NCBI GenBank assembly: GCA_903828145.1
Contig: CAIKKY010000003.1
Span: 1 to 46,277 of the forward strand
Direction of reading: 5' to 3'
Source: an uncultured Hyphomicrobiales bacterium
GTDB lineage: Bacteria > Pseudomonadota > Alphaproteobacteria > Rhizobiales > Devosiaceae
Length of the DNA: 46,277 nucleotides
Under the pieces are notes generated by a model. The model did no database searches. It worked only from the letters and a program-made list of their open reading frames with translations, and was not told where the DNA came from. A program made the position numbers and the translations under genes. This document shows, in pieces, positions 1 through 46,277 of the stretch (the stretch's first letter is position 1; the number at the start of each line of letters is the position of its first letter).

Positions 1-263
1 CAGAGAAAGAGTGGAAAATGCCCCCTCGTGAATGGTCAATGGCCAAGGCGCAGTTCGCCGTCATCTTCGGCGATCGCTTCATCAGAGCCATGGCGGCGTA
101 ACGTGAAATCGCCCGCCACACACGAAATTGCTGACAGTCCCTGTGAAGGCGTCGCAGATGCCATAAGCTTTGCCCCGTCAATGGACACGATGTTGGGATT
201 CAAGTGATCTGGATACGCTACTAAGCCCGTTGCATGATGTGTGTGTCCACGTGGGAGATTGAA
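1..263. other. Window edge, no gene supported
   Basis: No convincing gene is visible. A leftward 84-codon open frame (36-290) lacks recognisable motifs, has no clear ribosome binding site and overlaps the start of the TPR gene. The last part presumably holds the promoter of the TPR gene, but I could not pick a confident -35/-10 pair. Confidence 0.4.
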
Positions 264-761
264 ATGCTTAAAACTCGTCGCCTTCATCACGCAACGCGCG
301 TGCTCGCCCTCGTCGTCGTCGCCCTGTCAGCGTCTCCAAGCCTCGCTGCGGATTCCGGCAGCGGCGGGAAGTCATCCAGTGACACGCCGTCCCAGACCGA
401 GGTTCTGTCCTCCTCTTTGGCCGATGTACGCGTCGCGATCAAAGCGGAGAACTGGGGCAAAGCCATCAAGTTGCTGAACGGCCTGATTTCCGACGGCACG
501 TCCAATGCCGATGTCTATAATTTACTGGGGTTTTCGCTGCGCAAGTCGGGCGATATGGACAATGCGCTCGACTATTACCTCAAAGCCCTGAAGCTTAATC
601 CGCGCCACAAGGGCGCCCATGAATATCTGGGCGAACTCTATGTAGAGACCGGCAACCTGACGAAGGCGAAAGAGCATCTGCAGATCCTCGCAGACCTGTG
701 TGGCAACACCACCTGCGAAGAGTATGAAGACCTCGAGAAAGCCATCGCCTCTCGGACCTAA
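264..761 (+). CDS. Secreted/periplasmic TPR-repeat protein
   Basis: A 165-residue protein with an N-terminal signal peptide: basic MLKTRR, a hydrophobic stretch of Ala, Leu and Val, and a probable cleavage after SLAA near residue 28. The mature part (about residues 50-150) carries tetratricopeptide repeats; the clearest runs from DVYNLLGFSLRKSGDMDNAL to the next helix pair around GAHEYLGELYVETGNLTKA. TPRs are protein-protein interaction scaffolds, so a role in an envelope complex is inferred; no catalytic residues are seen. A longer in-frame start exists at 234, but GGGAG at about 249-253 points to the ATG at 264. The pair CGNTTCEEY near the C-terminus could form a disulfide. It is a single gene, not part of the leftward cluster beside it. 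Confidence 0.8.
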   Translation: MLKTRRLHHATRVLALVVVALSASPSLAADSGSGGKSSSDTPSQTEVLSSSLADVRVAIKAENWGKAIKLLNGLISDGTSNADVYNLLGFSLRKSGDMDNALDYYLKALKLNPRHKGAHEYLGELYVETGNLTKAKEHLQILADLCGNTTCEEYEDLEKAIASRT

Positions 762-916
762 AGCGGGACGATCAGGCCGCTTCAGGACTTTAAACGCATT
801 CCCCTCGGACCGGCAGAACAGTGCTGGCCGGGGGCGAGTGACGTTGCGCCGGTGCGGATGCCCGGTGGTGTCCAGAGCGTCGCGTCGGACACTCAGCCGG
901 TGCCGTGTACCGGTGC

Positions 917-1002
917 TGGTGCGGGCGGCGGGACTCGAACCCGCACGGGTTTACACCCTCGGGATTTTAAGTCCCGTATGTCTACCATTCCATCACGCCC
1001 GC
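917..1002 (-). tRNA. tRNA-Leu (anticodon UAA)
   Basis: Read leftward, the sequence folds as a class II tRNA with 7-bp acceptor GCGGGCG/CGCCCGC, a T-arm with GGTTCGAGTCC, an extended variable arm, and an anticodon arm CGGGA-CTTAAAA-TCCCG giving anticodon UAA. The discriminator A and CCA are encoded (917-920). The 5' end lies only 16 nt past the stop codon of gpt on the same strand, so the tRNA may be processed from a transcript shared with gpt. No obvious T-rich terminator follows on the minus strand. Confidence 0.96.
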
Positions 1003-1018
1003 GACGGATGCCCGCAGA

Positions 1019-1516
1019 TCAGTCGGTGCCGCCCGAAATCGGGGGAACATAGGCAACGTCGAGATCCCAGGGGAAGAAAATCCAGGTGTCCTGGCTCACT
1101 TCAGTGATGAAGCTATCCACCATGTCGCGGCCCTTGGGCTTGGCGTAGACAGTGGCAAAATGCGCACCCGGCAGCATGTCGCGCACGGCGCGGGCCGTCG
1201 CGCCGGTATCCACCAGATCATCGACAATGAGGATTTTTGCCCCGGCCTTGCAGCGGGTGATGATGTCGGGGGTGATGGGCTTCAGCACCTTCACTTCGCC
1301 CTGGGCCTGATGATCGTAGCTTTTCACCGAAACGCATTCGACCACGCGGATGTTCAGTTCACGCGCCACGATGGCCGCCGGCACGAGGCCGCCGCGGGCA
1401 ATGGCCACCACGGCTTCAAAGGGCCCAAGGCTGGTGAGGCGCCACGCGAGCGCCCGGCTGTCGCGATGGAACTGATCCCAGGTGACGGGGAAGGATTTCT
1501 GGCTCTGGCTCATCAT
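1019..1516 (-). CDS. gpt: Xanthine (guanine) phosphoribosyltransferase
   Basis: A 165-residue type I phosphoribosyltransferase that makes XMP/GMP from xanthine or guanine and PRPP in purine salvage. The PRPP-binding loop [14 protein letters not shown] lies near residues 95-108, the SRGGLVP-like element appears as [17 protein letters not shown], and the SYDHQ segment is the one found in Escherichia coli Gpt, which has nearly the same length. The C-terminus WIFFPWD also matches the family. It lies 26 nt downstream of the MoaB/CinA-type gene, so the two are probably co-transcribed, with tRNA-Leu following. Confidence 0.93.
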
Positions 1517-1542
1517 GCTGGTCCTTGTCGGGCGCGGCCCGG

Positions 1543-2313
1543 TTAAGCGGTTTCAACGGTGGCGGGTAGGCCGGCCCTGACGTGCTCCTCGGCCACCATG
1601 GCCCGAACGGCCTCGGCAGCTTCGGCAAGCAGCGCGTCGTCAGCGCTGCGCAACACCAGTTCGGTCAAGACCTGGGTCTGCCCCATCTGCGGATAACTGC
1701 CCATTTTCACCTCGGGGAAACGGGTCTGCAACGCCCCGAGCGGCCCGCCAATACTGCCTTCGCCCACGCGCGAGCGGATGGTGACGGATTTGACCCTGCG
1801 GCCGCCCTTCAGCGTGGGCGCAAGCGCTTCGAGCATGGCGCGCATGATCACCGGCACACCGGCCATGACATGCACGTTTTCAAGGCGGAAGCCCGGCGCG
1901 GCGCTGACCGAATTCACGATCAGATCCGCCCCTTCGGGAATACGGGCCATGCGCAACCGGGCCTCGTTGGGCTCGGTGCCGCTCTGGGCCCACCGGGCTT
2001 CGAGCATGCGGCGCGCCTCGGGGTGGATCGGCAGGGCCACGCCAAAGGCTTTGGCCACCGCATCGGCGGTGATATCATCATGCGTCGGGCCAATGCCGCC
2101 GGTGGTGAAGATATAGGTATAGCGCACCCGCAGGGCGTTGATGGCCGCGACGATTTCATCTTCGATATCGGCGACCACCCGCACTTCCATGAGGTCGATG
2201 CCGAGATCGGTGCAGAAATCGGCCGTAGCGCCGATATTCACATCCTTGGTGCGACCAGACAGGATTTCGTCGCCAATGACGAGCAGCGCGGCGGTAACGG
2301 GAGCGTCGGCCAT
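1543..2313 (-). CDS. Molybdopterin-binding/CinA N-domain-like protein
   Basis: A 256-residue protein of the MoaB/Mog fold found in the N-terminal half of CinA (competence/damage-inducible protein A). The start ([19 protein letters not shown]) and [13 protein letters not shown] carry the two family motifs; the second is the ligand-binding GGTG-type loop, here GGIG. The C-terminal deamidase domain of full CinA is absent, as in the short alphaproteobacterial branch. The exact substrate is unknown; a nucleotide-pyrophosphatase role as in CinA is possible, but molybdopterin work is not supported by neighbours. The frame stays open 41 codons upstream, but homologues of this type begin near MADAPV, so the ATG at 2313 was chosen. 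Confidence 0.85.
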
Positions 2314-2468
2314 GATTTTCCGGGGCTTCAATGCAGTCTTCTCCCCTGCATTGCCCGAGCGCCGATAGGGCGTCAAGCAATGGTGAGGCCGATTAAGCGC
2401 CTCTTCCCCGGCTAGCCCTTTCCAAGTGCAGGACAAATGCCTATTTTCGCCTGTGAACGGAGCGCCAG

Positions 2469-3305
2469 ATGATTACCTTTGTTGATGCCGCCGAAAAGTC
2501 CCGCCGCACGCAGGGCGTGATTCCGCTCCATGGCGAGGCGGGGTTTGCCGGCATGCGCAAGGCGGGCGGCCTCACTGCCGCAGCGCTCGACATGCTGGTG
2601 GATGAGGTCAAGCCCGGCGTGACCACGGCGCGGCTCGACCGGCTGGCCTTCGACTTTGCCAGGGACCATGGCGCCCTGCCCGCCACGCTGTTCTACAAGG
2701 GCTACCGCTATTCGATCTGCACCTCGATCAACCATGTGGTTTGCCATGGCATGCCCGAGGATCGGGCGCTACGCGAAGGCGATATCGTCAATATCGATCT
2801 CACGCTGATCGTCGATGGCTGGTATGGCGATAGCTCGCGCATGTACCCGGTGGGCGAAATCAGCCGCAAGGCCGAGCGCCTGATCGAAGTGACCTATGAA
2901 AGCCTTGAGGCGGGCATCCGCGCCGCCCTGCCGGGCAAGCACACCGGCGATATCGGCGCGGCCATCCAGCACAAGGCTGAAGGCGCGATGATGAGCGTCG
3001 TGCGCGATTTCGTGGGCCATGGCGTGGGGCAATTGTTCCATGACGAGCCGAACATCATGCATTTCGGTAAGCCCGGCACCGGCGTGCCGCTAAAGCCGGG
3101 CATGATTTTCACCATTGAACCGATGATCAACCTCGGGCGTCCCGATGTGAAAATCCTGTCGGACGGGTGGACGGCCGTGACGCGAGACCGCACGCTGTCG
3201 GCGCAGGCTGAGCATTCCATCGGCATTACCGAGACGGGGGTCGAAATCTTCACGCTTTCCCCCAAAGGGCTGTTCAACCCGCTGGCCAGCCGGAAGTCCT
3301 CATGA
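2469..3305 (+). CDS. map: Methionine aminopeptidase, type I
   Basis: A 278-residue metalloprotease that removes the initiator Met from nascent proteins. All family ligands are visible: D110 (NIDLT), D121 (GDSSRMY), H184 (GHGVGQ), E217 (FTIEPM) and E248 (AEHS), plus the active-site H93 in NHVVCHGMP. The start ATG follows a GGAG at about 2458. The stop overlaps the radC start by an ATGA, so map and radC are translationally coupled, a common alphaproteobacterial pair. Confidence 0.97.
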
Positions 3306-4015
3306 CCGATCGCTCGCCGAAGACACCGGAGGGGTTCGGCGAGCCGCATTATCTCGGTCATCGGGAGCGGGCGCGCGCCCGGTTTCTGCAGGCCGGGCCG
3401 GAGGCGCTGGAGGACTATGAACTGCTGGAGCTGCTGCTTCATGCGCTCATTCCGCGCAAGGATACCAAGACCCTCGCCAAAGATCTGCTGAAGCGCTTCG
3501 GGTCGTTCTCGGCCGTGCTCGCGGCACCGCCGCAGCGGCTCTCCGAGGTGAAGGGCCTCGGCGATGTAACCATCACGCATCTCAAGGTGATCCAGGCGGC
3601 GGCGCTGCGCTTCGGGCGCGACCAGATGAGCCCGGAAATGCCGGTGCTGTCCTCGTGGACGGCGCTCCTCGACTACGCTCGGGCGGCCATGGCCTATGCC
3701 GATGTCGAACAGTTCCGCATCCTGTTTCTGGACAAGAAGAACCGGCTGATTGCCGATGAAGTGCAGCAGACCGGCACCGTGGACCATACCCCGGTCTACC
3801 CCCGCGAAGTGGTGAAGCGCGCGCTCGAACTCTCGGCCTCGGCGCTCATCCTGCTGCACAACCACCCATCGGGTGATCCGACGCCGTCGGCGGCCGATGT
3901 GCAGATGACCCGCCAGATCATGGACGTGCTGAAGCCGCTCGGCCTGTCGCTGCACGACCACATTGTCATCGGCAAAGACGGCCACGCCTCAATGCGCGGG
4001 CTGAAACTGATTTAG
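3302..4015 (+). CDS. radC: RadC-family JAB/MPN protein
   Basis: A 237-residue protein with an N-terminal helix-hairpin-helix-like region (about residues 30-105; [12 protein letters not shown]) and a C-terminal JAMM metal-binding domain: [14 protein letters not shown] with H186, H188 and D199. Family members were named for a repair phenotype later assigned elsewhere; the biochemical role is unsettled. It starts within the map stop codon (ATGA) and ends only 4 nt from the convergent end of glpX, leaving no room for a separate terminator. Confidence 0.95.
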
Positions 4016-4019
4016 GCCT

Positions 4020-5000
4020 TCACCCCCGCTGGTGTTCGGCGCTGATCCAGCGGACCGTGCGGCTCCAGCTGCGCATGACGACGGTGTGGGTGCGGATGCT
4101 GTCGCGGCGGTATTTGACGCCCGAGAGCAGCGAGCCATCGGTGACGCCCGTGGCGGCAAACAGCACATCGCCCGAGGCAAGATCGGCGGCGCCATAGCGG
4201 CGGGCCGGGTCAGTAATGCCCATAAGCCGCGCCCGCTCGCGCTTGTCATCGGTATCGAGGATCAGGCGTGCCTGCATCTGCCCGCCGATGGCGCGCAGGG
4301 CGGCAGCGGCCAACACGCCTTCGGGTGCGCCGCCTGAACCCAGGTAAATATCAATGCCGGTTTCCTCGGTATTCACCGCGTGGATGATGCCGGCGATATC
4401 ACCATCAGAAATCAGCTTAACCGCCACGCCTGCCCCCCTGAGGGAATCGATCAGCCGGGCGTGGCGCGGCCGATCGAGCACGCTGGCGGTGATGTGATGG
4501 ACTGGCACGCCCTTGAGCCGGGCCAGCTCTTTTATGGTGTCGGTGGGCTCGGCCTCGATATCGAGGAGACCGGCGGGATAGCCCGCGCCGATGGCGACCT
4601 TATCCATATAGACATCGGGTGCGTTGAGCAGCCCACCGCGCTCGGCCATGGCCAGAACGCAGAGGGAATCGGGCTGGTTCTTGGCGCACAGCGTGGTGCC
4701 TTCGAGCGGATCGACGGCGATATCGACCTCTGGACCAGTGCCCTTGCCCACCTCTTCGCCAATGTACAGCATGGGGGCGGCGTCGCGCTCGCCTTCGCCA
4801 ATGACGATCCGGCCCGAGACATGCACGCGCCCCAGCTCGGCGCGCATAGCCTCGACGGCCGCGTGATCGGCGGCTTTTTCGTCGCCCTTGCCGCGCCACT
4901 GGGCGGCGGCGAGCGCGGCCCGTTCGGTGACCCGCACCAGTTCAAGCGTCAGCGAGCGGTCGATGGCGGCGCGCGGCGCGTCAGTCTCGAGAAGCGTCAT
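4020..5000 (-). CDS. glpX: Fructose-1,6-bisphosphatase, class II
   Basis: A 326-residue GlpX-type phosphatase that makes fructose 6-phosphate from fructose 1,6-bisphosphate in gluconeogenesis. Typical segments are IVIGEGERDAAPMLYIGEEV, the metal-binding DPLEGTTL, YMDKVAIG, SDGDIAG and YLGSGGAPEGVLAAAALRA. The length matches the family. GGAGGG sits 6 nt before the start. It follows hom by 29 nt in the leftward aminotransferase-hom-glpX arrangement seen in rhizobia. Confidence 0.96.
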   Translation of the reverse strand: MTLLETDAPRAAIDRSLTLELVRVTERAALAAAQWRGKGDEKAADHAAVEAMRAELGRVHVSGRIVIGEGERDAAPMLYIGEEVGKGTGPEVDIAVDPLEGTTLCAKNQPDSLCVLAMAERGGLLNAPDVYMDKVAIGAGYPAGLLDIEAEPTDTIKELARLKGVPVHHITASVLDRPRHARLIDSLRGAGVAVKLISDGDIAGIIHAVNTEETGIDIYLGSGGAPEGVLAAAALRAIGGQMQARLILDTDDKRERARLMGITDPARRYGAADLASGDVLFAATGVTDGSLLSGVKYRRDSIRTHTVVMRSWSRTVRWISAEHQRG

Positions 5001-5029
5001 GCCAATCCCTCCACCGGGACGGGACAGCC

Positions 5030-6538
5030 TCAGAGCTGTTCGATCCGGATCAGTTGCGGGTCGCCCGAAATGAAGCCATCGCCCTTGATCTGGGCCAGCG
5101 TATCGCGGACGGTCTGTTCAAGCGTCGAATGGGTGATCAGCACCACTGTCCGCGTGGTCGCGGGATCGACGCCAGGCTCGTTGACCTGCAGATCGGGCCG
5201 CTGAATCACGCTTTCGAGCGAGATGCCAGCCGCGCCCATGCGTGAAGCAATAGAGGCAAAGGCTCCCGGAACATCCTTGGCATTTAGTCGGATATAATAG
5301 CCGCCCTCATGGGCGCGCATCGGGGCCTGCCGATAGGGCGTGAGTTCGGCGCTGGGTACGCCGAGCGGCGGTACCCGGGTGCCCCGGGCAATATCGAGAA
5401 TATCGGAGAGGACTGAACTGGCCGTCGGCGGCCCCCCGGCCCCGGGCCCGGCGAGCAACAATTCATGCACATGATCGGTTTCGAGGGCCACGGCATTCAA
5501 GACGCCATCAACACCGGCAATGGCCGATGTCTTGGGCACGAGGGTGGGATGGACGCGCTGGTCTATGCCATCGGCAGAGCGCTGGGCAATGCCGAGGAGC
5601 TTGATTTTGTAGCCCAGGTCGCCTGCAACCTTGATATCGGCCTGGCGGATTTTGGTAATGCCTTCGACGAAAATCTCGTCAGGCGCGATTTCGCAACCGA
5701 AGCAGAGCGAGGCGAGAATGGCGAGTTTGTGCGCCGTATCGAAGCCATCGACATCAAAGGCCGGATCGGCTTCGGCATAGCCCAGTTTCTGCGCATCCTT
5801 GAGGCATTCCTCAAAGGCAATGCCCTCGTTGCCCATGCGGGTGAGGATGTAATTGCAGGTGCCGTTCATGATGCCATAAACGCGCGCGATACGCGCCGAT
5901 CCCAGGCCTTCGCGCAGGGTTTTGATCACAGGAATGCCGCCGGCCACCGCCGCCTCGAACCCGAGCTGTGCGCCTGATTCTTCGGCGAGTTTCGCGAGGG
6001 CGACGCCATGACGGGCAAGGAGCGCCTTATTGGCGGTCACCACCGGACGACCGATTTCAAGCGCGGCTTTGACGGCGGCGAGCGCGGGGCCATCTTCGCC
6101 GCCGATCAGCTCGACAAACAGATCAATGCCATCGGATTTGGCGAGCGCCACCGGATCATCGAACCACGCGACGCCGGTGACATCGATGCCGCGGTCGCGG
6201 CTTCGCGACCGGGCGGCAATGGCCGTCACCATGATGCGGCGGCCCAGCTTGCGGGTCAGCTCCTCGCCATCCTTCTGGATGATGCGCACGAGCGTTGCAC
6301 CGACATTGCCGAGCCCGGCAACACCAATGCGCAGCGGTGCCTCAGCGGCGGCATCGGCATGGTCCTGCATGGCCTTCAGAATGCGCACCCGCGTATCCGA
6401 ACGCGGCTCGCGCCCTTCGCGCAGGTCGAACACAAAGAGCGGATCGCCCGCAATGGTGCGGCCAAAGCGGGTGGGCGTCCAGCCGCGCTGGGTGATGAAA
6501 GCCTCGACGGACTGACGGAAAGTCTGGATATCGGACAT
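5030..6538 (-). CDS. hom: Homoserine dehydrogenase with N-terminal HTH-like domain
   Basis: A 502-residue enzyme. Residues 68-502 form a full homoserine dehydrogenase: NAD(P)-binding GLGNVG (75-80), TANKALLA, a catalytic region with MNGTCNYILTRM and DVDGFDTAHK, and a C-terminal ACT domain (about 415-495, GAFASIASRMGAAGISLESV). It reduces aspartate semialdehyde to homoserine for Met, Thr and Ile. The unusual part is residues 1-60, which the enzyme does not need. They resemble a small alphaproteobacterial helix-turn-helix family (TPTRFGRTIAGDPLFVFDLR, then GREPRSDTRVR). The frame is continuous. An internal Met57 start (6370) would yield a normal-length enzyme, but its GAAGG lies only 2 nt upstream. 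A candidate promoter and repeated operator-like elements precede the long start, which favours the fused form. Confidence 0.93.
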   Translation of the reverse strand: MSDIQTFRQSVEAFITQRGWTPTRFGRTIAGDPLFVFDLREGREPRSDTRVRILKAMQDHADAAAEAPLRIGVAGLGNVGATLVRIIQKDGEELTRKLGRRIMVTAIAARSRSRDRGIDVTGVAWFDDPVALAKSDGIDLFVELIGGEDGPALAAVKAALEIGRPVVTANKALLARHGVALAKLAEESGAQLGFEAAVAGGIPVIKTLREGLGSARIARVYGIMNGTCNYILTRMGNEGIAFEECLKDAQKLGYAEADPAFDVDGFDTAHKLAILASLCFGCEIAPDEIFVEGITKIRQADIKVAGDLGYKIKLLGIAQRSADGIDQRVHPTLVPKTSAIAGVDGVLNAVALETDHVHELLLAGPGAGGPPTASSVLSDILDIARGTRVPPLGVPSAELTPYRQAPMRAHEGGYYIRLNAKDVPGAFASIASRMGAAGISLESVIQRPDLQVNEPGVDPATTRTVVLITHSTLEQTVRDTLAQIKGDGFISGDPQLIRIEQL

Positions 6539-6565
6539 GAAACGCTCTCGGACAGGGCCCGAAAG

Positions 6566-6598
6566 CTATGAATAGGAACAGCCCTATCCGTCAATAGG
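6566..6598 (-). promoter_or_regulatory. Candidate hom promoter with phased operator-like repeats
   Basis: On the minus strand TTGACG (6589-6594) is a good -35, followed after 16-17 nt by TTCATA or TCATAG (about 6566-6572), a weak -10. Overlapping it are three pentamers: ATAGG (6572-6576), CCTAT (6583-6587) and ATAGG (6594-6598), alternating in orientation and each offset by exactly 11 bp. Such spacing places them on one helix face and suggests a repressor site. The promoter would drive the long HTH-containing form of hom. The pattern is seen directly; its function is inferred. Confidence 0.45.
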
Positions 6599-6612
6599 AA
6601 ACGCGCCTGTCC

Positions 6613-7827
6613 TCAGGTGTTGGCGACGAGCGGCACCACATTGTCGCCGGCCGAACCGGACAGGAATTTTTTGACGTTGCGCGCCGCCTGCCGGATGCGC
6701 TGCTCGTTTTCCACGAGCGCGAGCCGCACATATTGATCGCCATATTCGCCAAAGCCGACACCGGGCGACACGACAACGCCGGTTTCGCGCACCAGCAGCT
6801 TGGCGAATTCGAGCGAGCCCATATGGGCAAACTGCGCCGGAATCGGCGACCAGGCGAACATGGTCGCCTTGGGCGAGGGAATATCCCAGCCCGAGCGGGC
6901 AAAGCTTTCGACCAGCACATCGCGGCGCGTGCGGTAAATATTGCGCACTTCGGCGATCACATCGTCGGAGCCATTGAGCGCGGTGGCAGCGGCAACCTGA
7001 ATGGGGGTGAACGCGCCGTAATCGAGGTAGGATTTGACCCGCGTCAGCGCGGCAATGAGCTTTTCATTGCCCACGGCAAAGCCCACGCGCCAGCCCGGCA
7101 TGGAATAGGTCTTCGACATCGAGGTGAACTCGACGGTGATATCGATGGCGCCCGGCACTTCGAGCACGGACGGGGGCACTTCATCGTCGAAATAGATCTC
7201 TGAATAGGCGAGATCGGAGAGGATATAGATGCCGTGCTCTTTGCAGTACTTCACCACCTCTTTGTAAAAATCGAGGGTGGCGGTGTAGGCGGTCGGGTTG
7301 GCCGGGTAGTTGAGCACCAGCGCAATCGGCTTGGGGATGGAGTGCCGCACCGCCCGATCGAGCGCGCGCATGAAATCTTCGTTCGGATCGGCCGGCATGG
7401 AGCGCACGACGCCGCCCGACATGATGAAGCCGAAAGAATGGATGGGATAGGTGGGATTGGGCACCAGCACCACATCGCCCGGCGCGGTGATGGCCTGCGC
7501 CATATTGGCGAAGCCTTCCTTCGAGCCGAGGGTCGCGACAATCTGGGTATCGGGATTGAGCTTCACCCCGAAACGGCGGCCGTAATAGCTCGCCTGAGCC
7601 TTGCGAAGCCCGGGAATGCCGCGCGAGGACGAATAGCGGTGCGTCCGCGGGTCCTTGACCGTTTCCTGCAGCTTTTCGACAATGATATCGGGCGTCGGCA
7701 GGTCGGGATTGCCCATGCCCAAGTCGATAATATCAACACCTTCGGCGCGCAGGCGCGCCTTGATCGGGTTGATGTGATCGAAAACATAGGGCGGCAGGCG
7801 GCGGATACGGTGAAAATCCTGGTTCAT
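6613..7827 (-). CDS. PLP-dependent aminotransferase (alanine/LL-DAP aminotransferase type)
   Basis: A 404-residue class I/II aminotransferase. Lys239 in SMSKTYSMPGWRVGF is the pyridoxal phosphate Schiff-base lysine. NYPANPTA, SDLAYSEIYF and the C-terminal YVRLALVENEQRIRQA are typical of the AlaC / LL-diaminopimelate aminotransferase-like branch. Automatic annotation often calls these LL-diaminopimelate aminotransferase, but alanine transamination is as likely. The ATG at 7827 has GAGG a few nt upstream; a longer frame to 7872 lacks this. It precedes hom (74 nt gap), placing it in an amino-acid gene group. Confidence 0.9.
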   Translation of the reverse strand: MNQDFHRIRRLPPYVFDHINPIKARLRAEGVDIIDLGMGNPDLPTPDIIVEKLQETVKDPRTHRYSSSRGIPGLRKAQASYYGRRFGVKLNPDTQIVATLGSKEGFANMAQAITAPGDVVLVPNPTYPIHSFGFIMSGGVVRSMPADPNEDFMRALDRAVRHSIPKPIALVLNYPANPTAYTATLDFYKEVVKYCKEHGIYILSDLAYSEIYFDDEVPPSVLEVPGAIDITVEFTSMSKTYSMPGWRVGFAVGNEKLIAALTRVKSYLDYGAFTPIQVAAATALNGSDDVIAEVRNIYRTRRDVLVESFARSGWDIPSPKATMFAWSPIPAQFAHMGSLEFAKLLVRETGVVVSPGVGFGEYGDQYVRLALVENEQRIRQAARNVKKFLSGSAGDNVVPLVANT

Positions 7828-7928
7828 CTTGTCCTCGGCTCCGGCGGGCGCGTTGCAAGGCAACATCGTCATTATCGCGGAATTATGGTGTTGGAGTGTG
7901 GGGCAAAGCCCCGGGCGTGACGGTTTCC

Positions 7929-7964
7929 GCTCTCCCCCGCCGCATGGCGGCGCGTGGGGAGAGC
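7929..7964. repeat. GC-rich intergenic inverted repeat
   Basis: The arms GCTCTCCCC (7929-7937) and GGGGAGAGC (7956-7964) are exact complements. An inner GCCGC-ATG-GCGGC extends the hairpin. It lies in the 269-nt gap between the aminotransferase and the VOC gene, which otherwise shows nothing recognisable. A related but degenerate string (TCTCCCCGCGCCATGGCGG) occurs near 34932-34950, so it may be a dispersed repetitive element. There is no T-run, so it is unlikely to be a simple terminator. Confidence 0.4.
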
Positions 7965-8096
7965 TAAAGAGCGGCGGCGAAAGCGGCCAAGCCTGCTATG
8001 TCCCTCGTCAAGACCCTGATCCTCTCACAAGATGAGGCAAACTCTTTTGACGCGGAAATGGCGGGTTGTAAACCCTCCGGCGTGCGCCAGACGCCT

Positions 8097-8498
8097 CTAG
8101 GCGGGATGCGGCAGGTTGATCTGCCAGCTGACGCCGAAGCGATCATTGACCCAGCCGAAGCGGCGCGAAAAGCCATAGTCGCCGGCCTCCATCAGCGTCG
8201 AACCGCCCTCGGCCAGCGCCCGGAACACCACGTCGAAGACCGCCGCGTCATCGATATCGAGAAAAATCGACAGCGACGGGGTGAAGGCGAATGCATGCGG
8301 GATCGCGCTGTCTATCACCCGAAAGCGCTGCGTGCCGATGACCAGCCCCGCCATGCGCACGGTCCCGGCCCCCGGCTCCCCGTAAGGCACCAGCACCAAA
8401 GGATCGATATGGCAATCGGGCAGCATGGCCGCGTAATACTGAAGCGCAGGCCGCGCCATAGCGTTCTGAAACATCCGGAACGGCGTTGCGGTAATCAT
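8097..8498 (-). CDS. VOC-superfamily (PhnB-like) protein
   Basis: A 133-residue protein of the glyoxalase/bleomycin-resistance (VOC) fold, subgroup PhnB / '3-demethylubiquinone-9 3-methyltransferase-like'. Supporting features are the early MITATPFRMFQN and FPDCHID-like strand, FTPSLSIFLDIDD, and the final GGSTLMEAGDYGFSRRFGWVNDRFGVSWQ in overlapping short pieces typical of the family. The substrate is unknown. AAGGAG lies 6 nt before the ATG at 8498, which decides the start over an upstream in-frame ATG at 8516. It follows the cytochrome c gene by 18 nt. Confidence 0.82.
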   Translation of the reverse strand: MITATPFRMFQNAMARPALQYYAAMLPDCHIDPLVLVPYGEPGAGTVRMAGLVIGTQRFRVIDSAIPHAFAFTPSLSIFLDIDDAAVFDVVFRALAEGGSTLMEAGDYGFSRRFGWVNDRFGVSWQINLPHPA

Positions 8499-8516
8499 CG
8501 CGGGCTCCTTAGCCAA

Positions 8517-8840
8517 TCACTGTGCGGGCGGTTCCAGCGACTTCAGATAATCGACAATTGCCTGGGCCTGATCGGGATCGAACTCAAATTCAGGCATCTC
8601 GGGATGGGCCGTGACAATGCCCTCAACCAGCGCCTCAGACAGGTCAGAGACATCGTAGCGCAGGTAGAGATCGCGAAAGTGCGGCGCGATGGCGAGCCTA
8701 CTGTCGCCTGTCGGACCCGTCGCATGGCAATCGGAACAATAGGTCTCAACCAGCGCATTGCCCAGGGCAATCGAGGTCGCATCGGCATGAGCCAGACCCG
8801 GCGCCATAAGAAGGAGTGTGGTTAGGAACAGGCGACGCAT
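8517..8840 (-). CDS. Small secreted c-type cytochrome
   Basis: A 107-residue monoheme cytochrome c. A signal peptide (MRRLFLTTLLLMAPGLAHA) directs it to the periplasm. The heme site is C35-S-D-C38-H39, and Met82 in HPEMPEF is the probable sixth ligand. The C-terminal QAQAIVDYLKSLE helix is typical of class I cytochromes. No partner oxidase or dehydrogenase lies nearby, so its electron-transfer partners are unknown. A longer frame (to 8918) overlaps the upstream gene; the ATG at 8840 begins the signal peptide. Confidence 0.87.
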   Translation of the reverse strand: MRRLFLTTLLLMAPGLAHADATSIALGNALVETYCSDCHATGPTGDSRLAIAPHFRDLYLRYDVSDLSEALVEGIVTAHPEMPEFEFDPDQAQAIVDYLKSLEPPAQ

Positions 8841-8863
8841 GGTGAACTTCCCCCCGGGTATGG

Positions 8864-9877
8864 TCACCCTGTCTTGACGGGCAAATGCGCCAAAAACTGG
8901 TCGGTACTCTTTGCCCATGAAAACCCCTGCGCATAGGCGCGGCAGCGGGCCCGGGAGAGGCTCTGCGCCTTGAGCGCTGCGGCGCCCAGGTCCGCATCCA
9001 GAACGCCCACCGGGGCGGAGCCAATGACATCGATGGGACCGGTGACCGGATAGGCCGCAACGGGCGTGCCGCTCGCCAGCGCCTCAAGCAGAACGAGCCC
9101 GAAAGTATCGGTGCGGCTTGGAAATACGAAGACATCCGCCGAGGCAAACGAGGCGGCCAGCGTCTCGCCCTGCTGCGGCCCGAGAAACCGGGCGGCGGGA
9201 TAATCGGCCTTCAGCTTATCAAGGCTCGGTCCACCGCCCACCACCAGCTTGGTGCCCGGCAAATCGAGCTTGAGAAAAGCCTCAATATTTTTCTCCACCG
9301 CCACGCGGCCGACATAGAGAAACACCGGCCGGGGATAGGGCAGTTCCGCGCGCTTGTCGGGGTGGAACAGCGTCGTGTCGACGCCCTTCTGCCACAGCGC
9401 GACATTGGAAAAGCCCCGGGCCTGCAACAGCGCAACAAGATGCGGTGTACCCACGAGGCAGGCCGTGGCCGCGCCATGAAACCAGCGCAGGAAGCGATAG
9501 CTGATACCCAGCGGCACCGGCAGGCGCGCGCGTAGATATTCCGGAAACTGGGTATGATAGGCTGATGAAAACGGCAATTTGTTCTTCACGCACCAGTTCC
9601 GGGCGATGAGGCCGAGCGGGCCTTCGGTCGCGATATGGATGGCGTCGGGGTTCAGGGCGCGGATACGGGCGCCCACCGGGCCCGGCAGGGTCAGCGACAG
9701 GCGGATCTCGTCATAGCCCGGCATGGGGATGGTGCGGTAATCGAGTGGTGAGATGAACTCGACGCGCCAGCCGCGCGCTACCAGCTCGTCGCGCGTGCGC
9801 TCAATCGACCGGACGACCCCATTGATCTGCGGGTACCAGGCGTCGGTAACGATCAGCAGCGTCTTGCCATCAGCCAT
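8864..9877 (-). CDS. GT4 glycosyltransferase, alpha-mannosyltransferase type
   Basis: A 337-residue GT-B fold enzyme. The N-terminal domain has DAWYPQINGVVRS and the TEGPLG and SAYHTQFPEYL segments. The C-terminal nucleotide-sugar domain has FLYVGRVAVEKNIEAFL, a GGGPS turn and DVFVFPSRTDTFGLVLLEAL, the EX7E region of family GT4. It resembles GDP-mannose-dependent alpha-mannosyltransferases that act on lipid acceptors; donor and acceptor are not proven. It starts one nt after the stop of the upstream membrane-anchored gene (TGACATG), so the two form an operon. Confidence 0.88.
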   Translation of the reverse strand: MADGKTLLIVTDAWYPQINGVVRSIERTRDELVARGWRVEFISPLDYRTIPMPGYDEIRLSLTLPGPVGARIRALNPDAIHIATEGPLGLIARNWCVKNKLPFSSAYHTQFPEYLRARLPVPLGISYRFLRWFHGAATACLVGTPHLVALLQARGFSNVALWQKGVDTTLFHPDKRAELPYPRPVFLYVGRVAVEKNIEAFLKLDLPGTKLVVGGGPSLDKLKADYPAARFLGPQQGETLAASFASADVFVFPSRTDTFGLVLLEALASGTPVAAYPVTGPIDVIGSAPVGVLDADLGAAALKAQSLSRARCRAYAQGFSWAKSTDQFLAHLPVKTG

Positions 9878-9878
9878 G

Positions 9879-10433
9879 TCAGGAACCGGTCCCGGCACAG
9901 GTCTGCTTATCGAGCGTCTGGGCAAACAGGACAAACCCGTCGGCGCTGCGGAACTCGGTATCAACAGGGGCCCCGGCCGCAAAAAGGCGGGTCACATAGG
10001 CGTCGGCACAGAAGGATTTGAGTACGCTCGGCTTAATCACGGCGGCAACGCGCGCCGGATCGACCTCGATCTTGAGAAACCGGAAGAGGAAGGTGAATTT
10101 CGCCCGGCCCGCGCCATAACTGGCATCGGCGAAGGTCGTGACCGGATCGAGCCGCTTGGGCAAGAGACCGCGGATTTCGTCGATGATCACGGTGCGCGCC
10201 GTATCTTCGGCCGTGATCATCGCTACGGGTGCAACCGTTTCGTCGGCTTCAGGCGCAGCCGGGACAGACGGTGCTGGCGCCGCGGCAGGCGCCGAGACAG
10301 TCGCCGCAACAGGCGCAACGGCGGCCTCACTGATGGGGGCGGGCTGAGACACGATCCCCCGCAGCAGCAGCGCCGCGATCAGCATGCCGAGGGCCACGAG
10401 CCCAACTGCCGGGACAATCCACCTGATCTTCAC
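9879..10433 (-). CDS. Membrane-anchored protein of unknown function
   Basis: I do not recognise this family. The 184-residue protein has one N-terminal membrane helix (about residues 5-25, WIVPAVGLVALGMLIAALLL), a long Ala/Pro/Val-rich linker (about 30-75), and a folded periplasmic part with two cysteines (FCADAYV and KQTCAGTG) that could pair. The start is taken as GTG at 10433 because AAGGGG lies 7 nt upstream; a longer frame to 10508 has only low-complexity sequence before it. It is translationally linked to the downstream glycosyltransferase, so a role in envelope glycan or glycolipid formation is a guess. Confidence 0.7.
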   Translation of the reverse strand: MKIRWIVPAVGLVALGMLIAALLLRGIVSQPAPISEAAVAPVAATVSAPAAAPAPSVPAAPEADETVAPVAMITAEDTARTVIIDEIRGLLPKRLDPVTTFADASYGAGRAKFTFLFRFLKIEVDPARVAAVIKPSVLKSFCADAYVTRLFAAGAPVDTEFRSADGFVLFAQTLDKQTCAGTGS

Positions 10434-10539
10434 GCCCAAGCCCCTTAACCCGGAACCGACCCGGGAATCGCCGGTTCGAAATAGAACAGGCGGCCACCCG
10501 GAGGGCAACCGCCTGTCGCATACGCAGTGAGCCGAACGA

Positions 10540-11019
10540 TCAGCGCTTCGAGAACTGGAACGAGCGACGGGCCTTGGCGCGGCCGTACTTCTTGCGTTCC
10601 ACCACGCGGCTGTCGCGGGTCAGGAAGCCCCCCTTTTTGAGCACGGCGCGAAGCTCGGGCTCATACAGGGTCAGCGCCTGCGAAATACCATGACGCACGG
10701 CACCGGCCTGGCCGGACAGACCGCCACCCGAAACCGTCGCGATCACATCATACTGGTCCTTGCGGGACGCAGCGATGATCGGCTGCTGCAGGATCATCTG
10801 CAGCACGGGACGGGCGAAGAACACGTTGAAGTCCTTGCCATTGATGGTGACCTTACCCGAGCCGGGCTTCAGCCAGACGCGTGCAATGGCGTTCTTGCGC
10901 TTGCCCGTGGCGTAAGCGCGGCCTTCCTTGTCGATCTTCTGCACATAGACCGGCGCGGCGGGAGCCACAGCCTGGGCAGCAGCGCCAAGCGCTTCGAGCG
11001 AATTGATGGTCTCGGCCAT
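10540..11019 (-). CDS. rpsI: 30S ribosomal protein S9
   Basis: A 159-residue S9 protein with the expected core ([18 protein letters not shown], then [13 protein letters not shown]) and the universal C-terminal tail [17 protein letters not shown], which reaches toward the P-site tRNA. The first 30 residues are an Ala-rich extension common in alphaproteobacteria. It shares one base of its start with the rplM stop (TAATG), the usual rplM-rpsI operon. Confidence 0.98.
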
Positions 11020-11483
11020 TACTTGGCCCTCACGTTCTTGGAGTTGAAGGACGCCACATCGAGCTTCGTGGGGTTCTGGGCTTCATGCGGGTGGGCTTCA
11101 CCGGCATAAACGCGCAGATTGCCGAGCTGCTTGCGGCCGAGCGGACCCTCGGGGATCATGCGGCGCACGGCATTTTCGAGCACACGCTCGGGGAACCGGC
11201 CGGTGAGCAGCTCGCGCTGGGTCCGGTCCTTGATGCCGCCGGGGTAGCCGGTGTGCCAGAAGAAGCGACGCTGATCGAGCTTCTTGCCGGTGAGCTTCAC
11301 CTTTTCGGCATTGATCACGATGACATTGTCACCGGTATCCATGTGCGGGGTGAACGTGGCGAGGTGCTTACCCCGCAGGCGCATGGCGATGATCGAAGCG
11401 AGACGCCCGACCACCAGATCCTTGGCGTCGATCAGGATCCACTTTTTCTGGATCTCGCTCGGCTTGGCCGAATAGGTGCTCAT
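11019..11483 (-). CDS. rplM: 50S ribosomal protein L13
   Basis: A 154-residue L13 protein. Signatures are [47 protein letters not shown] and the conserved [19 protein letters not shown]. It is the first gene of the rplM-rpsI operon and follows a strong promoter located about 55-80 nt upstream. Confidence 0.98.
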
Positions 11484-11535
11484 ATGACTGTTCCTTCAAA
11501 AGGAGAGGTCGCCCTCCCCCACTCTTGTGGCCGGG

Positions 11536-11564
11536 GGTATAGTCGCCGCTCGCTCCGGCGTCAA
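11536..11564 (-). promoter_or_regulatory. Sigma70-type promoter of rplM-rpsI
   Basis: Read leftward, TTGACG (11559-11564) is followed by exactly 17 nt and then TATACC (11536-11541). This is a near-consensus vegetative promoter about 53 nt upstream of the rplM start, leaving a leader of roughly 45 nt where autoregulatory binding of a ribosomal protein could occur. Confidence 0.75.
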
Positions 11565-11596
11565 GCACCTTGATTTTAGGTATATATATCAGCAAT

Positions 11597-11629
11597 TTAG
11601 CGTTTTGGTATTATAATACCACATGCTAA
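11597..11629. repeat. Nested AT-rich palindrome between rplM and ctaA
   Basis: The exact 14-bp palindrome GGTATTATAATACC (11607-11620) is enclosed by an outer pair TTAGC (11597-11601) and GCTAA (11625-11629). It sits 15 nt past the end of ctaA and upstream of the rplM promoter. It could be a protein-binding site or a ctaA-side terminator, but no long T-run follows on the minus strand. Confidence 0.45.
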
Positions 11630-11643
11630 GCCTTTGATTTTGT

Positions 11644-12699
11644 TTATTTGGTTGGCGTGGCGTCGGCGAGATAGGCGACCACGCTGCCTGCCAGCATGAA
11701 GGCAAGCGCCTGATGCCCGAGGGCGAGCCCGATCGGCACCTGAAACAGCAGGGTGGAAATGCCCAGCACGACCTGAAGCAGCACGAGGATCCCGATGCGC
11801 GGCAGCCAGGCATCGACCCCGGCAAAGCGGGTCTGTTTCCAGCGGCTAAAGAGCAGAACCCCGCAATAGAGCACCAGCCCATAGGCCAGCATTCGGTGGT
11901 TGAACTGCACGGTCAGCGCATTTTCAAAAAGGTTCTTCCAGAACGGGGTCATGACATCGAGCCCCGAGGGAATCAACGCGCCATCCATATCGGGCCAGGT
12001 GTTGTAGCCCATGCCAGCATCGAGACCGGCGACGAAGGCCCCGGCGACAATCTGCAGTTCAACGAGCGCGAGAAGCCCGAGAGCGGCAAGGCCGGGCGCG
12101 CGGGGCGCGCGGATCGGTTCAAGCCGCCGCGCCACCCAGACGAGCGCCAGAAACAGCAAGGAGGCTGCAAACAGGTGCGCGGCCAGCCGGTACTGCGACA
12201 CCGAGGTCAATTGGCTGAGCCCCGAAGAGACCATCCACCAGCCCAGAAAACCCTGAAAGCCGCCGAGCACAAAGAGGCCCGCAAGCGGACCCGCAAGACG
12301 CCAGCTGAAGCGCTTCTGCACCAGAAAGACGAGGAAGGGCACGAGAAAGGCCACCCCGAGGATGCGGCCCAGCAGGCGATGCGCCCACTCCCACCAGAAA
12401 ATACCCTTGAAGTCCTCGATGCTCATCCAGCTGTTCTGCACGCCCTGCGGAATCTCGCGGTAGGCCGCAAATTCGGCCTGCCAATCGGCATCGGACAGCG
12501 GCGGCACCACACCGGCGATGGGCTTCCACGTGGTAATCGACAGCCCGGATTCGGTGAGGCGGGTCGCGCCGCCCACCACCACCATGCACAGAACCAGTGC
12601 GGCCATGGCATAAAGCCACAGGCGAACCGGCCTCAAACGATCCGGCACGGCGGGGGCGCTCGACGGTGCAACGGCGGCAATATCCAAGATCGGCTCCAT
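11644..12699 (-). CDS. ctaA: Heme A synthase (Cox15/CtaA)
   Basis: A 351-residue membrane protein with about eight transmembrane helices that oxidises heme O to heme A for aa3-type oxidases. The four conserved histidine segments are present: WWEWAHRLLGR, RLAAHLFAA, VQFNHRMLAYG and LGHQALAFML. GGATRLTESGLS after the first helix is a family hallmark. The frame is open to 12837, but MEPILD at 12699 begins the expected short N-terminal tail. Other cytochrome oxidase genes are not in the window. Confidence 0.95.
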   Translation of the reverse strand: MEPILDIAAVAPSSAPAVPDRLRPVRLWLYAMAALVLCMVVVGGATRLTESGLSITTWKPIAGVVPPLSDADWQAEFAAYREIPQGVQNSWMSIEDFKGIFWWEWAHRLLGRILGVAFLVPFLVFLVQKRFSWRLAGPLAGLFVLGGFQGFLGWWMVSSGLSQLTSVSQYRLAAHLFAASLLFLALVWVARRLEPIRAPRAPGLAALGLLALVELQIVAGAFVAGLDAGMGYNTWPDMDGALIPSGLDVMTPFWKNLFENALTVQFNHRMLAYGLVLYCGVLLFSRWKQTRFAGVDAWLPRIGILVLLQVVLGISTLLFQVPIGLALGHQALAFMLAGSVVAYLADATPTK

Positions 12700-12781
12700 T
12701 CGTCTAAGGTCGGGCGTGAGGTACGCCCGCGCGATTCTCATGTCCATGGCACTCCATGCCGCATCACATCCCCGAGGAACG

Positions 12782-13006
12782 ATGACCCAACGCAGCCGGA
12801 AGTTCTTTGGTACGGTACTGCTCCTCGCTTCGATCATCGGCTTCGGCTGGGTCGGGTCGGCCGTTTACGATGCCCTGCTGGTGGGCCTGCCGTGGTGGGC
12901 GCTCATCATCTTCTTTGCCGTTCTGGGCGGTAGCTGGTTCATCCCCGCCGCCCTCATCATCCGATTTATGTCGAAGCCCGATCAGCCCTCAAGGCCGCAG
13001 TCATAA
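12782..13006 (+). CDS. DUF2842-type small membrane protein
   Basis: A 74-residue protein with two transmembrane helices (about residues 10-32 and 38-62), a basic start (MTQRSRKFFGT) and ending IIRFMSKPD. Length and pattern match the DUF2842 family found in alphaproteobacteria; the function is unknown. GAGGA 4-5 nt before the ATG at 12782 decides the start over in-frame codons from 12716. Its last 25 nt overlap the end of the convergent kinase gene. Confidence 0.78.
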   Translation: MTQRSRKFFGTVLLLASIIGFGWVGSAVYDALLVGLPWWALIIFFAVLGGSWFIPAALIIRFMSKPDQPSRPQS

Positions 13007-14001
13007 GGGTCGCGCCGCTCCGGCGCGGGTCGGGCCATATAGCGCTCAGCCAGGTGCGCCGTTCCTTCGGCAAAATCGGGCGCATGCGCTGCGGCAAGCC
13101 GGGTTTCGCCATGCGAGCCGATCCAGGCCAGAAGCGCCATACGGCGCAGGAGCACCATGGGCTCGAGCATCGCGATATCATGGGCCCCGAGCGGCGCGAT
13201 GGTGCGATAGCCGCTGACCCAGGCGCGGGCCAGTTCGGGCACGCGGGGATCAGCCTCGATAAAGCTGACGCTCGCGCCAAAATCGTAGAGAAACCAGCTC
13301 TGGCCGCAATCGTCGAAATCGAGCACGGCGAGGCCGGAGGGGGTCTCAAGCAGGTTGGCGAGCCGCATATCGGCGTGAACCAGCCCGAAGCGGTCAGCGC
13401 CGGTTCCATAGCGGGCAAGGTCCGCACCGAGGCGCTGCACAAAAGGTTCAAGGCTGGCCCTGATCGCCGCATCGACGCCGGGGGCCTGACGCCAGTCGCC
13501 AAAGGCCCCGCCCCGCTCAAGCAGGCTGGCGCTGTTCCACACGGGGCGGACGCGGCGGGGATCAGGCGCTGTTGATCGGGCGTGACGATGCAAAAGGGCG
13601 GCGTAGCGGCCCAGCGTGACAAACAGCGGCGTGAGCGGCCCGTCGGCAACGGGTTCCTGCCCCGCAATCCACTCAAACAGCACCGCATAGCGTCCATCGG
13701 GGAGACGCTGCAGCAGGTTCCCATCGCGCCCCGGCAGCGGCTTCACCACCGGCACGCCGCTATCGCGCGCCACCGCCGCGAGCCAGTCAAGCTCAGCCGC
13801 AATGGCATCGCCCGCCAGATGACCGGCGCGATGCACCCGCAAGGCAAAGCGCGCGCCCTCTGGCGTTTCGATGAGATAGGTATGGTTTTCCGAATGGTTG
13901 ATCAGGCGTGCAGTGCCCCCGGACAGACCGGACCAAAGGGTCGCGGCGGCCACAGCAACCGGATCGGCGTCGTCGCCGGGATGGGAACCAAACAGCAGCA
14001 C
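12982..14001 (-). CDS. APH/ChoK-fold phosphotransferase
   Basis: A 339-residue kinase-like protein. The catalytic loop is H209-A-D211-M-R-L-A-N216 and the metal-binding DFDD follows at 228-231. NHSENHTYLIET and FALRVHRAG form the N-lobe nucleotide site. It resembles the SrkA / homoserine-kinase-II-like branch rather than a known antibiotic kinase. The substrate is unknown: protein Ser/Thr, homoserine and choline-like compounds are all possible. hom lies 6 kb away, so a threonine-pathway role is weakly suggested only. Confidence 0.85.
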   Translation of the reverse strand: MLLFGSHPGDDADPVAVAAATLWSGLSGGTARLINHSENHTYLIETPEGARFALRVHRAGHLAGDAIAAELDWLAAVARDSGVPVVKPLPGRDGNLLQRLPDGRYAVLFEWIAGQEPVADGPLTPLFVTLGRYAALLHRHARSTAPDPRRVRPVWNSASLLERGGAFGDWRQAPGVDAAIRASLEPFVQRLGADLARYGTGADRFGLVHADMRLANLLETPSGLAVLDFDDCGQSWFLYDFGASVSFIEADPRVPELARAWVSGYRTIAPLGAHDIAMLEPMVLLRRMALLAWIGSHGETRLAAAHAPDFAEGTAHLAERYMARPAPERRDPYDCGLEG

Positions 14002-14343
14002 AGGGATAGAGGCCTCGCTTATTGCCGGTCAAAACCGGTTCCCGGCCATCAAAACCCGAACTGCGCAGGCAAAGCAAGGAACCAGCCCCGGCCCGAATGG
14101 AGCAACCGGTGAGCGCCGCCCACGCCGTATTTTTTGACATATCTCAAACCTGATACAATCAAATACTTAGTACATTCATTTAGAATTGATTTCAAACCAT
14201 TTCAGAGACAATTTGATCCCGCTGGTGAGACTTGATCGGTCTCGGCGAAGGATAAATAGATATCAGATATAGGACATTAGTATCTGAATATCTTTGAATG
14301 TAAAATACATTTGCCAGCGCCAGCGCACTGGAGGGCTTAAATA
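14002..14343. other. AT-rich intergenic region upstream of the collagen-like gene
   Basis: No gene is seen in these 342 nt. From about 14130 the composition turns sharply AT-rich, unlike its neighbours. It holds TTGACA (14134-14139) with TACAAT at 14154-14159, although the 14-nt spacing is short for a sigma70 promoter, and the inverted repeat listed separately. The change of base use suggests acquired DNA or a silenced, strongly regulated promoter region. Confidence 0.6.
14258..14293. promoter_or_regulatory. Inverted repeat, candidate operator of the collagen-like gene
   Basis: AGATATCAGATA (14258-14269) and TATCTGAATATCT (14281-14293) are complementary apart from one extra base, separated by 11 nt. 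The repeat ends 50 nt before the ATG at 14344. No T-run follows, so a regulator-binding site is more likely than a terminator. The binding protein is unknown. Confidence 0.4.
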
Positions 14344-14916
14344 ATGAAGTACTCTATCCTGCACTTAATTGGTTTAGGCCTGCTTGTTGGTGGCGGCGCC
14401 TATTCAGCATCCATTCTAGCCGCCCCAAATGTAGAAGCCAGTTGCGCGCCTCTGTTTGCGGACGATGCGATGACGGACAGCGATGTCAAATCCTGCCTCC
14501 TGTGGCTCTACAATCGCGAGCCTCAAGTTGGACCAGCGGGACCGCAAGAGGCCCAGGGAGCGCCGGGGCCGCAAGGACCGGCCGGCGAACAGGGACCGCC
14601 TGGTGCGGCAGGTCCGCAGGGCGAACAGGGGCCGCCCGGCGAACAGGGGCCGCAGGGCGCGGCCGGTCTGCAGGGCTCTTCGGGCGATGATGGCGAACGC
14701 GGGCCGCCGGGTCTTGTGGGGGAACGCGGCCCTCCGGGCCTTGACGGTGAGCGCGGCCCGCCAGGCGAACAGGGTCCCCCGGGACAGGATGGACAGCAAG
14801 GCCCGCCGGGCGCCGCTGGTCCCCCGGGCCAAAATGGCCAGCAAGGTCCGGCAGGACCGGCAGGACCCCAGGGCCCCCAAGGCGCGGCAGGCAGCAATGG
14901 GCATGGCCCAGAGTGA
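14344..14916 (+). CDS. Exported collagen-like Gly-X-Y protein
   Basis: A 190-residue protein. Residues 1-27 form a signal peptide or anchor (hydrophobic [13 protein letters not shown]). Residues 28-62 are a small acidic head with C34 and C51, which may form a disulfide or trimer link. Residues 63-188 are 42 consecutive collagen triplets rich in GPP, GEQ, GPQ and GER. Only the third triplet lacks Gly: E69 is GAG, one base from GGG. Such bacterial collagens form triple helices and act in surface adhesion or spore or filament structures; the role here is unknown. GGAGGG lies about 8 nt before the ATG. It stands alone behind AT-rich DNA and has its own terminator. Confidence 0.9.
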
Positions 14917-14935
14917 CACCACGGCAAATGCGACG

Positions 14936-14966
14936 GGCGGCCCCAGTGTGGGCCGCCGCTGCTTTT
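14936..14966 (+). terminator. Intrinsic terminator of the collagen-like gene
   Basis: The stem GGCGGCCC (14936-14943) pairs exactly with GGGCCGCC (14950-14957) across a 6-nt loop and is followed by GCTGCTTTT. It lies 20 nt after the stop codon at 14916. Confidence 0.65.
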
Positions 14967-15000
14967 CAAGGTCTCTGGGCTCTGGGCAAGGGGCCCAAAC

Positions 15001-15041
15001 AAAAAGACCGACGAGGCGAATGAACGCGTCTTCGGTCTTTT
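15001..15041 (-). terminator. Intrinsic terminator downstream of tRNA-Pro
   Basis: AAAAGACCGA (15002-15011) and TCGGTCTTTT (15032-15041) are exact complements. On the minus strand the 3' arm runs into TTTTTGTTTG, a good T-tract, so the hairpin ends the leftward tRNA-Pro transcript. On the plus strand the T-run is shorter. Confidence 0.7.
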
Positions 15042-15058
15042 AGGGGGCTGATAAAGAA

Positions 15059-15135
15059 TGGTCGGAGTGACAGGATTTGAACCTGCGACCCTTTGTCCCC
15101 CAGACAAATGCGCTACCAGGCTGCGCTACACCCCG
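15059..15135 (-). tRNA. tRNA-Pro (anticodon GGG)
   Basis: A 77-nt class I tRNA read leftward: acceptor CGGGGTG/CACTCCG with one G-U pair, anticodon arm TTTGT-CTGGGGG-ACAAA giving anticodon GGG, T-loop GGTTCAAATCC, encoded discriminator A and CCA (15059-15062). A matching terminator follows. Confidence 0.96.
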
Positions 15136-15197
15136 ACATGAGGGTGTCCCTAGCCAACGGGCAGAGATTGCGCAAGTGACTTTTTCCGGAAGCCAGT

Positions 15198-16007
15198 CTA
15201 GCGGGCGACCAGCACGGCGATGCCGCGCCGCTCGAAGGCCTGCGCATCGGCATCGGAAATGCCCGCATCGGTAATGAAGCTTTGCACCATGTCGAGTGCG
15301 CCGAGCCGCGTGAAGCTGGCGCGGCCGATCTTGGTGGAATCGGCCACGAGATAGGTATGGGCCGCCGCCTTGATCATGGCTTCCTTCAGTTGCAGGTCGG
15401 CAAAGCTCGGATAAGTCAGCCCCGCATCAAGGCTGACACCTGCGGTGGCGAGAAACAGCTTGCCTGCAAAGATGTTGCGGAAATAGTCCACCGACTTGTC
15501 GCCCGACAGCGACAGCGTGGGTGCCTTGAACTGGCCACCCGGCATATGCACCGCAATGCCGGGCACGGCTCCCAGCACCAGCGCGATGTTCAGCGCATTG
15601 GTGATGACCGTCAGGTCGCGTCGTTCGGTGAGGCGGAGCGCGACTTCAGTGGTCGTCGACCCGGCATCGAGGATGAGGGTCTCCCCATCCCCCACGAGGC
15701 TGGCGGCGAATGCGCCGATGCGCCGCTTCCTGTCCATGTTCTCGGTATGCTGCAGCGCCAGCGCGCCCACCTGCTGCGGCACGGTTTTGAGAAAGGCGCC
15801 GCCATGCTCGCGGGTGACCTGGCCCTCCAGTTCAAGCTTTTCGAGATCCTGCCGGATAGTGGCCTCGGACACCTCAAAGGCGGCCGCCAGGTCGCGGACG
15901 CGGGCGCTGCCTTCTTCCTGAAGCCAATCGAAAATACGCCGCCGTCTCGGCTCGGCCAGAAGGCCGGGTCCGCCCAAGGGGGGTCTGTCCGGGTCAAGAC
16001 GTGTCAT
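15198..16007 (-). CDS. DeoR-family transcriptional regulator of the sugar operon
   Basis: A 269-residue regulator. The N-terminal winged HTH (about residues 20-70) shows RRRRIFDWLQEEG and VSEATIRQDLEKLELEG, followed by the family's REHGGA. The C-terminal sugar-phosphate sensor domain has LDAGSTTTEVAL and VVADSTKIGRASF-like pieces (SVDYFRNIF, LVADSTKIG). It is divergent from the isomerase gene with only 114 nt between, so it most likely represses that operon and responds to a phosphorylated intermediate. The frame is open far upstream (to 16859) over the isomerase gene; MTRLDPDRPP at 16007 is the sensible start. Confidence 0.9.
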   Translation of the reverse strand: MTRLDPDRPPLGGPGLLAEPRRRRIFDWLQEEGSARVRDLAAAFEVSEATIRQDLEKLELEGQVTREHGGAFLKTVPQQVGALALQHTENMDRKRRIGAFAASLVGDGETLILDAGSTTTEVALRLTERRDLTVITNALNIALVLGAVPGIAVHMPGGQFKAPTLSLSGDKSVDYFRNIFAGKLFLATAGVSLDAGLTYPSFADLQLKEAMIKAAAHTYLVADSTKIGRASFTRLGALDMVQSFITDAGISDADAQAFERRGIAVLVAR

Positions 16008-16073
16008 CGGTTTACCGCAGGTCCTCGGTGTTTCGTGATCGTATAGCAGGGGAATCGCCTTGCCGCGAACCCC

Positions 16074-16108
16074 AAACGAAGATAAACGCAAATTATCGAG
16101 AGAAAACG
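16074..16108. promoter_or_regulatory. 10-bp-phased repeats, candidate DeoR operator
   Basis: In the divergent gap the pentamer AAACG occurs at 16074-16078, 16084-16088 and 16104-16108, with the related TATCG at 16094-16098. All four are spaced by exactly 10 bp, so the CG steps face one side of the helix. The array ends just before the GAGGGGG ribosome binding site (16110-16116) of the isomerase gene. DeoR-family proteins often bind tandem short repeats; binding here is inferred. Confidence 0.45.
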
Positions 16109-16121
16109 CGAGGGGGATCGC

Positions 16122-17588
16122 ATGGCACTCACAATTCGGCGCAAGGTGACGCTGGGGCTCGTGGTCGGCAGCCGCCAGTTCTTCAACGGGGCGCCCTGCC
16201 GGGCGGCGCGAGATGAGGCCATGGCGCAGCTCGAAAGGCTCGGGGTGGAGATCATCACCCTGCCCTTCGAGGCGACGGTCAATGGCGCGGTGCAATCGAT
16301 TGCCGATGCCGAACTCTACGCGCAGCACTTCAAGACGCACCGCGATGCGCTGGATGGTCTCGTGATCCTCCTGCCCAATTTTGGCGACGAAATTGCCATT
16401 GCCGAGCTGGTCAACCGCGCCAAGCTCACTGTGCCGATCCTCCTGCAGGCGAGCAATGATGAGGTCGACAAGGTTGACGTGCATTCGCGCCGCGACGCCT
16501 TTTGCGGCAAAATCTCGATCACCAATAATTTCTACCAGTATGGCGTGCCGTTCACCGAGACGACCGCGCACACCATGGACGTCTCGAGTGCGGCATTTGG
16601 GGCCGATCTTGAGCGCTTTGCGCGGGTGTGCCGCACGGTCCGGGGCCTGCGCGGGGCGCGGCTCGGGTCGATTGGCGCGCGCACCGGCGCGTTCCAGACC
16701 ATGCGCTACTCCGAAAAGCTGTTGCAGCAGGCCGGGATCACGGTTGTTACCGTTGATCTGTCGGAAATGATCGGCGCGGCCGAAAAGGTCTCGGACACGG
16801 ATACCGATCTGCAAAAGAAACTTGCGGCCATCACCGCCTATGGGCGCATTCCGGCCCATATCAAACCAGCCCAGATTGCGAAGCAGGCCAAGTGGAGCCT
16901 CACGGTTGACCGCTGGATCGAGGCGAATGAATGCGACGCCTCAGCCATCCAGTGCTGGCGCTCCTTGCAGGATAATTTCGGCTGCGCCACCTGCCTCACC
17001 ATGTCGATGATGGGCGAAGAGCTGATGCCGTCGGCCTGTGAGGTCGACATCATGGGCGCGCTGTCGATGTACGCGCTGGCGCTCGCCTCGGGCGCACCGC
17101 CAGCGATCCTCGACTGGAACAACAACTACGCCAACGAAACCGACAAGTGCGTGTGCACCCACTGCGGCAATTTCCCGAAGAAATTCATCGGCGATACGCC
17201 GGAAATCGGTGAGCTCGATGTGCTCGGCGAGACGATCGGGCGGGAAAAATGCTTTGGCGCGGTCAAGGGCAAGGTGAAGGCCGGACCCATGACCTATTTC
17301 CGCATTTCGTCGGATGATCGGCATGGCACGCTCAAGACCTATCTCGGCGAGGGTGAGTTCACCGACGATCCCTTCGGCATGGATGGCGGCATTGCCGTGA
17401 CCAAGGTGAATGAGCTGCGCAAGCTCATGCGCTTTGTCACCCAGAACGGGTTTGAGCATCACGTGGCCATGGTGCGCGGCCACCATGCCGATGTCGTCAA
17501 CGAGGCGGTGACGCGCTACCTCGGCTGGCCGATCTACCACCATGGCGGCGAGACCGAACCGCAGCTTTTCCTTCCCCGTCGCTTCTGA
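16122..17588 (+). CDS. L-fucose/L-arabinose isomerase-family sugar isomerase
   Basis: A 488-residue protein of the FucI/AraA fold, shorter than E. coli FucI (591). The metal site appears conserved: E307 in ACEVDIMGAL and D331 in LDWNNN are 24 residues apart, as E337 and D361 are in FucI, and H454/H455 in RGHHADVV can serve as the third ligand. A cysteine group CVCTHCGN (343-350) follows the active-site strand. The family interconverts aldoses and ketoses with a divalent metal. As the first gene of the operon it presumably makes the ketose that the kinase and transketolase use. Sulfoquinovose or apiose-like sugars are possible substrates; neither is proven. The ATG follows GAGGGGG by 5 nt. Confidence 0.85.
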   Translation: MALTIRRKVTLGLVVGSRQFFNGAPCRAARDEAMAQLERLGVEIITLPFEATVNGAVQSIADAELYAQHFKTHRDALDGLVILLPNFGDEIAIAELVNRAKLTVPILLQASNDEVDKVDVHSRRDAFCGKISITNNFYQYGVPFTETTAHTMDVSSAAFGADLERFARVCRTVRGLRGARLGSIGARTGAFQTMRYSEKLLQQAGITVVTVDLSEMIGAAEKVSDTDTDLQKKLAAITAYGRIPAHIKPAQIAKQAKWSLTVDRWIEANECDASAIQCWRSLQDNFGCATCLTMSMMGEELMPSACEVDIMGALSMYALALASGAPPAILDWNNNYANETDKCVCTHCGNFPKKFIGDTPEIGELDVLGETIGREKCFGAVKGKVKAGPMTYFRISSDDRHGTLKTYLGEGEFTDDPFGMDGGIAVTKVNELRKLMRFVTQNGFEHHVAMVRGHHADVVNEAVTRYLGWPIYHHGGETEPQLFLPRRF

Positions 17589-17598
17589 GGAGCCCGAG

Positions 17599-18420
17599 AT
17601 GGCCGACCCGCAAACCATCGAGGCGATCCGCACCCGTGCGCTGTTCATGCGGCGGCGCGCCTTCACGATGGTGTTCAACAAGCAGTTGGGGCACCCCGGC
17701 GGGGATTTTTCGGCCACCGATATTCTCGCCACGCTCTTTGGCGGCGTGCTGCGGTTCGACCCCAAACGCCCCGACTGGGCCGACCGCGACCGCTTCATTC
17801 TATCAAAAGGCCATGCCACGGGGGCGCTCTATACTGCGCTCGCGGCGGCGGGCTATTTCGACGAGGCGTTGCTGGACACCTATATGGGGCCGCATTCCCG
17901 GCTCAATGGTCACCCCAACCGCCAGTATCTGCCGGGGGTGGAAACCAACACGGGGCCCCTGGGCCACGGGTTCCCCGTTGCAGTGGGCGTCGCCATTGCC
18001 GCAGCGCTGCAGGGCAAGGACTACCGCACCTTCGTATTGACCGGCGATGGCGAATTGCAGGAAGGCTCGAACTGGGAGGCCGCCATGTGTGCCGGGCACC
18101 GCAAGCTCGCCAATCTCACCCTGATTATTGATCGCAACCAGTTGCAGCAGGGCGCGCCCACCGAAGAAACCTCAGCGCTCAACCCGCTGTGGGACAAGTT
18201 CCGGGCCTTCGGCTTTGCCGTTGAGCAGGTGGATGGCCACAGCATTGAAGCGCTCTACGATGTGCTGTCGGCACCGCCCGGCGCGCGGACGGGACCGCTG
18301 TGTGTGATCGCCAATACAATCAAGGGCAAGGGCGTCTCGTTTATGGAAAACAATGCCGCCTGGCATCACGGCGTGCCGAATGAAGCGCAATTCGCGCAGG
18401 CGATGGAGGAACTCGTCTGA
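17599..18420 (+). CDS. Transketolase, N-terminal (TPP pyrophosphate-binding) subunit
   Basis: A 273-residue half-transketolase. GHPGGDFSATDILATLF, SKGHATGALYTAL, and LGHGFPVAVG are the substrate-channel motifs. The thiamine pyrophosphate motif starts at G149-D150-G151 (GDGELQEG) and ends at DRNQLQ. GAGGAG lies 6 nt before the ATG at 17599, ruling out the longer frame from 17542. Together with the next gene it forms a split enzyme of the type used in apulose-4-phosphate transketolase (AptAB) and in the sulfoglycolytic transketolase SqwGH. The two-gene form is not a frameshift: the stop and start overlap as TGATG. Confidence 0.92.
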   Translation: MADPQTIEAIRTRALFMRRRAFTMVFNKQLGHPGGDFSATDILATLFGGVLRFDPKRPDWADRDRFILSKGHATGALYTALAAAGYFDEALLDTYMGPHSRLNGHPNRQYLPGVETNTGPLGHGFPVAVGVAIAAALQGKDYRTFVLTGDGELQEGSNWEAAMCAGHRKLANLTLIIDRNQLQQGAPTEETSALNPLWDKFRAFGFAVEQVDGHSIEALYDVLSAPPGARTGPLCVIANTIKGKGVSFMENNAAWHHGVPNEAQFAQAMEELV

Positions 18421-19382
18421 TGGCCGGAACAGAGGCTGCGGCGGGGCGGTTCGATTGCCGCGACGCCTTCGCAAAGACCCTCGAAGCTTTGGCCGATGCC
18501 GACGCCCGCGTGGTGGCGGTGGTCAATGACTCGGTGGGCTCGTCGAAGCTGGGCGGGTTCAAAGCGAAATTCGGCGCGCGGCTCGTCAATGTTGGCATTG
18601 CCGAGCAATTGATGGTGGGCGTTGGCGCCGGGCTCGCCAATGGCGGGATGATCCCTTTCGTATCCGCCGCCTCGTGTTTCATCACCGGGCGCGCGCTGGA
18701 ACAGGTGAAGGCCGATGTGGCCTATTCGGGGTTCAACGTGAAGCTCGTCGGCCAATCGGCGGGCATCGCCTATGGCGAACTGGGACCGACGCATCACTCC
18801 ATCGAGGATTTTGCCTGGCTCCGGGCGCTCAAAGACATCATCGTGCTTGTGCCCGCCGACCCGTGGGAAACCGAGGCGGCCGTGCGTTTTGCGCATCGGC
18901 ATGAGGGACCGGTCTATATCCGGCTCGGGCGCATGGGTGTGCCCGCCCTGCCCCATACCGCGCCGCACTATGTGCCGGGGCAGGCTGAAGTGTTGAACTC
19001 CGGCACCGATGTGACGCTCATCGGGCTAGGCACCACGGTGCATCTGACCCTTGCCGCTGCCGAGCTCCTCGCGACCGAGGGGATTTCAGCGCGGGTGCTG
19101 AACATGATGAGCCTCAACCCGCTTGATGAGGCCGCGATCCTCACCGCCGCGCGGGAGACCGGCGCGCTGGTCACCGCCGAAGAAGCGCTGGTGAGCGGCG
19201 GGCTGGGCGGCGCGGTGGCGGAACTGTTGACCGCGAATGACCCCGTGCCGCTCAACCGCGTGGGGTTCAGCGGCTTCCAGCCCACCGGCACCGTAGCGGC
19301 GCTGTTTGCTGAGGCCGGACTGACGGCCGAGGGCATAGCGGCGGCGGCTCGCGCGGCGATGGCGCGGAAGCGGCCGCAATGA
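18420..19382 (+). CDS. Transketolase, C-terminal (pyrimidine-binding) subunit
   Basis: A 320-residue partner subunit with the pyrimidine-binding domain (residues 10-170) and the C-terminal transketolase domain (about 185-315). E62 in NVGIAEQLMVGVGAG is the glutamate that activates thiamine. GPTHHSIEDFAWLRALKDI and the closing EEALVSGGLGGAV follow family order. It begins in the stop of the N-subunit (TGATG) and ends in an ATGA overlap with the kinase, so the three genes are translated as a unit. Confidence 0.92.
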   Translation: MAGTEAAAGRFDCRDAFAKTLEALADADARVVAVVNDSVGSSKLGGFKAKFGARLVNVGIAEQLMVGVGAGLANGGMIPFVSAASCFITGRALEQVKADVAYSGFNVKLVGQSAGIAYGELGPTHHSIEDFAWLRALKDIIVLVPADPWETEAAVRFAHRHEGPVYIRLGRMGVPALPHTAPHYVPGQAEVLNSGTDVTLIGLGTTVHLTLAAAELLATEGISARVLNMMSLNPLDEAAILTAARETGALVTAEEALVSGGLGGAVAELLTANDPVPLNRVGFSGFQPTGTVAALFAEAGLTAEGIAAAARAAMARKRPQ

Positions 19383-20845
19383 CCCCGCGGATCGTTACGC
19401 TGGATCAGGGCACCAGCAGTACCAAGGCGCTGATCGTCGATGTCGCAGGGCATGTGCATGCCCGCGCCTCGGTACCGCTGACCTCGCTCTATCCGCAAGA
19501 CGGCTGGGCCGAGCAATCGGCCGAGGCGATCTGGCAGAGCGTGCAGCAGGCGATTGCCATCGTGGTGGCCGAGGCCGGTGCCGAGGGCATTGTCGGGCTG
19601 GCGCTCGCCAACCAGCGCGAAACCATCGTGCTGTGGGATGCCGATACAGCGCGGCCGATTGCCAATGCAATCCTCTGGCAATGCGGGCGCGGCGCGGCGC
19701 TTTGCGACACGCTCATCGCCGAGGGACACAATGAGGCGGTCGAGGCGGCGACCGGGCTCGGGATTTCCTCGATGTTCCCGGCCTCGAAGCTGGCCCATGC
19801 CTATGCGGCCCTGCCCGAGGCGCGGGCGCTCCACACGGCGGGTCGGCTTCGGGCCGGCACCGTGGATGCGTGGCTCCTCTTCAACCTGACGGGCGGACGC
19901 CGTTTTGCGACCGATCATTCGAACGCGTCGCGCACCCAGCTTTTCGATACCGCCGCGCTCCGGTTCAGCCCGGCGCTCGGCGCCCTGTTCGGCGTACCGA
20001 TCGATATTCTCCCCGAGCCGCTGCCGTCGGATGCGCGGTTTGGCGAAACGGCCGAGGGGGCAACCGCGCTTCCGGCTGGGCTGCCGATCCACGCGATGCT
20101 GGGCGATAGCCATGCAGCGCTGTTTGGCCATGGCGTGCGCAGCCCCGGGCCCGTAAAGGCGACCTATGGCACCGGCTCATCGCTGATGACGCTCACCGAG
20201 GGCCGGGTGCTCTCCAGCCACGGGCTGTCCGGCACCATCGCCTGGACCACGGGCCAAACCACCCATTACGCGCTTGAGGGCAATATCATCGTCTCAGCGC
20301 AGGCGGCGGGTTTTGCCGCCAGTCTCCTCGGGCTTGCCGATGTGGCGGCGCTCGACCGGCTGGCGCAAAGCGTGCCCGATTCGGGGGGCGTGAGCTTCGT
20401 TCCGGCGCTCTCGGGGCTCGGCGCGCCGCATTGGCGAACTGATGCGCGAGGGCTTATCGATGGGCTGTCGCTGAGCACGCAGCCGGCGCATATCGCGCGG
20501 GCGAGCTTTGAGGCCATTGCGCTGCAGATTGCCGATGTGTTTGCCGCCATGGAACAGGATCGGGACACCCGGCTCAGCGGGCTCCTTGCCGATGGCGGCG
20601 CATCAGCCAACCCGTTCCTCATGCAGGTGCAGGCCGATGTGCTCGACCGGCCTGTCGAGCGCGGCGACCTGCCGGAACTCGGCGCCCTTGGCGCGGCGGC
20701 CATGGCGTTCAATGCTTTGGGCATCGCGGCACCTGCCCTCGATAGCCCGGGCCATCCAGACCGGTTTATCCCGCGTATGGACGCCTCGCGGCGCACGGCG
20801 CTTCGCGCGGGCTGGCACGCGGCGCTGCGGCGCGTCCTCGGCTGA
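19379..20845 (+). CDS. FGGY-family carbohydrate kinase, GlpK-like but altered substrate site
   Basis: A 488-residue ATP-dependent sugar or polyol kinase. LDQGTSSTKALIVD binds ATP phosphate, NQRETIVLWD (R80, E81), LWQCGR (W100), TDHSNASRTQLFD and GDSHAALFG (D243, catalytic base) match glycerol kinase. The Tyr that touches glycerol in E. coli GlpK (Y135 in YFSGTK) aligns with Met132 (MFPASK), so glycerol is probably not the substrate. In context it should phosphorylate the ketose made by the isomerase, producing the donor for the split transketolase, as D-apulose kinase does in apiose catabolism. The start overlaps the upstream stop as ATGA. Confidence 0.88.
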   Translation: MTPRIVTLDQGTSSTKALIVDVAGHVHARASVPLTSLYPQDGWAEQSAEAIWQSVQQAIAIVVAEAGAEGIVGLALANQRETIVLWDADTARPIANAILWQCGRGAALCDTLIAEGHNEAVEAATGLGISSMFPASKLAHAYAALPEARALHTAGRLRAGTVDAWLLFNLTGGRRFATDHSNASRTQLFDTAALRFSPALGALFGVPIDILPEPLPSDARFGETAEGATALPAGLPIHAMLGDSHAALFGHGVRSPGPVKATYGTGSSLMTLTEGRVLSSHGLSGTIAWTTGQTTHYALEGNIIVSAQAAGFAASLLGLADVAALDRLAQSVPDSGGVSFVPALSGLGAPHWRTDARGLIDGLSLSTQPAHIARASFEAIALQIADVFAAMEQDRDTRLSGLLADGGASANPFLMQVQADVLDRPVERGDLPELGALGAAAMAFNALGIAAPALDSPGHPDRFIPRMDASRRTALRAGWHAALRRVLG

Positions 20846-20852
20846 GGCGCGG

Positions 20853-20878
20853 CGCCCGCCCTTAGCTGTGGACGGGCG
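20853..20878 (+). terminator. GC-rich hairpin after the sugar operon
   Basis: CGCCCGCCC (20853-20861) pairs with GGACGGGCG (20870-20878) with one mismatch, 8 nt after the kinase stop. There is no T-run, so factor-independent termination is uncertain. Confidence 0.3.
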
Positions 20879-21002
20879 GCGGGAATTGCCGCGCCACGGT
20901 CCGAATCTGTCACCCCTTACGCATAGACCCGATCAGGACTGGCCCCGGCTTTTATCGAGCGCCCGGCGGCCCCAAACCTGATCGGACATGCGGGGGATCA
21001 TC

Positions 21003-21452
21003 ATGCATCATGAAACGACCGGCCGGAGGGCCCGGCTGGCTACCGGATTGATCAGCCTTTTTCTGGCCTTCACACTCGCCGTGCCGCCCGGCGGTGTGAG
21101 CCTCGCGCGGGCCGAAGCCATGCCGATCTGCGTGGGCGGGCATCGCGTGACCTGCGTGGTGGATGGCGACACATTCTGGCTCAATGGCGAACGCATTCGC
21201 ATCCTGGGCCTTGATGCACCCGAAATGGGCCGGCCGCGCTGTACGCTGGGCTCCCCGCTCGCCCCGGTGGCGCGCGATACGCTGGCGGCGCTCCTCGGGG
21301 CGGGCGGGCTCAACCTCGAGCGCCAGGGCAACGATGTGTATGGCCGCACGCTGGCCCGCGTGGTGGTCAATGGCACGGATGTGGCCGATGTGTTGATCGA
21401 CGACGGTCTGGGCCGCCTGTATAAACGCGGGCAGAAACCGTGGTGCGGCTGA
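21003..21452 (+). CDS. Exported thermonuclease-like (SNase) protein
   Basis: A 149-residue protein with an N-terminal signal sequence (hydrophobic LISLFLAFTLAV, cleavage probably near ARA-EA) and a staphylococcal-nuclease fold: VVDGDTFWLNGERIRILGLDAPE, then YGRTLARVVVNGTDVADVL. The Asp of VDGDT, the Arg of RIRI and the AGR-like YGRTLAR segment are the expected catalytic region, so nuclease activity is plausible. WC near the C-terminus and C residues near the core may form a disulfide. GGGGG lies 7 nt before the ATG at 21003; an ATG at 20988 is also in frame. It is separate from the sugar operon. Confidence 0.85.
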   Translation: MHHETTGRRARLATGLISLFLAFTLAVPPGGVSLARAEAMPICVGGHRVTCVVDGDTFWLNGERIRILGLDAPEMGRPRCTLGSPLAPVARDTLAALLGAGGLNLERQGNDVYGRTLARVVVNGTDVADVLIDDGLGRLYKRGQKPWCG

Positions 21453-21458
21453 CCCCGG

Positions 21459-22025
21459 TCAGCCTTCCCGCAGCCGGTCGAGCAGGCGCTTCATGTCGAG
21501 CAGCTCTTTGAGCACGCCATTGAGCGTCTCGCGGTCCTTGCTGGTCAGTCCGGCTGAGTCGGCTGGGGCGGCGCGGGGCTTGCGCGCCGGTTTCCGCCCG
21601 AACAGCGGGCGCGGCCCGTCGTCATCGCCCTGATCGTCGGGATCGTCATCGGGCTCGATTCCGGCAGGCATTGCTACCGCATCGCCCGGCGACGGGTCGG
21701 AGCCATCCTCGGCGGTGTGCGGGGCGGCCAGCAGAGGCAACTCATCGAGCGGCGTGCCCGCGCCGAGTGCCATGACATGCCGAACACCCTGGTCCTTCAG
21801 GATTTTCTGGACGCCTTTGATGGTAAAGCCCTGATCGTAGAGCAGATGCTGAATGCCCCGGAGCAGCAGCACATCCTCTGGGCGGTAATAGCGGCGCCCG
21901 CCGCCGCGTTTCAGCGGCTTGACGGCGCTGAAGCGGGTTTCCCAGAAGCGCAGCACATGCTGGGGCAGATCGAGTTCGTCAGCGGCCTCTGAAATGGTGC
22001 GAAAAGCGTCTGGAGATTTCTCCAA
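21459..22025 (-). CDS. MerR-family transcriptional regulator
   Basis: A 188-residue protein with an N-terminal MerR winged helix: [22 protein letters not shown] and [18 protein letters not shown]. The rest is an acidic, Pro-rich linker (about 95-150) and a C-terminal helix that could dimerise ([18 protein letters not shown]). No metal-binding Cys is present. The start is TTG (22023-22025); alphaproteobacterial relatives begin with the same [11 protein letters not shown] string, which supports it. It follows ihfA by about 30 nt, the usual ihfA-merR pair. Confidence 0.9.
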
Positions 22026-22054
22026 GAGGGACCACCGCTAAACTGAAAAATGCT

Positions 22055-22366
22055 TTATTTGCCAGCTTTGACCATAGATTTGTTGATCTTGGCTTTCAAC
22101 ACATTGCTGGGTTTGAACACCAGCACCTGCCGCGGCAGGATCGGCACTTCTTCGCCGGTTTTCGGGTTGCGGCCGACACGCTCGGTCTTGGAGCGGACAT
22201 GGAACGAGCCGAAGGACGAGAGTTTGACGTTTTCGCCCTTCACCAGCGCCTCAGCGATATGACCGAGGACGTTTTCAACCAGATCAGCCGATTCAGTGCG
22301 CGACAGCCCCACAGCTTCGTAAACAGCCTCGGCCAGATCAGCGCGGGTAACAGTCTTCTGACTCAT
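22055..22366 (-). CDS. ihfA: Integration host factor alpha subunit
   Basis: A 103-residue DNA-bending protein of the HU/IHF family. [19 protein letters not shown] opens the helical body, and the arm has [23 protein letters not shown], with the intercalating Pro in the NPKTG turn. It pairs with IhfB in DNA bending for recombination and transcription. GAGGGG lies 6 nt before the ATG at 22366. Confidence 0.95.
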
Positions 22367-22501
22367 ATCAAGCCCCTCTGACTTGCTGCCCGAAACGGGC
22401 ACCCCATCCAAGCACAGCGCGACCTTAGCGCGGCCCCGGCGGTTTTGGCAATGTTGTCATAGACGTGGCCGAATCCGGTGCCGTCGTCCCCCGTGGCCGG
22501 A

Positions 22502-23470
22502 TCACCAGCGGATCAGCGAAGCCCCCCAGGTGAAGCCGCCGCCCATGGCCTCGATCATCACGAGGTCGCCGCGCTTGATGCGCCCATCGGCCACAGCAGC
22601 CGACAGCGCCAGCGGCACCGAGGCGGCCGACGTATTGGCGTGCCGATCCACCGTCACCACGACTTTGGCCGGATCCAGGCCGAGCTTGTCGCCCGCGCCA
22701 TCGATGATGCGGCGATTGGCCTGATGCGGCACGAACCAGTCGAGGTCGGCAATGGTGTAACCAGACTCGGCCAGCACCTTGTCGACCACATCGGTGATCA
22801 TGCCCACGGCGTGGCGGAACACTTCGCGGCCCTCCATGCGGACATGGCCGAGCGATTGGGTCGAGCTGGGCCCGCCATCGGTATAGAGCTTGTTCCAGAA
22901 GTGGCCATCGGCCCTGAGCGCCGTGGCGAGGATGCCGCGGTCTTCGCCGGGCTTGGCCAGTTCAATCACGGCGGCGCCAGCGCCATCGCCGAACAGCACG
23001 CAGGTGGTGCGATCGTTCCAATCGAGAATGCGGCTCGTGGTTTCAGCACCAATGACCAGGGCGCGGGTGCCGAGGCCGTTCTTGAGGAACGAATCGGCGG
23101 TCGCGACGCCATAGACAAAGCCCGAGCACACGGCCTGCAGATCAAAGGCTGCGCCATGGTGCATGCCAAGCTTCTGCTGGATCACGGCGGCGGTGGCGGG
23201 AAAGGTGAGATCGGGCGTCGTTGTTGCGCAGATGACGAGATCGATATCGGCGATTTCGATGCCGGCATTGTCCATGGCCCGTTTTGCGGCCGCGGCGCCG
23301 AGATCGGAGGTCAGCTCACCTTCGGCGGCGACATGGCGCTGCCGGATACCCGTGCGCTGCTGAATCCATTCGTCGGATGTATCGACGGTTTTGGCCAGCT
23401 CTTCATTGCTGACGACCCGCGCGGGCAGATAGGCGCCTACGCTGCGGATAAAGGTTCGCTTATCGGTCAC
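22502..23470 (-). CDS. fabH: 3-oxoacyl-ACP synthase III
   Basis: A 322-residue thiolase-fold enzyme that starts fatty acid synthesis by condensing acetyl-CoA with malonyl-ACP. The catalytic triad is C115 ([11 protein letters not shown]), H249 ([10 protein letters not shown]) and N279 ([11 protein letters not shown]). The start is GTG and overlaps the plsX stop as GTGA, so the two are translationally coupled. Confidence 0.97.
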
Positions 23471-24540
23471 GCGGAATTGGCCTCGTTTGCTGTCGCGGAT
23501 GGCGCGGTTGTCGTCCCGAGGGTCGGGAAACGGCTCATGCCATCGGCGATCTTGTCCATTACCTTGTTGCGGGCCATTTCATAGGCGAGACCCAGCGCCC
23601 CCTTGAAGCCAATCTCATCGGTGCCGCCATGCGACTTGATGACGATGCCATTGAGACCCAGAAACACACCACCGTTGATGTTGCGCGGATCAAGCTTGCG
23701 CTTCAAGGCCCCGAGAGCCTGGCTGGCGATCAGGGCGCCGAGCATGGAGACGATATCAGCCTTGAGTGCATTGCGGATATACGTACCAACCTGCCGCGCG
23801 GTGCCTTCGGCGGTTTTCAGCGCGATATTTCCCGCAAAGCCCTCGGTCACGACCACATCCACGGTGCCTTTGCCGATGTCATCGCCTTCCACGAAACCGT
23901 GGTAGACAAAGCCCTCGCCGCTTGCTGCACCAAGAATGCGCGCGGCCTCTTTCACTTCGTCGTGGCCCTTCATTTCCTCCGTACCGACATTCAACAGGCC
24001 CACAGTCGGCTGGTCCTGATCGAACAGGGCTCGCGCCAGCGCCGCGCCTAAAATGGAGAAGTCGCAGAGCTGCTTGGCATCGCCACCCACGGTCGCGCCC
24101 ACATCGAGCACGATGATGTCGGTGCGCAGTGTCGGCCAGATGGCGGCGATGGCCGGACGGGAAATGCCCTCGATGGGCCTGAGACAGAAAGTCGACATGG
24201 CCATGAGCGCGCCGGTATTGCCGCCGGACACCGCCACATCGGCCTCACCATCCTTGACGGATTGGACCGCGGCCCACATGGACGATGAACCCCGCCCCTT
24301 GCGCAGCGCCTGCGACGGCTTGTCGTCCATCTCGATGACGACATCGGCATGCACCACGCGACAATGCGGCTTCAGATCGGGATATTCATCGATGAGCGGC
24401 AGAAGGTCCTGCTCGCGCCCATGGAAAATGAACGAGACATTCTTGCGCTCCTTGAAAAAGAGGCGCGCGCCATGCACGGCGATGCGGGGGCCTTTGTCGC
24501 CCCCCATGGCATCAACGGAAATCCGGATCGTGTTGGTCAT
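23467..24540 (-). CDS. plsX: Phosphate acyltransferase PlsX
   Basis: A 357-residue enzyme that makes acyl-phosphate from acyl-ACP for phospholipid synthesis. [12 protein letters not shown] opens the protein; [25 protein letters not shown] and [13 protein letters not shown] follow family order. The frame continues upstream to 24594, but [14 protein letters not shown] is the usual start. Order YceD-plsX-fabH is ancient; the rpmF gene that lies between in many bacteria is absent here. Confidence 0.97.
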
Positions 24541-24644
24541 CGCCTGTCCTGCCCCCGTGGCGGGAGCCCTTGTCAAAATACCCATTCGCCCCATCGGCGC
24601 AAGGCCGGAGGGCAGCGCAGCCAGCGCGTTGGCCTCGCTCGGGG

Positions 24645-25202
24645 CTAGCTTTTGTCGCCCGACAGCTTGTCCTTGAGCGCCTTCAGCGCCGCAAACGGCT
24701 TTTCGTCCGGGTCGGGAGCATCGCCCACGCTGGCCAGCGTTTCATTGTCGGCGCGCGGATACGGGTCGATGGCGAGCGCCAGCGTCTCGATAATCATGTC
24801 TGAAAGATCGGCCTCATTGCCTTCGAAATGGTCGGGCAATTCTTCGCCTTCGACATCGACGAAGACTTCAGCATCGGCGTCTTCGGCAAAGAGTTTTTCG
24901 CCGCCGGGCAGGAACACCCGGTCGAGGGGTTCAGTGATGTCCTGCGTCACGGGATCGAGGGTCAATACGCTCGGCTGCACGATACGGGCACTGAGGCGAC
25001 CATTCACGCGGAAGCCGCCCTGAAACCGCAGCGCTTTCAGCTCGGCTTCAAGCCGCTCGACCCGGGTGATCCGCAAACGCCGGGCAATCGCCTCGCGCTC
25101 GGGCAGATCAACGACCAGCTTGAGCGTGCGGCCCGCGGCGGGCATGGCATCGATGCGCAAGGTGGCATCGGGAATGACGATCCGATCAGCATCGGCGGTC
25201 AT
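24645..25202 (-). CDS. YceD/DUF177-family protein
   Basis: A 185-residue acidic protein of the DUF177 family. Evidence is the LDPVTQDITEPLDRVFLP region (the family usually has a conserved segment there), the acidic run EDADAEVFVDVEGEELPDHFEGNEADLSD and the IIETLALAIDPYPR element before the tail. In plants and bacteria related proteins affect 23S rRNA or L32 handling; the function here is inferred from family only. Its start overlaps the stop of the cytochrome bc1 chaperone gene (TGATG). Confidence 0.85.
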   Translation of the reverse strand: MTADADRIVIPDATLRIDAMPAAGRTLKLVVDLPEREAIARRLRITRVERLEAELKALRFQGGFRVNGRLSARIVQPSVLTLDPVTQDITEPLDRVFLPGGEKLFAEDADAEVFVDVEGEELPDHFEGNEADLSDMIIETLALAIDPYPRADNETLASVGDAPDPDEKPFAALKALKDKLSGDKS

Positions 25203-25726
25203 CAGGCATTCTCCAGCGCAAGTTTACCGTCAGCGATATCGGCATAGGCGAGAGCAGCGATGGCCGCATCCTGCCGCCACACATAGGCGCAAATCTGACC
25301 AAGACCCGAGACCTCGGCGCCATCGAACAGATTGCGGCGCAGAATTTCGCTGAGCGCCGCTTCGTCCTTCTTGTCCATCGCTTCGTTGATCGCTGCGAGA
25401 AGACCGTAAAACACCGAGCCCATTTTCTGAATTTTCTTGGGGACGGCGAGATCGCCCACCCCCATTTCGCGCAACGAGCGGTCCATGTCCTTGAAGAACA
25501 GATCGAAAATCGCCTGAGACAGCGCCAAACCGGTCTCGCCATCCCCGCGCAGGCGGCGGAACAGCAGCGCTGCGTGCAGCGAAATCATATCAAAGCGGCC
25601 GCTCACCGTGTCGGGCACGCCCCATTGGGCATAGAGCACAGGCTGGCGGGCCTGCGTGACCAGCGCCTGATAAAGCGCCGAAACGACGCGGGCATCCGGG
25701 CGCTTTTTCATGAAACCGAGGACCAT
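25202..25726 (-). CDS. Ubiquinol-cytochrome c chaperone (CBP3-type)
   Basis: A 174-residue protein of the ubiquinol-cytochrome c chaperone family, relatives of mitochondrial Cbp3 that help assemble cytochrome b of complex III. Typical are VVSALYQALVTQARQPVLY, GRFDMISLHAALLFRRLRG and ALSQAIFDLFFKDMDRSLRE. The frame is open to 26110 over bamE on the other strand, but GAGGAAAG 7 nt before the ATG at 25726 sets the start. It faces bamE divergently across 172 nt, the usual alphaproteobacterial order. Confidence 0.9.
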   Translation of the reverse strand: MVLGFMKKRPDARVVSALYQALVTQARQPVLYAQWGVPDTVSGRFDMISLHAALLFRRLRGDGETGLALSQAIFDLFFKDMDRSLREMGVGDLAVPKKIQKMGSVFYGLLAAINEAMDKKDEAALSEILRRNLFDGAEVSGLGQICAYVWRQDAAIAALAYADIADGKLALENA

Positions 25727-25898
25727 CGTACTGCTTTCCTCTTTCGTTCCGCCTGAGGTGGTCTCGCGCCGGTCGCCGGGCCGACTTATCAGCACTGGTA
25801 CGACCGCGCTTGCCAGAGGCACCCTCTGACGGGTAAACAAAGCCCGCTCTCGGCCAAGGCCGTGGTCATAGTCGACACTTGTCGGGAAAGTCAAACTG

Positions 25899-26333
25899 AT
25901 GCCCCTTCGCCGCTCGCTGCCCGTAGTAGCTGCCCTCGTGTTGGGGCTTTCGCTCTCGGCCTGTTCGGGCCTTAGCCTCGTTGAAAAGCGATCGCGCGGG
26001 TACGAACTGAACGAAGATGCGCTCAAGCAGATCAGGCCCGGCCAAAGCGCCGCGCTTGTTACCGCCGTGCTGGGCTCGCCCCAGGCGACCAATAGTTTCA
26101 CGACCGGCACCGCCTGGTACTATATCGGGGAAAACGTGTCGCAGACCGCCTTCGGTATGCAGCTGGCCAAGGACCGCACGGTGCTGGCGGTGTATTTCGA
26201 CAAAAACAACAAGGTGCTCGATACCGAGCGGCTTGGCGTGAAAGACGGCAAGGTGTTTGCCATCGATACAACGCGTACGCCGTCCTACGGTCAGGACCGC
26301 ACCTTCGTCGAATCAATCATTGCGAGTTTCTGA
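25899..26333 (+). CDS. bamE: Outer-membrane assembly lipoprotein BamE
   Basis: A 144-residue lipoprotein of the SmpA/OmlA family. The signal ends in the lipobox LSAC with C22 the lipidated residue. ALKQIRPGQSAALVTAVLGSP is the family core, and TAWYYIGE the conserved strand. It belongs to the Bam complex that folds outer-membrane beta-barrels. No strong ribosome binding site is visible before the ATG. A strong hairpin follows the gene. Confidence 0.93.
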   Translation: MPLRRSLPVVAALVLGLSLSACSGLSLVEKRSRGYELNEDALKQIRPGQSAALVTAVLGSPQATNSFTTGTAWYYIGENVSQTAFGMQLAKDRTVLAVYFDKNNKVLDTERLGVKDGKVFAIDTTRTPSYGQDRTFVESIIASF

Positions 26334-26347
26334 CGCGCAAATGCGCC

Positions 26348-26370
26348 TGAGCGGGGCCCTGCCCCGCTCA
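26348..26370. terminator. Shared hairpin between bamE and nusB
   Basis: TGAGCGGGGC (26348-26357) pairs exactly with GCCCCGCTCA (26361-26370) around a 3-nt loop. It lies between the convergent ends of bamE (26333) and nusB (26417). It is followed by TTGTG rather than a clean T-run, so its efficiency is uncertain. Confidence 0.5.
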
Positions 26371-26416
26371 TTGTGCTGCGCCGTGGCGGGACAATGTGCC
26401 GCTCTTTACGCGCCGT

Positions 26417-26911
26417 TCAGCGCTTTTCCTCATCATCCCGACCAGCGTCTTTGGCCAGTTTGTCGAGCACAGCATTGACCATGCGCGTGGCGTCCTCGGC
26501 ATAGAAGGCCTTGGCGACATCAACATATTCGGTGATGACGACGCGGGCCGGAATATCGCGGCGGCGCAGGAGTTCGAACGCTCCAGCGCGCAGCACGGCG
26601 CGCAGGGTCGCATCGATCCGGGCAATCGGCCAGCCGTCGATCAGCGCATTGTCGATGGCGGGGTCGATATCGGTCTGGGCGCGGATGACGCCGGTCAGGA
26701 TCTGCCGGAAGAAATCGGCGTCGGCGGGGAGATATTCCTCGCCCTCAATTTCGCGCGCGGTGTGCACGGCGCTGAACTGGCTCAGCGTATCTTCAAGGCT
26801 CTGGCGGCCCACGTCCATCTGGTAAAGCGCCTGAACGGCGGCCAGCCGGGCGGCTCCCCGCTGGTTGGCGGGGCGCAGTTCAAGCGGATTTCGGGATCGC
26901 GGCTCGGCCAT
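26417..26911 (-). CDS. nusB: Transcription antitermination factor NusB
   Basis: A 164-residue all-helical RNA-binding protein that acts with NusE in rRNA antitermination. AARLAAVQALYQMDV is the first helix, and ARIDATLRAVLRAGAFELL and PARVVITEYVDVAKAF are diagnostic. The ATG at 26911 begins MAEPRSRNPLEL; codons upstream to 26995 overlap no known motif. It follows nrdR directly, without the riboflavin genes often found between them. Confidence 0.95.
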   Translation of the reverse strand: MAEPRSRNPLELRPANQRGAARLAAVQALYQMDVGRQSLEDTLSQFSAVHTAREIEGEEYLPADADFFRQILTGVIRAQTDIDPAIDNALIDGWPIARIDATLRAVLRAGAFELLRRRDIPARVVITEYVDVAKAFYAEDATRMVNAVLDKLAKDAGRDDEEKR

Positions 26912-26966
26912 GGGCACTCGTGGTCCTTGTGGTAAAAAAGGCGTTCGGCCCAGCGGCCCGCCCGGA

Positions 26967-27440
26967 TCAGTCTTCAGCAGGGCCCTGCCCATCATGGCTC
27001 AGGTCGGCGAGAAACGAGCGGAAATCATCCGCCGCCGAGAAGTTCTTATACACCGATGCGAAGCGAACAAAGGCCACGTCATCAAGAAGCCTCAGCCCTT
27101 CCATGACGAATTCGCCGATCTGGTCGGAACTGACTTCACTTTCCCCCAAACTCTCGAGCTGCCGGACGACGCCTGAAATCATGCGTTCGACCCGATCCGG
27201 CTCGACATCGCGTTTTCTCAACGCTGTCATCACCGAGCGGGCGAGCTTGTCGCGGTCGAAAGGCACCTTGCGGCCCGACTTCTTGACCACCAGCAATTCG
27301 CGCAATTGCACGCGCTCGAAAGTGGTGAAGCGCCCGCCGCAATCGGGGCAGATGCGGCGCCGACGAATGGCGCTCGCATCATCGGTGGGGCGGCTGTCCT
27401 TCACCTGGGTGTCGGCATTGCCGCAATAGGGGCAGCGCAC
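26967..27440 (-). CDS. nrdR: Ribonucleotide reductase repressor NrdR
   Basis: A 157-residue regulator with an N-terminal zinc ribbon (C3-P-Y-C6 and C31-x2-C34 in [11 protein letters not shown]) and an ATP-cone domain ([20 protein letters not shown]). It senses dATP/ATP and represses ribonucleotide reductase genes. The start is GTG at 27440; family members begin with the same MRCPYCG. It is 4 nt downstream of the glyA stop on the same strand, giving the common glyA-nrdR order. Confidence 0.97.
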
Positions 27441-27444
27441 GCGG

Positions 27445-28746
27445 TCAGCCCTCGTAGATGGGGAAGCGTGACGTCAAGGCCACAACCTTGTCGCGCACGG
27501 CCGCTTCAAGCGCCCCATTATTGTCCTCGCCATTGGTCCGCAGCCCGTCGAGCACCTCAACGATGAGGCGCGCCACTTCGGCAAATTCGGCTTCACCGAA
27601 CCCGCGTGAGGTGGCCGCCGGGGTGCCGACGCGGATGCCGGAGGTGATCGCCGGCTTTTCGGGATCATTCGGTACGGCGTTCTTGTTGGTGGTGATAAAC
27701 GCGCGGCCGAGCGCCTGCTCCACGGCCTTGCCGGTGAGCCCCTTGGGGCGCAGATCCACCAGCATCAGATGGTTTTCCGTGCCGCCGGTGACGATATCGA
27801 CGCCACCCTTCAACAGCCCATCGGCCAGCACCTTGGCATTGGCCACGACCTGACGCGCATAGACCTTGAACTCGGGCTGGAGCGCCTCGTGGAAGGCCAC
27901 GGCCTTGGCCGCGATCACATGCATCAGCGGTCCGCCCTGGATGCCGGGGAAGATCGCCGAATTGACCTTTTTCGCAATGTCCTCATCGTTGGTGAGGATC
28001 ATGCCGCCACGCGGGCCGCGCAGGGTCTTGTGCGTGGTGGTCGTCGCCACATGGGCGTGCGGGAACGGGCTCGGGTAGACGCCGCCGGCCACGAGCCCGG
28101 CCACATGGGCCATGTCAACGAGCAGAATGGCGCCGACTTCATCGGCAATGGCGCGGAATTCCGCGAAATCGAGAATGCGCGAATAGGCCGAGAACCCGGC
28201 GACGATCAGCTTGGGGTGGTGCGCCTTGGCGAGGCTGCGCACTTCTTCCATGTCGATGCGGCCATCCTGCTTGCGCACGCCGTACTGGATGGCGTTGAAC
28301 CACTTGCCGGACTGGTTGGGCTTGGCGCCATGGGTCAGGTGCCCGCCGCCATCGAGGCTCATGCCCAAAATCGTATCGCCCGGCATGATCAGCGCCTGAT
28401 AGACGCCCTGATTGGCCTGCGAGCCCGAATTGGGCTGCACATTGGCGAACTGCACGCCAAACAGCTGCTTGGCCCGCTCAATGGCGAGAGTTTCGGCAAT
28501 ATCCACATACTGGCAGCCGCCATAGTAGCGCTTGCCCGGGTAGCCTTCAGCATATTTGTTGGTCATCACCGAGCCCTGCGCTTCAAGCACAGCGCGGGAC
28601 ACGATGTTTTCCGAAGCAATCAGCTCGATTTCGTGCTGCTGACGACCCAGTTCGAGCGCAATGGCCCTGGCGATTTCCGGATCGGTCTCGACAAGGCTGT
28701 TGGAAAAGAACTGCGGATAGAGCGGAAGGGGCGCGACTGCGCTCAT
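27445..28746 (-). CDS. glyA: Serine hydroxymethyltransferase
   Basis: A 433-residue PLP enzyme that interconverts serine and glycine while charging tetrahydrofolate with one-carbon units. K240 in [14 protein letters not shown] binds [31 protein letters not shown] and [13 protein letters not shown] are family signatures. The frame is open to 28800, but [14 protein letters not shown] at 28746 fits homologues. The 239-nt gap to the divergent parC shows no recognisable glycine riboswitch. Confidence 0.97.
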
Positions 28747-28985
28747 GGGCGTCTCCCAGGGTTGGGGCGTGATGGGATGATCGGGCGGAGCCCTTAGCAC
28801 GGGATTGCCAGTGAATCCAAGTCAGACAACACGGGCGCATGTCTCCCCTGCCCGCCGGGCAGGCCTGCTGCGCAGCCCCTGATCCCTGCCCCACAATCCC
28901 GTAATCTTCCCCCGCCTCGGGGGCGCAAAGCCGATGTGCTAAGCGCTATGGTGCGCGAATTGATTCGTACTGGAAGCCTTGGCCC

Positions 28986-31250
28986 ATGACCAAAGATACC
29001 CTCACGCCGCCCGCTGAAGACAATCGGGTGGTGGATCTGCGCGAAGCGCTTGAGGAACGGTATCTGTCCTACGCGCTTTCGACCATCACCCAGCGGGCCC
29101 TGCCCGACGCGCGCGACGGGCTGAAGCCGGTGCATCGGCGCATTCTGCACGCCATGCGGCTTTTGCGGCTTGACCCCAAGGGCGCGTACAAGAAATCGGC
29201 CAAGGTGGTGGGCGATGTGATCGGCGGACTGCATCCGCACGGCGACCAATCGGTCTATGATGCGCTGGTGCGCCTCGCGCAGGATTTCGCCATGCGCTAC
29301 CCGCTGGTCGATGGGCAGGGCAATTTCGGCAATATCGATGGCGATAGCGCCGCCGCCTATCGCTACACCGAAGCCAAGATGACCGATGTCGCGACCCGCC
29401 TGCTTGAGGGTCTCAATGACGACGCGGTGGATTTCAAAGCCACCTATGATGGCACCGCCGAAGAGCCCGTGGTGCTGCCGGCCAATTTCCCCAATCTCCT
29501 CGCCAATGGCTCACAGGGGATTGCGGTGGGCATGGCGACCTCGGTGCCGCCCCATAATGTGAGCGAAATCTGCGATGCAGCACTCCACCTCATTCTCAAC
29601 CCCTCAGCGCCGGTCGCAGACCTGTTGCAGTTCATTCCGGGCCCGGATTTTCCGACCGGCGGGGTGCTGGTTGAACAGGCGGGTGCCATCCGCACGGCCT
29701 ATGAGACGGGGCGCGGTTCCTTCCGCCTCCGCGCCAGCTGGGTGCGCGAGGACAAGGGACGCGGCGTCTACCAGATCGTCGTCACCGAAATGCCCTATGG
29801 GGTGCAGAAGGGCAAACTGGTCGAAAAGATCGCCGAGCTGCTGCTCGCGAAAAAGCTGCCGCTGCTTAAGGATATCCGCGACGAAAGCGCCGATGATGTG
29901 CGCCTTGTCATCGAGCCGCGCGCCGGGACGGTTGATCCCGCCATCCTGATGGAACAGCTTTACAAGCTGACCGATCTCGAGCAGCGTATTCCGCTTAATC
30001 TCAATGTGCTCGACAAGGGCATCGTGCCCAAGGTGATGAGCCTCAAAGAGGCGATCGTCGCCTGGCTCGATCACCGCAAGGACGTGCTGGTGCGGCGCTC
30101 GCGCAACCGGCTCCGCGATATAGCGACGCGGCTTGAAGTGCTCGATGGCTATATCATCGCCTATCTCAACCTCGATGAGGTGATCCGCATCATCCGCGAG
30201 GAGGATGACGCGAAAGTCTCGCTGATGGCGACGTTCGGGCTCACCGACAACCAGGCTGAGGCGATCCTCAACATGCGGTTGCGCTCGTTGCGCAAGCTGG
30301 AAGAAATCGAACTCCGGCGCGAGCATGATGCGCTGTCGAAGGAAAAGATCGAGCTGGATACGCTGCTCGCCTCCGAGCCTCGCCAGTGGGGTGAAATCAC
30401 CAAGCAGATCAGGGATCTGAAGGCCGCCTTCCCGGCCTTTGGCGCGGACGGCAAGCCGCACCCGCGCTGGGGTCGCCGCACGCGCTTTGGCGAAGCATCC
30501 GATGTCGATGCCGACGAAATCGAATCCCAGATGATCGAAAAGGAACCGATCACGGTCATCCTGTCGGAAAAAGGCTGGGTCCGCGCCATGAAGGGCCACA
30601 CCAGCGAGATCGACGAAAAGAGCTTCAAGACCGGCGACCGGCTGAAGCTGTCGGTTCACGCCCAGACCACCGACAAGCTGCTGCTGCTGACGACGGGCGG
30701 CAAGGTCTTCACCCTCCAGGGCGACAAGCTGCCGGGTGGCCGCAGCCAGGGCGAGCCGGTGCGGCTGATGATCGATATCGACGAGGGCCAGGACATCATC
30801 GATCTGTTTGTGCACCGCCCCGGCGCCAAGCGGCTCATCGCCTCACGCAAGGGCGATGGCTTCGTGGTGAGCGAGGATGAGTTGATCGCCCTGACCCGCA
30901 AGGGCAAGCAGGTGCTCAACGTCTCGGCCACCGAAGAGGCGAAGGCCCTTGTCCCCGTTGAAGGCGACATGGTTGCGGTGGTCGGCGAAAACCGCAAGCT
31001 CCTCGTCTTTGCGGTGAGCGAGCTGCCCGAAATGACGCGCGGCAAAGGGGTGCGGCTACAAAAATACAAGGATGGCGGGCTTTCCGACATCAAAACCTTC
31101 TCGGCGCTGAGCGGGCTTGTCTGGTCGGATAGTTCGGGCCGCAGTTTCGTGCGGCCGCTGACCGAACTGGCCGAATGGCAGGGCGAACGGGCAAGCGCCG
31201 GGCGAACCGTGCCGGCGGGCTTCCCGCGCAACAACCGCTTCGTGGGATAG
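28986..31250 (+). CDS. parC: DNA topoisomerase IV subunit A
   Basis: A 754-residue type IIA topoisomerase subunit for decatenating chromosomes. The breakage-reunion domain has [18 protein letters not shown] and the catalytic Y127 in YRYTEAK. The C-terminal half has beta-pinwheel repeats (such as RMIDIDEGQ-like and [19 protein letters not shown]). Its quinolone-region residues are Q88 and D92 in [10 protein letters not shown], where E. coli ParC has Ser80 and Glu84; the related Gln is usual for alphaproteobacteria. The gene ends 2 nt from the convergent bpt. Confidence 0.96.
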
Positions 31251-31252
31251 GC

Positions 31253-31993
31253 TTACATCTCTTCGGGGTCGATGCGGCGCCAGCCGAGCGGCCCGCGCTG
31301 GACCTCAAGGGGGTGGTAATTCCCCTTGTAGGCCATTTTGGGCGAGTTCTTCACCCAATAGCCGAGATAGACATAGCTGAGCCCGGCGAGCCGGACCTGC
31401 TCGATATGATCGAGGATCAGGTAATTGCCCAGGCCCCGGCGCTCGAGACCGGGCTCGTAGAAGCTGTAGACCATGGAGAGCCCGTCGGGCATCACATCGG
31501 TCAGCGCCACGGCAATGAGCGGCGTGCCGGGTTCGGTGGTGAGACGATATTCGACCAGCACGGTCTGCACCGGGGTATCTTCCACCATGTATTCATAATC
31601 GACGGCCGTCATCTGCGTCATGCCGCCATCGGCGTGGCGGCTATCGAGATAGCGCTTGAACAGCGCATATTGCTCGGCGGTCGCCTTGGGCTCGCAGACG
31701 GTGACGCTGATATCGGCATTCTTGTGGAGCACGCGGCGGAAGCGCGCCGAGGGCGTGAAGTCTCTGGCCACGATGCGGACGGACTGGCAGGCCGCGCATC
31801 CCTCGCAGGCCGGGCGATAGATCAGGTTCTGGCTGCGGCGGAAGCCGTTGTCGGACAAGAGCGCATGCAGGCTCGACGCCCGCTTGCCGCCGAGGTGCGT
31901 GAAGAGCTTCCGCTCCTCTTTGCCGGGCAGATAGGGGCACGGCATGGGTGCCGTCAGAAAAAGCTGGGTATTGTCCGGCGTCTGATCGGTCAT
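31253..31993 (-). CDS. bpt: Aspartate/glutamate leucyltransferase (Ate/Bpt family)
   Basis: A 246-residue aminoacyl-tRNA-protein transferase of the bacterial Bpt type, which adds Leu to N-terminal Asp or Glu and marks proteins for ClpAP (N-degron pathway). The N-domain has CPYLPGKEERKLFTHL and the Cys pairs of YRPACEGCAACQSVR. The C-domain has DGLSMVYSFYEP, RGLGNYLILDHIEQ and YLGYWVKNSPKMAYKGNY. It lies with the RDD and hemB genes, a conserved alphaproteobacterial order. Confidence 0.94.
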   Translation of the reverse strand: MTDQTPDNTQLFLTAPMPCPYLPGKEERKLFTHLGGKRASSLHALLSDNGFRRSQNLIYRPACEGCAACQSVRIVARDFTPSARFRRVLHKNADISVTVCEPKATAEQYALFKRYLDSRHADGGMTQMTAVDYEYMVEDTPVQTVLVEYRLTTEPGTPLIAVALTDVMPDGLSMVYSFYEPGLERRGLGNYLILDHIEQVRLAGLSYVYLGYWVKNSPKMAYKGNYHPLEVQRGPLGWRRIDPEEM

Positions 31994-32055
31994 CAGGCCC
32001 TCTTGGCTACGGCACCGAGTTTAGTCATCGCCAAGTGCCGCGGCAATGCTTTCAA

Positions 32056-32541
32056 TCAGAGCGCACCGCGCGCAACCCGGCCCCAGTGGCTCTCCATCGG
32101 CGAGCGCCGGACCATCAACGTGCCAGTCACAAGATCGTGCAGCGTCTGGCGGTGCGGCGTGAACAGCACAACAACGACGATCACCGGCCAAGCGATCCAG
32201 ACCGTCACCCAAAACAGCAGCGGGTGAATGAGAATACGCCAGCCATTGAGCGGGCGGCCCCGCGCCGGGGTCAGGATCAGATCGATCGCCCGCATACCCA
32301 GCGTGGCCCGCGCGGGCGAACCGAGGGTCGCCGCGTAATAGAGCACGATCGCCAAAGGCAGCGCGATGGGCAGCGCCACCCACAAAAGCCCGAAGCTGAA
32401 AAACCCGCCGATCACGCCCACCACCATCACGGCGAAGGTGATGAGCGAGAGCATCACAAGATCAATGAGATAGGCAAGCGGACGGCGGATCAGAATACCG
32501 TCGAAAAGCTCAGGACTGGATTGGGGATCGGGCAACATCAT
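32056..32541 (-). CDS. RDD-family integral membrane protein
   Basis: A 161-residue protein with an Arg-Asp element near the first helix (RRPLAYLIDLVMLS) and three to four transmembrane helices, followed by GMRAIDLILTPARG and the terminal HDLVTGTLMVRR, all RDD hallmarks. Its transport or signalling role is unknown. GGAGGG 7 nt before the ATG at 32541 (the first of two adjacent ATGs) rules out the in-frame start at 32568. It lies between hemB and bpt. Confidence 0.88.
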   Translation of the reverse strand: MMLPDPQSSPELFDGILIRRPLAYLIDLVMLSLITFAVMVVGVIGGFFSFGLLWVALPIALPLAIVLYYAATLGSPARATLGMRAIDLILTPARGRPLNGWRILIHPLLFWVTVWIAWPVIVVVVLFTPHRQTLHDLVTGTLMVRRSPMESHWGRVARGAL

Positions 32542-32632
32542 GTCAGCGCCCTCCACAAGCGCAGTCAAAAGATGGCGTGTCCTTGCGCCTGTGCAAGGGC
32601 ATCATCCGCCCTGCCCTCAAAAAACACTGCAC

Positions 32633-33673
<1,041 letters not shown>

Positions 33674-33757
33674 CTATCAGGGGGCGACAAGGCTCGCCAA
33701 GCGGGTTGTCGCGACGGGCGCGACCCGGTATTCACCTCAGCGTCACCGGAGGCCGAG

Positions 33758-34141
33758 ATGGATTTTCGCAGCGAGTTCGCGAGCCGCACCCTGAGAATAG
33801 TCGCCATTGTCGCGCTGCTCCTCGGGCTCAGCGATGCATCGCAACTGCTTGGGGTCTCGAGCGGGGCGCAAAGCCCAATTGAAATCCTCGGGCCGGCCGG
33901 GTTCGCCTATCTCACAGCCTTTTCCATCGCGCAGCTGTTTGCATCCGTGGGGCTGTGGATGCGGGCGAGCTGGGGGGCGGTGCTGCTTGGGGCCGCAACT
34001 GCGGTCGAACTGCTGCTGTTCGTCACCGGTAGCCCGGATGTAAAAATCGGTATCATCGGGTTCATCGTCCGGCTGGGGCTGCTGATCAGCGTTGCTGCCC
34101 TGTTGTTCCTCAGTTTCCGCAACCGAACAACGCATGAGTAA
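33758..34141 (+). CDS. Small four-helix membrane protein (DUF6163-like)
   Basis: A 127-residue protein with about four transmembrane helices (residues 14-30, 40-62, 68-88 and 95-118). I take it as the small membrane family that sits between hemB and ldtR in Hyphomicrobiales (DUF6163), by position and pattern rather than motif; the function is unknown. GGAGG lies 5 nt before the ATG at 33758, so a longer frame to 33593 over hemB is not used. The stop codon lies inside an inverted repeat. Confidence 0.7.
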   Translation: MDFRSEFASRTLRIVAIVALLLGLSDASQLLGVSSGAQSPIEILGPAGFAYLTAFSIAQLFASVGLWMRASWGAVLLGAATAVELLLFVTGSPDVKIGIIGFIVRLGLLISVAALLFLSFRNRTTHE

Positions 34142-34159
34142 AGTGCTGTAAGACTTTAC
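34138..34159. promoter_or_regulatory. Inverted repeat upstream of ldtR
   Basis: GTAAAGT (34138-34144) and ACTTTAC (34153-34159) are exact complements around 8 nt. The repeat overlaps the stop of the membrane-protein gene and lies about 170 nt before ldtR in an AT-rich 188-nt gap. It could be an operator for LdtR itself or a weak terminator; no T-run follows. Confidence 0.4.
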
Positions 34160-34329
34160 TTAGGTTACAATTTGATGAGCACTGGTTACGGTCTGTAAAG
34201 CCAAAATCCCGAACTTTGGCAGTAACGCGGTTTTAAGCCTGTCTATTAAGGTCACCTTATTTCGCCCTACGTATTTTGTCTGCATTAGACGCGAGAAAAT
34301 CGCGCAAAACGACAGACAGTGAGGCAGAA

Positions 34330-34836
34330 ATGGCAACCAAAATGAACACCGCAGAAGCGGTTACGCCCGACGCGGGCGGTTTGAAGCCGCTTTATCTTGA
34401 AGCGGTTTCGCGCGTCGAACGGCTGCATCGGCGGCTGCTTGATCTCATCAAAGACGAATTCGATCGCATGGGGTGGGATGATATCAACCCGGTGCAGGCG
34501 CTTTTGATGTTCAACATCGGTGGCGCTGAGATGACGGCGGGCGAGTTGCGCTCGCGCGGCTATTATCTCGGCTCGAACGTCTCGTATAATCTCAAGAAGC
34601 TGGTTGAGACCGGCTATATCTTCCAGGAACGGTCGCGCGCTGACCGGCGCTCGGTGCGCATCCGACTCACCCCCAAGGGCGAGGAAGTGGCCGAAGTCAT
34701 CGACGAACTCTATGACCGGCACCTTAAATCCATCGACAAGGTGGGCGGGCTCGACGGTGACAGTTTCGAGCATCTCAACAAGGCGCTCGGCCGGCTGGAG
34801 CGCTTCTGGGTGGACCAGATCCTCTATAAGCTTTGA
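34330..34836 (+). CDS. ldtR: MarR-type regulator LdtR
   Basis: A 168-residue winged-helix regulator. The DNA-binding region shows ELRSRGYYLGSNVSYNLKKL and the wing QERSRADRRSVRIRLTPKG. The length and sequence fit LdtR, which in Liberibacter and rhizobia activates the L,D-transpeptidase gene and stress tolerance and binds benzbromarone-like ligands. GAGG lies 5 nt before the ATG at 34330; an in-frame TTG at 34276 is less likely. A terminator ends it before the next gene. Confidence 0.9.
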   Translation: MATKMNTAEAVTPDAGGLKPLYLEAVSRVERLHRRLLDLIKDEFDRMGWDDINPVQALLMFNIGGAEMTAGELRSRGYYLGSNVSYNLKKLVETGYIFQERSRADRRSVRIRLTPKGEEVAEVIDELYDRHLKSIDKVGGLDGDSFEHLNKALGRLERFWVDQILYKL

Positions 34837-34858
34837 GCTGAGACCGCTCCCGTTTCAA

Positions 34859-34890
34859 AAAGGCGTCGGATCTTCCGGCGCCTTTCTTAT
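34859..34890 (+). terminator. Intrinsic terminator of ldtR
   Basis: AAAGGCGTCGGA (34859-34870) pairs with TCCGGCGCCTTT (34874-34885) with one G-U pair and a 3-nt loop, followed by CTTAT. It lies 23 nt after the ldtR stop. So ldtR and the following transpeptidase gene need separate promoters. Confidence 0.75.
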
Positions 34891-35062
34891 TTCGGCCAGA
34901 AAGTTCAGGCGAAATAGGCAATCGGATCGAGTCTCCCCGCGCCATGGCGGCAGAAACGGCGTAAACGCGTTGAAGAGCGTTTGTGCCACAGCGCAAGGGT
35001 GATATGAGGTCCGGCGATAGGGGTTTTCCGGGCACGGCCCGGGTTCGGCAGCGGGTGATCGG

Positions 35063-36331
35063 ATGCGACTGAATCGACGGGGGTTCCTCACCGGCGCAGC
35101 GGGTGCGGCGGCGGGATTGGCCTTGCCACACGCCGCTGCGGCTGAAGACGATAGCTTCTGGGATATCTTCAATCGCGACGCCGCGCTCAAAGGCGTCGAC
35201 AAAGAAGGGGCCACGGCCACCGCGAAGACGCTGGTGGATTCGATCGAGCCCATCCTGTCGTTCGACACGGCCTATAATCTCCAGCTCGCCATCCAGAATT
35301 ACGAGGCCTTCGTTGCGGCGCGCGGCAGCTGGGATCTGCCCTCGCGCGATACGTTCGGGCTGAAGCTCGGCGACTCGCGCCGGGCCGTCGCGGCGCTCAA
35401 AAAGCGCCTGATGATCAACGGCGACATGACGCTTGAAAAGAAGGTCAATGACAGCTTTGACGAAAAGCTGGACGCCGGGGTGCGGCTGTTTCAGGCGCGC
35501 CACGGGCTGCAGATCAACGGGCAGGTCGATGAGGCGACGTTCTACGCGCTCTCGGTGCCGACGGATTACCGGCTCAACCAGCTCAAGCTCAATGCCCAGC
35601 GTGTCGAGCAATGGGCGACGGCCCTCACCGATCGCTATGTGGTGGTGAACATTCCCGCGGCAACGATTGAGGCGGTTGAAGCCTCGCAGGTGGCACAGCG
35701 GCACGTGGCCGTGGTCGGCAAGGTTGATCGGGCGACCCCAATCCTCAATTCCAAGATCCATCAGGTGAAGTTCAACCCGTACTGGACGGTGCCGAAAAGC
35801 ATCATCCAGAAGGATCTGATCCGCTACATGAACGAGGATCCGGAATACCTGACGAAATTCCGCATCCATATTTTCGACGGCAAGGGCAATGAAGTCCAGG
35901 CGACCCAAATCGACTGGTCGACCAATGACGCGGTGAATTACAACTTTCGCCAGGAGCCCGGTGCCGAAAACTCGATGGGCCACTGCAAGATCGACTTCTA
36001 CAACAAGTATGATGTCTATCTGCATGACACCCCGCAGAAGGCGCTGTTCGACGAGAACGCCCGGTTCCATTCGTCGGGCTGTGTGCGCGTCAATCAAATC
36101 GACAAGCTCGCAGCCTGGCTGTTGCGCGACAACAAGAAGGGTCCGTGGGACCTCGGCACCGTGCAGGCCACGTTTGAATCGAACCAGAGCCTCGAGGTGC
36201 CCCTCGATACCCAGGTGCCGATCCACACCACCTACATCACAGCCTGGGCCAACCGGCTCGGCACGGTGAGTTTCCGCGACGACGTGTACCAGTACGACGC
36301 GGCCAATATCATCAGCTTCAGCGACACCTGA
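35063..36331 (+). CDS. Tat-exported L,D-transpeptidase, YcbB type
   Basis: A 422-residue peptidoglycan cross-linking enzyme. A twin-arginine signal (MRLNRRGFLTGAAG) precedes an AAAAE cleavage region. A peptidoglycan-binding domain spans about residues 100-170 (RLFQARHGLQINGQVDEATF), followed by the YkuD catalytic domain. Its motif is F-H336-S-S-G-C340-V-R-V, the SSGC variant of YcbB enzymes, with C340 the nucleophile. It makes 3-3 crosslinks or attaches proteins to peptidoglycan. It lies downstream of ldtR, whose product is known to control this type of gene. A frame on the other strand covering this gene is a shadow. Confidence 0.93.
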   Translation: MRLNRRGFLTGAAGAAAGLALPHAAAAEDDSFWDIFNRDAALKGVDKEGATATAKTLVDSIEPILSFDTAYNLQLAIQNYEAFVAARGSWDLPSRDTFGLKLGDSRRAVAALKKRLMINGDMTLEKKVNDSFDEKLDAGVRLFQARHGLQINGQVDEATFYALSVPTDYRLNQLKLNAQRVEQWATALTDRYVVVNIPAATIEAVEASQVAQRHVAVVGKVDRATPILNSKIHQVKFNPYWTVPKSIIQKDLIRYMNEDPEYLTKFRIHIFDGKGNEVQATQIDWSTNDAVNYNFRQEPGAENSMGHCKIDFYNKYDVYLHDTPQKALFDENARFHSSGCVRVNQIDKLAAWLLRDNKKGPWDLGTVQATFESNQSLEVPLDTQVPIHTTYITAWANRLGTVSFRDDVYQYDAANIISFSDT

Positions 36332-36465
36332 CCGGGGCTCAGCCCCGCTCGGCGGTGACGGATGACAGCAGTGGTCTAAAATATAGTTATTTATACGTAT
36401 ATTTGTTGACTTTTCCTGTGCGTGAGAACACTTAATCGGCGAAACGTCACCGATAGTTCTGTCCC

Positions 36466-37083
36466 ATGATTCTGCAATCAATTGACTGGGCCCAGGTTGG
36501 TACAGCAGTGTTAGGTATCGTGAGCACGCTCGCCGGGCCATTGGCCGCTGTGTATGGCATTTACACAAGCAGCAAAGCCTTTAGTGAATGGCAGAGACGC
36601 CAATTGGCTACGCTCCGCATGGAACGGGCCGAAAAAATCCTTATTGCTGCCTATGAAGCAGAGCTTGCGTTCGAGCGAATACGCTATCCACTTGTTCCTG
36701 CTGCGGAAACGCAGCGGATCAGACGAGAATCTTCCGAAGATGAAACTGGATCAAAATGGCTTTCCTCGGTATACATCGCGAGAATAACTGAGGAAAAAAC
36801 GCAACATCAAGCCTTAATCTCGCTAATTCCATCAGCAAAAGCTTATTTTAGGAAAGAACTGGAAATCAATATTCGCGATTTAGCGAGTAAATTTCATTAC
36901 CTTTACACTATATCAGAGGAACTTTCTTATTACGATCAACCTAGCGATCGTCATAGAGATATCTTAAAGGAAATGAAGACAAAAACTGCTGAAAATTCTT
37001 CCAATTTCGACGTTTCGGTATCGGAGTTAATTTCAAAGATAGAAGTATATTGTAATCCGGCCCTGAAGCTTTCTGAATTTTGA
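36466..37083 (+). CDS. AT-rich orphan, N-terminal membrane helix
   Basis: I do not recognise this 205-residue protein. Residues 10-33 form one transmembrane helix (VGTAVLGIVSTLAGPLAAVY). The rest is charged and helical with probable coiled-coil (ERAEKILIAAYEAELAFERIR and following), so it looks like a membrane-anchored cytoplasmic protein. Base and codon use (many AT-ending codons, AGA and ATA) differ clearly from neighbours. It sits between the L,D-transpeptidase and recO behind an AT-rich 134-nt gap with TTGACT at 36406-36411 and a poor -10. No good ribosome binding site is seen. It is probably acquired; a defence or prophage-remnant role cannot be judged from sequence alone. Confidence 0.6.
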   Translation: MILQSIDWAQVGTAVLGIVSTLAGPLAAVYGIYTSSKAFSEWQRRQLATLRMERAEKILIAAYEAELAFERIRYPLVPAAETQRIRRESSEDETGSKWLSSVYIARITEEKTQHQALISLIPSAKAYFRKELEINIRDLASKFHYLYTISEELSYYDQPSDRHRDILKEMKTKTAENSSNFDVSVSELISKIEVYCNPALKLSEF

Positions 37084-37101
37084 TTTTCATCGGCATGACG
37101 C

Positions 37102-37818
37102 CTAAAGTTCGGTCAGGGCGCGAATGAAGCTCTCCCTTATGGTGGGAGCATCGAGGTTGCGCGGCATCCAGATGTTGAGATCGAGAAAATGCCCGCTGAG
37201 GCGGAAGGCATCGGCCAGCGCCTGCTGATCGGCCGGGCCTGAGCCGATGAGAAATGCCGGCAGGCGCAGCAGGCGGTCGAGATAGGGGCGCGCCGCCTCG
37301 GTGCTCACGGCACGGCCGGTTTTGGGCGAGACATGGCTCAGCCCCGTTGAAGTACCGGTCAGCGCGCAGACCGACAGATCGAGCCCGAACCCCATCTCCT
37401 CAATCAACGCCAGTTCAAAGCGCGCAATGCCTTCGCCCAGTTGCAGGGGCGACAGCGGCGCATCGAGCAGCCGGATGACGAGGCCCAACAGCCGGTCATT
37501 GGCCTCGCGTTCGGGAAGAAGATGCAGATGTTCGGCGAGCAACTGGCTGGCGTAGAGGCGCAGGCGGTCATCCATCAGCCGCGCGGCGCGGGAATCGGTA
37601 ACTTCGACGGTGAAGCTGCCAAGGTGCTCTTCGAGCCTCGCCCGCCAGGTGAGGAGGGCGGAATTGCCCGGCTGCAGGTGCGGGGAGAGCCGCTGCGAGC
37701 GCCCGCCGCGCACGAGCCCAAGCATGCGCCCCCTGCCCTCGACCATGGCTTCAACGATCACGCCGCTTTCGCCGTGCCGCTTAACGCCGATGATCAGGCC
37801 TTCGCCGCTCCACTGCAT
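37102..37818 (-). CDS. recO: DNA repair protein RecO
   Basis: A 238-residue recombination mediator that works with RecR to load RecA at gaps. The N-terminal OB domain begins WSGEGLIIGVKRHGESGVIV, and the helical part has LYASQLLAEHLHLLPERE and FELALIEEMGFGLDLSVCA. The four Cys of many RecO zinc sites are not present: one Cys only is seen. It is the last gene of the lepB-rnc-era-recO run, starting 3 nt after the era stop. Confidence 0.94.
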   Translation of the reverse strand: MQWSGEGLIIGVKRHGESGVIVEAMVEGRGRMLGLVRGGRSQRLSPHLQPGNSALLTWRARLEEHLGSFTVEVTDSRAARLMDDRLRLYASQLLAEHLHLLPEREANDRLLGLVIRLLDAPLSPLQLGEGIARFELALIEEMGFGLDLSVCALTGTSTGLSHVSPKTGRAVSTEAARPYLDRLLRLPAFLIGSGPADQQALADAFRLSGHFLDLNIWMPRNLDAPTIRESFIRALTEL

Positions 37819-37821
37819 GGT

Positions 37822-38742
37822 TTAGCGGGGATAGTCGAGCCCCATCTCCCGGTAGCGTTCAGGGTCATCGCCCCATTTCTGGCGCACCTTCACGAACAGG
37901 AACAGGTGCACCGGCACCTCGAAAATCTCCATCAGCTCAGCCCGGGCCTCGGCCCCGATGGTCTTGATGGTCTGCCCGCCGGCCCCCAGAATGATCTTCT
38001 TGTGGGTATCGCGGGTGACATAGACCACCTGATCGATGCGGTACGAGCCATCCTTGTTGACGGTGAATTTCTCGGTCTCGACGGTCACATTGTAGGGGAT
38101 CTCGTCGTGGATGCGCATGAAGAGCTTTTCGCGCGTCACTTCCGACGCGGTGAGCGCCAGTGTCAGGTCGGTGAGCTGATCCTCGGGGAAATGCCACGGC
38201 CCGAGCGGAATCCGCTTGGCCGCCCAATCCAGGAACTGCCGGACGCCATCGCCCTTCAGCGCCGAGATCATGAAGGTCTCTTCGAACTTGAGGTCGGCGT
38301 TCAGCCGCTCGGCCAGCGCCAGCAGCTTTTCGCGCTTGAGCAGGTCGATCTTGTTCAGCACCAGAACCTTGGGGTGAGGAATATCGGCCAAGCCCTTGAT
38401 GAGGGATTCGATTTCCTCGGTAATGCCGCGCTCGGCATCGACTATGAAGGCCACAAGGTCGGCATCGCCTGCGCCTGACCAGGCGGCTTCGACCATGGCG
38501 CGGTCAAGCCGCCGCTTGGGGACGAAAATGCCGGGCGTATCGACGAAGATGATCTGATTATCGCCCTCGCTCACCACACCGCGGATCTGGGCGCGCGTGG
38601 TTTGCGCCTTATGCGTGACAATGGACACCTTGGTGCCCACCAGCGCATTCAGCAGGGTTGATTTGCCCGCGTTGGGCGCGCCCACCAGCGCGACAAAGCC
38701 GCAGCGCGCATTGGGATTTTCGATGTTTCCAGACAGGCTCAT
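37822..38742 (-). CDS. era: GTPase Era
   Basis: A 306-residue GTPase for 30S maturation. The G1 motif is GAPNAGKST, G3 is DTPG and NKID is the G4; the C-terminal KH domain has the GXXG-type segment IILGAGGQTIKTIG. The start is taken as ATG at 38742 because it overlaps the rnc stop as ATGA; a further ATG five codons upstream is possible. Confidence 0.97.
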   Translation of the reverse strand: MSLSGNIENPNARCGFVALVGAPNAGKSTLLNALVGTKVSIVTHKAQTTRAQIRGVVSEGDNQIIFVDTPGIFVPKRRLDRAMVEAAWSGAGDADLVAFIVDAERGITEEIESLIKGLADIPHPKVLVLNKIDLLKREKLLALAERLNADLKFEETFMISALKGDGVRQFLDWAAKRIPLGPWHFPEDQLTDLTLALTASEVTREKLFMRIHDEIPYNVTVETEKFTVNKDGSYRIDQVVYVTRDTHKKIILGAGGQTIKTIGAEARAELMEIFEVPVHLFLFVKVRQKWGDDPERYREMGLDYPR

Positions 38743-39443
38743 AGGGTTTTTTGCCAAACGTTTTCGCGCACGAGAAAGGCTTCAGCGGCCTTGTGCTCGG
38801 CGAGTTTCTTGCTCGATCCGGTGGCGCTCAGTTCGGGATAGCCCGTGATGCGCACCGCGATGGTGAAGAGCGGCGCGTGATCCGGGCCGGTCCGTTCAAG
38901 TTCAGCGTATACCGGGGGTTCAAGCCCCCGGCCCTGCGCCCATTCCTGCAAAGCCGTCTTGGGGTCGGCCCGCACATTACCGGCATGGCCGAGATAGAGG
39001 CTGAACAGCCGTTCAATCACCTCATAGGCCTGCCCGAGCCCGCCATCGACAAAAATCGCGCCGAACACGGCCTCGGCCACATCACCGAGAATGGCATCCT
39101 TGTTAGCGCCGCCGGTTCGGGCTTCGCTGTCACCAAGGTTGATCTCGGGGCCAAGCTGGAGATCGCGTGCAATCTGCGCGCAGGTTTCCTTGCGCACCAG
39201 CGAATTGAGCGCACGGCTCAAATCGCCCTCCGTGGCGCGCGGATCGCGCCGGTAGAGCATATCGGCCACCACAAGCCCAAGCACCCGGTCGCCCAGGAAC
39301 TCAAGCCGCTGATAAGACCGTTCGACGCGGCGGGCGGGCGCCAGCGCGCTGGAATGCGTCAGCGCGCGGTCGAGCAGATCGGGGTCGGCAAAGCGATAGC
39401 CAAGCCGCGCCTCCAGCCGATCGTGCCGCCGCCGCTTTTCCAT
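38739..39443 (-). CDS. rnc: Ribonuclease III
   Basis: A 234-residue double-stranded-RNA endonuclease. The catalytic region has RLEFLGDRVLGLVVADMLY, and the second acidic cluster is in DVAEAVFGAIFVDGG. The C-terminal dsRNA-binding domain is DPKTALQEWAQGRG to KKLAEHKAAEAFL. The ATG at 39443 overlaps the lepB stop (TGATG). It processes rRNA and regulates mRNA decay. Confidence 0.97.
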   Translation of the reverse strand: MEKRRRHDRLEARLGYRFADPDLLDRALTHSSALAPARRVERSYQRLEFLGDRVLGLVVADMLYRRDPRATEGDLSRALNSLVRKETCAQIARDLQLGPEINLGDSEARTGGANKDAILGDVAEAVFGAIFVDGGLGQAYEVIERLFSLYLGHAGNVRADPKTALQEWAQGRGLEPPVYAELERTGPDHAPLFTIAVRITGYPELSATGSSKKLAEHKAAEAFLVRENVWQKTL

Positions 39444-40207
39444 CACTTGTAAACGGATTGGAACATCCGATCCCAGCGCACATTGGCCGGCCATTGCCAG
39501 AGCTGCCATGGCGGCAGGTTGTTTTTGATCGAGAAGAACCGCGCCTCGGCCTTGCCGATGATCGCATCGAGGGGCACATAGCCGACCTGATTGAGCACCC
39601 GGCTATCGGCCGACCGGTCGCGGTTATCGCCCATCATGAAGTAATGCCCGGCGGGCACGACATAGGGGCCCATATTGTCGAGCTGCGCATCATCGGAAAT
39701 TTCCTGGATGGTGTGCGTCACGCCATTCGGCAGGGTCTCGGTATAGAGGGTCACCGGCACCGCATTCATCGAGGAGTCGGTGTCGGTTGATTTGCCGATT
39801 TCTTCGCGCTCAACCAGGGTGCCGTTGATATAGAGACGGCCGACCTTGGTTTCGATGGTATCGCCGGGCATGCCGATGACGCGCTTGATGTAATCATCGC
39901 CAGTGATGTTGTGGAACACCGCGATATCGCCCCGCTGCGGCGACGCGAAGGACAGGAAGCGGCCCTCGAACGGCAGCGGGATGGGGAAGGAATATTTGCC
40001 AAAGCCCCAGGCCCACTTATTGGCGATGAAATAGTCGCCGATCATCAGCGTCGATTGCATCGAGGCCGTGGGGATGGAAAACGGCTGGAACAGGAAGGTG
40101 CGGAAAATCAGCGCAATCGCCAGCGCCTCGACGATGACAACGATCGTCTCGACGAGTTCATTCTTCGGTTTCGCAGTCGTTTTGGCCTTGGCCATGGATT
40201 CGCTCAT
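39443..40207 (-). CDS. lepB: Signal peptidase I
   Basis: A 254-residue type I leader peptidase. After one transmembrane helix (about 20-37) come the catalytic S49 in IPTASM and K108 in DDYIKRVIGMPGD, then YFMMGDNRDRSADSR. It cleaves exported preproteins at the inner membrane. The exact start (40207, or four codons in at MAKAKTT) is uncertain. The rnc gene follows by overlap. Confidence 0.97.
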   Translation of the reverse strand: MSESMAKAKTTAKPKNELVETIVVIVEALAIALIFRTFLFQPFSIPTASMQSTLMIGDYFIANKWAWGFGKYSFPIPLPFEGRFLSFASPQRGDIAVFHNITGDDYIKRVIGMPGDTIETKVGRLYINGTLVEREEIGKSTDTDSSMNAVPVTLYTETLPNGVTHTIQEISDDAQLDNMGPYVVPAGHYFMMGDNRDRSADSRVLNQVGYVPLDAIIGKAEARFFSIKNNLPPWQLWQWPANVRWDRMFQSVYK

Positions 40208-40239
40208 CGGCTATCGCCCGGACGCGGGCGCCTTCGGGG

Positions 40240-40659
40240 TTATGCGACTGGAGCCGCGGGGTCAATCGGCAGGGCCTCGATGATGACGAAAGCCTGCGCC
40301 ATACCGCCATCATCGGTGATCGTGAGATGGATATGGGGCTTGTGCCCTTTGGGTACCAGTCGGTTGAGGGCGCTGAGCGCCCCATTGGTCAGGCTCATTG
40401 TGGGCTTGCCCGAGGGCAGGTTCACCACGCCCATGTCGCGCCAGTAAACGCCAAAACTAAGGCCGGTGCCGAGCGCCTTGGAACAGGCCTCTTTGGCTGC
40501 AAAGCGCTTGGCATAGCTCGCCGCGCGTTGCGCCCGTCGATCAGACTTCACCCGTTCGATGTCGGTGAAACAGCGTTTGGTGAAGCGCTCGCCATATTTT
40601 TCGAGGGTTTTCTCGACCCGCCGGATGTCGCAGAGGTCATTGCCCAGCCCTACGATCAT
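40240..40659 (-). CDS. acpS: Holo-ACP synthase
   Basis: A 139-residue 4'-phosphopantetheinyl transferase that activates acyl carrier protein. Family motifs are the early [13 protein letters not shown] (D8 binds metal) and [14 protein letters not shown]. Its start overlaps the pyrE stop as ATGA. Many alphaproteobacteria have pdxJ between pyrE and acpS; it is absent here. Confidence 0.95.
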
Positions 40660-41240
40660 GACAGCCCCCGCGAACCGGGCTTGATCGCCGGAATCGCCGC
40701 CAGCTCGGGCGGCAGGGCATCGGCCGGATAAGCGGGCACCTTGTAGCGCGCGAGCGAGACCAGCGGCACGCCGACATCGGCTTCGCCGCCCGAGCGATCA
40801 ATAAGGCAGGCGGCGGCAACAACCTGTGCGCCCAGCGCCGAAATGGCCGCGATACATTCGCGGATCGAGAGCCCGGTGGTGACGATATCCTCGACCACGA
40901 TGACCTTTTCGCCCTGGCCCAGCTCAAAGCCGCGGCGCAGTTCGAACTGACCATTGACGCGTTCGGTATAGATCGCGGGTTTGCCGAGGTGCCGGGCGGT
41001 TTCATACCCCGGAATAATGCCGCCCACGGCCGGGGACACCACCTGGCTCACATCGCCGAAGCCTTCGGCCACGATCTTTTCGGCCAGCGCCCGGCAGAGC
41101 TTTTCGGCCTTGTCCGGGTACATGAACACCCGTGCCTTCTGCAGAAACACCGGCGAGCGGAGGCCCGAGGACAGGATGAAGTGCCCTTCGAGGAGGGCCC
41201 CTGAAGAGCGAAAGATGCTGAGAACGTCGTCGACTGTCAC
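40656..41240 (-). CDS. pyrE: Orotate phosphoribosyltransferase
   Basis: A 194-residue enzyme that makes orotidine 5'-monophosphate in pyrimidine synthesis. [20 protein letters not shown] opens the substrate site, and the PRPP motif is [13 protein letters not shown]. The start is GTG at 41240, which overlaps the rsh stop as GTGA and has AAGGA about 6 nt upstream; the frame to 41273 lies within rsh and would add a weak extension. Confidence 0.95.
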
Positions 41241-43516
41241 GCGCTGTCCTTTGTCCGCGAGGGCGCGGCCCATTCCAATTGCGCCACCGCATCGGCTTCG
41301 CTCACGGTCGCGCGCCGCACGGCAGTGACGCCCGCAGTCAGCTTCAGTGAGTTCAGCACATCGGTAAGCTGACCCAGATCACGCACTTCTATCTGGAAGA
41401 TGAGCTTATGAAAATCCGGGCTGTCCATGCGCATCACCAGATTGTGGATGTTAGCCTCGCAGGCCGCGATCACCGTACTGACCTGCGCCAGCCCGCCGGG
41501 GCGGTTCTGCGATTGCAGCGAGATCACGCACGGGTGCTGGGATTCGGCACTGGAGCCTGCCTCGACATCCCAGCGCACGTCGATCCAGGCGACATCACTA
41601 TCATAAAGGGCCGAGAGGGCATCGGAGTGGATCGGGTAGATCGTCACCCCTGCCCCCGGCTGCATGATGCCGACCATGCGGTCGCCCGGCACCACACCTT
41701 CGGCGGAAACCGTCACCTGGGTGGAAAAGCTCAGTTCAGCCAACGCGGTCTTGGCGCGGCTCCCCGAGCGCGGATTGCTGGGCACGCGGAAGCGGAAATC
41801 GGGTGAGGCCTTGAGCGCAAACCACCCTTCGGCCTTGTCGGGCACCGGCAGATCGAGCTTCCGGCGCCGCCGCTTGATGCCACGCAGTTCCATCAGCGCC
41901 GTATCAAGATCATCGGAGGCAACCTTGCCCTCCCCGAGCGCGATCAGAAGCTCGCGGCGGCCCTGCACGCCAAAATGCTCGCCGAGGTCTTTCCACTCGC
42001 TGTCACTGGGCGAGGAGACATCCTTTTCAACGAGGAGGGTCAGCATGTGTTCGCCAAGCGCGTGGGCGCGCTGCTGGGCGGCGAGCCGCACGGCGCGGCG
42101 GATGGCGGCCCGCGCTTTGCCGGTGGCGGCGATGGTTTCCCAATTGGGCGGGGGCAGATGGTTCTGGTCGCGGATGATCTCGACTTCATCGCCCGAGCGC
42201 AGATGGGTGACGAGCGGCACGATCTGGCCGTTGATCTTGGCGCCCACACAGGTATCGCCAATATCGGTGTGGAGTGCATAGGCGAAATCGATTGGCGTTG
42301 CCCCGCGCGGCAGGGCAATGAGGCGCCCGCGCGGGGAAAAACAGAAGACCTGATCCTGAAACAGCTCAAGCTTGGTGTATTCGAGAAAGTCTTCGGTTGA
42401 GGCCCCGGTTGTAAGGTGCTCGATGGTTGAGCGCAGCCAGGAGAAGGCGCGGCTCTCGTTCTCGATCTTGTGGATATCGGTGGCGCCCTCTTTGTAGAGC
42501 GCATGGGCCGCGATGCCGAGTTCGGCAATGCGGTGCATGTGTTCGGTGCGGATCTGCAATTCGGCACGCTGGCGGCCCACGCCCACAATGGTGGTGTGGA
42601 TCGAGCGGTAGTCATTGTGCTTGGGGACCGAAATATAGTCCTTGAAGCGGCCGGGCACGACTTTCCAGTTGGTGTGCACCACCCCAAGCGCCCGATAGCA
42701 ATCGGCAGGCGTCGGCACGATCAGCCTGAAGCCGATCATGTCGGACAGCTGTTCGAGGGCGATCTGCTTGCGCTCGATTTTCGAGAAAATCGACCAGGGC
42801 GATTTCACCCGGCTCGACACGCGCGCATCAATGCCTTCGGATTTCAGCTTGCCGGCCAGTTCGCTGGTGATGGTTGAAATGGTTTCGGCGAAATCCGCCT
42901 TCATTTCCGCCAGCCGATCGGTAATCGCCTTATAGTGCTCGGGCTCGAGATGCTTGAAGGCGAGGTCTTCGAGTTCCTGCCGGATATCCTGCATGCCCAT
43001 GCGGCCCGCCAGCGGGGCGTAGATATCCATGGTCTCGGTGGCAATGCGCTTGCGCTTGCTCTCCGGCATGAAATCGAGCGTGCGCATATTGTGCAGGCGG
43101 TCGGCGAGCTTGACGAGCAGCACCCGCACATCGGCCGAAATGGCGAGCAGCAGCTTCCTCAGGTTTTCGGCCTGCGCCTCTTCCCGGGTGACGAGCTGCA
43201 GGCGGTCAATCTTGGTCAGGCCTTCGACAATCGCGCCTATTTCCTTGCCAAAAAGCTGATCGATCTCGGCACGGGTCGCGTCGGTGTCCTCGATGGTGTC
43301 GTGCAACAGCCCCACGGCGATGGACGCGTCATCGAGCTTCAGCGTGGTGAGGATGGCGGCAACTTCGAGGGGATGGGCAAAATACGGATCGCCCGAGGCG
43401 CGCTTCTGCATGCCGTGCTTTTGCATGGCATAGACATAGGCCTTGTTGAGCAGAGCCTCATCGGCATGCGGATTATAGGCCAGAACCCGCTCGACGAGTT
43501 CATACTGACGCATCAT
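41237..43516 (-). CDS. rsh: Bifunctional (p)ppGpp synthetase/hydrolase (Rsh)
   Basis: A 759-residue long RelA/SpoT homologue. The HD hydrolase domain has HPLEVA (H48) and HDTIEDT (H72, D73), so hydrolase activity is intact. The synthetase domain has [20 protein letters not shown], followed by a TGS domain (about 400-460) and a C-terminal ACT domain. As the single long Rsh of an alphaproteobacterium it sets the stringent response. It starts at the first of two ATG codons (43516) with GAAGG 9 nt upstream. pyrE and rpoZ flank it. Confidence 0.96.
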
Positions 43517-43560
43517 CGTGTGCCGCCTTCCCGCGCGGCGCGCCAACTTGCCGTGGACGC

Positions 43561-43599
43561 AAAACAAAAGGGCACCGGAACCATAGGCCCGACGCCCTT
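43561..43599 (-). terminator. Hairpin with T-run between rpoZ and rsh
   Basis: On the minus strand AAGGGC and GCCCTT (43594-43599 and 43568-43573) frame a 20-nt loop and run into TTTTGTTTT. This resembles an intrinsic terminator or attenuator in the 137-nt gap between rpoZ and rsh. It implies that part of rpoZ transcription stops before rsh. The stem is only 6 bp. Confidence 0.45.
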
Positions 43600-43653
43600 A
43601 AAACTCTATATCGAACAGGCCGCCCGGATGATTTTCGGGCGCCGACGGTCGGC

Positions 43654-44022
43654 TTAGTCCTCGCGACGCTCGGGCGGGGCCAGGCTTTCAATGCCGCGCA
43701 GCAGCTCTTCTTCAGAGAGCGTATCGAAATTGTCGGCGTTGTCGTCCGACTGCGAATCGAGCACAGGGGCGGCGTGCCGCTCGGGTTCGTCGACTTCGAC
43801 ATATTTCTGCAACGAGTGGATCAGGTCTTCGTGCAGATCTTCGGGCGAGATCATGCCATCGCCGATTTCACGCAGCGCCACGACGGGATTCTTGTCGTTG
43901 TCGCGATCAATCGTGATCTGGGAGCCGGACGAGATCTGCCGGGCGCGATGGGCAGCCATCAGCACGAGATCGAAACGGTTTTCCACCTTTTCAATGCAGT
44001 CTTCGACGGTGACGCGAGCCAC
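43654..44022 (-). CDS. rpoZ: RNA polymerase omega subunit
   Basis: A 122-residue omega subunit. The start [20 protein letters not shown] and the following AAHRARQIS match the family; the acidic C-terminal tail (about 80-122) is an alphaproteobacterial extension. The initiation codon is GTG at 44022, with GGAGCG 5 nt upstream; homologues begin MARVTVEDC. Position before rsh is conserved. Confidence 0.94.
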
Positions 44023-44333
44023 GGGAACGCTCCAGTTGAAGGGACGAAGCGCGCTGCATACACGAGCAGCGGTGCGGGAGCAAGCCAAAGCCGCGTGATC
44101 GGATGCGGCAATCCCGCACATAGGTGTCGCTAAACGAGTCCGGATGTCTACGGATCACGCAAAACCGAACTTCGTAGTTTTACGAATGCTTTTTACTGTT
44201 GTGAAAGCATCCGGAGACGCGAAATCGCCCCATGAATAGTGTAGATCATGATCTGGAGATTCCGTTCCTGCTTTTGCTATCCGGCGTCTTTTGAACGAAA
44301 AATGATTGATATCGCACCCGCGAGGAGAGACCG
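44023..44333. other. Divergent intergenic region rpoZ/NYN gene
   Basis: No gene is seen in these 311 nt, which should hold promoters for rpoZ and the NYN gene. Two adjoining hairpins occur: TTCGTA-GTTT-TACGAA (44171-44186) and ATGCTTT/AAAGCAT (44186-44210). They share one base, so they could be alternative folds or a regulator site. GAGGAGAG just before 44334 is the ribosome binding site of the NYN gene. Confidence 0.5.
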
Positions 44334-44927
44334 ATGACCATCGATCCCAGGGAAAAAGTTGCCCTATTTATCGACGGCGCCAACCTTTATGCGACGAGCA
44401 AAGCGATTGGGGTCGACATCGACTACCGTCGGCTCCTGAGTGAATTTCAGACCAAATCCTACCTGCTGCGCGCCTATTACTACACGGCGCTGGTGGAAGA
44501 TCAGGAATACTCCTCGATTCGGCCGTTGATCGACTGGCTCGACTACAATGGCTTCACCGTGGTGACCAAACCGGCCAAGGAATTCACCGATGCGACCGGG
44601 CGGCGCAAGGTGAAGGGCAAAATGGACATCGAGCTGACCGTCGATGCGCTCGAAATGGCCCCCTTTTACGATCACATGGTGCTGTTTTCCGGTGATGGTG
44701 ATTTCACGGCGCTGGTTGCGGCGCTGCAGCGCAAGGGCAAGCGCGTGACCGTGGCCTCTACCCTCACTACGCCAACGCCGATGATTTCGGATGATCTGCG
44801 GCGGCAGGCGGATTTCTTCCTTGAGGTATCGGAACTCTCAAAGAGTATTGGCCGCGCCACCGCGCCGGTGGAGCGTCCCGTGGCGGTTGACCGGCCCGCG
44901 CCGGTGACCGAACCTCGCGGGGCCTGA
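44334..44927 (+). CDS. NYN-domain (LabA-like) protein
   Basis: A 197-residue protein of the NYN/PIN-like nuclease fold. KVALFIDGANLYATSKAIGVD carries the first acidic residue, KGKMDIELTVDALEMA the central one, and LFSGDGDFTALVAALQRKGKRV the last acidic pair. Metal-dependent RNA cleavage is inferred from the family; some LabA relatives act in regulation. The C-terminal 25 residues are a Pro/Val-rich tail. It is followed by the glycosylase gene 20 nt downstream. Confidence 0.9.
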   Translation: MTIDPREKVALFIDGANLYATSKAIGVDIDYRRLLSEFQTKSYLLRAYYYTALVEDQEYSSIRPLIDWLDYNGFTVVTKPAKEFTDATGRRKVKGKMDIELTVDALEMAPFYDHMVLFSGDGDFTALVAALQRKGKRVTVASTLTTPTPMISDDLRRQADFFLEVSELSKSIGRATAPVERPVAVDRPAPVTEPRGA

Positions 44928-44947
44928 GTCGAGCTCCCTGAGGTTCC

Positions 44948-45580
44948 GTGACCGCCAACCCGCCTTCTGATTGCGCGCTCTGCCCGCGGCTTGCCGCGTT
45001 CAGGGCGGATAATCGCGCGCTCTATCCCACATTTTTCAACGCGCCGGTTCCTGCCTGGGGCGATGCGGCGGCGCGGCTCATCATCGTCGGGCTGGCACCA
45101 GGGCTTAAAGGGGCAAACCGCACCGGGCGGCCCTTCACCGGCGATTATGCGGGCGACCTGCTCTATGCGACGCTGCAAAAATTCGGGCTGGCTGAGGGTG
45201 AGTATCGCGAACGCCCCGATGATGGGCTCGTGCTCAAGAGTGTGAAGATCATCAATGCGGTGCGCTGCGTGCCGCCACAGAACAAGCCGACGGGCGACGA
45301 AATCCGCACCTGCCGGACATTTCTATCCGGAGCAATTGCCCAAGGCGCTCCCCGCGCCTTTCTGGCGCTCGGGCGGATTGCGCACGACTCGCTGCTCTCA
45401 AGCCTGAGCGAGCGCCGCGCCGCCTTTGGCTTCGCCCATGGGGCGGAACATCAGCTCACGGGCGGGGCGCGGCTCTTCGACAGCTATCACTGCTCGCGCT
45501 ACAACACGAATACCGGGGTGCTGACGCAGGCCATGTTTGAGGACGTCATCGGGCGCGCGGCGCGGTTTATCGCGGACTGA
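44948..45580 (+). CDS. Family 5-type uracil-DNA glycosylase
   Basis: A 210-residue iron-sulfur uracil-DNA glycosylase. C9 and C12 with C107 and C122 match the four cluster cysteines of families 4 and 5. The first motif is GLAPGLKGANRTGRPFTGD and the last is HCSRYNTNTG, which fits UDGb (family 5) better than family 4. It removes uracil and perhaps other deaminated bases. The start is GTG at 44948 with GAGG about 4 nt upstream. Confidence 0.9.
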   Translation: MTANPPSDCALCPRLAAFRADNRALYPTFFNAPVPAWGDAAARLIIVGLAPGLKGANRTGRPFTGDYAGDLLYATLQKFGLAEGEYRERPDDGLVLKSVKIINAVRCVPPQNKPTGDEIRTCRTFLSGAIAQGAPRAFLALGRIAHDSLLSSLSERRAAFGFAHGAEHQLTGGARLFDSYHCSRYNTNTGVLTQAMFEDVIGRAARFIAD

Positions 45581-45585
45581 CGGCC

Positions 45586-46068
45586 TCAGCCGTGCTTCAG
45601 CAGCCGGGCTTTTTCGCGGTTCCAGTCGCGCGTCTTTTCGGTTTCGCGCTTGTCGAAGCTCTTTTTGCCCCGCGCAATGCCGAGCAGCATTTTGGCGCGG
45701 CCCTGCTCGTTGAAATAGAGCTTCAACGGCACAATCGTATTGCCCGCGCGCTGCACTTCTTCGCTCAGGTGCGCCAGCTGCTTGCGCGAAACCAGCAGCT
45801 TTCGCGGCCGCTTTTCCTCGTGGTTGAAGCGGTTGGCCTGCAGGTATTCGGGGATATGGGCATTGATGAGCCACAGCTCGCCGCGCTCGGGCGAGGCATA
45901 GGCCTCGGTGATCTGGGCCTTGCCCTGGCGCAGTGATTTGACCTCAGTGCCGGTGAGGACAATGCCCGCCTCAAGGGTATCGAGCACTTCATAATCATAG
46001 CGGGCGCGGCGGTTGTCCGCGATCGCGCCGGTTTCAATGATGCTGGGTTTTGCGACTGTTTTCGCCAT
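45586..46068 (-). CDS. smpB: SsrA-binding protein
   Basis: A 160-residue tmRNA partner that rescues stalled ribosomes. The core has [23 protein letters not shown] and [17 protein letters not shown], then [22 protein letters not shown], and the basic tail [19 protein letters not shown]. It is convergent with the glycosylase gene (5 nt gap) and lies between it and dapA, the usual neighbour. Confidence 0.97.
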
Positions 46069-46073
46069 GCCGA

Positions 46074-46277
46074 TCAGATGGGGAGAAGGCCGGCGTGCTG
46101 CAAGGCAGCATCAATGGCCTTTTCATTGTCCTTCGAAATCGGGACCAGCGGCAGACGGAATTCGTTGCGGCAGAGCCCAAGCCGCGCGGCGGCATATTTG
46201 ACGCCGCCCGGGTTGTTTTCAAGGAACAGGGTCTTGTGCAGGTGCACAAGCTTGTCCTGCAGGCTGAGGGCCTCGGC
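46074..46277 (-). CDS. dapA: 4-hydroxy-tetrahydrodipicolinate synthase, C-terminal end (partial)
   Basis: The last 67 codons of a leftward gene whose start lies beyond the window. The C-terminus reads [20 protein letters not shown], then LPLVPIS and ending HAGLLPI, typical of DapA, which condenses pyruvate with aspartate semialdehyde for lysine and peptidoglycan. It stops 5 nt before the smpB start. Confidence 0.9.

Follow-up and report, generated by a model that had tools for sequence, protein, structure and literature searches.

D-apiose is degraded by the transketolase pathway ApsI-AplK-AptAB (MetaCyc PWY-8089). Carter et al. 2018 reportedly showed that its transketolase converts apulose 4-phosphate and glyceraldehyde 3-phosphate into dihydroxyacetone phosphate and xylulose 5-phosphate. 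A cluster of E. coli SE15 encodes a kinase, AptA, AptB, ABC proteins, DUF2291 and a regulator with the sugar-binding domain PF04198; this cluster was the query in PMC13001218. According to the accessible text of that paper, growth on D-apiose was seen in strains that have the cluster but not in K-12, which is a comparison of strains with no gene deletion, and two SDR oxidoreductases of the E. coli/Klebsiella cluster are hypothesised to replace ApsI. The sulfo-TK route also involves a PF02952 isomerase, SqvD, and a transketolase, SqwGH, and the accessible text of PMC9594981 names no kinase for it.

The window considered here is the whole stretch of 46,277 nucleotides from an uncultured Hyphomicrobiales bacterium. 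Judging by homology and gene neighbourhoods, one of its operons very probably serves to degrade D-apiose, a branched sugar of plant cell walls, through the non-oxidative transketolase route, with an isomerase of the FucI/AraA fold replacing ApsI. The initial annotation had read the genes as converting aldose to ketose and ketose to ketose phosphate, followed by transketolase cleavage. This logic is supported, and the gene set appears to be the D-apiose set itself, more than an analogue of it.

The operon and its protein families

The operon (16122-20845) consists of four tightly packed ORFs on the plus strand, each with Pfam matches, and a divergent DeoR gene, so the isomerase, split transketolase and kinase operon described initially is real. 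The first ORF (16122..17588; PF02952, Fucose_iso_C) encodes a FucI/AraA-fold aldose-ketose isomerase that lacks homology to ApsI and is proposed to act on D-apiose. It is followed by the AptA-like N-terminal, ThDP-binding subunit of a split transketolase (TKN; 17599..18420, plus strand; PF00456), the AptB-like C-terminal, pyrimidine-binding subunit (TKC; 18420..19382, plus strand; PF02779 and PF02780), and an FGGY kinase of GlpK descent, the proposed AplK-like D-apulose kinase (19379..20845, plus strand; PF00370 and PF02782). The ORF list starts the N-terminal half at 17542. This is probably too early: a likelier start is the ATG at 17599, which follows the isomerase stop by 10 nt and a GAGGAG motif by 6 nt. 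The two transketolase halves overlap by 1 nt (TGATG), and the second half and the kinase by 4 nt (ATGA), junctions typical of translational coupling.

The divergent gene on the minus strand (15198..about 16007, the start being counted from the ORF translation, with the Pfam scan beginning at 15965) encodes a DeoR/GlpR-family protein (PF00455, 149 bits; PF08220, 58 bits), probably the repressor of the operon. It shares 80% identity with the regulator adjoining the ABC genes in a related operon of Rhizobium sp. SL42. The divergent promoter region (16008..16121) contains AAACGAA and TTATCGA-like repeats, a weak candidate for the DeoR operator. The octamer AATCGAAA is present in 12 of 22 upstream regions, these regions being related, and in 100 single-base shuffles no 8-mer occurred in more than 5 of 22. 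The exact octamer is absent from the divergent region of the window itself, and the operator signal is weak. A tRNA-Pro(GGG) gene (15059..15135, minus strand; ARAGORN) adjoins the regulator at the left edge of the unit.

The isomerase belongs to the FucI/AraA superfamily (PF02952, 105 bits with a gathering cut-off of 29.3). It has no PDB sequence match at E 0.001. Its AlphaFold model (pLDDT 90.8) has a TM score of 0.81 with L-arabinose isomerase and 0.73 with both L-fucose isomerase and D-arabinose isomerase (3a9r), at only 11-14% sequence identity to these structures. Residues E307, D331 and H447, which we take to be metal ligands from their role in FucI, are invariant across 39 aligned sequences. 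Relatives occur in Alphaproteobacteria, Bacteroidota, Chloroflexota, Planctomycetota and Enterobacterales, and Rhodobacter capsulatus has the operon (loci L014 and L068); among the sequences compared, the nearest ones by isomerase and transketolase are alphaproteobacterial. In the plasmid records examined, such proteins are annotated no further than "L-fucose/L-arabinose isomerase family protein" or "fucose isomerase". A search of the window genome for ApsI at E 1e-60 found no match, and the slot of the TIM-barrel ApsI family holds PF02952, not PF01261. No description of a FucI-type apiose isomerase was found in the literature covered, namely paper listings and the accessible text of PMC13001218, PMC9594981 and PMC11747546.

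The kinase is 58% identical to that of Rhizobium sp. SL42, 42.6% to AplK and 35.7% to GlpK of E. coli. It appears to be of the AplK type, with a modest margin over GlpK. It scores below the cut-offs of both GlpK models (TIGR01311, 445.9 of 590.35 bits; NF000756, 420.3 of 498 bits). The initial annotation had called it an altered GlpK-type kinase, and indeed it has serines at the positions of Q246 and F270, which we take to be glycerol-site residues in E. coli GlpK numbering, and the change Y135M. An ordinary glycerol kinase was rejected on these scores and substitutions. Q246S and F270S occur in all 21 chosen kinases, AplK and four kinases from operons lacking both isomerases (L115-L118) included, while the one GlpK has Q and F.

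The N-terminal transketolase half (PF00456, 149 bits; E 3e-76 with the split-chain transketolase 6yak) is 73% identical to that of Rhizobium sp. SL42, and the C-terminal half 68%. Identities to AptA and AptB are 45% and 42%; the AplK and AptAB references are the E. coli SE15 proteins, the characterised ApsI, AplK and AptAB being those of Pectobacterium. Other split transketolases are 41-49% and 34-45% identical in the two halves, and by raw identity the window transketolase is no nearer to AptAB than to them; only the tree parts them. In this control tree, built by a quick search and rooted on E. coli TktA and the full-length transketolase that the window genome also encodes, a branch with support 94 (not starred) separates 27 rows, among them the window, Rhizobium and E. 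coli AptAB, from 22 other alphaproteobacterial split transketolases. None of these 22 loci has a kinase match within the sequence piece compared, and L115-L118 fall inside the AptAB-side set. Grouping with AptAB was among the comparisons that the initial annotation had proposed. It had also raised the question whether the enzymes fall squarely into families of known substrate; the kinase and transketolase largely do, as kin of AplK and AptAB, and the isomerase does not.

Isomerase exchange and the loci of relatives

In Rhizobium sp. SL42 (L089), DeoR and ABC genes lie beside an operon homologous to that of the window, with the order PF01261 TIM-barrel isomerase, TKN, TKC, kinase. This bears out the earlier statement that the window isomerase is FucI-type rather than of the apiose isomerase family. 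The TIM-barrel protein matches PDB 3ktc, presumably from Pectobacterium, at E 9e-126, and we infer that it is ApsI. The window isomerase is probably a non-homologous replacement of ApsI. Within one genus (g74), one genome has ApsI (G319) and two have the window-type isomerase (G090 and G397) in the same slot between the same flanking genes, a clean case of in-place non-homologous replacement. In this genus the kinase is just 28-30% identical to that of the window, and the importer differs.

In a transketolase tree of 85 loci, the window lies within a branch of 24 rows (support 100, starred), of which 20 have the window-type isomerase and four have ApsI; its transketolase is orthologous to that of ApsI-type operons. 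The transketolase of E. coli SE15 pairs with those of Rahnella, Klebsiella and Sodalis operons (46-48% identity; support 100, starred), which bear the window-type isomerase. Starred branches force at least four gains or losses of the ApsI label, and with three isomerase states the tree requires seven changes, the minimum possible being two. Isomerase replacement thus seems to have occurred several times in bacteria. ApsI homologues also occur apart from transketolase genes, in the four Pantoea plasmids examined out of ten listed, Croceibacterium and Pseudomonas silvicola, and there are related TKN-TKC-kinase operons with neither isomerase that contain SDR genes.

The comparison of neighbourhoods across relatives, suggested initially, showed TKN within 46 of the 49 isomerase loci whose flanks exceed 6 kb on either side, a co-occurrence far beyond chance. 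It was not found in 11 of all 71 loci, including the three full-flank loci L008, L054 and L069. A kinase call is lacking for 20 of the 49 full-flank loci, among them all 12 from Dyadobacter and two from Rhodobacter.

The importer is absent from the window, and no transporter adjoins the operon, as had been noticed before. In relatives the locus also encodes ABC proteins, DUF2291 and a binding protein, the last in 39 of the 49 loci with full flanks. Elsewhere in the window genome there is no close importer, only distant RbsB-like proteins with 21-32% identity (29-30% for the best binding proteins, 29% for the top-scoring one). The binding protein of a Rhodobacter locus (L005) is 82% identical to that of R. 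etli p42f, and likewise 82% to PDB 4ry0, which is R. etli RHE_PF00037. The p42f protein, annotated as "D-ribose", sits among genes of the apionate pathway including oiaX. OiaX- and OiaK-like genes were found in 4 of 71 loci, with matches below the cut-offs (427, 503 and 523 of 700 bits). The oxidative apionate route was dismissed for the window genome, as OiaK, the one apionate gene searched for, was not found there.

The apiosidase GH140 is encoded in 11 of 71 loci, all in Bacteroidota and nine in Dyadobacter. Of 33 Bacteroidota genomes with the isomerase, 12 of them from Dyadobacter, 30 have it at E<=1e-90, versus 16 of 340 drawn genomes of the class without the isomerase; the signal comes mostly from Dyadobacter. 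In the drawn sample alone, with the centre left out, the counts are 2/4 and 16/340 (p 0.015). The window genome has no GH140 match. In Dyadobacter, the operon is also adjoined by an aceric acid hydrolase, which scores 1177 bits with a cut-off of 950, and by BT_1020-like proteins. Secreted nucleoside-hydrolase-like DUF1593 proteins (PF07632) are encoded in 21 of 71 loci and beside ApsI in Croceibacterium. A strict link of DUF1593 to apiose is not supported, as by annotation an apiose gene adjoins it in only one of the five plasmid regions viewed among seven matches.

Proposed pathway and alternatives

D-apiose is the proposed substrate because the operon matches that of Rhizobium, the kinase and transketolase are kin of AplK and AptAB, and some relatives have GH140 neighbours or, in one case, an importer protein like that of an apionate operon. 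By position and fold, the isomerase, probably metal-dependent, would convert D-apiose to D-apulose. The AplK-like kinase would, by homology, phosphorylate D-apulose to D-apulose 4-phosphate. The split transketolase would then transfer two carbons from apulose 4-phosphate onto glyceraldehyde 3-phosphate, the presumed reaction of its homologues, yielding dihydroxyacetone phosphate and xylulose 5-phosphate. Since the usual ABC importer is absent from the window genome, uptake would proceed via another transporter.

One alternative is an ordinary pentose route from D-arabinose or D-ribose via D-ribulose to ribulose 5-phosphate, the split transketolase being an extra pentose-phosphate enzyme. FucI-fold enzymes do include D-arabinose isomerase, and the binding protein of relatives is RbsB-like, its nearest solved relative being titled a ribose transporter protein. 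However, the R. etli protein with the "D-ribose" annotation lies in an apionate operon, the hydrolases named beside Dyadobacter operons are an apiosidase and an aceric acid hydrolase, a full-length transketolase (G000:C24) is already encoded in the genome, and both the kinase and the transketolase resemble their Rhizobium counterparts and group with those of the E. coli apiose cluster. This route seems improbable.

The D-apiose kit could also have been re-used for a different branched RG-II sugar, aceric acid for example, or for a polyol-derived branched ketose. The aceric acid hydrolase and BT_1020-like proteins in Dyadobacter, and the SDR-containing operons with neither isomerase, would be consistent with that. 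On the other hand, these hydrolases act on the same polysaccharide, RG-II, as the apiosidase, which is present there too, and ApsI occupies the same slot in homologous operons. We consider such a substrate very unlikely.

The sulfo-TK route for sulfosugars (SqvD-SqwGH) shares PF02952 and a transketolase with the operon, and the isomerase shows distant similarity to the sulfoquinovose isomerase model NF048012, but 87.5 bits with a cut-off of 700, the FGGY kinase, and the apiosidase and apionate-type genes recurring near relatives make it highly improbable; the new branched-sugar or sulfosugar route envisaged initially is not supported.

For D-apiose, it is possible, though rather doubtful, that there is both a second, unrelated isomerase family repeatedly trading places with ApsI and a set of new apiofuranoside hydrolases, the DUF1593 proteins, feeding the operon. 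DUF1593 may be a source of new plant-glycoside hydrolases. If the D-apiose assignment is correct, proteins labelled just as fucose isomerases would gain a substrate and a pathway, and searches requiring ApsI would overlook strains with the FucI-fold isomerase. D-apiose would then have up to three interchangeable solutions for the first step, the TIM barrel, the FucI fold and the hypothesised SDR pair.

Comparison with known systems

Most likely, this is a variant of a known pathway, the D-apiose route with a FucI/AraA-fold enzyme in the first step. The split transketolase and FGGY kinase are shared with the D-apiose transketolase pathway, as are, in relatives, the RbsB-type ABC importer and DUF2291. 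The differences are the PF02952 protein in place of the PF01261 TIM barrel and the absence of importer genes from the window. The isomerase has the same fold as L-fucose, L-arabinose and D-arabinose isomerases, but low sequence identity to them. The kinase is an FGGY protein that keeps R83, E84 and D245 of GlpK, whereas the Q246S, F270S and Y135M substitutions and the model scores set it apart. SftI/SqvD (NF048012) belongs to the same broad PF02952 family and, as far as the accessible text of PMC9594981 goes, is likewise paired with a transketolase, but the isomerase lies far below the cut-off of that model and its operon includes an FGGY kinase. Finally, the operon shares homologues of the kinase, AptA and AptB, and the lack of ApsI, with the E. 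coli/Klebsiella cluster as presented in the accessible text of PMC13001218, but it has a single isomerase instead of two SDRs and a DeoR regulator instead of one with PF04198.

Operon structure and distribution

The four genes of the operon, assigned by Pfam, are closely packed on the plus strand in the order isomerase (PF02952, 16122-17588), split transketolase N-half TKN (17599-18420), C-half TKC (18420-19382) and FGGY kinase (19379-20845), the latter three overlapping by TGATG and then ATGA. A DeoR-type gene is divergent from the operon. No transporter gene adjoins it: a tRNA-Pro gene and a collagen-like ORF are on the left, and an SNase-like ORF is on the right. The collagen-like ORF (14344-14916, left of tRNA-Pro) encodes a Gly-X-Y repeat protein (PF01391) with a signal-like start. 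The assembly holding the window, on contig 3, is 2.95 Mb.

A scan of named genomes yielded 71 loci with relatives of the isomerase (38-83% identity) in Alphaproteobacteria, Bacteroidota, Chloroflexota, Planctomycetota and Verrucomicrobia. In the 49 loci whose flanks each exceed 6 kb, TKN is present in 46, the kinase in 29, and the DeoR gene, a sugar-binding protein and DUF2291 in 39 each. ORF clustering places TKC in 44 of them, a count that tblastn matches in L017 and L018 raise to 46. Over all 71 loci TKN was called in 60. The isomerase is rare class-wide, with four matches beyond E 1e-100 among 385 sampled genomes, the window's genome counted; all four have TKN within 1 kb. Within the window's genus it occurs in 4 of 19 genomes at E beyond 1e-200, the window's genome again counted.

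For all 12 Dyadobacter loci and two of Rhodobacter, the DNA fetched around the isomerase yielded no kinase call, and the gene thus may be located elsewhere in those genomes. Three of the 49 loci (L008, L054, L069) have no transketolase beside the isomerase, so some members of the family may serve another function. In a same-family relative (L102, G028:C1:383573-385003) the isomerase homologue contains an in-frame TAA inside the match, and the 20 kb fetched around it contain no transketolase match; this gene is probably decaying or has another use.

Exchange of isomerases

The window isomerase has no PDB sequence match at E 0.001. Its predicted model (pLDDT 90.8) has the AraA/FucI fold (TM 0.81/0.73) at 11-14% identity. 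In Rhizobium the same slot is occupied by a PF01261 TIM barrel, the fold of the usual D-apiose isomerase ApsI, closely related to PDB 3ktc (E 9e-126), which we take to be a Pectobacterium protein. PMC13001218 assigns apsI to Pectobacterium carotovorum. If the characterized Pectobacterium ApsI itself belonged to the FucI-type family, the window operon would be less new, but we judge this unlikely.

In a genus of 1.4-Mb alphaproteobacteria, one genome (G319) has an ApsI-type gene (79%), whereas two others (G090, G397) have a window-type gene (43-44%). In all three the isomerase gene is bordered by the transketolase on one side and by transporter-like genes on the other, and the flanks are equal as judged by eye. 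The kinase of this genus is just 28-30% identical to that of the window.

In a tree of 85 transketolase pairs, built by a quick search with long-branch warnings, starred branches force at least four gains or losses of the ApsI label, and with all three isomerase states seven changes are needed, the minimum possible being two. The Rhizobium ApsI operons are nested in the alphaproteobacterial branch of the window (100*), G319 and G397 form a pair (97*), and E. coli, with two SDRs, groups with window-type operons of Rahnella, Klebsiella and Sodalis (100*). A FastTree run agrees on these nodes, and the control tree described below gives the same pairs. An ApsI-type gene is near the transketolase in eight loci of the tree; in Croceibacterium, Pseudomonas silvicola and all four of the Pantoea plasmids viewed, it stands apart from it.

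Evidence on the substrate

Several lines of evidence point to D-apiose: a Rhizobium operon, an E. coli cluster, the control tree, an importer and the Bacteroidota loci. On a plasmid of Rhizobium sp. SL42 (L089), a DeoR gene and an ABC importer face genes for the TIM-barrel protein, both transketolase halves and the kinase; identity to the window is 80% for the regulator, 73% for TKN, 68% for TKC and 58% for the kinase.

The E. coli SE15 cluster served as the query for the D-apiose cluster in PMC13001218; cluster-bearing strains grew on D-apiose and K-12 did not, the growth set, in the portion used here, including neither SE15 nor a gene deletion. Compared with GlpK, the SE15 and window kinases carry the same two changes, Q246S and F270S; both occur in 21/21 kinases of a chosen set, four of them from operons with neither isomerase.

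The control tree, rooted with E. coli TktA and the full-length transketolase of the window's genome, contained 27 transketolase pairs of the set studied here and 22 other alphaproteobacterial split pairs. A single branch (support 94, unstarred) parts all 27, window and E. coli among them, from the rest, and no kinase match was found in the DNA piece fetched for each of the other 22. Raw identity fails to part the groups: the window is 45/42% (TKN/TKC) identical to E. coli and 41-49/34-45% to the others. As L115-L118, with neither isomerase, fall inside the same set, membership by itself is no proof of D-apiose. These loci and L139, which likewise lacks both isomerases, are alphaproteobacterial TKN-TKC-kinase operons; L116-L118 (by eye) and L139 have SDR and ABC genes together with a regulator of the sugar-binding type, as in the E. 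coli variant.

The binding protein of Rhodobacter L005 matches PDB 5ibq and 4ry0 (E about 1e-150), and 5ibq presumably holds D-apiose. 4ry0 is R. etli RHE_PF00037, 82% identical to the L005 protein. It is taken to be the R. etli p42f binding protein, also 82% identical, which sits among genes matching the apionate route. Besides oiaX, these encode a four-carbon acid sugar kinase, ApnL-like proteins and those we take to be ApnO- and ApsD-like. The Paracoccus ApnL copy scores 672 bits against a cut-off of 750. In Hoeflea (L011, L072) and Runella (L048, L063), genes resembling OiaX and OiaK are located no more than about 9 kb from the operon, suggesting that oxidative and non-oxidative apiose routes occur side by side there.

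The window's assembly (98.3% complete) contains no match to apiosidase GH140 or OiaK and no close relative of the importer; therefore free apiose probably enters by a different carrier. In a same-genus relative (L099:633-3617), a possible alternative importer is encoded left of the DeoR gene; judged by eye, it consists of an ABC permease with a binding protein of the peptide/oligosaccharide type.

The Bacteroidota loci encode a BT_1020-like protein, an apiosidase of family GH140 (PF13204, E about 1e-115) and an aceric acid hydrolase, which scores 1177 bits against a cut-off of 950. Of the 71 isomerase loci, 11 carry GH140, nine of these being Dyadobacter. At E<=1e-90 it is present in 30/33 isomerase-bearing Bacteroidota genomes, which are related (12 Dyadobacter), versus 16/340 genomes without the isomerase drawn evenly from the class; in the drawn sample alone, centre left out, 2/4 isomerase-bearing genomes have it (p 0.015). 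DUF1593/Sde182 (PF07632) nucleoside-hydrolase-like proteins (e.g. L029:12220-15097, L039:12562-13884, L122:11005-12459), whose N-termini suggest secretion, occur in 21/71 isomerase loci and beside ApsI in Croceibacterium. Elsewhere they accompany rhamnosidase/GH1 or GH115 genes, and thus are perhaps plant-glycoside hydrolases, some acting on apiosides.

Proposed pathway

The analysis shows how the genes are ordered, their homology, the predicted fold, the changed kinase sites and the exchange of isomerases; from here on we infer the reaction steps. D-apiose would be converted to D-apulose by a metal-assisted shift. The kinase would then phosphorylate apulose at its dihydroxyacetone-like end, a reaction in keeping with its descent from GlpK. 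Finally, the transketolase would transfer a two-carbon unit to glyceraldehyde 3-phosphate, leaving dihydroxyacetone phosphate. In Rhizobium CC-CFT758 the kinase is followed by a triosephosphate isomerase gene, fitting a route that yields dihydroxyacetone phosphate and uses up glyceraldehyde 3-phosphate.

Thus, judging from sequence, the window very likely contains a D-apiose transketolase operon whose isomerase is not homologous to ApsI, a known pathway in a new variant form.
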